Positions 1 through 47,054 of a stretch of DNA of 47,054 nt are shown here, piece after piece (within the stretch, counting starts at the first letter, position 1; each line of letters opens with the position of its first letter). Both the position numbers and the translations under genes were made by a program. The stretch covers positions 1 to 47,054 of the IMG/VR virus record IMGVR_UViG_3300031227_000085, one strand, 5' to 3'. Source of the DNA: a virus. A model generated the notes under the pieces. The model saw nothing but the letters and a program-made list of their open reading frames with translations. It was not told the DNA's origin and did no database searches.

Positions 1-354
1 TACAGACCGATTGCGACTTTCTCCTGATGATTGACAGCGATACCACCCCTATTAAGAACCCGCTGGACTTGGTAAAGCACGACAAGGATATAGTAAGCGG
101 CGCCACGCCTACTTGGAAAGAGGGGGGATACGCTTGGGCGGTTGGGAAAAGATTTGAGGACGGGAGCTATAATCAGTACAAACAGGATGAGCGGACGGGA
201 CTTAGGCTGGTGGATGGCGTAGGAGCGAGCTGTCTGATGATTAAGAGGAAGGTATTGGAAACGGTTAAGATACCGTTTATGGAAAAGTGGAACGAGATAG
301 GGGAAAGAGCTTTAGGTGAGGATTTACACTTCTGCGAGAAGGCGCAAGAGGCGG
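1..354. repeat. Terminal overlap, left copy (matches 46701-47054)
   Basis: Bases 1-128 and 228-354 are identical to 46701-46828 and 46928-47054. Between them (129-227) I count 20 substitutions, nearly all synonymous; only Lys to Arg and Phe to Tyr change the protein. The overlap shows that the contig closes on itself. The identical 127-base right flank looks like a k-mer-sized de Bruijn overlap around a strain bubble, so this is more likely an assembly signature of a circular or permuted genome than a physical terminal repeat. Confidence 0.85.
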
Positions 355-488
355 GGTTCGAGGTCTGGTGCGATTGGGGAACGATGTGTAACCACGCCAA
401 AGAAGTGCCTATGTTAGCGATAATAGAAACGGTAATGAAGACGTGGGACAGAGGGGTTAAGCAGGGAAAACTTGACAAGCGAAACTGA
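1..488 (+). CDS. Glycosyltransferase (GT-A fold), 3' part of gene crossing the circular join
   Basis: This is the C-terminal part of the gene that begins at 46454; joined across the circle (46454-46700 plus 1-488) it encodes 244 residues. The DSDT motif (residues 94-97 of the joined protein; bases about 33-44 here) is the metal-binding DxD of GT-A glycosyltransferases, and the later GEDLHFCEKAQEAG motif with an acidic pair matches the acceptor/catalytic loop of family 2-like enzymes. A related domain occurs in the gene at 33366. It probably transfers a sugar in the host cytoplasm to a virion or host component; the target is unknown. Its neighbours are virion protein genes. The last codons overlap the promoter for the next gene. 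The first ATG within this fragment (27) is internal, not the start. Confidence 0.8.
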   Translation, partial: QTDCDFLLMIDSDTTPIKNPLDLVKHDKDIVSGATPTWKEGGYAWAVGKRFEDGSYNQYKQDERTGLRLVDGVGASCLMIKRKVLETVKIPFMEKWNEIGERALGEDLHFCEKAQEAGFEVWCDWGTMCNHAKEVPMLAIIETVMKTWDRGVKQGKLDKRN

Positions 489-500
489 GGAAGCTATTCT
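472..500 (+). promoter_or_regulatory. Sigma70-type promoter for the repeat protein/connector genes
   Basis: TTGACA (472-477), a 17-base spacer and TATTCT (495-500) lie over the end of the glycosyltransferase gene, 40 bases upstream of the ATG at 541. The -35 box sits in a GGGAAAACTTGACAAG context that resembles the promoters at 16543, 18744 and 21510 (GAAAAGACTTGACAA). Confidence 0.6.
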
Positions 501-540
501 AAACTTGCGTACCAACATAGAGCAGTTAAAGGACTAACTA

Positions 541-3500
541 ATGGAAAACCTGAAATCAAAATATCCTCATTTGAGTTCTTTGTCTATTGAAAAGAAAGAC
601 AAACGGACTCTAAATTCAAAGACCGTTATAAATCCAGACGAGACTTTTACCCTTTTGGCCCACGTGGGCCATATCCATTATAAAGACAAACAAACGAGAA
701 AGTTTGAGGACGTAGATTGTAGCTTCACCCCAACCGAATATGGTTGGGAGATGCGCAAGAACAACTACGAACTAGAAATCCCTACAAGGTCTGACGATTG
801 GTTCAAGTTTATTAACACCGTTCAAGTCGACCCCCGAACTGGAGAGGATTGGGACAAGCCAGACGAAGAAGTATCTATCAAACCCCTAGGAATTACCTCC
901 GTTGAAGGAAAACTAATATCAAAGCCAGAGTGGAAAGGAAAGGGAATAGTCCTCTACAAAGACGCCTACGGTGCTGGTGTTGACTTAGAGGTAATGGTTC
1001 GGAACACGGGGTTTGTCAAAGAGGTTATCCTTAACGAAAAGCCTGCTGATTTGAGTAAGGATTTGGAGTTTAGTTTCGAGGTTGCCGTAGACGGATTTGA
1101 AATCAAACCAAAGAAGAAGGACTTCGGACAGTTGCGAGGCCAAAAGAAAGCCGCACTTAAGAAGTTAAAGAACGATAAATCAAAACGGAAAGAGGAAGAG
1201 AGGTGGGAAGATGAATTGGAAAGAGAGGTTTGGAGTAAAGAGTCCCCATTAGTCACCTCAAACAGCATCATCCTCAAGAGACTTCGCAAGACTTGGTTTA
1301 AGAAGTTTAATCTAATTGATGCCGAGGGTAATCAAGGGGTAGTAAAGGTTCGGCTGGAAACTGTTAATGGAAAGACAATCTTAACCAAGATTCTAGATAG
1401 GAGATTCCTCGAAACTGCGGTTTATCCTGTAAGGACTGATACAACTACTGATTATTATGTGGGAGCAGGAGATGGGACTGTTTATTATTATGAAACATCT
1501 GGGCAGCCATCCCAAGCAAGGTGGGATACTGCCCACGATGCTGCCGAAGGCGCTGGGGCCCCAGATGCCGCTGATGAGGCCAACGCTAGAATAGACATAT
1601 TTGGAGCCGACGATGCTATAAATATGTATAGGGCGTTTTATCCTGTTGACACTTCAGGATTGGGAGCTACTGCTATTATTTCGAGTGCAATACTCAAACT
1701 GCGTGGTAGAAATATAAGTGATGATTATAACGGCGATGGTTACGATTACGTAGCGGTTGTAAAGACGTTTCAAGCATCCAACTCTGAATTGGTAGTGGCA
1801 GATTATGAAGATTGTGGATACGATGCTGGAAGCGAGCAAGGGGGTAGGGCAAAGTATCTAGCAGTTAAAGGTTCTGCAGATATAGATATATCGGGGCTGA
1901 CAGTAGCGGGATATAACGACTTTGACCTTAACGAGACTGGTCTAGGATGGATTTCTAAGACGGGGTATACGCTATTAGGGCTAAGAGAGGGACACGACAT
2001 TGAGGATAATTTTCCCGGAGACCCCGGAGAGAATAACAAGATTTCAAGATTAAGAACCTATGCTTCCGAAGCAACTAATACCTCTCTAGACCCCTATCTT
2101 GCGGTAACTTATACAGCACCGGAAGATTGGGTAAAAGAACTACCTGACAGTATTAGTATTGCTGAGGGCTTAGTAAGCGAAGTAACTAAGGTTTTATCTG
2201 ACTCCATATCGATTGCCGAAACACTAGCTAACCAAACTACGCTAGGTCTAAGTGACGCCCTCTCGATTATAGAAAGTCTAGTGAGCACCGAGGTGGCGAA
2301 GCGAAGCCTCTCGGACTCGATAGGGATTACAGAGGCTCTGGTAAATAGTTTGGGGGTTCCCCTAGCTGACTCCCTTAGCATAGCGGAGAGCGAGCTAACC
2401 AGCCCCGATAAAATCATCTCGGACGAAATAACATTTTCAGAATCTTTGGTGATAGGTATTGTACTAGTTCTAACTGACGCCCTTTCGATAGCGGAGACTT
2501 TGGCTAACCAGTCGACATTGGGACTGGCCGATTCAATCTCGTTTAGCGAGAGCCTAGCCGCCGCCAATACATTCGAGAGGGGTCTTCCGGATTCACTAAG
2601 TATTGCCGAAGCGCTGGTCAAGAGTTTGGGCGTTCCGGCGTTAACAGATTCAATATCCTTTGCTGAAGCGCTTATCACAACTTCGGGTAAGAACCTTTCG
2701 GACGAAATAACATTCGCCGAGGGGGTTAGTGGGATAGATGTAGTACTGGCTCTGTTAGACTCTCTAAGCATTGCGGAGTCGGTGGCGAACCAGACCACAA
2801 TATCCTTAGTAGAGACGGTTGGGCTGGCTGATGGATACCCCGTAAGGAGCAGTGTATCGGCCCTCTCAGATTCCCAATCTATAGCCGAGTCGTTGGCGAC
2901 TGAGATAGGGACACAGAAAGACCTCGATGACAGCATCTCGATTGCGGAAAGCTCCTACAGGGCGATAACCGTTAACCTCTCGGACAGCTTGCCAATTTCG
3001 GAAGGCGCTGCTGCTGTAAATACCTTTGAGCGTTCCCCAACGGAGACTGTATCAATCGCCGAGTCCGTGGGCAACGGGGTAACTTTGAGCCTAGCGGATA
3101 GTTTGGAGATTACGGAGGCGGAGGTCGAGTTCACCACTCCCGCACTAACAGATAGCATTTCAATCACTGAAAGCTCGTACAGGAGCACAGGTAAGAAGAT
3201 TACGGATGCTTTATCGTTAGCGGAGGGGGCGGCGAAGGCGGTAGTAGTTAACCTGACCGAAAGTTTAATTATTGCCGAGAGTTTAGCTAACGTAACTAAT
3301 CTTGGCCTTTCGGACAGTATTGGTATTGCTGAAAGCTCAGCAAGGGTGGTTACATTTGAACGCACCGTTCAGGACTCACTTAGTATCGCTGAGGCGAAGG
3401 AGAAAACGGTTAGCCTAGCAAAGACAGATAGTATAGGTATTGCCGAAGCGGTGGTACTGGGAGAGAACAAGGGTCTAGCCGACTCCATAGGGTTAGCAGA

Positions 3501-4305
3501 GTCTATGATTAGAGGGCCGGTTAAGGGTCTGTCTGACACGCTGAATATAGCAGAATCTCTAGCTAACGTAACTACACTCGGTTTATCAGACTCGATTACT
3601 ATTATGGAGGGCTTATCCTTAACAAAGGAGTTTTACCTAGCTCTAGACGACTCCCTGAGCCTCGCCGAAGCGTTAGCCAAGGACATAGTAGTGGGGCTAA
3701 CCGATACCTTGGCGATTGCAGAAACCTTGGCCAACGAGACGACACTCAATCTTGCTGATAGTATTGCAATAGGGGAGAGCGAGACCGAGACCGTAGGGGG
3801 CGGGTTGGCCGACTCCCTGAGTATAAGCGAGGAGATAACCAAGTTCGCGGTAGGCAAGGCTATCTTGGATAGTATAAGCATTACCGAAAGCCTGATTGGG
3901 GCGGAGGTGTACAAGAGGGCGCTCAGCGATACGGTATCAATCGCCGAGGCGCTATCAAACGTAGCGACATTGGGTATATCAGACTCAGTCTCGATAGCAG
4001 AATCTTCAATTAGGGGGATAGTGCTGGCACTTTCAGACTTAATTAGTATCACCGAAGCTCTTATACCGGTACAGGCATACGAGAGGGAGCTTGCGGATTC
4101 TCTGGGAATTGCGGAAACCCTGGCCAACGCCACCACCTTGAATGTATCTGATTCGATAACTTTCGAGGAGGAGATGGCGAAGGTGTTAACTCTAGCGTTA
4201 GAAGACTCAGTTGAAATCACGGAGACCAGAACAACAGATAGGGTTATTAGCACCAGACTAACTAGACGGCAGTTCTTAAGGTCTAACTTGGAGGGAACAA
4301 TATGA
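541..4305 (+). CDS. Large virion-associated repeat protein with DNRLRE-like domain
   Basis: The product has 1254 residues in three parts. Residues 1-300 are a charged N-terminal region with no domain I can name. Residues about 310-530 resemble a DNRLRE beta-sandwich, ending in a typical DPYLAVTYT strand. From about 527 to 1240 there are about 38 tandem repeats of 18-20 residues with consensus LSDSISIAESLANxTTLG, rich in Ser and acidic residues. The C-terminal tail is basic (TRLTRRQF). Position between the capsid module and the head-tail connectors points to a head or neck fibre or surface adhesin; this is inference. The same repeat ends the protein at 44251. Repeats are well conserved as protein but diverged as DNA. 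The stop overlaps the next start (ATGA). Confidence 0.75.
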   Translation: MENLKSKYPHLSSLSIEKKDKRTLNSKTVINPDETFTLLAHVGHIHYKDKQTRKFEDVDCSFTPTEYGWEMRKNNYELEIPTRSDDWFKFINTVQVDPRTGEDWDKPDEEVSIKPLGITSVEGKLISKPEWKGKGIVLYKDAYGAGVDLEVMVRNTGFVKEVILNEKPADLSKDLEFSFEVAVDGFEIKPKKKDFGQLRGQKKAALKKLKNDKSKRKEEERWEDELEREVWSKESPLVTSNSIILKRLRKTWFKKFNLIDAEGNQGVVKVRLETVNGKTILTKILDRRFLETAVYPVRTDTTTDYYVGAGDGTVYYYETSGQPSQARWDTAHDAAEGAGAPDAADEANARIDIFGADDAINMYRAFYPVDTSGLGATAIISSAILKLRGRNISDDYNGDGYDYVAVVKTFQASNSELVVADYEDCGYDAGSEQGGRAKYLAVKGSADIDISGLTVAGYNDFDLNETGLGWISKTGYTLLGLREGHDIEDNFPGDPGENNKISRLRTYASEATNTSLDPYLAVTYTAPEDWVKELPDSISIAEGLVSEVTKVLSDSISIAETLANQTTLGLSDALSIIESLVSTEVAKRSLSDSIGITEALVNSLGVPLADSLSIAESELTSPDKIISDEITFSESLVIGIVLVLTDALSIAETLANQSTLGLADSISFSESLAAANTFERGLPDSLSIAEALVKSLGVPALTDSISFAEALITTSGKNLSDEITFAEGVSGIDVVLALLDSLSIAESVANQTTISLVETVGLADGYPVRSSVSALSDSQSIAESLATEIGTQKDLDDSISIAESSYRAITVNLSDSLPISEGAAAVNTFERSPTETVSIAESVGNGVTLSLADSLEITEAEVEFTTPALTDSISITESSYRSTGKKITDALSLAEGAAKAVVVNLTESLIIAESLANVTNLGLSDSIGIAESSARVVTFERTVQDSLSIAEAKEKTVSLAKTDSIGIAEAVVLGENKGLADSIGLAESMIRGPVKGLSDTLNIAESLANVTTLGLSDSITIMEGLSLTKEFYLALDDSLSLAEALAKDIVVGLTDTLAIAETLANETTLNLADSIAIGESETETVGGGLADSLSISEEITKFAVGKAILDSISITESLIGAEVYKRALSDTVSIAEALSNVATLGISDSVSIAESSIRGIVLALSDLISITEALIPVQAYERELADSLGIAETLANATTLNVSDSITFEEEMAKVLTLALEDSVEITETRTTDRVISTRLTRRQFLRSNLEGTI

Positions 4306-5231
4306 GGCAATTTTACGTACCAACCGAAGACAACATTAAATCAGTAAGAACGGAGCTGTCGGAAGACATTGCCACCTCAACGATGGCAATTCCGGTCAAG
4401 AACCCTGCACAGTTTAGGGCCAATAAGTACCTGTGTATCACGAGGGAGGGTACGGAGCGGGCGGAGCTTATCCTAATTACCTCGGTTGACAAAACAAATA
4501 AGATTCTAAATTTGGAGTCTCCGGGGACATCGTTTGCCCACTACGAAGACGAGGTTTGTGTTCAATTCGACTACAACCAGAGAAGGTTGTACAAGTGGTC
4601 AGACCTCTCGGACGACTGGTACCACATCCCGGTGGAGTCTCCAAGAGACATCGGGGTCGATAACCCTAAAGGGACTTTATTTGAGGATGGTGACGGGGGG
4701 CCGGAGGATAAGTATTGTTCTACCTACTACAACCAGTTTACCGAGGTAGGAACCGAGCCTGACGATGCTAAGTCGGTTATAGGAACGGAAAGCGCCAACC
4801 TAGTGTCAATCGGGCAGTTCAGGTCGGCGGCGGGGATGGAGGACAATGAGTACATTCCGGATGCCAAGTTAGATGAAATTAGGCAAGATGCTCAGGGAGA
4901 GGTCTGGGCGGCTCTAAGAAACCGTTACTCATTCCCGCTCACGAGAAAGTCCAGCTTCCTTCGCAGGGTAGTGCTAGACTTGTGTGTAGGACTGCTATTT
5001 GTAAATGAGTACGGCTCTCAGGTAGAGAATATAGCCTTAGACGGTTATAGGAAACTGGAAGATGCAAGGGAGAAGCTGGCCAAGTTAGCCTCCGGGGATT
5101 ATACATTATATGATGAAATCGAGGACGAGGATAACACCCTATCGACCAGAGACACTATTTCATTCTATCCTGATAATACAGCGGAAGACGAAGACGAGGA
5201 CATAATTTTCAGGATAGACGATGAGTTCTGA
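4302..5231 (+). CDS. Head-tail connector, DUF1320/Mu gp36-like, with N-terminal extension
   Basis: The protein has 309 residues. The C-terminal half (about 185-275) reads like the DUF1320 adaptor of Mu-type heads: IPDAKLDEIRQDAQGEVWAA, then NRYSFPLT, a hydrophobic helix, and YRKLEDAREKLAKLASGDYT. Such proteins form the ring between portal and tail. The N-terminal 150 residues form a separate beta-rich region I do not recognise; it may bind the preceding fibre-like protein. The C-terminus is very acidic. The gene overlaps both neighbours by a few bases, which implies translational coupling. Confidence 0.7.
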   Translation: MRQFYVPTEDNIKSVRTELSEDIATSTMAIPVKNPAQFRANKYLCITREGTERAELILITSVDKTNKILNLESPGTSFAHYEDEVCVQFDYNQRRLYKWSDLSDDWYHIPVESPRDIGVDNPKGTLFEDGDGGPEDKYCSTYYNQFTEVGTEPDDAKSVIGTESANLVSIGQFRSAAGMEDNEYIPDAKLDEIRQDAQGEVWAALRNRYSFPLTRKSSFLRRVVLDLCVGLLFVNEYGSQVENIALDGYRKLEDAREKLAKLASGDYTLYDEIEDEDNTLSTRDTISFYPDNTAEDEDEDIIFRIDDEF

Positions 5232-5686
5232 TGAGAAATTGGATTCTGCTAAGTATATCGGTAGAAGGGGATAACATTCTGCGGGAGGCGCTCGTTAACG
5301 TGGGGGACAAGCTGGACGACTTCACCGAGCCGCTACGGAAGGCGGGCCAGCTGCTACTAGATGACGTCAGGAGGAACTTTGACACCGAAGGTGGATACGT
5401 AGGCGGATGGGAGCCGTTAGCGAAGACTACGATAGCTGGGAGGGTGGGGGCGGGGTTCGGTCCCGGCCCAATACTACACAGAACAGGTAAGTACAAAAGG
5501 TCGTTCAAGGCGGTGGTAAATAAGAGGCGAATGGTTATTGACGCTTGGGGGGTAAAATACCATAAGTATCACCAAAGCACCAAACCGAGAACCAAGATAC
5601 CCAGACGACCTACGCTGTTCTTTAGGAATGAAACAAAGGCGGAGATTATGAGAGGGTTCCAAGAGTACGTGAGGTTCAAATTATAG
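5231..5686 (+). CDS. Phage virion morphogenesis (tail completion) protein, Mu gpG-like
   Basis: The 151-residue product has the layout of the phage virion morphogenesis family. A helical start carries LRKAGQLLLDDVRRNFDTEGG, followed by WEPLAKTT, a GPILHRTGKYKRSF segment, and a C-terminal RRPTLFFRNE motif. These proteins complete the head-tail interface. It starts within the stop codon of the connector gene (TGATG) and precedes the tail terminator-like gene, which is the usual order. The first residues (MRNWILLSISVEGDN) could include a mis-called start; a downstream ATG is absent, so I keep this one. Confidence 0.7.
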   Translation: MRNWILLSISVEGDNILREALVNVGDKLDDFTEPLRKAGQLLLDDVRRNFDTEGGYVGGWEPLAKTTIAGRVGAGFGPGPILHRTGKYKRSFKAVVNKRRMVIDAWGVKYHKYHQSTKPRTKIPRRPTLFFRNETKAEIMRGFQEYVRFKL

Positions 5687-5706
5687 TATGAAAGGGGGAT
5701 ATCGCC

Positions 5707-6183
5707 ATAAATCTTGTAGCAGATAAGATGCTAGAAATTTTAGAGGACGGGCTGTCCGGTAGAGGTTTTAAGACCTTCCTCCTAGGCAATCCTGTAGATG
5801 TGGCTAAGAGCCAGCTACCTCTGATTTTCGTTCAGGGTTTAGAGGAGCGGACTAAGCAACTAGATAACGTCAACGACCAGAAGGATATGGACTTTCTAAT
5901 TGGGGTAATCATCGACCCCGCTCAGGAATTAGGCAAGCAGAGCAAGAGCAAGAAGGAGCGTGTCGGGGACAGGTTCTTAATGGAAATTATAAGTGGGCGG
6001 AACGCAGATAAAACGCCGATGGAAGACACGGTCTCCTACCAACTAAGGTATAATTGGACTATGGACGGGGTGGTATTTTATCAGGAGAGCCGAACCGCAC
6101 ACGGGGTCCGTGAGGTTCCAAACGCTTACTACAAAGAGGTTCACTATTTTATAACGGCTAAAGCCGCCGTTGCGAGCCGTTAA
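5707..6183 (+). CDS. Tail terminator-like protein with probable ATA start codon
   Basis: The reading frame encodes 158 residues from an ATA codon at 5707, or 151 from the ATG at 5728. I choose ATA because the strong site AAAGGGGG (5691-5698) lies exactly 8 bases before it, the same spacing seen before the starts at 7002, 42122 and 42558, whereas the ATG is 29 bases away. The predicted start (M)NLVADKMLEILEDG is typical of small minor tail or tail terminator proteins, which cap the tube at the head end. The middle is polar and the C-terminus holds a beta-rich stretch. Identity rests on size and gene order; no catalytic motif is expected. Confidence 0.6.
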   Translation: MNLVADKMLEILEDGLSGRGFKTFLLGNPVDVAKSQLPLIFVQGLEERTKQLDNVNDQKDMDFLIGVIIDPAQELGKQSKSKKERVGDRFLMEIISGRNADKTPMEDTVSYQLRYNWTMDGVVFYQESRTAHGVREVPNAYYKEVHYFITAKAAVASR

Positions 6184-6185
6184 AT

Positions 6186-6791
6186 ATGCCAACAGGGATT
6201 TATAATCATAAGGGAGGCTATAAGAGGCCGCCATTTACAAAAGGGTGGAAGAATAATATAAGTAAGGCAGGCACTGGTAGAAAGCTTTCTAAGGAGCATA
6301 AAAGGAAAATAGGCAAAGCAATAAAGGGCAGAAAGCACTCGGAGAAAGCAAAGAGGAAGATGAGTATGGCTCACAAGGGTAAGGTTCTTTTAGAAGAACA
6401 TAAAAGGAAACTGAGCGACTCACATAAGGGACAAAGACCTCGGAATTATATTGATGGCAGGTCAATAAGAAAGAAATCAAAGAGAGTTAAGAAAACTATC
6501 ATAGAGTTGCTAGCAAAGAAAAGGTTTAGAAATCAAAGATACAAAGCAAGGAAACGAGGCGCAGAGGGAAATCACACCTTCGGGGAATGGGAGCTTTTGA
6601 AGAAGCAATATGGGTATATTTGTCCTGCTTGCGGGGTAGCAGAACCCGAAATCAAACTAACCGAAGACCATATTATTCCCCTCTCCAAAGGAGGTTCGGA
6701 TGTTATTGAAAATATACAACCGCTGTGCGTTAAATGTAATACTAGGAAATATACAGATATTATAAAGTATGAGCCTGCAGAAAGGAGGTAA
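6186..6791 (+). CDS. NUMOD3-HNH homing endonuclease
   Basis: The protein has 201 residues. The N-terminal 100 carry several NUMOD3-type DNA-binding repeats (GRKLSKEHKRKIGKAIKG, GRKHSEKAKRKMSMAHKG, then LLEEHKRKLSDSHKG). The C-terminal HNH domain has CPACG, the EDHIIPLSKGG signature and a second zinc pair CVKCN. It begins 2 bases after the tail terminator stop and has no promoter that I can see, so it is probably coupled to the tail operon. Its TAA stop lies inside the GGAGGTAA ribosome binding site of the next gene. It would cut an intron-less or HEG-less tail locus in a competing phage (family knowledge; target inferred). Confidence 0.9.
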   Translation: MPTGIYNHKGGYKRPPFTKGWKNNISKAGTGRKLSKEHKRKIGKAIKGRKHSEKAKRKMSMAHKGKVLLEEHKRKLSDSHKGQRPRNYIDGRSIRKKSKRVKKTIIELLAKKRFRNQRYKARKRGAEGNHTFGEWELLKKQYGYICPACGVAEPEIKLTEDHIIPLSKGGSDVIENIQPLCVKCNTRKYTDIIKYEPAERR

Positions 6792-6794
6792 CAA

Positions 6795-6968
6795 ATGGCC
6801 AATGAAAAAGTAGGGATGAAAGACAGTATGTCAATTAAGAAAGAAACCTTAGATAAGGAAGGTAAGGTGATTAAAACGACTCACTTCTTTCCCGATTTAG
6901 GGGTTAGTGTTGAGGCGGCCTCGCAAGAGGAGGCCTTAAAGTTAGCGAAGGCGAAAGCAAAGAAGTAA
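6795..6968 (+). CDS. Small hypothetical protein before the tail tube gene
   Basis: This 57-residue frame starts ATG at 6795 with AAAGGAGGTAAC 4 bases upstream. It is lysine-rich with a short beta-like centre (KTTHFFPDLGVSVEAAS) and an Ala/Lys-rich end (EEALKLAKAKAKK). I do not recognise the family. Small proteins at this place, between terminator and tube, occur in many siphoviruses. Interposition of the homing endonuclease at 6186 separates it from the upstream tail gene. Confidence 0.6.
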   Translation: MANEKVGMKDSMSIKKETLDKEGKVIKTTHFFPDLGVSVEAASQEEALKLAKAKAKK

Positions 6969-7001
6969 TTTATTGTCTTATTTTGAAAGGGGGTGAACTA
7001 A

Positions 7002-7973
7002 ATGACAAAACAGATTCAACGCTTAGTTGATTTTGGGCTAGGTCGGGAAACCGCCAGAGGAACCGCAGAAGCCGCAGCCGACTTTTGGATTCCAAAGGTA
7101 GATTTCGACTTTATACCACAGTCTGACAAGGCAGTCGATGACTCCGGTTTGGGAGTGATTGATGCTCGCTCAGAGTCTAAGGTTGTGTCGAAGCGTGGCG
7201 AGGGTTCGTTCGGTGGAATTGCGTATGATAATCAAATCGGGCTATTGCTGGCGTTGGCATTGGGAACCTGGTCAACTGATTTGGATACCCCGATAGATGA
7301 TGTAATGACTCATACATTTGCTCGATTGAATACCAACGAGCACCCAGCAGCTACTATCTTTGTTAAAGATGAAAATCTTGACGAGAGATACGCTCTGGCG
7401 ATGCTAAGTCAGCTGACATTCAATATCGAAGTAGGCGACTATGTTCGAGTCACTGGTGGGTTCCTGTCTAAGGACGGAGCTGCCACAGCGTCTACACCTG
7501 ACTACGTGGTTGGGAATCCCTTTATGGCCACGCACGGCGCAGTTAAGTTCGCTTCGACCATTGCCGGTCTCAACGGTGCTACGGGGCTGAAGTCGTTGCG
7601 GTTGACTATAAACAAGAACCCAGAGGGTTGGCAGGAGCTTGGCGATGTGGAGTATGCCGACATCGTGAACAAGGAGTTCTCTATTGAAGGAGAACTATCA
7701 AAGATTTACGATGGCGAGACTGAGCGAGCTTGGGCGCAGGACGGAACCGAAATGGCGTGTTCGATTGTGCTCACGAATGCAGATGTGACGATTGGAACGG
7801 CCAGTAACCCAACCTTGTCCTTCGAGTTAGCACCAATGGCGTTCACGGACTTTGCCATTACTGGTGGTCCGGGGGACATTCAGGTTATGTCGATGAGGTT
7901 CGACGGCAACTTCAAGATTAGTGACGTAAAGACGATTAGTGCGATACTAATCAACACGCAGACCGCTTATTGA
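7002..7973 (+). CDS. Major tail tube protein
   Basis: The product has 323 residues and sits where the tube protein belongs, before the G/GT chaperones and tape measure. It opens with QRLVDFGLGRETARGTAEAA, typical of phage tail tube proteins that begin with a GRET(A/P)RGTA loop, followed by long beta-rich segments including a duplicated barrel and the pattern LRLTINKNPEGWQELGDVEY. A strong ribosome binding site (GAAAGGGGGTGAACTAA) fits very high expression. An unusually stable pair of alternative hairpins begins 8 bases after the stop. A leaderless homing endonuclease gene has been inserted just downstream. Confidence 0.8.
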   Translation: MTKQIQRLVDFGLGRETARGTAEAAADFWIPKVDFDFIPQSDKAVDDSGLGVIDARSESKVVSKRGEGSFGGIAYDNQIGLLLALALGTWSTDLDTPIDDVMTHTFARLNTNEHPAATIFVKDENLDERYALAMLSQLTFNIEVGDYVRVTGGFLSKDGAATASTPDYVVGNPFMATHGAVKFASTIAGLNGATGLKSLRLTINKNPEGWQELGDVEYADIVNKEFSIEGELSKIYDGETERAWAQDGTEMACSIVLTNADVTIGTASNPTLSFELAPMAFTDFAITGGPGDIQVMSMRFDGNFKISDVKTISAILINTQTAY

Positions 7974-7980
7974 TTTATGC

Positions 7981-8024
7981 GGGCGGGTAGGTTACCCCCG
8001 TGGTCTACCCGCCCCACACGGGGG
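7981..8024 (+). promoter_or_regulatory. Overlapping alternative hairpins after the tail tube stop
   Basis: GGGCGGGTAG (7981-7990) pairs perfectly with CTACCCGCCC (8005-8014). The loop sequence CCCCCGTG (7995-8002) pairs perfectly with CACGGGGG (8017-8024). The two stems interlock. As a full pseudoknot the 2-base linker looks too short to span a 10-bp stem, so they are probably mutually exclusive. No U-tract follows, so it is not a textbook terminator; it could protect mRNA, attenuate, or pause ribosomes. Confidence 0.6.
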
Positions 8025-8039
8025 GGTGATATACGGAGG

Positions 8040-8068
8040 TTGACGAAATCGTTTAACCTCCCTATAAT
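8040..8068 (+). promoter_or_regulatory. Promoter of HNH gene at 8075, predicted leaderless
   Basis: TTGACG (8040-8045), 17-base spacer, TATAAT (8063-8068). The ATG follows after 6 bases (TAGGGT), so transcription should start at or next to the A of ATG. Confidence 0.75.
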
Positions 8069-8074
8069 TAGGGT

Positions 8075-8425
8075 ATGCCTTATAAAACAGGCTCGTGGGG
8101 AAAACAAGAGAAGGAGCGTAGTCGTGGCCGCAAAGACTATTTTCGTGAGTATCAACGTGAGTATCAACGAAGACTTAGACCCCAAGTTATAGCTAAGCTC
8201 GGAGGGAAATGCGCTCATTGTGGGTTTTCTGACCCCAGAGCGCTACAGATTGACCATATACGCGGTAACGGAACCGAAGAGCGAAAGAAAAGAGGGCATC
8301 GAGCGGGTTACTTGGTCAGAGTCCTAAGAAGTTTGGAGAATAAGGAAGGAAAATATCAACTTCTTTGTGCTAATTGTAATTGGATAAAACGCTATGAGAA
8401 TAATGAGATCAAAGGACGGGGGTGA
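8075..8425 (+). CDS. HNH homing endonuclease
   Basis: The protein has 116 residues: a basic N-terminus with two REYQR-like repeats, then an HNH domain with CAHCG, LQIDHIRGNG and CANCN zinc/active-site motifs. It is free-standing, between the tail tube and the tail chaperone genes. The ATG has no ribosome binding site but sits 6 bases from a consensus -10 box, so it is probably translated from a leaderless mRNA. The TGA stop lies in the GGGGGTGA ribosome binding site of the downstream chaperone gene, so the insertion leaves that signal intact. The insertion site is presumably cleaved in HEG-free relatives. Confidence 0.88.
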   Translation: MPYKTGSWGKQEKERSRGRKDYFREYQREYQRRLRPQVIAKLGGKCAHCGFSDPRALQIDHIRGNGTEERKKRGHRAGYLVRVLRSLENKEGKYQLLCANCNWIKRYENNEIKGRG

Positions 8426-8435
8426 TAAGATAACA

Positions 8436-8810
8436 ATGGAAAGACCATTCAAAGAATATGAGTTGCCTGTAACAAAGATGAAGGTGGGCGTGTTTAATTA
8501 TTATTTACACGCTGATAATGACACTATGAAATCTATTGCTCTTAAATCTACCAAGGTAGATGCGGAGGGCAAGGTTCTTAGTATGGATTTAAGTTATCAG
8601 GTGGAAAAGGATAACGAGGCGGTTTTGAGGGCAACTAAGTACATAAAAGACGGTGAGGAGCAGCTGAGTGTAGACCCTGACACGATTGGCAAGCTACCAG
8701 AGGACGACTTTAGGTTCTTGCTGGGGAAAGTCCCAAAAGGAAAAGGGAGCGAATCGACTACAGAGCCGTCAGGCGATACCTCAAAGCCACGCCCAAAGAA
8801 AGGAGAATAA
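8436..8810 (+). CDS. Tail assembly chaperone, gpG-like (zero-frame product)
   Basis: The zero-frame product has 124 residues from ATG 8436, preceded by GGGGGTGAT. It follows the tube gene and precedes the tape measure, the constant position of lambda G-like chaperones. It ends in a Lys/Pro-rich tail (KPRPKKGE). The heptamer CCCAAAG (8792-8798), read C CCA AAG, lies four codons before the stop, so a fraction of ribosomes should slip to the -1 frame. In the lambda family this product coats the tape measure protein during tail assembly. Confidence 0.75.
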   Translation: MERPFKEYELPVTKMKVGVFNYYLHADNDTMKSIALKSTKVDAEGKVLSMDLSYQVEKDNEAVLRATKYIKDGEEQLSVDPDTIGKLPEDDFRFLLGKVPKGKGSESTTEPSGDTSKPRPKKGE

Positions 8811-8986
8811 TTGACCCTAAAGGGCAAACGCTCGCCAGCAAGGTACCGGAGGAGTTTTGGGAGTATCTGTTGTTACGAGATTTCTTCGGGGGTAACTGGA
8901 TTGCCTTTGCGTCAACGCCAGATTATATAATTGACCGTATAAGACGATTTCGCTCCGTAGAAGCAAATGCCAGTAGACAGAAGTGA
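8436..8986 (+). CDS. Tail assembly chaperone fusion, gpGT-like (-1 frameshift product)
   Basis: After slippage at 8792-8798 the -1 frame stays open to TGA at 8984-8986, 20 bases inside the tape measure gene, as in lambda. The added segment of about 63 residues reads DPKGQTLASKVPEEFWEYLL and then RDFFGGNWIAFASTPDYIID, a compact domain like the T part of other GT proteins. The frameshift product would have about 183 residues. The T-like segment has no start codon or ribosome binding site of its own. The frame, slippery heptamer and overlap are seen directly; the frequency of slippage is not known. Confidence 0.75.
8792..8798 (+). other. Programmed -1 ribosomal frameshift slippery site
   Basis: CCCAAAG fits X XXY YYZ in the zero frame (C CCA AAG). 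It lies four codons before the G-like stop, and the -1 frame is free of stops on both sides. A GAAAGGAG sequence (8798-8805) follows closely. Confidence 0.75.
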
Positions 8987-11606
8987 CTTACAAATCATAA
9001 TAGAAGCCGTCAACAAGGCCTCCAAGGATTTGACCCAAATCAAGAAAGACTTGAAGGCGATGTCTGATGAGACCGAGGAGGCGGGGAAAGCGGCGAAGAA
9101 AACCGGCCTTGAGTCGGCTCTTGCCGCTGTTGGGTTAAGTGATATGGCCTCTGCTGTCGCTACGGGGCAAATTGCGGCTATTGCTCTTAAAGGTGCGCTT
9201 GATTTAGTAACTAAAGCGCTTCGGGGTTTAACAGACCTTATACGAGAATCTGTAGGGGAGTCGGCGGAGTTTGAGGCCACGATGAAGGGGTTAGATTCGG
9301 TGGCTAAGGCTTACGGGTTCAATGTAGATGCGGTAAGGAAGGCTTCAGAGCGGTTGTCAAAAGACGGTTTGCTTGCTCCAGCGGAGGCGGCGGCGACCTT
9401 GAAGAACATCCTTGCGGGACTGGCAGGGGTCACATTAGAACAGGCCGAGATGCTCGTTATGGCGATGAAGGACACGGCGGCCTACAACCGTGTGATAGAT
9501 GATTTCGGAGATGCTGTGGTTTTAACCTCTAAAGGACTTAGAAACCGCAACTCAATCCTTTCAGACTCGGCGGGCGTGCAGAAGAACCTCCAAGTTATCC
9601 TTCAGGAGTCAGATTATACCCTCCAAGACTTAGACAAAACGAGTACGAAGTACGCCGCAGCCCAAGCGCTAATAGTTGGTTATTTGAGGGAATCAGTGTT
9701 TGCAGCAGGTGACGCTGCCGAGTATATGGAGACCTACAAGGGAAAGCTGTCTCTGTTAAAGAGGGCGGCACTGGATGTGAAAGTTGCTATCGGTGATGCG
9801 GCCATTCCTGCATTTGAAGCACTAAAGCGGGTTCAACTGGAAGCCGTTGTAGCGGTCAAGGTTTGGATTGACGAGCATAGAGCGCAGTTGGAGCAAATGG
9901 GCAGGGATTTAGCAACCGCAGTACTAAGAGCAAGAGAGGCGGCCAAAGCGATTGCTTACGCTTTCAAAGGGATTGCGGTAGCGGCAGGGATAGCAGGGGC
10001 GGCCATAATTACGGTAAAGGCTAGCCAAATCATATTTAGTACCGCAACTTGGGCGACATTCATACCAGCTATTGTGGCATCTATTGCCCAATTAAAGTTA
10101 CTAGCAGCGTCCGCTATTGAAACCGCCGCTTTAATAGCGTTAGTACATCCGGAATATTTAGTAATTGCTGGGGTGGCAGCCGCAGGTGCGTTTGTGGCGT
10201 GGGAAACGGATTTTCTAGGTATGTCTTCAAACATAAAATCCACTTGGGAAAGTCTAAAGAATACCTTTAGCGCCGACATTGCCGATATGGGGATTGACTT
10301 AGGGGAAAGCGGGGACGACTTTGCGGGTTGGCAGGACAAGATTAATGAGATGTTGGAAGGACTTGGAGAATCATCAGGAAAGGCGGCGGATGAGATAGAG
10401 AAGTACGCACACGCCGTGGAGAAAAGCAACAAAGCATTTATGGAGCAACTAGATGACTTGCTCATCGCCCACCGAGACACCTACAAATCGTTGGAGAAGG
10501 ATATTCGAGAGGAACAGGCTACATTTGACAAGTCGATAAAGGACAAGAAGGAGGCGCAAGTAAAGGCGCTCAAAGATATGGCTGATAGACATAAAGAGAA
10601 AACCGCTTCCATCTTAGAAGATATAGATGAAGAACGGAGGGCGGCTAAGGATGAAATTGACGATATAAGTGGAGAATGGAACAAGCTAATAGAGTTAACA
10701 AAGAACGCCGGTGAGGACAGATTATCAAACCTCCAGGCGCAGTTAGATAAAGAGGAGGCGTTGGGTGGCAGCGCCAACCAAGATAAAATAGATGCTCTAA
10801 AGAAGATGATAGCTAAAGAGAAACAAGCTCTAAAGGACGCTTTGTCAGACCAAGAGGGTGAGCGGGATGAGGAAATAAAGGATGTAACCGACACCTTGGA
10901 GGAGAAAATCACAAAGCTAGAGGCCGAGTTAGCGAAAGAAGAAGAAGCGCACAAAGAGTCGGTTGAGGAGAAGAAGGCATCTTACGAAGAGGATGTTCGA
11001 AACTTCACGGACGCCTACGATAAGAAACTCGGTACGCTTGAAGAAAAGCTAAGTGAGGAACGCCAAATTAGGGAGAGGTACGCTGAGGATTTTAATAGAA
11101 TTGGAGATAAGCAAGCCGAAGATGATATTACTAGGTTGATACGGCGACACCAAGATGAGCTGGAGGAGATGACCTACCAACACAATAAGGCGCTATCGAA
11201 GCTAGACGACTTTAACCAGAAAGTTGGGTCGGGCGCACAGGATACGGCTGACAAAGTTAGGGATGCCTATGTAGGAGCGATTGACGAAGTAGTGGAAAGC
11301 GCACAGAGACTCCAACCCGCTTTAACTGGGGCGCAACTCCAGCCCGCCGGTGGGCTACAAGGTGGGACTCCGGCGTCTTGGCTTCAAGGTGGGCAGCACG
11401 GAGGGATATTTGCCGAACCTACAATAATTGGGGAGAAGGGTTACCCAGAGCTTGTACTTCCTTTAGGGGAACCCGCAAGGGCGGATAACCTAATAAAGTC
11501 TTTAGGTAGGGGAGAGGTGACACAGAACTTCTATATTACAGTCAAGAGAGAATCGGACATTGATTTAATTATGGAGCGGGCGGCGTTCAATATGGAGAAC
11601 AAATGA
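8967..11606 (+). CDS. Tail tape measure protein
   Basis: The 879-residue protein is the longest of the tail module. Residues 1-130 are helical with a small Gly/Ala-rich part. Residues about 315-410 contain hydrophobic helices (IAVAAGIAGAAIITV, TAALIALVHPEYLVIAGVAA). Residues about 470-760 are a long, highly charged coiled coil (repeated EEK/KEE patterns). The C-terminus holds the usual tape measure ending GGIFAEPTIIGEKGYPELVL. It sets tail length, sits inside the tube and probably helps DNA entry. It overlaps the GT frameshift product at its start and the distal tail gene at its end. A tail length cannot be derived reliably here. Confidence 0.9.
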   Translation: MPVDRSDLQIIIEAVNKASKDLTQIKKDLKAMSDETEEAGKAAKKTGLESALAAVGLSDMASAVATGQIAAIALKGALDLVTKALRGLTDLIRESVGESAEFEATMKGLDSVAKAYGFNVDAVRKASERLSKDGLLAPAEAAATLKNILAGLAGVTLEQAEMLVMAMKDTAAYNRVIDDFGDAVVLTSKGLRNRNSILSDSAGVQKNLQVILQESDYTLQDLDKTSTKYAAAQALIVGYLRESVFAAGDAAEYMETYKGKLSLLKRAALDVKVAIGDAAIPAFEALKRVQLEAVVAVKVWIDEHRAQLEQMGRDLATAVLRAREAAKAIAYAFKGIAVAAGIAGAAIITVKASQIIFSTATWATFIPAIVASIAQLKLLAASAIETAALIALVHPEYLVIAGVAAAGAFVAWETDFLGMSSNIKSTWESLKNTFSADIADMGIDLGESGDDFAGWQDKINEMLEGLGESSGKAADEIEKYAHAVEKSNKAFMEQLDDLLIAHRDTYKSLEKDIREEQATFDKSIKDKKEAQVKALKDMADRHKEKTASILEDIDEERRAAKDEIDDISGEWNKLIELTKNAGEDRLSNLQAQLDKEEALGGSANQDKIDALKKMIAKEKQALKDALSDQEGERDEEIKDVTDTLEEKITKLEAELAKEEEAHKESVEEKKASYEEDVRNFTDAYDKKLGTLEEKLSEERQIRERYAEDFNRIGDKQAEDDITRLIRRHQDELEEMTYQHNKALSKLDDFNQKVGSGAQDTADKVRDAYVGAIDEVVESAQRLQPALTGAQLQPAGGLQGGTPASWLQGGQHGGIFAEPTIIGEKGYPELVLPLGEPARADNLIKSLGRGEVTQNFYITVKRESDIDLIMERAAFNMENK

Positions 11607-12391
11607 AATCTATAACCATTGGCGGAATAACAATCGGACAGTCATCAGATTACTACAAAATAAGGGAGGCGCTGGGATTCGGAATGGCCGATGTTGAGGT
11701 GGTGAAGCACGAGCGTCCGGGGTACCACGGGTCGAAAATCCCTAGGGCTTTGTGGAGAGCTAGAACAATGCGACTCTTGGTTGGGGTTAAGTCGTCGACT
11801 ATCTCGGACTACAATATAAAACGGAGGGCGCTGCTGGCAGCCCTAGACCTTCCACGGGACGGGCTATCAACAATGCTGCTAACTACAACGGACGACTTGG
11901 ATTTACAGTGTATGGTTCAGTTAGCAGGAAAGGTCGATGCTCCTCTTTTGAGGGGTGAGGTAACTATGGGAAATATCTGGGTTCCGTTAATCGCACCCGA
12001 TCCAAACTTTTACTCTCAGACCGAAGACGGAGACGATGTAACATTTGTGGCGGGTTCCGGAGTAGTAAATAATGGGGGTAACGCACCAGTTTATCCGGTA
12101 ATAAGAGTCCACGGAGACGTGAGCGGGGCGATTACGATTACTAACACCACCCTTAGTAGGACGGTCAGTTTCGCCGGACTCAGCTTGGCTGCTGGCGAGT
12201 ATATGGATATTGATATGCTAAACGAGACTGTGGTTAAGAGTGACGACTCGAATCTATACTCTTATGTAAATGCGGACGACTTCTGGCAGCTCGGAGAAGG
12301 GAATAACACCATCACAATCTCGGCGACTGTGGGCGGGTCAGGAGATAGGAAAATAACCGTTACCTATAGGGACGGCTGGGTTGGCATTTGA
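11603..12391 (+). CDS. Distal tail protein (Dit-like)
   Basis: The 262-residue product starts in ATGA overlap with the tape measure gene, the constant place of distal tail proteins. It has an N-terminal beta domain (ITIGGITIGQSSDYYKIREA) and a C-terminal galectin-like half. The signature of that half is GGNAPVYPVIRVHG, then GEYMDIDMLNETVVKSDDSN and FWQLGEGNNTITISA, which is typical of Dit C-terminal domains. It forms the ring that joins the tube to the tail tip. No unusual features. Confidence 0.75.
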   Translation: MKSITIGGITIGQSSDYYKIREALGFGMADVEVVKHERPGYHGSKIPRALWRARTMRLLVGVKSSTISDYNIKRRALLAALDLPRDGLSTMLLTTTDDLDLQCMVQLAGKVDAPLLRGEVTMGNIWVPLIAPDPNFYSQTEDGDDVTFVAGSGVVNNGGNAPVYPVIRVHGDVSGAITITNTTLSRTVSFAGLSLAAGEYMDIDMLNETVVKSDDSNLYSYVNADDFWQLGEGNNTITISATVGGSGDRKITVTYRDGWVGI

Positions 12392-13437
12392 TGACTGGAG
12401 AAAAGAGCGATTTCAAATTTCTAATAAGGAACCCTAGCGGGGACTATTTGGCTTCATTAGTGAACGCTAGGGAGAGGTGGTTCAGGGAAGCCCTCAACCA
12501 CGGGGGGGCGGCTGGTTTTATTCTGGATACCACGGACGAGCTTTGTAACTCGACTATTCTAGCGGTTAACCAGAACGAGTTGATTGTGGAGTACAAGGGA
12601 ACTAAGCTGTGGGGTGGGCAGATATGTTATGTGAGGAAAATAGCAAAGGGAAATGATTTGTACTGGGAGGTAGGGGCCAAGCAATTCTTTAATCTTTTCG
12701 AGAAACGATTCTGTGGTTACAACAAGTCCACCGGAATATCAGACCCCAGAGAGTTTACTACAATAGATTCGGGAACCATTGCGTGGACTCTTATTGACGA
12801 GTCGCAATCAGAGGTTAACGGCGATTTTGGAGTTACCGAGGGTACGATTCAGGCATCAGTTAATAGAACCAAGGAGTATGAGCGCAAGAACATTGCCGAG
12901 GCGATTTTGGAATTGGCAGATAACGACTTCGGGTTCGATTTCGAGATTACTACGGAGAAGGTCTTCAATGTCTACTACCCGTTCAAGGGAACCATAAAGG
13001 ACGATGTGGTGTTCCGGTATCCGGGGAACTGTGAGGACTTCAACTGCCTAGAGGACGGTTGGAGTGTACTAAATCACGAACTTGGTTTAGGGAGGCACTG
13101 GGGGGGCCAAGAGATTCAGTATGTAGTAGATGACGCCACCTCCCAAGGTAGTTACAAGCGGCGGGAGGATATAAAGTCCTACAAAGATGTAGGAGTTCAG
13201 GCGTTCCTAACGGATATGGTTGAGGAGGATATTGATTGGCTAAAGGACATTCACAAGGTGGTGAAGTTCGGGGCTAGAATAGACGAGAAGACCGATTTAA
13301 CTGATTACGAGCTGGGGGACTTGGTTCGGTGCGTGGCAGATGCCTTTGATGTTGATGAATCACTTTATGTTTACGAAAGGTCGGTCAAGGTTGGCGATGA
13401 TGACGAACCGGAGGTTAATTTAACTCTGGGTGATTAA
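12388..13437 (+). CDS. Tail hub protein, ReqiPepy6 Gp37-like
   Basis: The protein has 349 residues and overlaps the Dit-like gene by 4 bases. N-terminal beta-rich region, then a central segment with NRTKEYERKNIAEAILELAD and GFDFEI, and a C-terminal part with DLTDYELGDLVRCVADAF. This matches the layout of Gp37-like/baseplate hub proteins of siphoviruses, which form the inner tail tip and carry the fibre. The assignment rests on gene order and general pattern rather than on a catalytic motif. A short gap with a weak ribosome binding site separates it from the fibre gene. Confidence 0.6.
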   Translation: MMTGEKSDFKFLIRNPSGDYLASLVNARERWFREALNHGGAAGFILDTTDELCNSTILAVNQNELIVEYKGTKLWGGQICYVRKIAKGNDLYWEVGAKQFFNLFEKRFCGYNKSTGISDPREFTTIDSGTIAWTLIDESQSEVNGDFGVTEGTIQASVNRTKEYERKNIAEAILELADNDFGFDFEITTEKVFNVYYPFKGTIKDDVVFRYPGNCEDFNCLEDGWSVLNHELGLGRHWGGQEIQYVVDDATSQGSYKRREDIKSYKDVGVQAFLTDMVEEDIDWLKDIHKVVKFGARIDEKTDLTDYELGDLVRCVADAFDVDESLYVYERSVKVGDDDEPEVNLTLGD

Positions 13438-13488
13438 AGGTGCGACACATTACTATTTAATGTAGCAGAAACCTGAGAAAGTGCACAG

Positions 13489-15150
13489 ATGAGAAGACGA
13501 CACTTACCAAGATTAGATTACGAATACGTCAAGATTTCCAAACGGGTTCATATACTTGAACGCATCGTTCAGGCTATTGGGTTCACCCCAGACTTTCCCT
13601 ATACCCTAAATGTAAACGATGGCACGAGAAACCGAGTCCTAATTGGAAAGATAAATGGAGAATACGGAATTAAGATAGTGGACAACGCCGGAGCCACTAT
13701 CATATTCGCCGATGGACACATCACGGCGGACGGGATTACCACAGGAACCCTAGACGCTAATGTAGTAGATGTAATTAACCTAACCGCCGAGAATATAGTC
13801 ACGGGGACACTTGAGGCGGATTTTATTAGTGGTGGGACTTTTGACTGCTCAACAATGTCTGTGATACATCTGAGCGCTGGTTCCATTGATACAGGCTCGA
13901 TGCACGGGGATTACATTCAGGCGGGAACACTGGATGCTGACCGAATTAAGGCGAACGATATTACGGCAGACCAGCTTTCCACAAGCACCCTAATAACACA
14001 GTCAGCGCAGATAGGTAACGCTGTTATAGAGAACGCCCATATATCAAGTTTGGATGCTGGAAAGATTGATACAGGGATACTAGATGCTCAACATATCAGT
14101 ACCCGCTCCCTACACGCCGACAAGATTACCTGGCATACGATAACCACGGACGAGGTTAATTACCTACACGCTAATAGGGTTGACAGAGGAGAGATGAGAG
14201 CGAACCGGCTGTATGGAGGGGAGGGATACATTGACACCTTAGTCTTTAAGGACATATATGGGGGCTCTTGCGCATTTAGAATATGGATAGAAGGAGAGGA
14301 TGGTATCTATGTTGGTGGTGATGTGTTATGTGACGACCTCTTTGCGGGCGGCGACCTATATGCAGGCCACGACTTAAATGTAGACAACAATGCTTACATA
14401 AAAGCGCCGTGGAGTGTGAAGGGATTCAACTGTGGACAGGACGGGTGGGTAACGCAGACCTGGTGGTTCAGAGAGGACTTGTGGGTTCACGGCAATTTCG
14501 GTGTAAGTGGTAGCAAGGGGTTCATAATCGAGCACCCCGAAGACCCAGAGAAGTATATCCAATACACGAGCCACGAAGGGCCGGAGGTATTACTGAGAAT
14601 AAGGGGCAAAGATAAACTAAAGAAGGGAAGTGTTACTATCGAGTTACCGAACCATTGGGGGCTGGTAACGGAGGAGGAAGAAATCTCTGTAATGCTTACT
14701 CCTGCGGGAGACTGTAATGGGCTGTTTGTTGAGATGGACTCCATAACCCAGAAATCATTTACGGTCAAAGAGCTACAGGGGGGAGAATCGGGCGTTGACT
14801 TCTTCTGGGAAGTGCTGGCAGTTAGGAAGGGTTACAAAGACCACCCTGTTATCATAGATAAGAGAGACCACCCCAAGCAAAAGGGTAACCCGAAATATCT
14901 GGATTACCAGCACGAAAGGAGCGCCTTGAGCGATGAGGAGTATAATGTGGCGAAGGAGTTAGGTGGGTCGGTTGAAAGAAAATCCAAGAAGGTCAGAGCG
15001 CTTGAGGTTGACCTTGTTAAGACCTTGGTTAAAAGGAGCAAAGAGAACGGGCGGGACTATTTTGAGGGGAGGTTCTTTAAGGAACTTTCATCTAAAGAGG
15101 TCGTGAGGCTTAGAAAGGCGGCCAATGATAATTTTCTCCCAAAGGGATAA
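13489..15150 (+). CDS. Tail fibre/tip protein with TGTLDAxxI beta-repeats
   Basis: The protein has 553 residues. Residues about 80-245 are built of short repeats around the pattern TAENIVTGTLEADFI and AGTLDADRIKANDITADQL, a beta-solenoid common in siphovirus tail tip proteins. Residues 250-320 are Gly/Asp-rich (GGDVLCDDLFAGGDLYAGHD). A C-terminal domain after KGFIIEHPEDPEKYIQYTSH resembles the tail-protein domain often found with S74-like fibres, but I do not see a clear self-cleavage motif. The last 80 residues are charged. It probably contacts the host surface. The stop overlaps the lysin gene by 26 bases. Confidence 0.75.
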   Translation: MRRRHLPRLDYEYVKISKRVHILERIVQAIGFTPDFPYTLNVNDGTRNRVLIGKINGEYGIKIVDNAGATIIFADGHITADGITTGTLDANVVDVINLTAENIVTGTLEADFISGGTFDCSTMSVIHLSAGSIDTGSMHGDYIQAGTLDADRIKANDITADQLSTSTLITQSAQIGNAVIENAHISSLDAGKIDTGILDAQHISTRSLHADKITWHTITTDEVNYLHANRVDRGEMRANRLYGGEGYIDTLVFKDIYGGSCAFRIWIEGEDGIYVGGDVLCDDLFAGGDLYAGHDLNVDNNAYIKAPWSVKGFNCGQDGWVTQTWWFREDLWVHGNFGVSGSKGFIIEHPEDPEKYIQYTSHEGPEVLLRIRGKDKLKKGSVTIELPNHWGLVTEEEEISVMLTPAGDCNGLFVEMDSITQKSFTVKELQGGESGVDFFWEVLAVRKGYKDHPVIIDKRDHPKQKGNPKYLDYQHERSALSDEEYNVAKELGGSVERKSKKVRALEVDLVKTLVKRSKENGRDYFEGRFFKELSSKEVVRLRKAANDNFLPKG

Positions 15151-16147
15151 AAGGTGGAAAGATAAGAAGCTCGGGTTCAGTGACGTAACTATCGGCAGTC
15201 ACGGTTGTGTGGTTGATTGCTTAGCAATGATTGCCACCGAGTGTGGGAAGGATACCGACCCCGACAGAATGAACGAGGACTTGAAGAAAGTAAACGGCTT
15301 CTCTGGCGGCTACTACAAGTGGGGTTCGCTGACCGAAATATATCCTGATATTAAATACACGAAAGCCGTCAAAACCCCCGAACCACTTACGGCCAACCAG
15401 TTCAAGGAGATTAACGACCACCTTTCAAAAGGTTTGGTAATGCTAGAGGTAGATTCTAACCCGAATACCGCTGCGGTAGAGGGGCATTTTGTTTTGGCGC
15501 TGTTCGAGACCGAGAGAACCTATCGGATAGCCGACCCGTGGACGGGACGGGAGTGCCTACTAAGTAAATACGGCACGGCGAAGTACACAATCCAAAGGTA
15601 TGTTCTATACGAGGGCGTTGCTCCTGTCGAACCTAAGAACGAATCAGGCTGCTTCAAGGAGTGTTTTATAACCCAAGCCCACCGGTGGCCAAATGAGGAG
15701 GAAACAAAAGAATGGGAGAAGTCCGACAATCCTGTCTATGCTTTTGTACAGAATAACGCACCGAACCCAATAAAGGAAGAATTGGTTCGTACTAAGGACA
15801 AAGTTCGTACCTTGGATGAAACTATTGGAAAACTACGCACTGAAATGATTTCTAAGGGGGGTAAATGGAAAGAGGCGGGGAAAAGGTTGGCTGGGGATAT
15901 AACTCGCTTAGAGGGGGAGCTAAAGAGCACAGGGGAGAGCATCGAAGAAAAGGACACCCAGATAGACGAGCTGATAAACAGAATGGTCGCTAGTGCTACA
16001 AACTGGACTAGGGAGAAGAAGATATTGGAGGATGCCGTTGAGAACCAGAACCAGATTATCTACAACGAGGTTAAACTGTCGAGGCTCACCGGCTGGGGTC
16101 TAATTCTTGAAGGTTGCCGGAAACTGATGGGGGGTGGTAAAGGATGA
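15125..16147 (+). CDS. C39-like cysteine peptidase with coiled-coil tail (probable lysin or tail-tip peptidase)
   Basis: Residues 1-160 have the C39-like/papain-like layout: an opening FSQRDKRWKDKKLGF, the catalytic Cys28 in GSHGCVVDCLAM, His121 in EGHFVLALF and Asp137 in IADPWTG. Residues about 215-315 are a long coiled coil (RTKDKVRTLDETIGKLRTEM and following). A short C-terminal hydrophobic stretch (TGWGLILEGC) ends it. The neighbouring holin-like gene, overlapped by ATGA, suggests peptidoglycan cross-bridge cleavage at lysis. An alternative is a virion peptidase, since it directly follows the fibre gene. No amidase or lysozyme domain is present. Confidence 0.7.
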   Translation: MIIFSQRDKRWKDKKLGFSDVTIGSHGCVVDCLAMIATECGKDTDPDRMNEDLKKVNGFSGGYYKWGSLTEIYPDIKYTKAVKTPEPLTANQFKEINDHLSKGLVMLEVDSNPNTAAVEGHFVLALFETERTYRIADPWTGRECLLSKYGTAKYTIQRYVLYEGVAPVEPKNESGCFKECFITQAHRWPNEEETKEWEKSDNPVYAFVQNNAPNPIKEELVRTKDKVRTLDETIGKLRTEMISKGGKWKEAGKRLAGDITRLEGELKSTGESIEEKDTQIDELINRMVASATNWTREKKILEDAVENQNQIIYNEVKLSRLTGWGLILEGCRKLMGGGKG

Positions 16148-16434
16148 CATCAGAACTATTCTCGGGATTTGTAGGACTGTTTATGCCGTTTGTGGTTGAG
16201 GTTATGAAAGCCAAGCTCCCGGAAACGAAGGGGAAGTGGTTGGGGTTTGTGTTGGCGTTGGGAGCGTCTGTGGTAGTCGGGGGAGCGAGTTCTTATATAG
16301 AGGCGGGGTTTAATATGGAAAATATCTTAGCTTCGGTAGGAGCGGCCCTAATTGCTTCGCAGGGAGTATATAACTTCTGGTTCAAACCAGCTGGGATTGA
16401 TAAGAGGATTAACGGAAAAGTGGGGGGCAAATAA
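16144..16434 (+). CDS. Holin-like membrane protein
   Basis: The 96-residue protein has about three hydrophobic segments: residues 5-22 (LFSGFVGLFMPFVVEVM), 32-50 (WLGFVLALGASVVVGGASS) and 58-80 (ENILASVGAALIASQGVYNF). A short basic tail (DKRINGKVGGK) follows. Size, topology and its overlap with the C39-like peptidase gene fit a holin that makes the membrane lesion for lysis. There is no sequence motif that proves it. It is the last gene of the rightward late operon before the hairpin at 16478. Confidence 0.7.
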   Translation: MTSELFSGFVGLFMPFVVEVMKAKLPETKGKWLGFVLALGASVVVGGASSYIEAGFNMENILASVGAALIASQGVYNFWFKPAGIDKRINGKVGGK

Positions 16435-16477
16435 TGGTCTGTAAGAAGAAGAAATCATCTAATTAAGGTGGCCGAGG

Positions 16478-16518
16478 GGGGGACAGTTGCTTTTCAGCCA
16501 AAGAGCCAGCTGTCCCCC
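16478..16518 (+). terminator. Hairpin terminator ending the late operon
   Basis: GGGGGACAG (16478-16486) pairs with CTGTCCCCC (16510-16518), extendable by three more pairs. CTTTC follows, a weak U-tract. It separates the lysis genes from the early promoter at 16543. Confidence 0.7.
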
Positions 16519-16542
16519 TTTCGGGTGTATAGAGGAAAAGAC

Positions 16543-16571
16543 TTGACAAGATAAAATAAATAGGGCATAAT
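16543..16571 (+). promoter_or_regulatory. Early promoter 1
   Basis: TTGACA (16543-16548), 17-base spacer, CATAAT (16566-16571). It has the extended upstream sequence GGAAAAGACTTGACAA shared with promoters at 18744 and 21510. The predicted leader before ATG 16585 is only about 6 bases. Confidence 0.75.
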
Positions 16572-16584
16572 AAGACTAAGCAAG

Positions 16585-16884
16585 ATGATAAACCCCTACA
16601 GCAAGGCAAAATCCCAAGTTAACCAAACCCGATTAGACCAATTAAAACAGAAATGCCTTCAATTACAGGGGGTTGAGAAGGTTAGAAAAGCCAGCCGTGG
16701 CGACGGCTGTTTCGTATACTTTCGAGAAATATTATTAAGTTCGGGTATGTTTTGGAAACCACGTACTTTCGTTTTCTTAGAGGGATGGGAAGATAGTTTG
16801 AAAATGGCAAGTATTGAATATGCTGGACGATATAATGAATTGCCTAATTTAACCGCAACCATGAAGGGGGGTGATATAAAGTGA
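16585..16884 (+). CDS. Hypothetical early protein
   Basis: The 99-residue protein is first after early promoter 1. It has a basic helical start (RLDQLKQKCLQLQGVEKVRK), then a beta-like middle (GCFVYFREILLSSGMFWKPR). I do not recognise it. The predicted mRNA leader is very short and no good ribosome binding site is seen. The 3' end overlaps the next gene and provides its ribosome binding site (AAGGGGGGTGAT). Confidence 0.6.
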   Translation: MINPYSKAKSQVNQTRLDQLKQKCLQLQGVEKVRKASRGDGCFVYFREILLSSGMFWKPRTFVFLEGWEDSLKMASIEYAGRYNELPNLTATMKGGDIK

Positions 16885-17075
16885 AGAAATACATAGTAGA
16901 AACCGAGATGAAAGTTATCAGGGTTGTTAGCGCTGTGAGTGAGGAGGAGGCGGAGAAGCTGTCCCACGTGTATATGGAGAAGTTAGCCAAGAGGTTAAGT
17001 GAGAGTGAGGATTTAATAAACTTCCGGGCGCCAAGGAAGTTTGGTTTATCGGCAACAGAGATTCCGGAGGTGTAA
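16881..17075 (+). CDS. Hypothetical small early protein
   Basis: The 64-residue product begins in ATG-over-stop overlap with the preceding gene (GTGA). It opens with a beta strand (KKYIVETEMKVIRVVSAVS) and continues with an amphipathic helix (EEEAEKLSHVYMEKLAKRL). The beta-alpha layout is like many small phage early proteins with unknown roles. A strong hairpin follows its stop. Confidence 0.6.
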   Translation: MKKYIVETEMKVIRVVSAVSEEEAEKLSHVYMEKLAKRLSESEDLINFRAPRKFGLSATEIPEV

Positions 17076-17130
17076 GCAAGGCGGGAGGTCGAGAGTGCGT
17101 CTTGCTTCTTTCGACCTCCCACTAAGCAAG
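17073..17130 (+). promoter_or_regulatory. Hairpin with flanking TAAGCAAG repeats (attenuator-like)
   Basis: GGGAGGTCGA (17083-17092) pairs with TCGACCTCCC (17111-17120), a perfect 10-bp stem. AAGCAAG before (17074-17080) and after (17124-17130) the stem can each pair with CTTGCTT in the loop (17101-17107). This gives alternative folds. TAAGCAAG also occurs just before ATG 16585. No U-tract follows. Confidence 0.55.
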
Positions 17131-17153
17131 ATTAGCAAGACAGAAAGGAAACT

Positions 17154-17363
17154 ATGATTACTAGAAAAGACAAATCAATTCCGAATCAAAAGCTAGAGGA
17201 GATGTTCTTGCGGGTAGCTGATAGGGAGCAGATTATCAAGTATTTTCGGATGGTGGACGCAAGCAAGAACGCACCGGCTACAACGATGGCGACCCGACTT
17301 GTGTTCAAGAGGTTTATGGGGTGGGCGGATGCTATGGAGCCAGCTTGGAAGGGGGCGAGGTAA
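17154..17363 (+). CDS. Hypothetical early protein
   Basis: The 69-residue protein has AAAGGAAACT upstream of the ATG. It is mostly helical and basic, with LEEMFLRVADREQIIKYFR in the first half. No known motif. It is contiguous with the next gene (the ATG follows the TAA directly), so the two are probably co-translated. Confidence 0.55.
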   Translation: MITRKDKSIPNQKLEEMFLRVADREQIIKYFRMVDASKNAPATTMATRLVFKRFMGWADAMEPAWKGAR

Positions 17364-17609
17364 ATGTCTAATAACACACCGATTGCGACTTACTGGAAGA
17401 CCAGAGAGCGCCCGAAAGACTTGAACGATGAGCCAATGTTAAGGATTGCTCAATACGAGGTTGGGGTAAAGGATACGGCGTACGGAGAGAAAATTTGGAT
17501 TGAGTTACTGGTATCAGTAGGAACTGAGAAAAGGAAGTTTTACAGTCACTTGGAGTTCCCGGTGGATTCACCATTCGCTAGGGACTTGAGAAAGTTTCTG
17601 AATGAATAA
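17364..17609 (+). CDS. Hypothetical early protein
   Basis: The 81-residue protein starts immediately after the previous stop, with GGGGGCGAGG upstream. It has beta-strand character in the middle (RIAQYEVGVKD, KIWIELLVSVG) and ends with FARDLRKFLNE. I do not recognise a family. It overlaps the next gene by 8 bases. Confidence 0.55.
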   Translation: MSNNTPIATYWKTRERPKDLNDEPMLRIAQYEVGVKDTAYGEKIWIELLVSVGTEKRKFYSHLEFPVDSPFARDLRKFLNE

Positions 17610-17862
17610 CTACATTAGGAACAAAAGATGCCAGCAAACCCTAGAGGCGACCATCGCCGCCGGTATAAGGATATTACTGCTGGCGGGGCTAGTATCGCTC
17701 TTTGCTGCATTAGCTGTCAAGTCAATAGATAAGCACATTGAGAACCAAGACCGGATGTTGTGTTTTAGTGCTAGAAAGTCTGGTAATGAGGAGTATCTTG
17801 AAAAGTGCCAGTGCTTCTACGAAACTGGGGATATTACTTGCTTACAAAGAGAATCGAAATGA
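17602..17862 (+). CDS. Small single-pass membrane protein with Cys-rich tail
   Basis: The protein has 86 residues. A membrane segment is clear at about residues 20-43 (AGIRILLLAGLVSLFAALAV). The C-terminal 40 residues hold four cysteines (LCFS, KCQCF, TCLQ) and, by the positive-inside rule with the basic N-terminus, should face outward. The role is unknown; a superinfection-exclusion or envelope-associated factor is possible. The end overlaps the homing endonuclease start (ATGA). Confidence 0.6.
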   Translation: MNNYIRNKRCQQTLEATIAAGIRILLLAGLVSLFAALAVKSIDKHIENQDRMLCFSARKSGNEEYLEKCQCFYETGDITCLQRESK

Positions 17863-18287
17863 CAATGCTAGGCAGAAAACATTCTGAAGAAACCAAGAAG
17901 AAGATGCGCAAAGCGAGAGCCAAACAAAATCCTCAGCCATTTACTGATTTGAAGCATACTGAGGCGTGGAAACAGAAAATGAGCAAGTTAAGAAAAGGGG
18001 TATATATTAAGCAAACCATTAAGATGGGAGCATTACACAACAGAATGAGGGCAAGGATTCCAAAGCCAAACCTGTGTCAGTGTTGTGGAAAACGACCACC
18101 TTGGGATTTAGCAAATATCAGTCAGGAATATACAGAGAACCTATCAGATTGGGAGTGGCTGTGTAGGGGTTGCCATATGAGGAAGGATAGGAGGATGGGC
18201 AATCTAAAGCATCGAGGAATCCACCCTAGAACCGAATTCAAGAAGGGACATATCCCTTGGAATAAGGGAAGAGAGGGAGGGGATTAA
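17859..18287 (+). CDS. NUMOD3/HNH-type homing endonuclease
   Basis: The 142-residue product starts at ATG 17859, overlapping the previous stop. A NUMOD3 DNA-binding motif (GRKHSEETKKKMRKARAK) lies at the N-terminus. The centre has CQCCGKRPPWDLANIS and LCRGCHMRKDRR, a zinc/HNH-like arrangement in which the canonical DH pair is degenerate. A second NUMOD3-like motif (FKKGHIPWNKG) ends the protein. Like the gene at 6186 it has no visible promoter of its own and appears translationally coupled. It abuts the next gene (TAA then ATG). Catalytic competence is uncertain because of the degenerate HNH core. Confidence 0.75.
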   Translation: MTMLGRKHSEETKKKMRKARAKQNPQPFTDLKHTEAWKQKMSKLRKGVYIKQTIKMGALHNRMRARIPKPNLCQCCGKRPPWDLANISQEYTENLSDWEWLCRGCHMRKDRRMGNLKHRGIHPRTEFKKGHIPWNKGREGGD

Positions 18288-18521
18288 ATGCCTACAAAAG
18301 AGCAATTAGATTTCCTGAAAATGTTGTTAAAAGATGTAGTAGACGGAGATATGTTCGCAAGGAAATGGGCTGGGAGTCTTATGCGTAGATACATAACCGT
18401 TGAAGAAGCGGAGTATTTTAGGTGGCTGATTGACAAACCAGACCCACCGACTTTGCGAAAACGGGCCTCAAACCTAAGGAGGTTTATCGGTAAATTGCTA
18501 ATAGAGGTGAAAGGATACTGA
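18288..18521 (+). CDS. Hypothetical early protein
   Basis: The 77-residue protein starts directly after the endonuclease stop; the GGGAGGGG ribosome binding site lies inside the endonuclease gene. It is predicted all-helical (KEQLDFLKMLLKDVVDGDMF, EEAEYFRWLIDK) and basic at the end. I do not recognise it. Confidence 0.55.
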   Translation: MPTKEQLDFLKMLLKDVVDGDMFARKWAGSLMRRYITVEEAEYFRWLIDKPDPPTLRKRASNLRRFIGKLLIEVKGY

Positions 18522-18522
18522 A

Positions 18523-18747
18523 ATGATTAAAGAAATTGAAACAAAAGGAGAAAACCGAAAGTTCAGAGTTCCGAGTAGTTCCGCTCCCGGCGTCAAGAGA
18601 ACCGTCCGGATGCTAAAGGCAACTAACGGGAGCTTTGTGTTTAAGTGCGACTGTCCGGGGTATTCTTATAGGCAGTACAAAGAGCCGTTATTCTCTTGTT
18701 CTCACATCAAGGCTATAAAGGAAATGTTATTAAGGGAAAAGACTTGA
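18523..18747 (+). CDS. SWIM zinc-finger protein
   Basis: The 74-residue protein carries a SWIM-type zinc motif C-x-C-x(n)-C-x-H: KCDCPGYSYRQY then FSCSHIKAIKEML (Cys46, Cys48, Cys62, His64 approximately). SWIM fingers bind DNA or proteins and occur beside recombination mediators. The next operon, starting 56 bases downstream, encodes the recombination cassette. The early promoter 2 -35 box overlaps its stop codon. Confidence 0.75.
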   Translation: MIKEIETKGENRKFRVPSSSAPGVKRTVRMLKATNGSFVFKCDCPGYSYRQYKEPLFSCSHIKAIKEMLLREKT

Positions 18748-18772
18748 CAAAATGAAAGTAATAAGCAATAAT
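18744..18772 (+). promoter_or_regulatory. Early promoter 2 (recombination cassette)
   Basis: TTGACA (18744-18749), 17-base spacer, AATAAT (18767-18772), with an alternative TATAAT just downstream (18772-18777). The upstream GGAAAAGACTTGACAA is shared with promoters 1 and 3. Confidence 0.7.
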
Positions 18773-18803
18773 ATAATCAGTAACCGGAAGGGGGTGAAAT
18801 AGA

Positions 18804-19511
18804 ATGCCTGACAAACCTAAACCGAAGGTCAAAGTTCAAAAGATAGACCCCAAGCTCTACCAAGATTTGAAGTTTTCCCTAAAAGAGTTGTATGGAGACA
18901 AGTGCGTAGAGCGAACCAAGAAGGCCGTAACCCGCAAGGGCTACGATACCATAGGCTACGGCTACCAGTTTGTAGCCAACCGACTGAACGAGGTTCTGCC
19001 GAAGTTCGGCCTGACTTGGCAGCCGCAAGGGGAGCCCAAAGTTGTTAGAGATTATCCCGCCAAGAGCGGGACGACTAATTTCGAGGCGGTTTGCGGACTG
19101 ACTATCCTGTTTCTTGATAAGGATAGAAACGTAGTTGATTCAAAATCTTGCTGTGGTGGACACCAATCACGAAACCACTCAGACGCCTTGAAGGGTGCGT
19201 TTACCAACGCATTTAAGAAGACGGCGGCGTTGTTCGGAGTCGGTGCGGACGCTTACGAGGGAACCATTGACGAGGATTACAAGCCAGTCGATGAGCCGAA
19301 CACCAAACCGGCAACGAGTTCCTACCTTCCGGAGCTAACTGACGAGGAGAGGAAGGGAATTGAGAAGGCGGTTACCGCCATCGGGAAAGCGGAAACTAAG
19401 GCGGAGTTGAAGCGGCTTGAAGAAGCTGTAGGAAACTTGGTTGGAACCAAGTCTGGTAAGCAAATTGCCTACCTGCGGAAGCTGATAGAGGTGCAGGTTA
19501 AGAAGATATGA
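18804..19511 (+). CDS. Rad52/22-family single-strand annealing protein
   Basis: The 235-residue protein matches Rad52-like phage annealing proteins: an N-terminal LKFSLKELYGDKCVERTKKA, the fold core YDTIGYGYQFVANRLNEVLP and FGLTWQ, a beta sheet (FEAVCGLTILFLDKD), and the conserved SDALKGAFTNAFKKTAALFG helix. The C-terminal 70 residues are a charged helical tail likely to contact SSB or the nuclease. It would anneal ssDNA during phage recombination. Start is supported by GGAAGGGGGTGAAAT upstream. It overlaps the exonuclease gene (ATGA), its expected partner. Confidence 0.85.
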   Translation: MPDKPKPKVKVQKIDPKLYQDLKFSLKELYGDKCVERTKKAVTRKGYDTIGYGYQFVANRLNEVLPKFGLTWQPQGEPKVVRDYPAKSGTTNFEAVCGLTILFLDKDRNVVDSKSCCGGHQSRNHSDALKGAFTNAFKKTAALFGVGADAYEGTIDEDYKPVDEPNTKPATSSYLPELTDEERKGIEKAVTAIGKAETKAELKRLEEAVGNLVGTKSGKQIAYLRKLIEVQVKKI

Positions 19512-20179
19512 ACCTACCGAAGTATCTAGGAATAACATCATTGAGACTTTATACCGAATGTCCTAGATGCTTCTGGTTGAGCAAGGTGGCGGGGTTAGAG
19601 GATAAGCCTAGCCCCGCCTTTGCTCTAGGTAGCGAGGTTCATTTCGGGATAGCGGAGTACCACAAGGGTAGAGAGGGGACACCAAAGATAAGTCCCGAAG
19701 CGGGGAAATTGGTTACTACCTATATGGGAAATGTAGGCCAGAGTGAGATAGAAGAGACCGAGATGTGGTTCGAGATTCCGCTATGTAACATAATCACAAA
19801 CGAATGCTTACCATTTGGGTTACACGGAAGTATAGACGGAGTGAATAGAAAGACGGGTTGGATTTACGAGCACAAGACGTCTAAGCGCCACTGGCGAATG
19901 GAGGATGTAGAAAGCGACATACAGGCCACCGCCTACGCTTATGCCTACTATATGAGGTACGGGGAGCTTCCGGTAGGGATTATGTTTCAAATCGTTAGAA
20001 AGGGGCTAAAGAAGCCCAAAGTAGAAAAGTTACCAACCTACCGAACCGAGGCTGATTTAGTTAGGTTATGGAATTGGGCTGGGAAACTCTACAAGAAAAT
20101 GGAGGCCGGAGAATTCGAACCCAAGCAAACGAGGTTCGGTTATCATCATTATTTGTGTCCGTATTACACGGGGAGGTGA
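19508..20179 (+). CDS. PD-(D/E)XK exonuclease, RecB/Cas4-like
   Basis: The 223-residue protein has the RecB-family motifs: LGSEVHFGIAEYHKG (GxxxH), GLHGSIDGVNRKTG (Asp), IYEHKTSK (E-x-K) and QATAYAYAY (Q...Y). Cysteines in YTECPRCFW near the N-terminus and LCPYYTGR near the C-terminus recall the iron-sulfur ligands of Cas4/AddB enzymes, although only three are in the usual positions. Paired with the Rad52-like protein and SSB it probably resects DNA ends for annealing. It overlaps the annealing gene by 4 bases. Confidence 0.85.
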   Translation: MNLPKYLGITSLRLYTECPRCFWLSKVAGLEDKPSPAFALGSEVHFGIAEYHKGREGTPKISPEAGKLVTTYMGNVGQSEIEETEMWFEIPLCNIITNECLPFGLHGSIDGVNRKTGWIYEHKTSKRHWRMEDVESDIQATAYAYAYYMRYGELPVGIMFQIVRKGLKKPKVEKLPTYRTEADLVRLWNWAGKLYKKMEAGEFEPKQTRFGYHHYLCPYYTGR

Positions 20180-20184
20180 TTTAA

Positions 20185-20670
20185 TTGAGAAGTCTTAATC
20201 AGGTTCAGCTAATCGGAAATCTAACAAGAGACCCAGAGGTAAAGTATATACCTAGCGGCGACCCTGTGGCTAATTTCAGCATCGCCACCAACAGAGAATG
20301 GACAGATAGTAACGGAGAGAAGCAAGAGGCTGCCGACTTCCACAATGTTGTAGCTTGGAGGAAGCTGGCCGAGGTCTGTGGGCAGTATCTAAAGAAGGGA
20401 AACAAGGTTTATATCTCTGGTAGACTACAAACAAGAAGTTGGGAAAAGGACGGGGTCAAAAGGTACGCTACAGAGGTGGTTTGTAAAGATGTAATCTTTC
20501 TAACCCCGAAGGGAGCGCAAGAGGTCTCGAAGCCGGACGGAGAGAGCACCGCCGGCCCCGTGAAAGGGGAAAGCCAGACCGGAGGCAACGAGCCGGACGG
20601 TAGCGAGGACGTAGACCCAAACGAGGTACCTAGCGACCTAAGTGCGGCTAATAAGGATATGCCATTCTAA
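20185..20670 (+). CDS. ssb: Single-stranded DNA-binding protein (TTG start)
   Basis: The 161-residue protein is a clear SSB. The OB fold opens RSLNQVQLIGNLTRDPEVKY, continues with SIATNREW and ends with VYISGRLQTRSWEKDG, followed by a low-complexity Gly/Asp tail ending DMPF, close to the acidic DDIPF tip used to recruit partners. The start is TTG at 20185, chosen because GGGGAGGTGAT lies 6-7 bases upstream and SSBs begin at this residue. It completes the annealing protein-exonuclease-SSB cassette. Confidence 0.95.
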   Translation: MRSLNQVQLIGNLTRDPEVKYIPSGDPVANFSIATNREWTDSNGEKQEAADFHNVVAWRKLAEVCGQYLKKGNKVYISGRLQTRSWEKDGVKRYATEVVCKDVIFLTPKGAQEVSKPDGESTAGPVKGESQTGGNEPDGSEDVDPNEVPSDLSAANKDMPF

Positions 20671-20672
20671 TT

Positions 20673-21239
20673 ATGTTCTTAATTACGGGCCACTGTAGAA
20701 GTGGCACCGGATACACATCTAAATTATTCAGGGATTTAGGTTACGATGTACCGCACGAGGTGGTTGGGGAGGACGGCTGCGTATCGTGGAAGCACTTGCC
20801 GAATTGGGATAAATTCACTACCGTTATTCACCAAGTTCGGCATCCGTTGAAGGTGATAGGCTCAACACAGGCGATAGCGCTAGAGGCGTTCGAAGAGATG
20901 TTTGGGTATGTGGGTAGGCCGGACTCGGAAGACCGCCTTGTGTGGGCGATGTGGACTTGGCTGAAATGGTGTAAATGGGCAGACCGTGTGTCAGACGAGA
21001 GGTTCAGGATTGAGAATTTCGATAGCGTGTATCCGGCAGTGTTTTCGAGGTTAGGACTACCACTACCAAGCGGGCTTCCGGACACCCCGAAGGACACCAA
21101 TACCAGAAAGGGGTTACACAGTTGGCGGGAGTTTACTTGGCGGAACTTACTAGATGCGAATGCGGAGCTAGCCGCTGACATCTACGAGTTAGCGACTGGT
21201 TACGGGTATCCGCCGGAATCGTTTTCGCTAGGAGGATAA
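20673..21239 (+). CDS. Sulfotransferase-like P-loop protein
   Basis: The 188-residue protein begins with TGHCRSGTGYTSKLFRDLGY, the 5'-phosphosulfate binding loop of sulfotransferases (residues 5-15), followed by VIHQVRHPLKVIGS, the RHP motif that binds the 3'-phosphate of PAPS. These two motifs together point to the sulfotransferase family rather than a nucleotide kinase. Substrate is unknown; a host surface glycan or a small molecule is possible. It lies between ssb and a small hypothetical gene, 2 bases after the ssb stop, with no obvious functional link. Confidence 0.75.
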   Translation: MFLITGHCRSGTGYTSKLFRDLGYDVPHEVVGEDGCVSWKHLPNWDKFTTVIHQVRHPLKVIGSTQAIALEAFEEMFGYVGRPDSEDRLVWAMWTWLKWCKWADRVSDERFRIENFDSVYPAVFSRLGLPLPSGLPDTPKDTNTRKGLHSWREFTWRNLLDANAELAADIYELATGYGYPPESFSLGG

Positions 21240-21497
21240 ATGAACTACGAGATTCAGCTAACAAACGGGTCGTGGATTATAACAGAGAAGGTAGACTTCT
21301 CTCCGGAGAATCTTAGTAGAAACTTGAACGCCCGTTCACATTGGGGGAAGTATATTTTAGTTGAGGATACAGACGGGGTTACACACCTGATTAACACGCA
21401 CCGAATCGAGCAGGTGGTGGAAGGTAGAAAGCCCTTGAAACTCGTGCCACCTAACGACCCTCCGGGAACGCCTGTACGCAGAGGGGGGCTACTTTGA
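21240..21497 (+). CDS. Hypothetical protein
   Basis: The 85-residue protein starts directly after the sulfotransferase-like gene; GGAGGA lies upstream. It is beta-rich (NYEIQLTNGSWIITEKVDFS, KYILVEDTDGVTHLINTHRI) and ends in a Pro/Gly/Arg tail. No family recognised. Confidence 0.5.
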   Translation: MNYEIQLTNGSWIITEKVDFSPENLSRNLNARSHWGKYILVEDTDGVTHLINTHRIEQVVEGRKPLKLVPPNDPPGTPVRRGGLL

Positions 21498-21509
21498 CGG
21501 GGAAAAGAC

Positions 21510-21538
21510 TTGACAAAAGGAAAGCAATCAGGGATAAT
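21510..21538 (+). promoter_or_regulatory. Early promoter 3 (replication genes) with leader hairpin
   Basis: TTGACA (21510-21515), 17-base spacer, GATAAT (21533-21538), with the shared upstream GGAAAAGACTTGACAA. The leader contains TGAGGGG and CCCCTCA (21543-21570 area) that can form a hairpin enclosing the only Shine-Dalgarno-like sequence, so initiator translation may be limited. Confidence 0.7.
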
Positions 21539-21578
21539 AGGAATGAGGGGTGAGGTAGGCGCCCCTCAATAGATAACT

Positions 21579-22367
21579 ATGGAAAGCATACCACAGAAGT
21601 TCAAAATCCTGGACGAATCTAACGACAGGCGATACTTCACGATTGTTCCCAATATAATAGCCAACGGCTCCACCGCCTACGAGCAGGCTCTTTACCTTCA
21701 AATGAAGCGCAAAGCGGGCGAGGCGGGGACTTGTTATGCCTCTAGGGAGACCTTGGCAGAGGCAATGGGGGTAGGAACCGGAACCGTAAGCAGGACTATA
21801 GACAAGCTATTAAAGCGTGGTTGGATTAAATATGTGGGAAAGCGCCACGGCAAGACGAGGCCCACAAACGAATATCGGGTCGTGGATATTTGGAGGGAGA
21901 ATGTAGAGAGCTACAAAGATCCGTCCACAGTGGACGAATCTACCCCAACTAATAAAGATGCGTCCAGGGGGGACGATAGATCCGTCCCCCAGAGCACACT
22001 AAGAAGAACCCCTAAAAGAAGAACCAATAATAAAATATATAGTCGTATCTTTGAGGTTTGGAACTCCCAGAAGATAATTCAACATCGTTCATTAACAGAC
22101 AAGATGAAAAGAAAGATAAACGGACTGATTAAAGACAAGTACACGGAGGGAGAAATCATCCACTCTATCGAAAACTACGGTGAGATTGTAAACGGGAAGG
22201 GATACTACTTTAAGTACAAATGGACTCTGCCGGACTTCCTACAGAGGGGATTTGAGAAGTTCCTTGATTTGGAGACGGCCAAAGCAAACTTTTCAGGTTT
22301 TAATGGAGAGTATAAAAGCGGCAATAAGCCGAGCGAGGGAAAATATGCCAAATTCAATGTCCTCTGA
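21579..22367 (+). CDS. Replication initiator/DnaD-like protein with winged helix
   Basis: The 262-residue protein has an N-terminal winged helix-turn-helix (residues about 30-100): TAYEQALYLQMKRKAGEAG, then SRETLAEAMGVGTGTVSRTI with DKLLKRGWIKYVG. A polar linker (about 115-145) follows and its DNA carries repeated AGATsCGTCC elements. The C-terminal part (about 150-235) resembles the DnaD/DnaB-like region that hands over to helicase loaders. Organisation recalls lambda O: origin repeats within the initiator gene. It overlaps the loader gene by 23 bases. The ATG has no good ribosome binding site; the upstream hairpin may matter. Confidence 0.75.
   Translation: MESIPQKFKILDESNDRRYFTIVPNIIANGSTAYEQALYLQMKRKAGEAGTCYASRETLAEAMGVGTGTVSRTIDKLLKRGWIKYVGKRHGKTRPTNEYRVVDIWRENVESYKDPSTVDESTPTNKDASRGDDRSVPQSTLRRTPKRRTNNKIYSRIFEVWNSQKIIQHRSLTDKMKRKINGLIKDKYTEGEIIHSIENYGEIVNGKGYYFKYKWTLPDFLQRGFEKFLDLETAKANFSGFNGEYKSGNKPSEGKYAKFNVL
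21917..21987 (+). other. Candidate replication origin iterons inside the initiator gene
   Basis: Three copies of AGATsCGTCC start at 21917, 21956 and 21978. The first two are followed by GGACG so that each forms an inverted repeat CGTCC-N5-GGACG or similar. They encode the unstructured linker of the initiator. No AT-rich unwinding region is obvious right beside them, though the segment 22020-22050 is AT-rich (AATAATAAAATATATAG). Confidence 0.5.
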
Positions 22368-22863
22368 AAACAGGTTCCCGTCCACCGAACCTTTGAGAGA
22401 TTGGGCGGTCAGGGTGGAGATTCCAAAAGTATTTAGGGATGTAGGGGGTCTTGTGGAATGGGAGGACAAGCTGTTGCTCGGCCCCGCCGGTTGTGGCAAG
22501 AGCTACAGGGCAGCGCAGATGCTCTTGTCTAGGTACGGCAAGCGGGGGACGGCGGTCTGGGTTAATGTTCCTAGGATGCTTTTCAACCTCCGGCGGAACT
22601 TTGAAAATGAGGTAGTAGATAGAATTCTGCGAAAAGATTATGTGGTGCTGGACGATTTGGGGGCGGAGCATACAACGGATTGGGTAACTGAGTGTGTATA
22701 TATCATCGTCAATAATATCTGGGAGAACCAAAAGCACTTGATAGTCACGAGCAACTTGGATGTGTCAGGAATCGGGGATAGGTTCGGGGACAGGTTATCA
22801 AGCCGGATTCTTGATATTTGCGAGCCGGAGGGAATGGGTAAGGTGGATAGGAGGCTAAATTGA
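22345..22863 (+). CDS. DnaC-like helicase loader ATPase
   Basis: The 172-residue AAA+ protein has Walker A GPAGCGKS (residues 46-53), Walker B VLDDLGAE (101-108) and sensor I IVTSNLD (133-139), and a C-terminal arginine-rich end (SSRILDI, RRLN). The compact size matches phage and plasmid DnaC-like loaders. I start at ATG 22345 because GAGGGA lies 7 bases upstream and the longer frame runs deep into the initiator gene. It presumably loads the host replicative helicase at the origin, consistent with the lack of a phage polymerase. Confidence 0.85.
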   Translation: MPNSMSSENRFPSTEPLRDWAVRVEIPKVFRDVGGLVEWEDKLLLGPAGCGKSYRAAQMLLSRYGKRGTAVWVNVPRMLFNLRRNFENEVVDRILRKDYVVLDDLGAEHTTDWVTECVYIIVNNIWENQKHLIVTSNLDVSGIGDRFGDRLSSRILDICEPEGMGKVDRRLN

Positions 22864-23141
22864 ACGCTGCGTTCAGAAAAGATAATGATTGGGAAAAAGA
22901 GTGGGATGGGGTCTTTTCCAGCAGATTGAAAGATATTATTTGGACTTGTGGAAAGGATAGTGGGACATACAATGATTCCGCTAAGGATTTTATAAGGGCA
23001 ATGCTGTGGCGGAAGGACATAGAGCTAAGAAATATGAAGTCTAGGCTGAAAGAGGTCAAGAATTTGGAGAAAGAAGTCGATAGGTTTGCTACGAGGCTGC
23101 GATGTTGGAGGGATTTAAGGTTAGGAGTAAAGGATGACTAA
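22860..23141 (+). CDS. Hypothetical protein after the helicase loader
   Basis: The 93-residue protein overlaps the loader stop (TTGAACG region; start at ATTGA overlap, TTG at 22860). It is highly charged and helical, with a likely coiled coil in the second half (NMKSRLKEVKNLEKEVDRF). No family recognised. GGTGGATAGGAGG lies upstream of the TTG start. Confidence 0.5.
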   Translation: MNAAFRKDNDWEKEWDGVFSSRLKDIIWTCGKDSGTYNDSAKDFIRAMLWRKDIELRNMKSRLKEVKNLEKEVDRFATRLRCWRDLRLGVKDD

Positions 23142-23403
23142 CGAAACCAAAGCCAAGATAATCGAAGGGCTTAGTGAGTATTCTGGGGCATTCGGTAAAA
23201 GCTATGTGGTGAGCATAACTGGTCCCAGCAAAGATTTTGTCCCAATGGAACTAATCACCAACCCAGAGTGGGCTAAGGGGGTATGGGGGGGTGAGTTTCC
23301 CAGCTTTATAATTTGTACCTCGGCGTTAGTGGTACTCCATCTCAAAGGCAAGGATGATGAGGTATGGGATAGGTTAAAGGAGAGATGGGAAGAGGTAAGA
23401 TGA
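23134..23403 (+). CDS. Hypothetical protein
   Basis: The 89-residue protein has AGGAGTAAAGG upstream and overlaps the previous gene. It mixes a beta core (SYVVSITGPSKDFVPMELI, SFIICTSALVVLHLKG) with a C-terminal helix (DEVWDRLKERWEEV). I do not recognise it. Confidence 0.5.
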   Translation: MTNETKAKIIEGLSEYSGAFGKSYVVSITGPSKDFVPMELITNPEWAKGVWGGEFPSFIICTSALVVLHLKGKDDEVWDRLKERWEEVR

Positions 23404-23699
23404 GTAAGCCAGAGGTGAAAACTATCAAAGTTGTGAAATTGAAACCAGCCACCGTAGCAACCGTAGCCCAATGGGAGGGGATGACCGAGGACGGGTTGCC
23501 AATATACGCCCGCTACGAGGACGGGTTCCTGTCAGTAAGTCTAGGGAAGTCCGGTAAGAATATATTTAGTGCGGTTATAGACGGTAAAGAGATATACGGA
23601 AAGCAGATTGGCGACAAGGGCAGCTGCCGCCTTTCCTATCAGGAACTAAAGGAGAATACTGAGCACTTAGTGGGGTGGCCGGAAAATGACCAATTATGA
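23400..23699 (+). CDS. Hypothetical protein
   Basis: I start at ATG 23400 (overlap ATGA with the previous gene) rather than five codons upstream. The 99 residues are beta-rich (EVKTIKVVKLKPATVATVAQ, GFLSVSLGKSGKNIFSAVID). No family recognised. It overlaps the next gene by ATGA. Confidence 0.5.
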   Translation: MSKPEVKTIKVVKLKPATVATVAQWEGMTEDGLPIYARYEDGFLSVSLGKSGKNIFSAVIDGKEIYGKQIGDKGSCRLSYQELKENTEHLVGWPENDQL

Positions 23700-24007
23700 C
23701 CAAAGCTGAAAAGCTAAATAAAATAATTGAGATTGCGGAGGAGGGGGGATGGGTTCCTAAAGTCCAGTGGAAGTGGAGTCCAGAGATTTACCAATCTGCG
23801 ATTTTCTTCTCTCACGACTTCCTAAAGGCTTATTTTGGTGAGGAGGATGTGGGTACAACTAGCGGTGAGATAGTTACTGAGGGGGTGGAAGATTTGGCTG
23901 AGGAGTTGGGTTTGGGCAACATTAGTGTTGAGGGGCGCTGGCAATACCACGCCCGAAACCTTGTCTTGAGTGAGGATAGGATTGAATATCTATGGGAGAA
24001 CAGATGA
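23696..24007 (+). CDS. Hypothetical protein
   Basis: The 103-residue protein opens with a helix (KAEKLNKIIEIAEEGGW) and is acidic. The layout (short helix, Trp-rich beta segment WVPKVQWKW, then LLSEDRIEYLWEN-like end) recalls small phage proteins of unknown role. ATGA overlaps exist at both ends. Confidence 0.5.
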   Translation: MTKAEKLNKIIEIAEEGGWVPKVQWKWSPEIYQSAIFFSHDFLKAYFGEEDVGTTSGEIVTEGVEDLAEELGLGNISVEGRWQYHARNLVLSEDRIEYLWENR

Positions 24008-24219
24008 CTATTAGAGAGGAGCTAATAAGGAAAATTGGGGACATTATCGAAATCGAATCTATCACCGACCAGCACGCCAAGGGACACCGTGTGATAAATG
24101 CTGATATGGTAGCGGAGGAAATAGTTTGGCTTCTCGAATCCGAGAGAGTTGGTAGAAGAATATGTAGGGGAATACGGGAGCGGTTTAGTAGGCTTATGTG
24201 CCGATTGGGGTTTTACTGA
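24004..24219 (+). CDS. Hypothetical protein
   Basis: I choose ATG 24004, which overlaps the previous stop. The 71-residue product is helical with ELIRKIGDIIEIESITDQHA and a basic end (RICRGIRERFSRLMCRLGFY). No family recognised. Confidence 0.45.
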   Translation: MTIREELIRKIGDIIEIESITDQHAKGHRVINADMVAEEIVWLLESERVGRRICRGIRERFSRLMCRLGFY

Positions 24220-24575
24220 TGACCAAACCAACGACTATTAAAGAGGGCATAGAAAAGATAGTTACCTTTCATTCCGATGGGGGAACGAGTGGGTATTTAA
24301 TCAGCAAGGAAAAGAGGGATGAGTTGGAGGAACTCTTCCAATCCCGTTTGAGAGAGAGCGAGAAGGAAGTGATTGAAAAACTGAGGAAAAGAGCAGTTGA
24401 GCTATCCAAGGAGTTTAACGAGGAAGATATTCTTAAGCATTTTCTTGCGGTAGTTTATCTAATTACACCATCGGAAATTACCATAACAAAACATGACAAG
24501 GAGGTCGGCAAGAAATCTTTACACTCTCCCAAGAAGATAGACACCGAACTAAAGGGACTAGGGGGTAAAGAATGA
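24219..24575 (+). CDS. Hypothetical protein
   Basis: The start at ATG 24219 overlaps the previous stop (TGATG). The 118-residue protein is Lys/Glu-rich with a long central helix (EKRDELEELFQSRLRESEKE). No recognised family. It overlaps the zinc-ribbon gene by ATGA. Confidence 0.5.
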   Translation: MTKPTTIKEGIEKIVTFHSDGGTSGYLISKEKRDELEELFQSRLRESEKEVIEKLRKRAVELSKEFNEEDILKHFLAVVYLITPSEITITKHDKEVGKKSLHSPKKIDTELKGLGGKE

Positions 24576-24778
24576 AAAAGAAAACAACTGAAAAGTACAA
24601 ATGCAAAGATTGCGGTGTGGTAACGACTATTCTAACCCTTGGCGGCATTTATCACGGGTGTCCCTTTTGTGGTGGACAAGGTGGCTGGTTAGAAAAGCGG
24701 GGCAGCAAATGGGTCAATAGCTCACAAAAGACGCCGGAACTAACTAAACTCAACCGGTTTCTGACGAGGGGGTTTTAG
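24572..24778 (+). CDS. Small zinc-ribbon protein
   Basis: The 68-residue protein has CKDCG and, 17 residues later, CPFCG, a two-knuckle zinc ribbon (residues 10-35). A short basic/aromatic tail follows. Such proteins may bind nucleic acid or act as transcription cofactors; the role here is unknown. Confidence 0.65.
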   Translation: MKKKTTEKYKCKDCGVVTTILTLGGIYHGCPFCGGQGGWLEKRGSKWVNSSQKTPELTKLNRFLTRGF

Positions 24779-24845
24779 GGCGGAGTTTGAGCATCTGGAG
24801 AGGTCAGAGGTAAAGAATAATGGCGGGACTAACTAAGGAGGATAT

Positions 24846-25148
24846 ATGAGTAACGAGTGGAAGAAATACACGGGCAAGTCACTATCAAAACCAGAGGCCG
24901 AGTGCTTCTACCAGAAGGAAATTATTGATGGTGTCTTTGCCGAGATTTACGAGTACGCCCCATTTCGTGGGATGGCAAGGAGGTGGGAGGTGTCATCCCA
25001 GATACCAGAAGACAGGAGCATTATTGGAGAGACGATTAACATTCTGATATTTACCTATGATGTGCTGGATTTTGAAAGGATGGAAAATGATGCGAGGGCG
25101 GTCATTAGCCAATTAGTCGGTGAGGGACTAACTAAGGAGGTACAATAA
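24846..25148 (+). CDS. Hypothetical protein
   Basis: The 100-residue protein is preceded by GGGACTAACTAAGGAG, a ribosome-binding module repeated at 25124 and (partly) 25233. It contains a Tyr/Phe-rich centre and an acidic end. The second copy of the module is encoded within its own last codons (GLTKEVQ). No family recognised. Confidence 0.5.
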   Translation: MSNEWKKYTGKSLSKPEAECFYQKEIIDGVFAEIYEYAPFRGMARRWEVSSQIPEDRSIIGETINILIFTYDVLDFERMENDARAVISQLVGEGLTKEVQ

Positions 25149-25210
25149 TGAATTTATTTTATCGGGGCTGCCGTGCCAAACATGTTAAATACGTGTTAAA
25201 TACATGTTAA
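25148..25210 (+). CDS. Possible 20-residue peptide upstream of iteron operator
   Basis: ATG 25148 overlaps the previous TAA and is preceded by ACTAAGGAGGTACAAT, a strong ribosome binding site. The frame encodes MNLFYRGCRAKHVKYVLNTC and stops at 25208-25210. Its 3' half coincides with the 11-bp repeats at 25181-25213. It may be a true leader peptide or a chance frame caused by the duplicated ribosome binding module. Confidence 0.35.
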   Translation: MNLFYRGCRAKHVKYVLNTC

Positions 25211-25221
25211 TAGTTAACATG
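25181..25221 (+). promoter_or_regulatory. Three 11-bp iterons plus inverted copy (protein-binding site)
   Basis: CATGTTAAATA, CGTGTTAAATA and CATGTTAATAG follow each other at exact 11-bp period (25181, 25192, 25203), and TTAACATG (25214-25221) is the inverted half of the last unit. This places binding sites on one face of the helix, as for a repressor or initiator. Confidence 0.6.
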
Positions 25222-25255
25222 AGAGCTAGGCGCTAACTAAGGAGGTATAAGGCTG

Positions 25256-25483
25256 ATGAATGTACAAAAGATGACGACGCAACATATTAAGAATAAGATT
25301 GCGTACCTAGAACGATTCTTGAACGCTCGACCACCGGAGGCGTGTTATGGAGGAGACAGTGATGGGGCGATGTCTGCTATTGAGTGTGAAAACCGCCGGA
25401 ATGAGACATTGGCTGGAGATGTTAGAGAGATAATAGTAGGGCTAAACAAAGAGCTAAAGCACAGGGGAGGAGGTGATAGATAA
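25256..25483 (+). CDS. Hypothetical protein
   Basis: The 75-residue protein starts ATG 25256 with the third CTAACTAAGGAGGTA module 8-9 bases upstream. It is helical (MTTQHIKNKIAYLERFLNAR, VREIIVGLNKELKH). Unknown family. Stop overlaps the next gene start (TAATG). Confidence 0.5.
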   Translation: MNVQKMTTQHIKNKIAYLERFLNARPPEACYGGDSDGAMSAIECENRRNETLAGDVREIIVGLNKELKHRGGGDR

Positions 25484-25689
25484 TGGGTAATTATGACGAA
25501 GTAACTGGCACTCTTTCACTGGTCGGTCTTGTTATTCTTCTTGTATTTGCTGGGGCTTTCTTTGGATGGGCGGTGACCTTCCGTAGAACCGACAATGCGT
25601 ATTTCCATTTGAAGGAGCGCTGTTCTGGGACGGTAGTAGTCGTAGAGAAGGCGCCCAGTTGGAGTATTGATTTTGAGTGTCGTAACTAG
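25483..25689 (+). CDS. Small membrane protein
   Basis: The 68-residue protein has one strong membrane segment at about residues 10-32 (LSLVGLVILLVFAGAFFGWA), followed by RR and an outward or cytoplasmic tail with two cysteines. AGGAGGTGATAGATA precedes the start. Role unknown; possibly envelope-directed. Confidence 0.55.
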   Translation: MGNYDEVTGTLSLVGLVILLVFAGAFFGWAVTFRRTDNAYFHLKERCSGTVVVVEKAPSWSIDFECRN

Positions 25690-25700
25690 GAGGAAATAAG

Positions 25701-25988
25701 ATGAATCCCGAAGAGAAGTTCAAAACTAGGTTAGAGGAAGTGTTGGACGAGCAGTTCCCGAAAGGTCTATGTAGGGAACGGGGTGCGGCGTTGGTTCTTT
25801 TCTCCTACGCTGTTATCCACTTCAAGCAGTGTTCTGAAATTGATGTAAATAAGTTGAATGGCAGGATTAAAACATTAAGGCGGCATAATAGTGAACTAGA
25901 GACGGCGTTAGAGAAAACTAACAAAACGATAGGAAGGCTGAACCCAGAGATAGCTAAGTTGAAAGGAAAGGAAAAGCACTATAGATAG
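25701..25988 (+). CDS. Coiled-coil hypothetical protein
   Basis: The 95-residue protein has a helical N-terminus with an odd Cys pair and a clear coiled coil from about residue 50 (NKLNGRIKTLRRHNSELETA, LEKTNKTIGRLNPEIAKL). TAGGAGGAAATAAG precedes the start. No family recognised. Confidence 0.5.
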   Translation: MNPEEKFKTRLEEVLDEQFPKGLCRERGAALVLFSYAVIHFKQCSEIDVNKLNGRIKTLRRHNSELETALEKTNKTIGRLNPEIAKLKGKEKHYR

Positions 25989-26535
25989 CTGGTTCGAAAC
26001 ATATTTTACAGCGCCGGAGGAGGACGATGCCAAGCGGGTAAGGGAGATGGAAAGGGGGTTGGCTAAGAGGCGGGGGCTGGTTGAGCGTGTGGTATCGGAC
26101 AAAAGCTGGACGGGTATTCTGTTCGAGGAGGCGGTAAAGAGGATGTTTCTTTCTTGGGGTTGGGTAGAGGGTAGGGAGTTTACCGTTACCAGCGAGCGGG
26201 GGAAGGTGGACGAGTACGACTTCGTTGTGGGAAGGTACAAGGTGGATGCGAAGGCAACCAATACCAAGCGGTTCCCGGAGCGCTACTACAACTGCGTAGT
26301 AAACGCCGACCAAGCGGATTTTGGAAATATGGATGTTTTAATTCTGGGGCATTATGTGATGCTAGAGCGCTGTGCGCTTGTAGAGGGTTGGATGTTCCGA
26401 AAGGACTTTGTGAAGAAGGCGAGGAGGGTTGATAAGGGCGGGGAGGTTCCGCCGAAGATGGTGGCGGAGACTGACTGCTATTTAATGATTTCTTCGGGCC
26501 TGACTCCGCCAATGGAGTTAGATAGGTACAGATGA
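25981..26535 (+). CDS. PD-(D/E)XK nuclease-like protein, possible ATA start
   Basis: From ATG 26047 the product has 162 residues; the frame continues upstream to an ATA at 25981 (overlapping the previous gene by 8 bases), which would add (M)DSWFETYFTAPEEDDAKR, a natural-looking N-terminus. AAGGAAAAG lies upstream of ATA, and no ribosome binding site is evident before ATG 26047. The body shows a PD-(D/E)XK-like core: DEYDFVVGRYKVDAKATNTK, in which D...D-x-K is the expected catalytic pattern. It may be a phage restriction-like or resolvase nuclease. Overlaps next gene by ATGA. Confidence 0.6.
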   Translation: MDSWFETYFTAPEEDDAKRVREMERGLAKRRGLVERVVSDKSWTGILFEEAVKRMFLSWGWVEGREFTVTSERGKVDEYDFVVGRYKVDAKATNTKRFPERYYNCVVNADQADFGNMDVLILGHYVMLERCALVEGWMFRKDFVKKARRVDKGGEVPPKMVAETDCYLMISSGLTPPMELDRYR

Positions 26536-27059
26536 AGATAACCGAAGCCAAGGGAAGGCTGGCATTCAAAACCCACCAAGAGTTGATTTCCCTAAAGTAC
26601 CAGATGGGGATGGCGTGTTTCAATATGGGGCTACTGCTAAAGAGGATTAGGGATGGGAAATTGTACGAGGTTTTGGACTACCCAACTTTCACGGATTACT
26701 GCCACTCGCCGGAGGTGGGGATTCACTACCGCACTGCAGCGTACTACATAGCCATCTGGGAGACTTTTATCGAGGGGCTAGGGTACAAGGTAGAAGAGCT
26801 GTCAGGTTACTCTTATGACCTGCTAAGGAAGCTCCTGCCGATTGTTAGGAAGGGGGACAACATCGAGGAAGTGATGGAGAAGGCGCTTAGTTTGCGGTGG
26901 GTGGATTTTGAGAGGGAGTATAAAGCAAAAGAGAGGAACGAGGGGTTCGAGGACTTCCTAGCACCGCCGGAGTTTCTTCGGTGCGATGGCTGCAGGAAGT
27001 GGATTGTTATTTGCCCCGAAGAAGATATTTGTAAATGCTTGACAGGTGAAAAGAAATGA
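26532..27059 (+). CDS. DUF3102-like DNA-associated protein with C-terminal Cys cluster
   Basis: The 175-residue protein has an N-terminal helix-rich region. It includes FNMGLLLKRIRDGKLYEVL, then YPTFTDYCHSPEVGIHYRTA, a pattern seen in ParB-like/DUF3102 proteins (a growth-and-stall helix pair followed by a helix-turn-helix). The C-terminal 40 residues carry LRCDGCRKWIVICPEEDICKC, a probable zinc site. It may bind DNA in regulation or partition-like roles. Confidence is limited to the fold class. Confidence 0.55.
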   Translation: MKITEAKGRLAFKTHQELISLKYQMGMACFNMGLLLKRIRDGKLYEVLDYPTFTDYCHSPEVGIHYRTAAYYIAIWETFIEGLGYKVEELSGYSYDLLRKLLPIVRKGDNIEEVMEKALSLRWVDFEREYKAKERNEGFEDFLAPPEFLRCDGCRKWIVICPEEDICKCLTGEKK

Positions 27060-27532
27060 CTTACCATAGAAAAGATAAGACTATGTTTAAGGGATTAGGG
27101 GAACACAATTTGAATAGGCGGGCGGTAGATATAATCTACCAAACGCTTCCGGGCGCTCTAAGGATGACCGACTTCGTGGGTCAGGCTGCGTCGTTTAACA
27201 TACTTTGGGAGAAGCGGCGGCTGTGTGTTAGAGTGGCCCGCCAGTCGAGGGCGGCACGGTTCCCTAGGTGGGTTTTCGCTTTAAGTACAGTCAACAAAGA
27301 GAAGGTTGACTTCTTCATTTTCATCGCTTTAACAGATAACAAAATACACAAGCTGTTTGTAGTACCGGCCTCAATTACCCCGCAGATTACCGTATCTATT
27401 ACCGAGAGCGTGGGGTTTGTGAGGTATGGGATGTTCGAGACCAGCTTGGGGAAGGTCGGGGAGAAGATAGAGGAGATTGAGGCCAGACTACCGGAATTGG
27501 AAGCGGCGTACAAGGCGGTGAAAGCAAAATGA
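27056..27532 (+). CDS. Hypothetical protein, possible degenerate PD-(D/E)XK fold
   Basis: The 158-residue protein begins in ATGA overlap with the previous gene; a second ATG at 27083 also fits the frame. The centre reads like PD-(D/E)XK-fold proteins: FNILWEKRRLCVRVARQSRA, a W-x-F strand and KVDFFIFIALTDNK, then HKLFVVPAS. The usual catalytic E-x-K is not visible (VRVARQ in that place), so if the fold is right it is catalytically dead or I have misaligned it. A short coiled coil closes the protein. Confidence 0.45.
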   Translation: MTYHRKDKTMFKGLGEHNLNRRAVDIIYQTLPGALRMTDFVGQAASFNILWEKRRLCVRVARQSRAARFPRWVFALSTVNKEKVDFFIFIALTDNKIHKLFVVPASITPQITVSITESVGFVRYGMFETSLGKVGEKIEEIEARLPELEAAYKAVKAK

Positions 27533-27819
27533 ATGATTTTATTTATACTGGTAATGTAGTGAATGAGAGTAGCGAGATTAGCAAGTTCAGGGACGGCATA
27601 CCTTCTGGTTACGAGCTTAAATTTGGGTTGTGGGTGTTGAGCGTGGTATACGGTTGGAGTCCGGAGAAGGTGAGGAACTTTAAGCTATCAACATTTAGGC
27701 ATTGGATGAAGAAGGCACGAAGCCGCCTGACTGTAGGTAACGCTCTAGCAGTTGGTGTGTTCTTCAAGAGGAGAGAAAGGAGGCCATTATGGAAGAGGCT
27801 CCTGAGATTAAAAGAGTAA
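27529..27819 (+). CDS. Hypothetical protein
   Basis: The 96-residue protein overlaps the previous stop (ATGA). Aromatic, basic C-terminus (VFFKRRERRPLWKRLLRLKE). The segment SGYELKFGLWVLSVVYGWS looks like a buried helix; a second part (VRNFKLSTFRHWMKKARSRL) is amphipathic. Possibly DNA-binding, not recognised. Confidence 0.5.
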   Translation: MNDFIYTGNVVNESSEISKFRDGIPSGYELKFGLWVLSVVYGWSPEKVRNFKLSTFRHWMKKARSRLTVGNALAVGVFFKRRERRPLWKRLLRLKE

Positions 27820-27822
27820 ATT

Positions 27823-28149
27823 ATGGAAGAATATAATCTTAGAGACCGAATTATAAGGTGTAAGGACTGTAGCCGGAGGTTTACTTTTGATGTTGACGAG
27901 CAGAAGAAGTTCGGTCAACTAGGGTGGCAAGCTCCTATACGGTGTAAGGAGTGCCGGCAGCGAAGGCGATTTCTAAGAATGGCATTGGAAGATGGTGTTA
28001 AAATATCAGATATGGAGGTTCACGAGGCGTTGTGTGCGGGGTGCGGGCGGAAGTTTCTGTCGAGTTGGGATGTTAAGAAGAACGAGAAAGAGTATTGTTC
28101 GGAGTGTTGGAGAGAGATTAAGATAAAAGCCCCTGAGGGCGAGAGGTAA
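27823..28149 (+). CDS. Double zinc-ribbon protein
   Basis: The 108-residue protein has two zinc-knuckle pairs: CKDC ... CKEC (residues about 13-45, with WQAPIRCKECRQRRRF typical of the probable zinc-ribbon family) and CAGC ... CSECW (about 68-98). It is likely a nucleic acid-binding or scaffold protein. Its last codons form the 5' half of a CGAGAG hairpin whose loop contains the stop codon, and the structured region downstream begins there. Confidence 0.6.
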   Translation: MEEYNLRDRIIRCKDCSRRFTFDVDEQKKFGQLGWQAPIRCKECRQRRRFLRMALEDGVKISDMEVHEALCAGCGRKFLSSWDVKKNEKEYCSECWREIKIKAPEGER

Positions 28150-28264
28150 ACTCTCGTGTCTCTGTAACTGGGCAGGAGCAAGCGATGCTTGTCTCCCGCC
28201 CTCAGTGGCCCTTAGATAAAGGCTACCAAGTACTGGGCAGGGCTTGGTAGCCCCTACCTGTGGG
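28140..28264 (+). ncRNA. Structured non-coding region A
   Basis: Three hairpins lie in about 125 bases. CGAGAG/CTCTCG (28140-28156) has the zinc-ribbon stop codon in its loop. GGGC-A-GGAG-CAAGC (28170-28183) pairs with GCTTG-T-CTCC-C-GCCC (28187-28201) over a 3-base loop. GGCTACCAAG (28221-28230) pairs perfectly with CTTGGTAGCC (28243-28252). No open frame of note is present. It ends at the endonuclease promoter. It may be a regulatory leader, an RNA gene or part of one split by the LAGLIDADG gene. Confidence 0.45.
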
Positions 28265-28273
28265 AGTAGCACT

Positions 28274-28302
28274 TTGACAACACCCCCAATATGGGGTATA
28301 AT
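28274..28302 (+). promoter_or_regulatory. Promoter of LAGLIDADG gene, predicted leaderless
   Basis: Perfect TTGACA (28274-28279), 17-base spacer, perfect TATAAT (28297-28302), ATG after 7 bases (ATAAGGG). It is the best sigma70 promoter in the window. Confidence 0.85.
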
Positions 28303-28309
28303 ATAAGGG

Positions 28310-28747
28310 ATGATAAAGAAGATTACGCTTGCTTACATTGCGGGATTCCTTGATGGTGATGGAAGTATTAGTATCAAGAAAAGATTACACAAACGTGAGG
28401 GATGGAGTCCGCAGTATATTGTAGAACTTAGATTTAGCAATACAAATAAGGATGTTCTTGAGTTTATACAATCTAAATTTGGAGGCCATTTATATGTCGA
28501 GGAGAGGCCCAACCAAAACCCCAGATGGAAGAGACGATATTTACTTCAGTTCTCTGGTCCAAAGGGAGTGGTAGTTATTAAACTGGTGTTACCTTATTTG
28601 AGGATTAAAGAGCGAGAAGCGGGAATAGCGTTGGAATTACAGCAACGTATAAAAGATTGGCCAACAGGACAGCGTTTGTCAGAAAACGAGTTACTGGAAC
28701 GAGATATTTTATATTTGGCGTGTAGAAATGCTAAGACGCAGAGATAA
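28310..28747 (+). CDS. Single-motif LAGLIDADG homing endonuclease
   Basis: The 145-residue protein carries one LAGLIDADG helix (AYIAGFLDGDGSISIKK, residues 8-24), so it should work as a homodimer on a nearly palindromic site. The following ELRFSNTNKDVLEFIQSKFG and the C-terminal helix fit the family. It is free-standing between structured regions A and B with its own leaderless promoter; a 12-bp hairpin covers its stop. It could have split an earlier RNA element or once sat within an intron, but I cannot find group I core elements convincingly. Confidence 0.92.
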   Translation: MIKKITLAYIAGFLDGDGSISIKKRLHKREGWSPQYIVELRFSNTNKDVLEFIQSKFGGHLYVEERPNQNPRWKRRYLLQFSGPKGVVVIKLVLPYLRIKEREAGIALELQQRIKDWPTGQRLSENELLERDILYLACRNAKTQR

Positions 28748-28770
28748 GTTCTAAGTATTTAGAATTTATC
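28743..28770 (+). terminator. Hairpin over the LAGLIDADG stop codon
   Basis: GATAAGTTCTAA (28743-28754) pairs with TTAGAATTTATC (28759-28770) with one G-U pair and a 4-base loop. No U-tract follows. It could limit transcription leaving the endonuclease gene. Confidence 0.5.
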
Positions 28771-28905
28771 CCTGCGGGCTAGCGAAGATGGAGATGGTTG
28801 GCGGTACGGTGATTTGGGGTAGCTCCTCAGACGTCCATCTCCACCCCGAAAACCCGTCACAAAGAGGCTACTTTGGTAGCCTCAGTAGGACTGCTAGCTC
28901 GCAGG
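28771..28905 (+). ncRNA. Structured non-coding region B, closed by a 13-bp stem
   Basis: CCTGCGGGCTAGC (28771-28783) pairs with GCTAGCTCGCAGG (28893-28905) with a single G-U, enclosing 109 bases. Inside, GGAGATGG (28790-28797) pairs with CCATCTCC (28835-28842), and GAGGCTAC/GTAGCCTC (28864-28883) forms an 8-bp hairpin with a TTTG loop. Such a multi-branched, closed architecture is typical of functional RNA. It ends 3 bases before the ATG of the transglycosylase-like gene, so it may instead control that gene as a leader. Confidence 0.55.
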
Positions 28906-28908
28906 ACT

Positions 28909-29436
28909 ATGAATACAAAGTTACGGGCAACCGTAGTCTTAGTTATTCTTGCCCTAACAACTTATGAATTGGGAAAGCGAAACCAACTGGACAATTCTGA
29001 CTATTATGATGGCGGGGGCGTTGGGCTTGATATTCCTATGGCTGTGGAAGTTGACGACAGGGTAGTGGCGGTTGAGGAGTTTTACGGGAAATATAACTGT
29101 CCTTTAAAAGAATATTCTGAAGAGTTTATAGAGGTAGCCGACAAGTACGATTTGGACTTCCGGCTCTTAGTGGCGATTAGCTTTATAGAGTCCACGGGGG
29201 GGAAGTTTCAGAAAGGAAATAACCCGTTCGGCTTCCTCTACAGGAGCTTCGAGAGTTTTGGAGAGGCGATTGAGTATGTGGGTAGGGCGATAGCAGGGAA
29301 GTCAGAGCATCGGGCTTGGCGGGAGGGGATGACAACCGAGGAGATTTTGTGGGTGTACAACGGTACGGTGAATCCGAACTACCCAGCTAAGGTTGTTAGG
29401 GTGATGGAGGAAATCTATGATAGCCAGAATAGGTAA
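28909..29436 (+). CDS. Lytic transglycosylase/glucosaminidase-like protein, membrane anchored
   Basis: The 175-residue protein starts at ATG 28909; an upstream frame extension would run into structured region B. Residues 5-20 are a signal anchor (LRATVVLVILALTTYEL). Residues 70-170 look like a lysozyme-fold muramidase/glucosaminidase: LDFRLLVAISFIESTGGKF with a catalytic Glu candidate, NNPFGF, then YNGTVNPNYPAKVVRVM. It probably remodels peptidoglycan from outside the membrane, perhaps aiding lysis. The start lies within or right after the RNA stem, so translation may depend on its folding. Confidence 0.7.
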   Translation: MNTKLRATVVLVILALTTYELGKRNQLDNSDYYDGGGVGLDIPMAVEVDDRVVAVEEFYGKYNCPLKEYSEEFIEVADKYDLDFRLLVAISFIESTGGKFQKGNNPFGFLYRSFESFGEAIEYVGRAIAGKSEHRAWREGMTTEEILWVYNGTVNPNYPAKVVRVMEEIYDSQNR

Positions 29437-29938
29437 ATATGTAATCATAAGAACCAGTATAGAGGTGCTAGTTTTGCTAGTGTTCTTATCTGTCTCTTGG
29501 TTCGGTTATGGTGTGTATTGGTCGGGGCAATTACAGGGACAGTATGAACGGTGCGTTCAGACAGATACTTGGGGGGACGACCTGTGGGGGCTTGTTAACG
29601 ATTATCGCACCGAGAAAGGGCTGACGCCTTTTGTTGAGGACGCCAAGCTCTGTAAGCTAGCGATTATCAGATCATACGAGGCCCAAGAGTCGTGGGGGCA
29701 TTACGGCCCGAACAGTATTTGTGTTGACAGTACAAGGGTTAAGTACTGTCCCGACTGTAAGTTTATGGGGGAGAACCTAGCCAAAGATTACAGCTCTCCA
29801 AAGGGGGCCATCGACGGCTGGATTAGAAGTCCGGCGCATAAGGAAATTCTGGAGGGCGGTTACACTCAGGGCTGTATTGGGGTTAGCAGGGACGAGAAGG
29901 GCAATATTTATACGGCCCTAATAGTAGGAAAGAAATGA
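29417..29938 (+). CDS. Secreted or anchored CAP (SCP/PR1)-domain protein
   Basis: The 173-residue protein has a hydrophobic anchor (EVLVLLVFLSVSWFGYGVYW, residues 17-36) and a CAP fold: DLWGLVNDYRTEKGLTPFVE, an SYEAQESWGHYG His motif, GENLAKDYSSPKGAIDGWIR and SPAHKEIL with TQGCIGV. Two extra Cys pairs may form disulfides. CAP proteins act outside the cell, often on membranes or walls. It overlaps the transglycosylase-like gene by 20 bases, suggesting a joint envelope function. Phage-encoded CAP proteins are uncommon. Confidence 0.8.
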   Translation: MIARIGKYVIIRTSIEVLVLLVFLSVSWFGYGVYWSGQLQGQYERCVQTDTWGDDLWGLVNDYRTEKGLTPFVEDAKLCKLAIIRSYEAQESWGHYGPNSICVDSTRVKYCPDCKFMGENLAKDYSSPKGAIDGWIRSPAHKEILEGGYTQGCIGVSRDEKGNIYTALIVGKK

Positions 29939-30237
29939 GAATCAAACCGGACTGTAATATATGTAAACTATACGGCTCACGGAAGGACTTAGTATACGAG
30001 GGTGGTAACTGCCGTGTGTTAACGCATAAGAAGGGTTTGGTATGTATTTTGGAAAGCCACACGAGTAGGGTGTCAAAGCGGCAAAGGAACTGGGTGCACC
30101 TGGTATTATCGAGAATAGCCAGAAGGGAACTAGGGAAGGATTTCAATATTAGGGAAGTCAAGGATGTTAAGCACTATCATTTATTCGCCTTCAAAGATGA
30201 AAAGAAAACTAAGCGAAAGAAAACGAGCAGAAAATAA
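29935..30237 (+). CDS. HIT-like small protein
   Basis: The 100-residue protein overlaps the CAP gene (ATGA). CNICKLYGSRKDLVYEGGNC resembles the zinc-bearing start of HIT proteins (CxxC...IYE), and KHYHLFAF is close to the HxHxH active-site strand. If it is a HIT relative the catalytic histidine triad is incomplete. A basic tail (KKTKRKKTSRK) suggests nucleic acid contact. Its 3' part overlaps the next gene by 41 bases. Confidence 0.45.
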   Translation: MRIKPDCNICKLYGSRKDLVYEGGNCRVLTHKKGLVCILESHTSRVSKRQRNWVHLVLSRIARRELGKDFNIREVKDVKHYHLFAFKDEKKTKRKKTSRK

Positions 30238-30583
30238 GCTGGATGCGGTGTGGAGGAGCAAGGGGAAAGAGGACGCAAGATGCGAGGTTTGTGAAACCTT
30301 GCCGCCGGAGGAGAGGGTCAACTACGGCAAGCTCGACCCGCACCACGTCATAGGGAGAGTGAATAGAACTCTAAGGTGGGACTTAAGGAACCGCTGCTGG
30401 CTATGTTCTACGCACCACACGCTGGGAAAGAAAAGCACCACCAATGATTCGCCGTGGTTCTTGGCTTGGTTTGAGAGAAACAGGCCGGAGGACTACAAGT
30501 ATTTAGTGGCGAAGAAGGAGATTCTAAGCCACAGGACTGTAGCGGACTTAGAGCACCTTTTGGAGATGTTAAATAAGGACTGA
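30197..30583 (+). CDS. HNH nuclease, NinG-like
   Basis: From ATG 30197 the protein has 128 residues. A basic helix leads to CEVCETLPPEER, then DPHHVIGR and WDLRNRCWLCSTHHTLGK, an HNH core with zinc ligands, followed by FLAWFERNRPEDYKYLVAKK. This pattern is that of NinG/recombination-type phage HNH proteins rather than homing enzymes. It could help resolve recombination intermediates. I prefer this start to 30164 because upstream codons lie in the other gene. Confidence 0.7.
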   Translation: MKRKLSERKRAENKLDAVWRSKGKEDARCEVCETLPPEERVNYGKLDPHHVIGRVNRTLRWDLRNRCWLCSTHHTLGKKSTTNDSPWFLAWFERNRPEDYKYLVAKKEILSHRTVADLEHLLEMLNKD

Positions 30584-30836
30584 TTGTTGGTTGGTGTGGT
30601 CGGTTGTTCGCAAGAACTAGGCCACCTCTCGACGATGTGGATACCCGCGAGGGGACTGACCTCACGAGCCAACAAAAGACTTGTCGGTTGTGTCGGCGGG
30701 TGGCGGAATAAGACGCTATACGCTAAGGTGTAGAGTCCGGAATTGGACTCTCTAACCAGGCTCCGAGCGGTCTTTGAAAACGACCTGGGCTGTGCAAGAT
30801 GAAATTTCTTGCCCCGCCGACTGAGCCAACAAAAGA
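30584..30836 (+). ncRNA. Structured non-coding region C with 14-bp direct repeats
   Basis: The gap between the HNH gene and the next gene is densely paired. GTTC-GCAA-GAAC (30605-30616) is a GNRA-capped hairpin; CCTCTCG and CGAGGGG (about 30625-30654) form another. GTCGGCGGG (30692-30700) pairs perfectly with CCCGCCGAC (30813-30821), enclosing AGAGTCC/GGACTCT (30732-30751) and GCAAGA/TCTTGC (30794-30812). GAGCCAACAAAAGA occurs on both sides of the closed domain (30666 and 30823). The closed domain resembles an independent RNA, partly tRNA-like in its TGGCGGAATAAGACGC start, but no anticodon arm is valid. Confidence 0.6.
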
Positions 30837-30864
30837 ATGGCAAGTACTTTAATAGGAGGAGGAG

Positions 30865-31227
30865 ATGAGATGCCCAAAATGTGGTAAATGGATGTTTCTG
30901 ACGAAGTATCCCAACGGCAGAGTTATCTTCTACTGTAGTAAGGACGCCGGAGGATGTGGTCACGAGGTAATAGTCAAGGAGGCGGAGATGAGAGAAGAAA
31001 CGAGGGCAGAGTACGAGCGGTTCCTTGACAGGTTGGAAGAGCTACAGGCGAAGAGGGTGAATGTTGATGTCATCCTGCAAATAGCCAGTGGACACATTCC
31101 AGACTCGGAAAAGGAGTTGATTCTACGGATGAAGAGGATGAGTGGGCAGGAGGTGCCAAGTGGAGGAGAAAGATGTCAAGAAGCTCAAGAGGGTGTGGGC
31201 GAAGGAGCGGAAGAGCCTCAAGGCTAG
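30865..31227 (+). CDS. Zinc-ribbon protein
   Basis: The 120-residue protein starts with RCPKCGKWMFLTKYPNGRV and YCSKDAGGCGHEV, a four-Cys ribbon of the topoisomerase/transcription-factor kind. The middle is helical; the tail is Gly/Glu-rich and overlaps the phosphoesterase gene, so its last residues may be constrained by that overlap. AGGAGGAGG precedes the start. It is first after structured region C. Confidence 0.6.
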   Translation: MRCPKCGKWMFLTKYPNGRVIFYCSKDAGGCGHEVIVKEAEMREETRAEYERFLDRLEELQAKRVNVDVILQIASGHIPDSEKELILRMKRMSGQEVPSGGERCQEAQEGVGEGAEEPQG

Positions 31228-32185
31228 TGTCCGCAGGGTCAACGGGCTGCTCCGTTCTCAGGAAAAGGAACTCGTTGTTGCCGATAGGATTATCGGTGTC
31301 GTCAGGGACTCGGTGCTATCACTACCGCCAATCGAGGTTCCGAGCTTCCCGACTCCAGAGATGTCCGAGACGGAAGAGGTGGCGGTTATCTTCATCTCAG
31401 ACTGTCACATTGGAAAGAAGACCAAGAGCTACAATCCGAGGGTCTTCGCCAAGAGGCTGCGTAAGCTAGAGAGGTCACTTCTAAGCATAGTCGTGTCCCT
31501 GCGTAGCATTCGGCCTATCAAGAAGCTGGTAGTGATGTTTGGTGGCGATCTCTGCGATGGAGAAAGTCTGTTTCCGGGCCAGTTCGAGCTAATCAATGTC
31601 CCTGTTCTGGACCAGGTGTTCTCTATCGGGTTGCCCGAACTGACCAAGTTCCTCTACTTCTGTCTCGAGAATTTTGAGAGCGTGGAGGTACAGTGTGCGA
31701 AGGGGAATCACGGACGCACGCCAGCGGCTAAGTGGACAGCCTCAACGAGTACGAACTGGGACTATGTTCTGTACAAGGCTATGGAGGCGGCAACGAAGAA
31801 GCAGGATAGGTTGAAGTGGCACCTTAAAACGGGGCCGGACGACTGGAAGTCTCTGTTTCGTGTTGCGGGTCATGGTTTCCTTTTGACCCACGGGGCGCAA
31901 ATTAGGTCCTACTATTCGACCCCGATTTACGGAATAACTAGGCAGTCAATGAGGTGGCAGACTGCATATCGGGATAGGATCAAGCTGAACTACTTCTGCT
32001 TTGGTCACTTCCATAGTGCGGGAACCTTCCGCTTCAACCAGATTGTCGCGATAATGAACGGGGCCTGGGTATCAGACGACACCTACGCAGAGGAGAAGCT
32101 AGGAGTCGCAAGCGTTCCAGAACAAACACTTTTCTTCGTCCACCCTAAGTATGGGATGACAGCTCGTTATGCGCTCAGTCTGTAG
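31160..32185 (+). CDS. Calcineurin-like metallophosphoesterase (GTG start)
   Basis: The 341-residue protein contains the metallophosphoesterase motifs in order: SDCHIG, GGDLCDG, KGNHGR, LTHG and GHFHS. An N-terminal coiled-coil-like region (KLKRVWAKERKSLKASVRRV) precedes the catalytic domain. GTG 31160 is chosen because AGGAGG lies 6 bases upstream; a longer frame starts at 31142. Substrate may be nucleic acid (SbcD/Mre11-like family members) or a phosphorylated small molecule. It is convergent with the HNH gene on the other strand with a 12-base gap. Confidence 0.85.
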   Translation: MEEKDVKKLKRVWAKERKSLKASVRRVNGLLRSQEKELVVADRIIGVVRDSVLSLPPIEVPSFPTPEMSETEEVAVIFISDCHIGKKTKSYNPRVFAKRLRKLERSLLSIVVSLRSIRPIKKLVVMFGGDLCDGESLFPGQFELINVPVLDQVFSIGLPELTKFLYFCLENFESVEVQCAKGNHGRTPAAKWTASTSTNWDYVLYKAMEAATKKQDRLKWHLKTGPDDWKSLFRVAGHGFLLTHGAQIRSYYSTPIYGITRQSMRWQTAYRDRIKLNYFCFGHFHSAGTFRFNQIVAIMNGAWVSDDTYAEEKLGVASVPEQTLFFVHPKYGMTARYALSL

Positions 32186-32197
32186 CCAGTAATCGGG

Positions 32198-32755
32198 CTA
32201 TAGCGGGGGTTCGGGATTAGGGGGTTTGATGCCAAGCTGGCTTTCCAGCTCCCTAATCCTCTCTTTAAGCACCTGATTTACTAGTTGGCTGTGGTGTTTC
32301 TTGAGCGGCATTGCGACTAGGTTCACTGCCCTATTATCGTTCTTGATGCCGTTAAGGTGGTGTATGACCCACCCTTCGGGGAGTTGTTTACCGTTGGCTT
32401 TTTCCCAGACGAAGATGTGTTCAAGGACATATTTACGATGCGCGCGGTGGTGTCCTGGGGCGTAAATCTCAATGTACCCGTTGCCCTTGTGCCTTCGGCC
32501 ACCCTTCCAAGCGTGGTTTAGTGGGCCTTGGCAGCTTTTAAGATAGCAAGACTGGCAAAGGGGGCGACTCTTTACCGTATGACTAGCGTTGCCGTGCGGC
32601 TTGCCACACTGGACGCATTTAGGTTGGTTGGCTTTGTTCCACCGCCTAGTTCGCCAGTTAGCCCGCCTCCGGCTACAGTCTGGGCTACAGGTTTTCTGCC
32701 TTGGGTTGTATGGGGTATATGTCTTTCCGCACACAACGCACACTCTATCTTCCAT
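32198..32755 (-). CDS. HNH homing endonuclease (minus strand)
   Basis: The 185-residue protein begins at ATG 32755 (MEDRVCVVCGKTYTPYNPRQ). Zinc knuckles CVVCGKTYTPYNPRQKTC and CVQCG/CQSC lie in the N-terminal half; the HNH core is HRKYVLEHIFVWEKANGKQ with WVIHHLNGIKNDNRAVNL, a common phage H-N-H form. A short coiled coil ends the protein. It is the only leftward free-standing gene and is convergent with the phosphoesterase. The -10 box ends 6 bases before the ATG, so the mRNA is predicted to be leaderless. Confidence 0.9.
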   Translation of the reverse strand: MEDRVCVVCGKTYTPYNPRQKTCSPDCSRRRANWRTRRWNKANQPKCVQCGKPHGNASHTVKSRPLCQSCYLKSCQGPLNHAWKGGRRHKGNGYIEIYAPGHHRAHRKYVLEHIFVWEKANGKQLPEGWVIHHLNGIKNDNRAVNLVAMPLKKHHSQLVNQVLKERIRELESQLGIKPPNPEPPL

Positions 32756-32761
32756 GCGGAA

Positions 32762-32790
32762 AGTATAGCACAGAACATACCGCCAGTCAA
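32762..32790 (-). promoter_or_regulatory. Promoter of minus-strand HNH gene, predicted leaderless
   Basis: On the minus strand TTGACT (32790-32785), 17-base spacer, TATACT (32767-32762), with TGTGC directly before it forming a TRTGn extended -10. The ATG follows after 6 bases. Confidence 0.8.
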
Positions 32791-32837
32791 ACAGGTGTGT
32801 CATGGAGATATGTTCTCGACCTGACCAAGTAACAACT

Positions 32838-32862
32838 GGGGGGCTATCTAGCCTAGCCTCCC
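32838..32862 (+). terminator. Intergenic hairpin before 32986
   Basis: GGGGGGCTA (32838-32846) pairs with TAGCCTCCC (32854-32862) with one G-U. No U-tract. The interval 32756-32985 otherwise holds a poor promoter-like TTGACT (32883) and a 27-codon frame at 32906 that I do not trust. Confidence 0.45.
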
Positions 32863-32985
32863 AAATTCAATGAGAGTATTTATTGACTTCGGAAAACTGA
32901 ACATAATGTTACGATTATCGTTAGTTATTTCTATTTTAATGGGAGATATTGTTTCCGTAGAAGGGAACACAGAATTGGAGGCAAA

Positions 32986-33366
32986 ATGAAAGAATACAGT
33001 TTATCGAAACCAGAAAATGACAAGTTGAGCAGCCTGTTCGCTATCTTTGCTCATTATCAGATTGTGATGCAGACGATGGACAAGGAGCTAAAGGCGTTTA
33101 TTGTGGGAGATGTGTTCCCAAGGTTGGGGTTAACGCCGGAGGACTTTCCATTTGTGAATGTGAATATAAGGGAGGGGAAGGTAAGTCTGGATGATGTTAG
33201 GCAGAAAGAGGCCCAAAAGGGGCCAAAGGAACCAAAGGGGCCGGTTAAAGATAAGGGCTGGGATAAGGTAAAGGCTGAGGAACCGAAGGAGCCAGCTAAG
33301 GACGAGGGTTGGGAAGAGGAGGCGGATGAGAAGCCAAAGGCCAATCCAGACCATACAAACGAGTAA
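32986..33366 (+). CDS. Hypothetical acidic Lys/Pro-rich protein
   Basis: The 126-residue protein has a helical N-terminus (NDKLSSLFAIFAHYQIVMQT) and a low-complexity C-terminal half of repeated KGPKEPKGPVKDKGWDK-type units. The repeats suggest a flexible linker or binding tail. AATTGGAGGCAAA precedes the start. It overlaps the glycosyltransferase-methyltransferase gene by one base. Confidence 0.5.
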   Translation: MKEYSLSKPENDKLSSLFAIFAHYQIVMQTMDKELKAFIVGDVFPRLGLTPEDFPFVNVNIREGKVSLDDVRQKEAQKGPKEPKGPVKDKGWDKVKAEEPKEPAKDEGWEEEADEKPKANPDHTNE

Positions 33367-34763
33367 TGAAGATAACACCGCAGACTAAAATTGCATTAGG
33401 ATTACCAAGAGGTAAATGTGGATTCGACTGGGTTTGGATTATGCGACTATTGAAGATGTTCTCCGCCTACCCAGCTAACTACCTACCCATTGGGAAGTGC
33501 GCCCCGCACGCCTCGGCACGGAACCAGATAGTGCACGACTTCCTACAAAGCGAGGCAGAGTATTTGCTGTGGATTGACTCGGACACGGTCTGGGAGCCGG
33601 ACGACATTCAGGTATTAGCTAGCGAAGATAAAGATATAATCACGGGAATACAGTACTCGACCAGCGAGCACCGGATGCCGCTTATTAGGAAGTTGGATGA
33701 AAAGAACTGGACGGCCACCCCGATTGTGGATTACCCGATGGACAGGATATTCGAGGTTGACGGTTGCGGGTTCGGGTTCTGCCTTACTCATAGGAGGGTT
33801 TACGAGGCGCTGAAAGAGGAGTGGTTCGAGTTCCGTTCGGGGTTCTCGGAAGATTTGACATTTTGTTTCAAGGCCAAGAACGCAGGGTTTAAGATTTGGG
33901 CGCACCCGAAGGTTCAGTTAGGACACATAACATCAAGGGTGCTTACCTACAAGGACTTCACCGATAATCCAAAGTCAATGATGAGGGTCTACGCACAAAA
34001 GGCGGCTTATGATACCGCTAAGTGGTTGGAGCAGTGTCACCCGAACTGGAAAGAGGATTTGTCATTAGAGGGGGTTGTGAACCAGCAGGACGAGCCGGAG
34101 AAAGAACTACCACCAAACATCAACACAAAGGAGCATTGGGACGAGGTTTACTCAAAAGAAGGCTCGGTGGACGAAACTTGGCGGAACTATCCGGGGAAGT
34201 TTCCCTTTATTTCTAAGGAGTTATTGAGTGGCTTGCCTGAGGATGCGAAAGTGTTGGAGCTTGGCAGTGGAATGGGCGTACTGCTAAAGATAATACAGAA
34301 AGATTACCCAAAGTTCGACTTGACTGGAATGGACATTTCTGATGTAGCTGTATGCTCCCTAAGGGCACTCGGGATAAACGCAGAGCAGGGAAAAATGCCG
34401 GACTGGACACTCGGAATAAATAAGAATCTTGGGGTGAACGAAAATACCTTTGACTGTGTTATTGCTACGGAACTTTTGGAACACTTAGATAATGTTCCAC
34501 GCTTTGAAACTGTGGTGGAGGTCGAGCGAATCCTAAAACCTGGAGGGATGGCTATTTTCACTGTTCCAGATAACATTATGCCGCCTAGTGAGGAAAGGGA
34601 GCACCGAGTATGCTACACACGGGATAGGTTTGAGGAGTTTGTAAGGCAGGTATTCCCGATTTCGAAGGTTTACTCTAAGAAGTGCCTAGTGTCGGATAAG
34701 CCGTGCCCTGGAGGTGGGAGGTGGGGCGAGGCTCCGTTCCTGTTCGGAGTTTGTAAGAAATGA
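33366..34763 (+). CDS. Glycosyltransferase-methyltransferase fusion
   Basis: The 465-residue protein has two catalytic parts. Residues 1-220 are a GT-A domain related to the 46454 gene (YLLWIDSDTVWEPDDI with the DxD motif, and FSEDLTFCFKAKNAGFKIWA). Residues 250-460 are a class I SAM methyltransferase: AKVLELGSGMGVLLKIIQKD (motif I), FDLTGMDISDVAV (motif II), FDCVIATELLEHLDNV (motif post-I/IV region) and ILKPGGMAIFTVPDN. It may build a methylated sugar on a virion or host glycan. The substrate is unknown. It precedes packaging genes. Confidence 0.85.
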   Translation: MKITPQTKIALGLPRGKCGFDWVWIMRLLKMFSAYPANYLPIGKCAPHASARNQIVHDFLQSEAEYLLWIDSDTVWEPDDIQVLASEDKDIITGIQYSTSEHRMPLIRKLDEKNWTATPIVDYPMDRIFEVDGCGFGFCLTHRRVYEALKEEWFEFRSGFSEDLTFCFKAKNAGFKIWAHPKVQLGHITSRVLTYKDFTDNPKSMMRVYAQKAAYDTAKWLEQCHPNWKEDLSLEGVVNQQDEPEKELPPNINTKEHWDEVYSKEGSVDETWRNYPGKFPFISKELLSGLPEDAKVLELGSGMGVLLKIIQKDYPKFDLTGMDISDVAVCSLRALGINAEQGKMPDWTLGINKNLGVNENTFDCVIATELLEHLDNVPRFETVVEVERILKPGGMAIFTVPDNIMPPSEEREHRVCYTRDRFEEFVRQVFPISKVYSKKCLVSDKPCPGGGRWGEAPFLFGVCKK

Positions 34764-34933
34764 AAAGTATCAGCTTTATTGCGTTTGACCCTTGGATAAG
34801 GCAGCTTCGGACTGACAGAGGTTGGCGGGTCACGCTCGATGTCCCACAATCAGAGTATGAGAAAATAAAGGAGCTGCCAAATTTTCAGGATGTGGACTTA
34901 GTTGTGGAGGTAAAATATGGAAGACCGAAATAA
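34760..34933 (+). CDS. Small hypothetical protein
   Basis: The 57-residue frame starts in ATGA overlap with the preceding stop and ends 17 bases inside the small terminase gene. It has beta character (KSISFIAFDPWIRQLRTDRG, WRVTLDVPQSEYEKIKEL). A start codon and coupling are plausible; I do not recognise a family. Confidence 0.5.
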   Translation: MKSISFIAFDPWIRQLRTDRGWRVTLDVPQSEYEKIKELPNFQDVDLVVEVKYGRPK

Positions 34934-35426
34934 GGATAAAAGGAAGCGCCACACAAAGGAGTATTATCTGCGGGTAAAGGCTGAGTTTGTTGATTTTCTC
35001 GCTGACCCAGAGGAGGAACGACTACAAGGGGTTTTCGCTAAGGACAAGGATGTTAGTGGGCAGACCCTATCGGATTGGAAAGGTGAGGATGGGTTTTGGG
35101 ATAAGGTTTGGGAACGTTTCACCGGCTTTTACCTTCAAGGACAGTTGCCAGCGGTAAATAGGAAGCTAGTACAAAAGGCTAAGAGAGGGGATAAAGACGC
35201 AATGGATAGAGTTTATAAACTAGCTGGGAGAATGCCTCCGGATAAGTTTGAACACGAGTTACCGCAACTTGAAGGAATATCTAAGGAATTAAAGGATACA
35301 ATCGCAGAAGTATATGAACTCAAACTTAGAAGGAAATCAGTCCCCTATTCCAAAGGGGATCCAAAGGGAAAAGCCCCTAATATGGGCGGGAGAGAACTGC
35401 CGGACGGAGAAGGGCGACAGGCTTGA
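34917..35426 (+). CDS. Terminase small subunit-like
   Basis: The 169-residue protein is basic with a helix-turn-helix-like section (TKEYYLRVKAEFVDFLADPE, VSGQTLSDWKGEDGFWDKVW) near the N-terminus and further helices suited to oligomerisation. It immediately precedes, and overlaps by 113 bases, the large terminase, as expected for the DNA-recognition subunit. The last ~35 residues lie over the terL start and look like overlap-driven sequence. The assignment rests on position and general type. Confidence 0.6.
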   Translation: MEDRNKDKRKRHTKEYYLRVKAEFVDFLADPEEERLQGVFAKDKDVSGQTLSDWKGEDGFWDKVWERFTGFYLQGQLPAVNRKLVQKAKRGDKDAMDRVYKLAGRMPPDKFEHELPQLEGISKELKDTIAEVYELKLRRKSVPYSKGDPKGKAPNMGGRELPDGEGRQA

Positions 35427-36903
35427 CTTCGAGGAACACCCCTTCCTAGTTGATATTTATAAGGATACTGCTAGGGAGATTGTGGTCCAGAAGTCCGCAC
35501 AGACAGGGCTTACTACTTTTGGAATCAACAGAGCTTTATGGTTTGGGGACACGCATCAGGTTGCCGTTATTTACACATTCCCTACAGCAGGCGATGTTTC
35601 CGAGTTCTCCAAGGCAAGGGTAACGCCAATCATCCGTGCCTCCCCGCACCTGATGGGGCGGATAGCCGACGTTGACTCCGTTGAATTAAAGCAGATAGGG
35701 CAGTCGTTCATATACTTTCGTGGGACGTGGTCGGAAAGGCAGGCCATTTCGATTCCTGCGGATATGTTAGTTCACGATGAGACGGATAGGTCAAAGCCGG
35801 AGGTTCTCTCGATGTATCGGGAGAGGCTGTCGCACTCCAAATACAAGTACATAGTCAACCTATCGAACCCTTCCATACCGGGATATGGGGTTAATGCCCT
35901 ATACCTGAGGTCGGATATGAAGAAGTGGTTTGTGCAATGCCCCAAATGTGGCAAGGAGCAGGTCTTGAAGTATCCCGACTCCATCAGGATTGGGGAGCGT
36001 ACCTACTACCAGTGCGTGTTCTGCGGGGCGGAGCTTTCCGATGGGGTGAGGAAGCAGGGTAAGTGGAAGCCCACCAACAAGGGTGCGAGGATTAGCGGGT
36101 ACCATATCTCTCAGCTAATGGCTCCGTGGATTAGCGCCGAGGAGATAGTCGAAAAGAAAGAAAACGAGCGGTGGCTACAGACTTTCTACAACTTCGTTCT
36201 GGGACTACCTTATGCTGGTGAGAACGTCCCGATTAAGAGGACAGACCTACTAGAGTGCGTTCAGAATAAGTATGACCTCGAACAGTACGGGCGTGGTACT
36301 TATATGGGCGTTGACCAAGGGGATGAGCTTCACGTGGTTATTTTCCAACGGGGGGAAGCTAACAGGATAGTTTGGTGTGGGGTCTTGGATTCATTTGACG
36401 AACTCCCGAACCTGATGGACAACTACCAAGTGGTGTCTTGCGTGATTGACGCAATGCCGAATAAGCATTCGGCCAGACGGTTCGCCTACCAGTATCCGGG
36501 GAGGGTGTGGTTGTGCTATTACTCAGACACACAAAAGGAGCCAGTGAAATGGACAGAGGATGATGAAAAGAAGGAGTGGAGAGTTGTGGCCCAGCGAACG
36601 GAATCATTGGACGCTTGGGGAGAATCGGTGACAAGCCACAGTGTTATACTACCTAAAGTCACCCAGATAATAGATGTGTTTATACGGCACTCTTGTAACT
36701 TGGCAAGAGATAGGGTAGAGAAGCCAGACGGTACGATAATTTGGAAATATTTGGCAGTTGGGCCTGACCACTTTGCACACGCTGCCAATTATGGTATGAT
36801 TGCCTTGAGTCGAGCACCAGTTGGCTCTTTGGCTGAAACTTCCAAAAGGTCTAGGAAGAAGGATAGACCTATGACCGCCGGTTTAATGGATAAAGAATTT
36901 TAA
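35314..36903 (+). CDS. terL: Terminase large subunit, GpA family
   Basis: The 529-residue protein is a GpA-type packaging ATPase-nuclease. Walker A-like QKSAQTGLTT (residues 59-68), Walker B MLVHDETDR (151-159), a CPKCGK...CVFCG zinc ribbon (209-237) and nuclease acidic residues in MGVDQGDELH (about D334) and CVIDAMPN are all visible. It pumps DNA into the prohead and cuts it. The start at 35314 is supported by the N-terminal PLIWAGENCRTEKG pattern typical of the family. It is followed without gap by the portal gene. Confidence 0.92.
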   Translation: MNSNLEGNQSPIPKGIQREKPLIWAGENCRTEKGDRLDFEEHPFLVDIYKDTAREIVVQKSAQTGLTTFGINRALWFGDTHQVAVIYTFPTAGDVSEFSKARVTPIIRASPHLMGRIADVDSVELKQIGQSFIYFRGTWSERQAISIPADMLVHDETDRSKPEVLSMYRERLSHSKYKYIVNLSNPSIPGYGVNALYLRSDMKKWFVQCPKCGKEQVLKYPDSIRIGERTYYQCVFCGAELSDGVRKQGKWKPTNKGARISGYHISQLMAPWISAEEIVEKKENERWLQTFYNFVLGLPYAGENVPIKRTDLLECVQNKYDLEQYGRGTYMGVDQGDELHVVIFQRGEANRIVWCGVLDSFDELPNLMDNYQVVSCVIDAMPNKHSARRFAYQYPGRVWLCYYSDTQKEPVKWTEDDEKKEWRVVAQRTESLDAWGESVTSHSVILPKVTQIIDVFIRHSCNLARDRVEKPDGTIIWKYLAVGPDHFAHAANYGMIALSRAPVGSLAETSKRSRKKDRPMTAGLMDKEF

Positions 36904-39900
36904 TGCCAAAGCTAACTGAGAGAATCAGACAAGTATTTTCGACAAAGGCCGCCGGACGAACCGAGTTGGGCGCATCGGGAACTACTATATTTAGTGGTAT
37001 TATAGATACCGAGGAGTATGTTTCCGACCTCAAAGGCGACCAGCTAATTGACACCGTAAATAAAATGCGGTGGTCAGACGCCACGGTCAAGGCCGCCCTC
37101 CTAGCAGTTACCCTTCCAATTCTATCCGCAGACTGGGATATAGAACCCGCCTCAGAAGACTCTCAAGACATTGAAATTGCTGACGTAGTAAAACAGAACC
37201 TATTTGAAGACTTAGTTTGGGAAGACCTTTTGAGGGAAATACTTCTTTATCTACCGTTTGGATTCTATGCGTTTGAGAAGGTTTTCAAGCTGGTGGACGG
37301 GGTTTTCCTGTGGAAGAAGTGGGCGCCAAGGCTCCCCAAGACAATATATGAATGGAATATGGAGAAGGGAGAGCTAGTCTCGGTAGTGCAGAGGGTTTAT
37401 AAAGAAGGCAGCTACGAGACAATAACAATCCCAGCAGAGAAGCTGTTAATCTTTACCAACGAGAAAGAGGGCGACAACTTCCGTGGAACCTCCCTCCTCC
37501 GTCAGGCCTACAAGCACTGGTGGTACAGAAAGAACTACTACGCTATTGACGCCATCGCTACTGAGAGGCACGGGGTAGGAATACCTGTAATAACCTTACC
37601 TCCGGGGTACAGTCCGCAGGACAAAGAAGAAGCGGATGAATTGGGCTCGAACCTTCGGGCTAACCAGCAATCCCACATTACTAGGCCGTCCCCGCAATGG
37701 GAGATAGAGATGCTGGATATGAAGACCAGCACCCTCAAAGACCCCCAGAAGATGCTAGAACACCATACCAGAGAGATTCTGAAGTCGGTATTAGCTCAAT
37801 TCATCGAGTTAGGACAGCAAACCGGCTCTTGGGCTTTGAATGAGGGCCAGATGGCGTTCTTTGTGGACGGGGTGGATGCGGCGGCTTGCTATACGGAGAA
37901 TGTTATAAACAAATACGCTATCCAGCAGATGGTGGACTTGAACTGGACGGTGGATGAGTACCCCAAACTAACTCACGGGGACTTGGGTGTGATTGACGTA
38001 GAGAAGCTGTCGAATGCCCTACAATCACTTTCAATGGTAGGAATGGTCACGCCTGACCCAGAAATGGAAAGGTACCTGAGGAACATTCTAAAGCTCCCAG
38101 AACCCCCAGAGGAGTTTGGAACCTCGACACCAGCATCAAAGACGGAGGAGTTGGAAACAGAGGAGGAGAAGGTGGAGACGGAGGAGAAAGCGAAGACGGA
38201 GGAAAAGGTGAAGACGGAAAAGAAGATGAGCGAGCGATGGCATCGCCAGTTAACGAAAGCAGAGGGTGCGGTGAGGTTTGATGAGATTAAGCGGGTAATG
38301 GATTCAGAGGAGAAGGTACTATTTAACGAACTATCAAAGATTCTAATCCGTGAGCGGGCGTACCTGATGCCGAAGTTTGAACGGGCCGTTCAGAATAACG
38401 ATTTAGCGGCTTTGCAAAACATAGCCGGAAGGTTTAAAGGTGAGTACGAGAGGGTATTTAGGAACGGAAGTAAGAAGCTGTTCGAGTATGGGAAGAACAA
38501 AGCAGCATTTGAAATCAAGAAACCCGCACCCTCAACTACTGGAGAGAAGACGGGCGAGATTTTCGACCAAGCCCATTACTATGCGGAGCGCCACTACAAG
38601 GACTTAGTTGATAATCTAAAGTCGGCGGCCTCGATGGGGGTGCTTGATAAAACCGTCTCCACATCGGATACCATAAAGAGTGTTAAAGATACTTATAAGA
38701 AGTTCATTAACCGCAACTGCGCTATTACTGCTAACCTGTCGGTGGCGGAGGGCTTTAACGAGGGCAGGAAGTATTCGTTTGACACCTACTCGGAGGATGT
38801 TTACGGCTACCAATGGAGTGCTATATTAGACGGGGCGACTTGCTTCCCTGCTGGCACGAAAGTAATTACCGACAAGGGGGAGAGATATATACAGACTATA
38901 AAGGCGGGTGACAAGGTATTAACACGGGGCGGGTTCAAGCAAGTCACTGATAATGGGGTGCGAGATTACGAGGGGCGAGTAGTTAAGGTATCATCCACTA
39001 AAGGGCATTTTGTTTGTACCGAAGACCATCCTGTGTTTGTAAACGGGGGGTTTGAGGAAGCCAAGTATCTAACCGTTGGCGACACACTCACTTATTCTCG
39101 TAATAATGTATTCTTCAAGGTCGCTGATAGAGTTTATGGTTTCCTCGGGAAATCTCAGTACTTTGAACCCGTGTTTGGTAAGGTACTTAGTTTTCTTAAT
39201 ATCCTTAGATTTATCTCGGTGCCAGTAACTGCCATCAACTTCTACACAAATTCGGAACTTGGGGATGTAGAAATCGATAGAGTACCTACCAATACGGGCT
39301 TCTTGTGTGAAACTGTAAGAGATATTTTCAAGGGCGCCTCTAAACTTCTTTTCAAGCCCGCTTTCGCCGTGAAATCGGCGGTAGCACGCAATATTACAGA
39401 AGACTTGGTTAGTAGACGGAATCTTTCTAAAAGGTTTTCCGCACGATTTACATTTAATAATGACAGGCGGGCGACGACACTCTTCGGAGCAATAGCTCCT
39501 ATTCTGGCCTTTGGGATGATTAAAAGTCTTGCCACATCGTTTACAAATGCTGTAGGTAGCGTGCTTGCGTTTACACTCCAGCGAGCAGAAATTATATCTA
39601 CTAGCATTGGAGCGTGGTACGGAGAATTCTTTGCTACACCCAATACAGACTTTAATTACTCTTTTACCCGTATCTCTACAAGCAAGGGAGCAGAACAAAT
39701 CACGACCAGATTTAATAGCGTTGGCGGGGCGATAGAATACTCTACCGCAGCTGGGACAAATGACATTTTCCCCCGTCTTCGTGGATTTATGGTAGCACTC
39801 TCTGGAACAGAACCTAGGGTTTCTGCTCTTGTAGGGGGATTGAAAAGATTTGCCGCAAACTTGGCAAGCGTAGGTCATCAACCTAATTATAACATAAATA

Positions 39901-40322
39901 TCAAGAACAACCGACCATTAAAAGTTTACAACCTACAGGTGGCTGACACCGCCGAATACTTTGCTAATAGGGCTTTGGTTCATAACTGCAACTACTGCCG
40001 CTCGATGGACGGGAAGGTTATCGGCGGGACAGATAAGAAGTTTAGTAGCTACCAGCCTGGGCGGGTACATTTTAATTGTAGGTGTATTTGGGTTGCTATT
40101 CTGAAAGGCGAGGAAAACCCTCCGGCCTTTACAGGTATCCCAAACCAGCTAAGACCCCAGACCGAGGTTCCGCCTTGGGGGTTCAAGGACTTGCACGCAC
40201 CGCTTCCGGGGAGCACTCACTTGGAGATTGAGGATAGGCTAACTACACCGGCGATGCAGCGGCAAGAGGAGGTACTTTACGGTAAGAAGACGTACCGAGA
40301 GGGGGCTGATAAGAATGACTGA
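36903..40322 (+). CDS. Portal-MuF fusion protein containing an intein
   Basis: The 1139-residue precursor has three parts. Residues 1-410 are a DUF935/Mu gp29-type portal (QLIDTVNKMRWSDATVKAAL, LPFGFYAFEKVFKLVDG, GNFRGTSLLRQ-type motif). Residues about 460-646 are the start of a MuF minor head protein, ending WSAILDGAT. The MuF motif continues after the intein as CNYCRSMDGKVIGGTDKKF with VHFNCRCIWVAI, so residues 647-1028 are an intein. Splicing should give a portal-MuF of 757 residues. The insertion point, directly before the first Cys of the conserved MuF CxxC motif, is a typical conserved-site intein location. Confidence 0.9.
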   Translation: MPKLTERIRQVFSTKAAGRTELGASGTTIFSGIIDTEEYVSDLKGDQLIDTVNKMRWSDATVKAALLAVTLPILSADWDIEPASEDSQDIEIADVVKQNLFEDLVWEDLLREILLYLPFGFYAFEKVFKLVDGVFLWKKWAPRLPKTIYEWNMEKGELVSVVQRVYKEGSYETITIPAEKLLIFTNEKEGDNFRGTSLLRQAYKHWWYRKNYYAIDAIATERHGVGIPVITLPPGYSPQDKEEADELGSNLRANQQSHITRPSPQWEIEMLDMKTSTLKDPQKMLEHHTREILKSVLAQFIELGQQTGSWALNEGQMAFFVDGVDAAACYTENVINKYAIQQMVDLNWTVDEYPKLTHGDLGVIDVEKLSNALQSLSMVGMVTPDPEMERYLRNILKLPEPPEEFGTSTPASKTEELETEEEKVETEEKAKTEEKVKTEKKMSERWHRQLTKAEGAVRFDEIKRVMDSEEKVLFNELSKILIRERAYLMPKFERAVQNNDLAALQNIAGRFKGEYERVFRNGSKKLFEYGKNKAAFEIKKPAPSTTGEKTGEIFDQAHYYAERHYKDLVDNLKSAASMGVLDKTVSTSDTIKSVKDTYKKFINRNCAITANLSVAEGFNEGRKYSFDTYSEDVYGYQWSAILDGATCFPAGTKVITDKGERYIQTIKAGDKVLTRGGFKQVTDNGVRDYEGRVVKVSSTKGHFVCTEDHPVFVNGGFEEAKYLTVGDTLTYSRNNVFFKVADRVYGFLGKSQYFEPVFGKVLSFLNILRFISVPVTAINFYTNSELGDVEIDRVPTNTGFLCETVRDIFKGASKLLFKPAFAVKSAVARNITEDLVSRRNLSKRFSARFTFNNDRRATTLFGAIAPILAFGMIKSLATSFTNAVGSVLAFTLQRAEIISTSIGAWYGEFFATPNTDFNYSFTRISTSKGAEQITTRFNSVGGAIEYSTAAGTNDIFPRLRGFMVALSGTEPRVSALVGGLKRFAANLASVGHQPNYNINIKNNRPLKVYNLQVADTAEYFANRALVHNCNYCRSMDGKVIGGTDKKFSSYQPGRVHFNCRCIWVAILKGEENPPAFTGIPNQLRPQTEVPPWGFKDLHAPLPGSTHLEIEDRLTTPAMQRQEEVLYGKKTYREGADKND
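39069..39878 (-). CDS. Zinc-finger/Vsr-like homing endonuclease, antisense within intein
   Basis: The 269-residue protein starts at ATG 39878 (a TTG lies just upstream). Residues 1-165 contain five treble-clef-like fingers of the type CQVCGKSF...RFCSREC, CPSCGRVF...FCSLAC, CIGCSKEF...FCSLEC, CKRCGKTF...YCSEEC and CKSCGKPF...FCNIAC. Residues about 170-260 are a Vsr/DUF559-like nuclease: RIGRYSIDFYIPKFRICVEV, DGSYWHRDKSKDIKKTKYLT, HGFKVLRFPEE. This matches the known zinc-finger Vsr-like homing endonucleases. It replaces the endonuclease domain of the intein but on the opposite strand. Its last codons lie under the VGDTL block of the intein. Confidence 0.93.
   Translation of the reverse strand: MTYACQVCGKSFQSPYKSRNPRFCSRECYHKSTKTGENVICPSCGRVFYRPANAIKSGRDLFCSLACRDTGKRVIKVCIGCSKEFSVPRSNASRYNFCSLECKRKHATYSICKRCGKTFNHPKGQNRSYCSEECRRPPVIIKCKSCGKPFRKIPSTNQVFCNIACYRRFHGESGLEKKFRGALENISYSFTQEARIGRYSIDFYIPKFRICVEVDGSYWHRDKSKDIKKTKYLTKHGFKVLRFPEETINSISDLEEYIITRISECVANG
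39886..39896 (-). promoter_or_regulatory. Extended -10 promoter of the antisense endonuclease
   Basis: The minus strand reads TATG-T-TATAAT, a perfect TRTGn extended -10; no good -35 box is present. The ATG follows after 7 bases, so the mRNA is predicted to start at the ATG. The element lies inside the intein coding sequence between the nuclease insert and block F. Confidence 0.65.
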
Positions 40323-40593
40323 AGCGATGATAGGAGGTGAGTTGGTTCAGTACGGATTTGCAGGATTTGCTTTTCTCTTAGCAGGTATTATACTTCTATT
40401 AATCAAAGAGTGGCGGAAAGATGCTCGTGAGGCTAGAAACGATGTTATGTCGTTTGGTAACAAAGCCTTGGAAGTTATTACTAAGAATACTGCGGCGTTC
40501 GTAGGACACCGAGAATCTCTTAATGGATTGAAGGAAGCTACTAAGGAAAATACGACAGTTTTAAGGAGTATAAATAACGGAAAAGGGAGGTGA
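40315..40593 (+). CDS. Small membrane protein between portal and protease
   Basis: The 92-residue protein has one membrane segment (GFAGFAFLLAGIILLLI, about residues 14-30) and a charged helical cytoplasmic part (EWRKDAREARNDVMSFGNKA). It overlaps the portal-MuF end and precedes the prohead protease. In similar genomes such proteins have been called holin- or spanin-like, but this is only a topological resemblance. Role unknown. Confidence 0.55.
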   Translation: MTEAMIGGELVQYGFAGFAFLLAGIILLLIKEWRKDAREARNDVMSFGNKALEVITKNTAAFVGHRESLNGLKEATKENTTVLRSINNGKGR

Positions 40594-40597
40594 TAAA

Positions 40598-42073
40598 ATG
40601 CCAGCTAATTTTGATAGGTGCGTAGAACGGGGCGGAAGGGTGCGTAGGGTGTCGGGTCCGAACAAAGACCACGGTCTGAAAGAGGGCGAGTATGTTAACT
40701 ATTGTTACACGGATGGCAAGTCCTACCGAGGGGAAATGAAGAAGGTCAAAGCCTCGGAGTTCAAGCTGTCAAAGCTCCGCCCGATCATCGAGGTAGGTAA
40801 GCAGTTTGGGGAGACCTCAGAGATTGAGGTTCTAGCAGCTGGAAACTGGGAACACCCACAATACGGTAAAATTGACATAACCTCGCAAGACCTTGACGGG
40901 TTCGTAAAATCATTCAACGATAAGGTACGGAAGGTTGATATAGCTATAGACCAAGAGCACCAGCCGGAGAAGGGTGCGGCTGGCTGGTTTAAGGAACTGA
41001 AGCGGGGAGTAGAGAATGGTGTGGAGAAGATTAAAGCTGTGATAGAATGGACACCGGTAGGGCAGGAGTTAATCAAGGGTGGGATATTCAAATACTTCTC
41101 GCCGGAGTTTGACTTCGAGTATGAGGACTTTGAAACTCACGAAATATTTGATAATGTTCTCTTAGGGGGGGCATTAACAAACAGGCCGTACTTCAAATCA
41201 CTCGCTCCCGTGATGTTATCGGAGAATATGTACGCAGGGTTCAAGATGGCAGGATACAAGTGCGAATGCTTGAAGTGCGGAGTGACCCTAACCACAGAGA
41301 AACACTGTAGGGATGTAAAATGCCCTAAATGCGGAGGGGAGATGAGGCGAGCAGAGAGGCCTGGAGCAGGATTTACTGACTTATCAAAAGATTCGAAAGG
41401 GGGTGAATTATTGATGACCAAAGAGGAACTCAAGGCTAAACTGGCAGAAGACTCCGAGTTTGCGCTAGAGGACGATGCCTCCGATGAGGAGAAAGCGTCT
41501 TTAGAAGAAGCGAAGACCGAACTGGAGAAAGAAGCCAAGGATACCGCCGGAGATGGGGAAGAAGGCGCTGGTGAGGGAGAAGGTGAAGGAGAAGGTGCCG
41601 GAGAAGGGGAAGGTGAGGAGGAAGGCGAGGAAGGCGAGGAGGAAACGGTTAAAGCATCGGAAATACTCATCAAGCGTCAGGCCAAGGAAATGAACGAACT
41701 GCGCTCGAAGTTCGGAGTTATGGAAAAGAAACTCCGCTTCAAGGAGGTTCGTGAAGACGTCCGAGGATACACATTTTCTGAGAGCAATCCCAATGGCGTA
41801 ATTCTACCAAAGAGTACTGATTCAGCTGAGGCTCTAATTATGAGCCTAAGCACTAAGCAGACCAAACTCTTCAACGAGTTTGTAGAGTCCCTTCCCAAGA
41901 TTTCTGCGAAGATTTTCGAGGAGTCGGGGAGCGGGGAAGACGATAAATCCTCAACCTCTGAGAAGCTAGTCCAGATGGCTACCGACCTCGTGAAAGAGGA
42001 GGAAGGCCTGAAATTCGGAGAGGCTTTAACGAGAGTGGCTGCGGCCAACCCAGAGCTTGCCAAAGAAAACTGA
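40598..42073 (+). CDS. Mu-like prohead protease fused to scaffold
   Basis: The 491-residue protein has an N-terminal strand region and a protease domain (about 60-210): SEIEVLAAGNWEHPQYGKID, VDIAIDQEHQPEKGAAGWFK, IFKYFSPEFDFEYED, and LLGGALTNRPYFKSL, typical of Mu gpI-type prohead proteases. A two-CxxC zinc ribbon follows (about 225-250). The rest is an acidic, Gly/Glu-rich scaffold region (GEGEGEGAGEGE). A strong in-frame internal start at 41414 allows separate scaffold production. The AAAGGGAGGTGATAAA ribosome binding site precedes ATG 40598. Confidence 0.85.
   Translation: MPANFDRCVERGGRVRRVSGPNKDHGLKEGEYVNYCYTDGKSYRGEMKKVKASEFKLSKLRPIIEVGKQFGETSEIEVLAAGNWEHPQYGKIDITSQDLDGFVKSFNDKVRKVDIAIDQEHQPEKGAAGWFKELKRGVENGVEKIKAVIEWTPVGQELIKGGIFKYFSPEFDFEYEDFETHEIFDNVLLGGALTNRPYFKSLAPVMLSENMYAGFKMAGYKCECLKCGVTLTTEKHCRDVKCPKCGGEMRRAERPGAGFTDLSKDSKGGELLMTKEELKAKLAEDSEFALEDDASDEEKASLEEAKTELEKEAKDTAGDGEEGAGEGEGEGEGAGEGEGEEEGEEGEEETVKASEILIKRQAKEMNELRSKFGVMEKKLRFKEVREDVRGYTFSESNPNGVILPKSTDSAEALIMSLSTKQTKLFNEFVESLPKISAKIFEESGSGEDDKSSTSEKLVQMATDLVKEEEGLKFGEALTRVAAANPELAKEN
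41414..42073 (+). CDS. Nested in-frame scaffold protein (internal start)
   Basis: GAAAGGGGGTGAATTATTG lies directly upstream of the internal ATG at 41414. This is nearly identical to the ribosome binding sites of the tail tube, decoration and capsid genes, and it begins in-frame in the protease gene ((41414-40598) is divisible by 3). The product would have 219 residues (MTKEELKAKLAEDSEFALED), acidic and helical, then the conserved capsid-contact part. In Mu-like and lambda heads the scaffold is made this way from the protease gene. Confidence 0.75.
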   Translation: MTKEELKAKLAEDSEFALEDDASDEEKASLEEAKTELEKEAKDTAGDGEEGAGEGEGEGEGAGEGEGEEEGEEGEEETVKASEILIKRQAKEMNELRSKFGVMEKKLRFKEVREDVRGYTFSESNPNGVILPKSTDSAEALIMSLSTKQTKLFNEFVESLPKISAKIFEESGSGEDDKSSTSEKLVQMATDLVKEEEGLKFGEALTRVAAANPELAKEN

Positions 42074-42121
42074 GGCAAGATTCAATTTACCTTTAATAGT
42101 TTATGAAAGGGGGTGTATTTT

Positions 42122-42520
42122 ATGTCTCAAGCTATTCCTGATGGCTTAATCACACTCAGGGCAGACTCTGATTGTAGAACCGCCGGCCAGTTCTATCTGG
42201 TCGTTACCGGTGATGCTAACGGAGATTTTGCCTTGGCTGGGGCGGGAGCGAAAACCGTCCATCCGATTGGGGTGTTACAGAACAAGCCGAACCTAGACGA
42301 ATTTGGCACCATTGCGACTCGTGGCTCTTCAAAGGTTATTATGGCCGAAAACTGTTCTCGTGGTGACATCATTGTAGGAGCAGATGCCGCTGACGGGACG
42401 GGCGAGGTCGGAGATGCTGACGGCGAGTTCGGTGTAGGTATTGCTCTGGAGGCAAATACCGTGGGAGCGGGCGGAATCATTGAGGTTCTGTTACTTCCGG
42501 GTACTGCGCACCGCCAGTAA
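42122..42520 (+). CDS. Capsid decoration protein, DUF2190-like
   Basis: The 132-residue protein has the DUF2190 layout: PDGLITLRADSDCRTAGQFY, GVLQNKPN, then SRGDIIVGADAADGTGEVGD and GGIIEVLLLPG. These small beta proteins bind or cement the capsid surface. GAAAGGGGGTGTATTTT lies 8 bases before ATG 42122. It lies between the scaffold and the major capsid genes. Confidence 0.8.
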   Translation: MSQAIPDGLITLRADSDCRTAGQFYLVVTGDANGDFALAGAGAKTVHPIGVLQNKPNLDEFGTIATRGSSKVIMAENCSRGDIIVGADAADGTGEVGDADGEFGVGIALEANTVGAGGIIEVLLLPGTAHRQ

Positions 42521-42557
42521 GATTGATTTAACGGATTATTGAAAGGGGGTGTAATAT

Positions 42558-43478
42558 ATGAATCCAACACGTAGAGATTACCATCAAGATGCGGTATTAA
42601 CCGCTGTGTCAATCAAGTACGCTAACGGTGATTCGATTTGTGATACCGTTTTCCCAAGGGTTAAGGTGGCTAAAGAAAGCGACAAGTACTACAAGTATGT
42701 TCGCAACTTCCGACTCCCCAAGGCTCTTAGGGCAATCGGTTCGGAATCCAATGCGATTGACTACAATCTAGAAACGGATTCCTATTTCTGTGAGGAATAC
42801 GCCCTTCACGGGGACGTACACGACAGAGAAAGGAAGAACGCCGATGTACCACTAAAGCCGGATATAGACTGCACGGAGAATGTTGTTGACGCTCTTACCC
42901 TTCTAAGGGAAAAGAGGGTCGCCGACATTGCCTTCAATGCGGCTGTGGTTCTCAATAACACGACTTTGGCTGGGGTTAACCAGTGGAGCGACTACGCAGG
43001 GTCAGACCCGCTAGGAGATATTGCGGCGGGTATTTACTCTGCTAAGGCAGCTTCCGGTAAGAAACCCAACCTAGTTGTAATGGGAGAGGAGGTTATGATT
43101 CAGCTGGAGCAGCACCCAGACATTCTAGAGCGAATTAAGTTCACTCAGAAGGGTGTGATTACTGCCGACCTGCTTTCTTCGTTACTTCCAGGTGCGCCGA
43201 GGGTTGTGGTTGGTGACCTGATGTACGATGACTCGCAAGAGGGCGATAGTGAAGACCTTGGTTACATCTGGGGCAAGAAGGTTCTTATTGCCTACGCTGA
43301 GGCCAGTCCCGGAATCAAGAAAATCTCCTTTGGTTACCAGTTCTACCACCAAGACCGAGAGACGGCCAAGTGGAGGGAGGATAGACTGAAGGGAGACCGG
43401 ATTGAGGTGACCGAGGTTGCCGATGAGCACACGGTTGCTGCGGCTTGTGCGTACCTTATTATCGACGCCGTAGCGTAA
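42558..43478 (+). CDS. Major capsid protein
   Basis: The 306-residue protein sits after the decoration gene, with GAAAGGGGGTGTAATAT exactly spaced upstream. It has an N-terminal helical region (RRDYHQDAVLTAVSIKYANG), a middle with EKRVADIAFNAAVVLNN, and a C-terminal axial-domain-like part (LLPGAPRVVVGDLMYDD, IWGKKVLIAYAEASPGIKKI). It matches the HK97-fold major capsid proteins of Mu-like and related head modules. It follows the protease/scaffold, as expected. Confidence 0.85.
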   Translation: MNPTRRDYHQDAVLTAVSIKYANGDSICDTVFPRVKVAKESDKYYKYVRNFRLPKALRAIGSESNAIDYNLETDSYFCEEYALHGDVHDRERKNADVPLKPDIDCTENVVDALTLLREKRVADIAFNAAVVLNNTTLAGVNQWSDYAGSDPLGDIAAGIYSAKAASGKKPNLVVMGEEVMIQLEQHPDILERIKFTQKGVITADLLSSLLPGAPRVVVGDLMYDDSQEGDSEDLGYIWGKKVLIAYAEASPGIKKISFGYQFYHQDRETAKWREDRLKGDRIEVTEVADEHTVAAACAYLIIDAVA

Positions 43479-43569
43479 CCTTGATAACGGGGTAGGGTCT
43501 GTGAAATACCAGATTAAATATCCTAATCCGAAAAAGGTGTTGACCCTTGAAAGGAGGTGAAAAGCAACA

Positions 43570-44175
43570 ATGATTATCAAGAATAAGTATGCTCAGTTTA
43601 TTGGTTATTTGTTCTCAGGTATGGGGGGGATGGTGGTTCAGAAGTTTACCGCCCCCGATGCCGATGCTGCGGATGTAGTTTTGGGAGCGACTGCTTTAAC
43701 AGACGCCGCCCAGACAATAACTACAGGCATTACCCAACCAGACTTCCCCCGTGGTTTAAGTATCCAGGGGAACGCCGGAGGTAACGCCGGAGATGTAGTT
43801 ATTACTGGACAGAACATCCGGGGTAAGGTTATCACTGAAACTATCGCTTTGAACGGAGCAAGCGAGGTTCAAGGTAGCAAGGCGTTTGCGCTGGTAACCT
43901 CGATTCTAGTACCTGCGGAAACCCACGCAGGGACGGATACCGTCTCGGTGGGAATCAATGATAAACTGGGACTACAGTCAATTCCTGCTGTAACCGCTTG
44001 TGTTGCTGCCTATCAGGACAACACGCTGGAAGGAACTTTGCCCACGGTTACAACCCATGCAACGGACATCGAGTCCTGCACCGCAGACCCGAACACGGCT
44101 TGCGATGCATCGAAGGATTTCTTGCTCATTTACCCGACAAGGGAAAGAGCAACGACCAAGGGAGTTACATCTTAA
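43570..44175 (+). CDS. Virion-associated beta-rich protein
   Basis: The 201-residue protein follows the capsid gene after a 91-base gap, with GAAAGGAGGTGAAAAGCAAC before the ATG. It is Ala/Thr/Gly-rich, beta-strand-like, and has repeated pattern AVTACVAAYQDNTLEGTLPT. Such proteins occur as minor head or decoration/fibre components; I cannot name a family. The following 75 bases hold a GTGCC/GGCAC hairpin. Confidence 0.5.
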   Translation: MIIKNKYAQFIGYLFSGMGGMVVQKFTAPDADAADVVLGATALTDAAQTITTGITQPDFPRGLSIQGNAGGNAGDVVITGQNIRGKVITETIALNGASEVQGSKAFALVTSILVPAETHAGTDTVSVGINDKLGLQSIPAVTACVAAYQDNTLEGTLPTVTTHATDIESCTADPNTACDASKDFLLIYPTRERATTKGVTS

Positions 44176-44250
44176 ATTAGTTGTGCCAAGCAGTCGCCTC
44201 TGATTTGCGGGCACGTAAAATATGAAACAAATTAAGGAGGTGAATTAAAT

Positions 44251-44964
44251 ATGAGCTTAACTAAGAGCAGAGGTGCAAGAGAGTATTCGAAATTCCGTGA
44301 GACACGGCACGGCAGGACGTCTGTTGCTGTTACGAACGAGGACGAGGCAACCATAGAGACCCTGAATGTATTATCTAGCGGGGATACGCAGATTGTTCCA
44401 GCTCCCGGCGAGACGGGGAATCTTACCGTTAAGGGGTTCCATTTTAGTAATAGGGACTCATCTGCAATTACGGTTTGCCTAAAGGCGGGGACGGGCGGGA
44501 AGGAGCTATTTAGCACTTACCTCGCCGCCAATGGTGGGAGCTTCGATAAGAACCTAGTAGGCCGGTACTGGAGGCTACCTCTCAACAAGAATTTGGTAGT
44601 AAGCCTAAGTGCTAGTGGCGATGTTCTCGTTACGGTCGAGTACGAAACGACTGGTGAGCCAGCGCAGGAGGCGGTAACGCTGACTGAGACTCTAGCACTC
44701 GCCGAGGAAATTACAAACATTGATATATCTAAGGTGATAGTAGATTCAATGCCTATAGCTGAGAGTTTGGGCAACTTAATAACTCTCGGTTTGTCAGACG
44801 AGATGGGGATTGCTGATGAGGAAGTCGTTATGACAGGCGACAGGAGCAAGGCATTAGATGATACGATAGGTATTGCAGAGTCATTGGCAAATGTAACAAC
44901 ACTGAGTCTAAGCGATTCAATAACATTTGCTGAAGGCCTCTCTATAGAGTACACGCCTGGTTAG
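44251..44964 (+). CDS. Minor virion protein ending in LSDSISIAES-type repeats
   Basis: The 237-residue protein has a beta-rich N-terminal domain (TSVAVTNEDEATIETLNVLS, FHFSNRDSSAITVCLKAGTG) and, from about residue 145, about five 18-residue units of the same kind as the protein at 541 (for example LDDTIGIAESLANVTTLS, LSDSITFAEGLS). The shared repeat suggests a common structural role on the capsid or neck. The N-terminal domain may attach it to the virion. AAGGAGGTGAATTAAAT precedes the start. Confidence 0.6.
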   Translation: MSLTKSRGAREYSKFRETRHGRTSVAVTNEDEATIETLNVLSSGDTQIVPAPGETGNLTVKGFHFSNRDSSAITVCLKAGTGGKELFSTYLAANGGSFDKNLVGRYWRLPLNKNLVVSLSASGDVLVTVEYETTGEPAQEAVTLTETLALAEEITNIDISKVIVDSMPIAESLGNLITLGLSDEMGIADEEVVMTGDRSKALDDTIGIAESLANVTTLSLSDSITFAEGLSIEYTPG

Positions 44965-44979
44965 AGGAGGTGATAATCT

Positions 44980-45147
44980 ATGATCAAACTGACTAAGCAG
45001 ATAGACGGCGAGAGTGTAGAGTTGAACCTTATATCTTTGAAGGGCAAGACCTGCATTACTGCTGAGGACTACGATGGAATTAAGGAGAAGCACGGAACTA
45101 CGAAGAAGGCTTTGAAAGACGCTGGAATTGAGGTACTATCTGAGTAA
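44980..45147 (+). CDS. Small hypothetical virion-region protein
   Basis: The 55-residue protein starts at ATG 44980 with GAGGAGGTGATAATCT upstream. It is beta-strand then helix (KLTKQIDGESVELNLISLKG, EDYDGIKEKHGTTKKALKD). Size and place suggest a small accessory virion or head-assembly protein; family unknown. Confidence 0.55.
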   Translation: MIKLTKQIDGESVELNLISLKGKTCITAEDYDGIKEKHGTTKKALKDAGIEVLSE

Positions 45148-45207
45148 CTAATAGGAGCACCCACACCGAGAGCACCTTTATAGGCTTTCGAGAGGGGGTG
45201 ATAATTA

Positions 45208-45894
45208 ATGTTTGAGAAACAATCAATTTCGGGACACTTGCGAGCAGAGCTTCTTGGAAAGGACGGCCAGCTGAAGCAGCTTCGTGAAATCGACAACGTC
45301 TTCACTGATGTTGGAGATGACCACGTAGCTGACCAGATGGAGTCTTCTCCTGAAGAGGCGGCGATGAGCCATATGGCCATCGGTACGGCTACTGCGGCGC
45401 ACACAGCCGGTTCTACAACTCTGGGAACGGAGATTGACCGGAACGCTCTAACCTCCTTCACTCAGGGTGCGGGTGGCGACAGCAACAAGGTCGTTTATGT
45501 AGGTGACTGGGCGGCTGCTGACGGAACAGGTGCTGTTACCGAGGCGGGGATTTTCAACTCCTCGGCTTCTGGTGCTGGTACCTTGCTCTGTGCGCAGACC
45601 TTCTCGGTGATTAACAAGGGTGCAGCTGATACCCTCCAAATTACCTTAACAAGTTTAGGGTCTTTCTATCGCAAGGTAGAAATGAAACTTCGTAAATTCG
45701 GGGAACATCTCTCTGAGACAATCCCGAGCCAAGCATTCCGATTTATCGGAAGGGCGTGTGTAGAGACTAGAGACGAAGCAACCCTCTGGGTTGAAAGGAT
45801 AGTCCGAACTGTATGGCGACATACAGAGCTAGGCAGAAATGACCTAGCCCTCCTTCGGGAGAGTAACAATTCTGGGACGGTTACGTTCGGGTGA
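45208..45894 (+). CDS. Structural protein with unusual C-terminal extension
   Basis: The 228-residue protein starts with GAGAGGGGGTGATAATTA upstream. Residues 1-150 read like a common phage structural protein: LREIDNVFTDVGDDHVADQM, MSHMAIGTATAAHTAGSTTL, TEAGIFNSSASGAGTLLCAQ, ending DTLQITLT. Such proteins normally stop soon after this strand. Here about 75 residues of a different, basic, helical kind follow (MKLRKFGEHLSETIPSQAFR). The extension could be a fused second gene (an in-frame ATG at 45682 has AAGGTAG upstream) or a rearranged end next to the endonuclease insertion. Confidence 0.6.
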   Translation: MFEKQSISGHLRAELLGKDGQLKQLREIDNVFTDVGDDHVADQMESSPEEAAMSHMAIGTATAAHTAGSTTLGTEIDRNALTSFTQGAGGDSNKVVYVGDWAAADGTGAVTEAGIFNSSASGAGTLLCAQTFSVINKGAADTLQITLTSLGSFYRKVEMKLRKFGEHLSETIPSQAFRFIGRACVETRDEATLWVERIVRTVWRHTELGRNDLALLRESNNSGTVTFG

Positions 45895-45903
45895 TGCTAG
45901 CAC

Positions 45904-45932
45904 TTGACAAGTAACCTTTGGTAAGGTATCAT
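45904..45932 (+). promoter_or_regulatory. Promoter of HNH gene at 45939, predicted leaderless
   Basis: TTGACA (45904-45909), 17-base spacer, TATCAT (45927-45932), ATG after 6 bases (AATAAT). Same architecture as promoters at 8040, 28274 and 32790. Confidence 0.75.
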
Positions 45933-45938
45933 AATAAT

Positions 45939-46454
45939 ATGATACCTGACTGGCATTGGACAAAGCAACCAAAGGAGGTTCAAGAAAAGGCATTACGCCG
46001 AATTGCCAAAGGATGGGGCAGGAAGCCAAAGACTGGTAAATGGATAACCTGCCCCACCTGCGGGAAGAAGGTTTGGAAAAAGCTATACTTCATCAAGAGA
46101 AGTAAGGAGCTATTTTGCTCTAAGAAATGTCTCAGTATAAGTAAAAGGGGAAAAATACCGAAGAACTTCGAGATGTTTCAGGCAAAGAGCCCTTTCAGAA
46201 AAGGCAAGGATAATATCAACTGGCGTGGTGGGGTATCGCCTTACCCGAGAGAGTGGAAGGGCTCTATACGGCAGAAAGTTTGGGCAAGGGACAAGAACAC
46301 CTGTCAGATATGCGGCGAAGTAAGTGAGGAGGGAAGTAGCTGTTTAGTTGTTCACCATATAGATTTTAATAAGAAGAATTGCGCACCGAGTAATCTACGG
46401 TTACTTTGTCGCTCGTGCCATATGAAGATTCACTGGCAACAAAGACGAGAATAA
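45939..46454 (+). CDS. HNH homing endonuclease
   Basis: The 171-residue protein starts at ATG 45939 (MIPDWHWTKQPKEVQ); an upstream GTG start would place the promoter inside the gene. It has a zinc knuckle (CPTCGKKVWKKL...FCSKKC), a DINWRGG-type linker (KDNINWRGGVSPYP) and an HNH domain (RDKNTCQICGEVSEEG, LVVHHIDFNKKN, LRLLCRSCHMKIHW). It is inserted between the structural gene at 45208 and the glycosyltransferase gene, and overlaps the latter by one base (TAATG). Confidence 0.9.
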   Translation: MIPDWHWTKQPKEVQEKALRRIAKGWGRKPKTGKWITCPTCGKKVWKKLYFIKRSKELFCSKKCLSISKRGKIPKNFEMFQAKSPFRKGKDNINWRGGVSPYPREWKGSIRQKVWARDKNTCQICGEVSEEGSSCLVVHHIDFNKKNCAPSNLRLLCRSCHMKIHWQQRRE

Positions 46455-47054
46455 TGACAAAACTAACAGAATTCGATTCACTATTTGAGAAGCCGGAAGC
46501 TAAGAGCGAAGTTGAAACTGTAAAGGATTCGGGAGGCAGAACCAAGATAATGGTAGCTATCCCGCATTTGGGCTGGATACTGGCTGGGTTGGAGACGAAG
46601 ATTGCCAGATGGATAATGGAAAGGGATTACGATGTGGTTCAGCTGTTCAGGTCAGCGGCTCCGGTGTCGGCGAACAGAAACGGCATCGTCCACGAGTTCC
46701 TACAGACCGATTGCGACTTTCTCCTGATGATTGACAGCGATACCACCCCTATTAAGAACCCGCTGGACTTGGTAAAGCACGACAAGGATATAGTAAGCGG
46801 CGCCACGCCTACTTGGAAAGAGGGGGGGTACGCTTGGGCGGTTGGGAGGAGGTACGAGGACGGGAGCTACAATCAGTACAAGCAAGATGAAAGAACAGGT
46901 CTTAGGCTGGTAGACGGTGTTGGGGCAAGCTGTCTGATGATTAAGAGGAAGGTATTGGAAACGGTTAAGATACCGTTTATGGAAAAGTGGAACGAGATAG
47001 GGGAAAGAGCTTTAGGTGAGGATTTACACTTCTGCGAGAAGGCGCAAGAGGCGG
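46454..47054 (+). CDS. Glycosyltransferase (GT-A fold), 5' part
   Basis: This is the start of the 244-residue enzyme completed at 1-488. Residues 30-40 (TKIMVAIPHLG) form the first Rossmann strand, residues 94-97 the DSDT metal-binding motif. The start ATG 46454 is in TAATG overlap with the HNH gene. Its reading frame runs to the window end without a stop. From 46701 the sequence repeats the window start with 20 mostly synonymous differences in one patch, which keeps the protein almost unchanged and implies purifying selection. Confidence 0.8.
   Translation, partial: MTKLTEFDSLFEKPEAKSEVETVKDSGGRTKIMVAIPHLGWILAGLETKIARWIMERDYDVVQLFRSAAPVSANRNGIVHEFLQTDCDFLLMIDSDTTPIKNPLDLVKHDKDIVSGATPTWKEGGYAWAVGRRYEDGSYNQYKQDERTGLRLVDGVGASCLMIKRKVLETVKIPFMEKWNEIGERALGEDLHFCEKAQEA
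46701..47054. repeat. Terminal overlap, right copy (matches 1-354)
   Basis: Same 354 bases as the window start, with all 20 differences falling between 46829 and 46927. See the left copy for interpretation. Confidence 0.85.

Follow-up and report, generated by a model that had tools for sequence, protein, structure and literature searches.

An intein in a phage head-protein gene with a putative homing endonuclease gene antisense inside it

Introduction

The portal-MuF gene of the virus in IMG/VR record IMGVR_UViG_3300031227_000085 (positions 1 to 47,054; this whole 47,054-nucleotide stretch is the window) contains an intein, and the opposite strand of that same intein contains a complete nuclease gene. 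This raises the question of whether the homing function of an intein can be encoded antisense to its splicing function, as the first-pass annotation of this DNA had suggested, or whether the minus-strand ORF has some other origin or role. We consider it highly probable that the locus is a homing intein in which the endonuclease has an independent gene of its own, overlapping, antisense and transcribed separately; splicing, transcription, cleavage and homing are inferred, and the sequence anatomy, the intact splicing residues, the folds, the promoter enrichment and the constraint on reading frames are observed.

The intein and its antisense nuclease

The host gene (Table 1) is a single ORF with no stop anywhere along its length. 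The intein makes up residues 647-1028 of the portal-MuF protein; its insertion point is the first Cys of the CxxC motif in MuF, CNYCRSMDGKVI, so that the +1 residue is a Cys. Profile matches of the plus-strand protein (PT-HINT 1e-11; Intein_splicing 2e-4) and the presence of all splicing residues (Cys at position 1, TxxH in block B, a C-terminal HN and the +1 Cys) identify an intein, with splicing itself inferred, and C1, T60, H63, H381 and N382 are invariant in 27/27 inteins of the antisense zinc-finger class described below. The Hint parts are confidently modelled by AlphaFold2 (pLDDT mostly 82-96, and about 94 at both ends), and the best Foldseek matches of the intein model are the gp41-1 intein 6qaz and 2lwy. 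Between them lies a linker (residues 100-356) that is the antisense of the nuclease; its pLDDT of about 30 led us to reject the idea that it is a folded plus-strand domain.

Table 1. Positions of the features of the locus within the window; a slash marks a splice junction.
Feature	Positions	Strand	Evidence
Portal-MuF fusion gene, 1139 aa, intein inside	36903..40322	+	Portal_Mu 2e-49; MuF C-terminal motif NYCRSMDGKVI...HFNCRC
N-extein: portal and most of MuF, C-terminal end ...AILDGAT	36903..38840	+	Translation
Intein, 382 codons, C1 to HN, CFPAGT...VHN/C	38841..39986	+	Splicing residues invariant; intein-profile matches
N-terminal Hint part with blocks A (CFPAGT) and B (TEDH, 39018-39029)	38841..39110	+	pLDDT 82-96 as far as about residue 80, declining beyond residue 85
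C-terminal Hint blocks F and G, PLKVYNLQ...ALVHN	39915..39986	+	pLDDT above 90
Endonuclease gene of 269 aa from an ATG start to a TAG stop at 39071-39069, its codons in register with those of the intein	39069..39878	-	
Five CxxC-type zinc-finger repeats (DNA binding)	39384..39869	-	Motifs
EDxHD/Vsr-like catalytic domain; E176, D202, E213, D215, W219 and H220 invariant	39129..39353	-	Alignment; 3r3p match
Extended -10 promoter element TGTTATAAT, 7 nt upstream of the nuclease ATG	39886..39894	-	Consensus match

The first-pass annotation had placed both the intein, with its splicing blocks on the plus strand, and the 269-residue minus-strand gene exactly where Table 1 has them (an alternative TTG start at 39881 would give 270 aa), and its description of the product as a zinc-finger/Vsr-like nuclease is borne out by a DUF559 match (1.4e-13), by the five fingers and by relatives in the PDB, which are I-Bth0305I (3r3p) and another endonuclease-like protein, 3hrl. 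The AlphaFold model has a mean pLDDT of 94.5 and, in Foldseek, matches the catalytic domain of I-Bth0305I (E 1e-5; TM 0.78-0.80 by target) and Vsr (1cw0; 8e-4). With this catalytic fold and the conserved E, D, H and D residues the protein belongs to the EDxHD (Vsr-like) nucleases; cleavage and homing are inferred.

The codon boundaries of nuclease and intein coincide, so a stop in the plus frame can arise only from a TTA, CTA or TCA codon of the nuclease. None of these occurs among the 9 Leu and 27 Ser codons of the window nuclease, in a phage that uses TTA/CTA for 42% of its Leu and TCA for 17% of its Ser. When the nuclease was recoded with the codon usage of the locus itself, a mean of 10.2 plus-frame stops appeared and 0/2000 recodings stayed open.

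The extended -10 element upstream of the nuclease, proposed by the first-pass annotation as the gene's own promoter, is supported across the class. A TGnTATAAT match (at least 7/8, no more than 90 nt upstream) precedes 18/30 antisense nucleases, 10 of them perfectly, against 2.3 in dinucleotide shuffles (maximum 5), and precedes 0/11 of the same-strand nucleases in the +1 frame. The motifs were called by resemblance to the consensus, and the HMM start that served as anchor does not coincide with the start codon in every case. From the position of its element, the transcript of the window nuclease would be near-leaderless. Several antisense nucleases have TCAGGAG upstream of the ATG, and others, that of the window included, are predicted to be nearly leaderless; a Shine-Dalgarno sequence as a class-wide rule was rejected, there being only modest enrichment in the antisense class (9 against 3.5 in shuffles, maximum 8) and, at 4 against 3.5, no enrichment among the +1-frame nucleases.

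A family of antisense nucleases in continuous inteins

Neither the nuclease nor the intein, used as a single query sequence against viral and genome contigs, matched anything beyond the window's own virus, so motif patterns and profiles were needed. A pattern for block A in MuF recovered six further distinct phages with the same layout (nuclease identity 36-43%). The nearest relative, L021, is 68% identical over the shared intein; an in-frame deletion there has removed most of the nuclease and left a clean mini-intein and an antisense remnant of about 70 codons with the tail EVDGSYWHRD...KCIPHD. A profile search for the nuclease returned 122 loci, and the non-redundant ones were sorted with intein HMMs built in this analysis. 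In 31 of them (the window and 30 others) the nuclease is antisense to a continuous intein ORF, always in the same register; in three (L068, L072 and L073) it is antisense to a broken intein ORF, a split form of this family; and in 11 it lies on the same strand, shifted to the +1 frame, and both frames are open. In the remainder no intein was detected or the sequence was too short to class.

Across the 31 continuous loci TTA/CTA is used for 0/419 Leu codons and TCA for 0/550 Ser codons, whereas relatives not classed as intein-embedded use them at 180/504 Leu and 56/339 Ser, and the avoidance is lost in the three loci with a broken intein ORF. The zero is partly there by construction, because an open ORF defined the class; independent of that definition are the ratio of 31 to 3, the recoding test and a survey blind to the nuclease. 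Under synonymous recoding about 1.7 continuous loci would be expected, against the 31/34 antisense loci observed, and for the +1 class 0.002 of the 11 open loci.

The nuclease reading also carries the marks of a protein under selection. In close pairs, substitutions in the nuclease frame fall far more often at third than at first positions, and more often at first than at second (21, 13 and 50 at positions 1, 2 and 3 in L048/L054), and in every listed pair nuclease identity exceeds host-frame identity (means 0.42 and 0.23). The best explanation is that two selections hold the layout: one for the protein on the nuclease frame, and one for stop-avoidance and splicing motifs on the intein frame. 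All host ORFs examined resume at HN/C within the MuF Cys motif; the antisense zinc-finger class is inserted at the first MuF Cys and most of the +1-frame class at the second.

A related nuclease read in frame with its intein would, according to the first-pass annotation, have refuted the antisense reading. None was clearly found inside an intein: the 11 same-strand nucleases all use the +1 frame, and short Vsr-domain matches in L108, L110 and L111 merely scored as in frame. The survey of MuF inteins for antisense ORFs that the annotation had called for was made with the pattern ANG..VHNC..C (the intein C-terminus plus the MuF motif), an N-domain being required in the same ORF. It found 47 large inteins, with the nuclease antisense in 39, in the +1 frame in 4 and in frame in 4; once near-duplicates are removed, 33 distinct large MuF inteins remain, with an antisense nuclease in 25, a +1-frame one in 4 and an in-frame one in 4. 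All four in-frame nucleases are LAGLIDADG enzymes (Pfam 3e-7 to 1e-16). Those off-frame are EDxHD-like, with an HNH in L185; L162 and L184 had no Pfam match and were classed by inspection. The family, its sister class in the +1 frame and its presence in cultured phages go beyond what that annotation had proposed.

We then minimised host-frame stops across all synonymous codings of each nuclease. Only the antisense register (34/34) and the observed +1 phase (9/9) force no stop for any nuclease; in the other three frames about half of the proteins, or more, have stops that cannot be avoided. That the two natural architectures are the two stop-free frames is to be expected if an open intein ORF was the constraint.

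Mycobacteriophages Camster and Seagreen have a relative of the nuclease antisense between the halves of a methylase, without intein blocks. A group I intron as carrier of the nuclease was considered and rejected, as Rfam gave none at the window locus, nor in Camster or Seagreen.

Cultured phages

Cultured phages of Gordonia, Salmonella, Escherichia, Klebsiella, Pseudomonas, Vibrio and others have a second type of nuclease, HTH-EDxHD, which lies antisense in the identical register. In Gordonia phage Malisha the MuF protein gp5 carries an intein at a different site (HDN/CKC), and its nuclease is antisense and in register, with stop-forming codons at 0/50 Leu/Ser codons. The sibling phages Squiddly and Spooky are intein-free and have the empty site HDN/CGC. 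Upstream, Malisha and Squiddly are mostly 98-100% identical (about 93% in places, including the last 120 nt of the stretch); identity drops to about 60% from about 90 nt upstream of the intein and then to about 40% over several hundred nt. Such a drop is as would be expected from co-conversion, but ordinary phage mosaicism is also possible, because the scaffold gene, too, lies within the divergent tract. A tblastn search with the Malisha nuclease matched 128 phage records. Close reading of nine cultured phages (Malisha, Aaphi23, Fosterous, Vibrio 1.197.A, P. aeruginosa BR161a, Salmonella LSPA1, E. coli KMB36, Klebsiella KpTDp1 and Rhodococcus REQ3) showed the nuclease antisense, in register and within the head protein ORF in 9/9. 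In the KMB36 record the head protein is named "minor head protein with inserted intein", and the strand opposite it has no annotated gene. In several of the nine, SN, RN or KN replaces HN ahead of the +1 Cys.

Proposed mechanism and alternatives

We propose that the late portal-MuF gene would be translated whole, its N- and C-terminal Hint parts folding around an unstructured linker of about 260 residues (the reverse reading of the nuclease gene), and that the intein would then splice out to leave an intact portal-MuF head protein. From the antisense of block F, the nuclease's own sigma70-type extended -10 promoter could drive a short minus-strand mRNA, giving the zinc-finger EDxHD nuclease. 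Where a co-infecting phage has a MuF gene without the intein, this enzyme could recognise that gene and cut it at the conserved Cys motif, and repair would copy the intein in. Expression of the nuclease would thus be uncoupled from that of the head gene and from splicing. In the absence of activity data we can say that the antisense nuclease probably spreads the intein, and that an intein active, or recently active, in homing is the best reading, with expression, cleavage, splicing and homing inferred. The empty MuF site is our preferred cleavage target; without cleavage data the intein itself, or some other site, remains possible. More broadly, we lean towards the view that overlapping-gene homing inteins are widespread, with EDxHD (and some HNH) nucleases lying off-frame solely in the two frames that leave the host open, and with the antisense promoter allowing splicing and homing to be timed separately.

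We give practically no credence to the antisense ORF having arisen by chance as a mirror ORF, or through faulty assembly. Codon-register antisense ORFs do easily become long in GC-rich genes, where the probability of an open frame at a single locus can reach 0.24 and openness alone is weak evidence, but the nuclease has a family, a fold and invariant residues. A misassembly or inversion was the other refutation foreseen by the first-pass annotation; two independent metagenome contigs carry an intein identical to the window's, so that this virus is present in three copies, and the layout recurs in 31 distinct loci in independent genomes, in bacterial isolates and in cultured phages. It is distinctly unlikely that splicing has been lost, a free-standing nuclease having landed in the intein and the long protein being tolerated or its halves acting unspliced, as is proposed for the ShiLan insertion (PMC11855218). 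The unusually long and predictedly disordered linker, the absence of the penultimate His from some HTH-class relatives and the split ORF of L068, L072 and L073 would all suit such a loss. Against it stand the invariance of the Hint catalytic residues throughout the zinc-finger class, insertion at the essential Cys motif of MuF, and the persistence of a mini-intein after nuclease loss in L021; the avoidance of stops in the linker also counts against it, because this is relevant solely when the whole ORF is translated.

The nuclease could instead be a second parasite, homing into inteins between blocks B and F and not driving the intein into empty MuF genes. We think this unlikely: close tree relatives without a detected intein (L039, L064 and L075) and the mycobacteriophage relatives between methylase halves are compatible with it, but the class of architecture tracks the MuF insertion site, which is what a target coinciding with the intein site would predict, and the siblings of Malisha lack the entire intein. 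Very unlikely, in our judgement, is a minus strand that acts mainly as a regulatory antisense RNA or encodes a nuclease for phage exclusion in place of a homing enzyme. Divergent transcription could tune the late head gene that it opposes, and homing nucleases can double as exclusion factors; however, the EDxHD fold is conserved at the protein level, which means that the product, not the RNA alone, is under selection, and a position inside an intein is the classical location for homing. The homing intein with a separately expressed antisense endonuclease remains the reading that we favour.

Such a layout would matter in several ways. A homing intein with this layout can avoid producing nuclease each time a late structural protein is made, and can use compact nucleases that are unfit as an intein domain. 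The family provides a large natural set of full-length double-coding genes, with a conserved protein of about 270 codons on one strand and a stop-free linker on the other. In common phages such as Salmonella Jerseyvirus, E. coli Kagunavirus, Klebsiella Jedunavirus and the Gordonia phages, proteins annotated as "head morphogenesis" or "minor head" conceal a nuclease gene that has gone unannotated, and Malisha and Squiddly, in Gordonia terrae, are a ready test system.

Comparison with known systems

We found no continuous intein with an antisense, self-promoted endonuclease in the searchable open-access literature; a 2025 preprint on non-canonical actinobacteriophage inteins possibly overlaps. 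Within that limit the layout is a previously unnoticed one, present in dozens of unrelated phages, well-studied cultured ones among them.

Canonical large inteins (the PI-SceI type, with an in-frame LAGLIDADG) resemble the window intein in that a homing endonuclease lies between the Hint blocks, at the corresponding place in the linker, and, as in the window family, mini-inteins arise through loss of the nuclease. They differ in that their endonuclease is read in the intein frame; that of the window is on the other strand, outside the spliced protein, and has its own promoter. The fractured genes of Dassa et al. in 2009 reportedly comprise split inteins with an EDxHD/Vsr-like nuclease gene between the intein halves; there the host gene is broken into two separate ORFs, whereas the window intein lies in a single continuous one, and a divided host ORF is seen only in its relatives L068, L072 and L073.

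The I-Bth0305I endonuclease (3r3p) shares its catalytic fold and EDxHD-type invariants with the window nuclease, but it is encoded by a group I intron and its DNA-binding region is different. In the ShiLan domain, as in the window, an endonuclease overlaps an open host frame within an inserted element of a phage gene; there an HNH lies out of frame on the same strand of a phage DNA methylase and the authors found no splicing element, and the searched text makes no mention of an antisense gene (PMC11855218). The window has Hint domains and a nuclease on the opposite strand. Antisense homing endonuclease genes inside a self-splicing element, with a promoter of their own proposed, are known from the nuclear rDNA group I introns of Didymium (PMC9548176). 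Those, however, are RNA introns whose host strand is non-coding, so that no double coding arises (PMC9548176), whereas in the window both strands of the same DNA carry a protein-coding frame.

Other homing elements and related architectures

The antisense zinc-finger EDxHD nuclease gene of the MuF intein is accompanied, near the right-hand end of the window, by a group I intron and an HNH endonuclease ORF, the finger of which is similar to those of the antisense nuclease (36% over 44 aa). The phage therefore carries two putative homing elements with finger modules in common. The ends of the window (1-354 and 46701-47054) are direct copies, 94% identical, suggesting either a circular or terminally redundant genome with an imperfect join, or a duplicated gene.

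Features of the second putative homing element
Feature	Position	Strand	Evidence
Group I intron	45637-45826	+	Rfam RF00028, 71.6 bits
Zinc-ribbon HNH endonuclease ORF, after the intron	45918-46454	+	

In a sister architecture the zinc-finger EDxHD nuclease lies on the intein's own strand, in the +1 frame; at these 11 related loci (L077, L082, L083, L085, L087, L088, L092, L093, L095, L098 and L107) both frames are open across 180-420 codons, and in most cases it is the second Cys of the MuF motif that serves as the insertion site. Two further MuF genes (L053, L074) hold two consecutive inteins, at the first Cys and at the HxNCRC motif. Six cultured-phage MuF inteins with antisense HTH-EDxHD genes (L222, L223, L226, L228, L229, L230) lack the penultimate His, with SN, RN or KN preceding the Cys, suggesting a non-canonical C-terminal step in their inferred splicing.

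At three loci with the nuclease antisense (L068, L072, L073), stops break the intein ORF, that is, a natural transition toward a split-intein (fractured) gene. In mycobacteriophages Camster, Kari and Seagreen (L010, L019, L020), a related nuclease is antisense, with half of a DNA methylase gene on either side, and neither an intein nor an Rfam intron was found at these loci; in Camster, gene 55 has been annotated on the wrong strand.

The antisense zinc-finger arrangement also occurs within phage-type genes on genome contigs of Streptomyces alboflavus (L113) and Gordonibacillus kamchatkensis (L115), named bacterial strains that could serve in laboratory tests.
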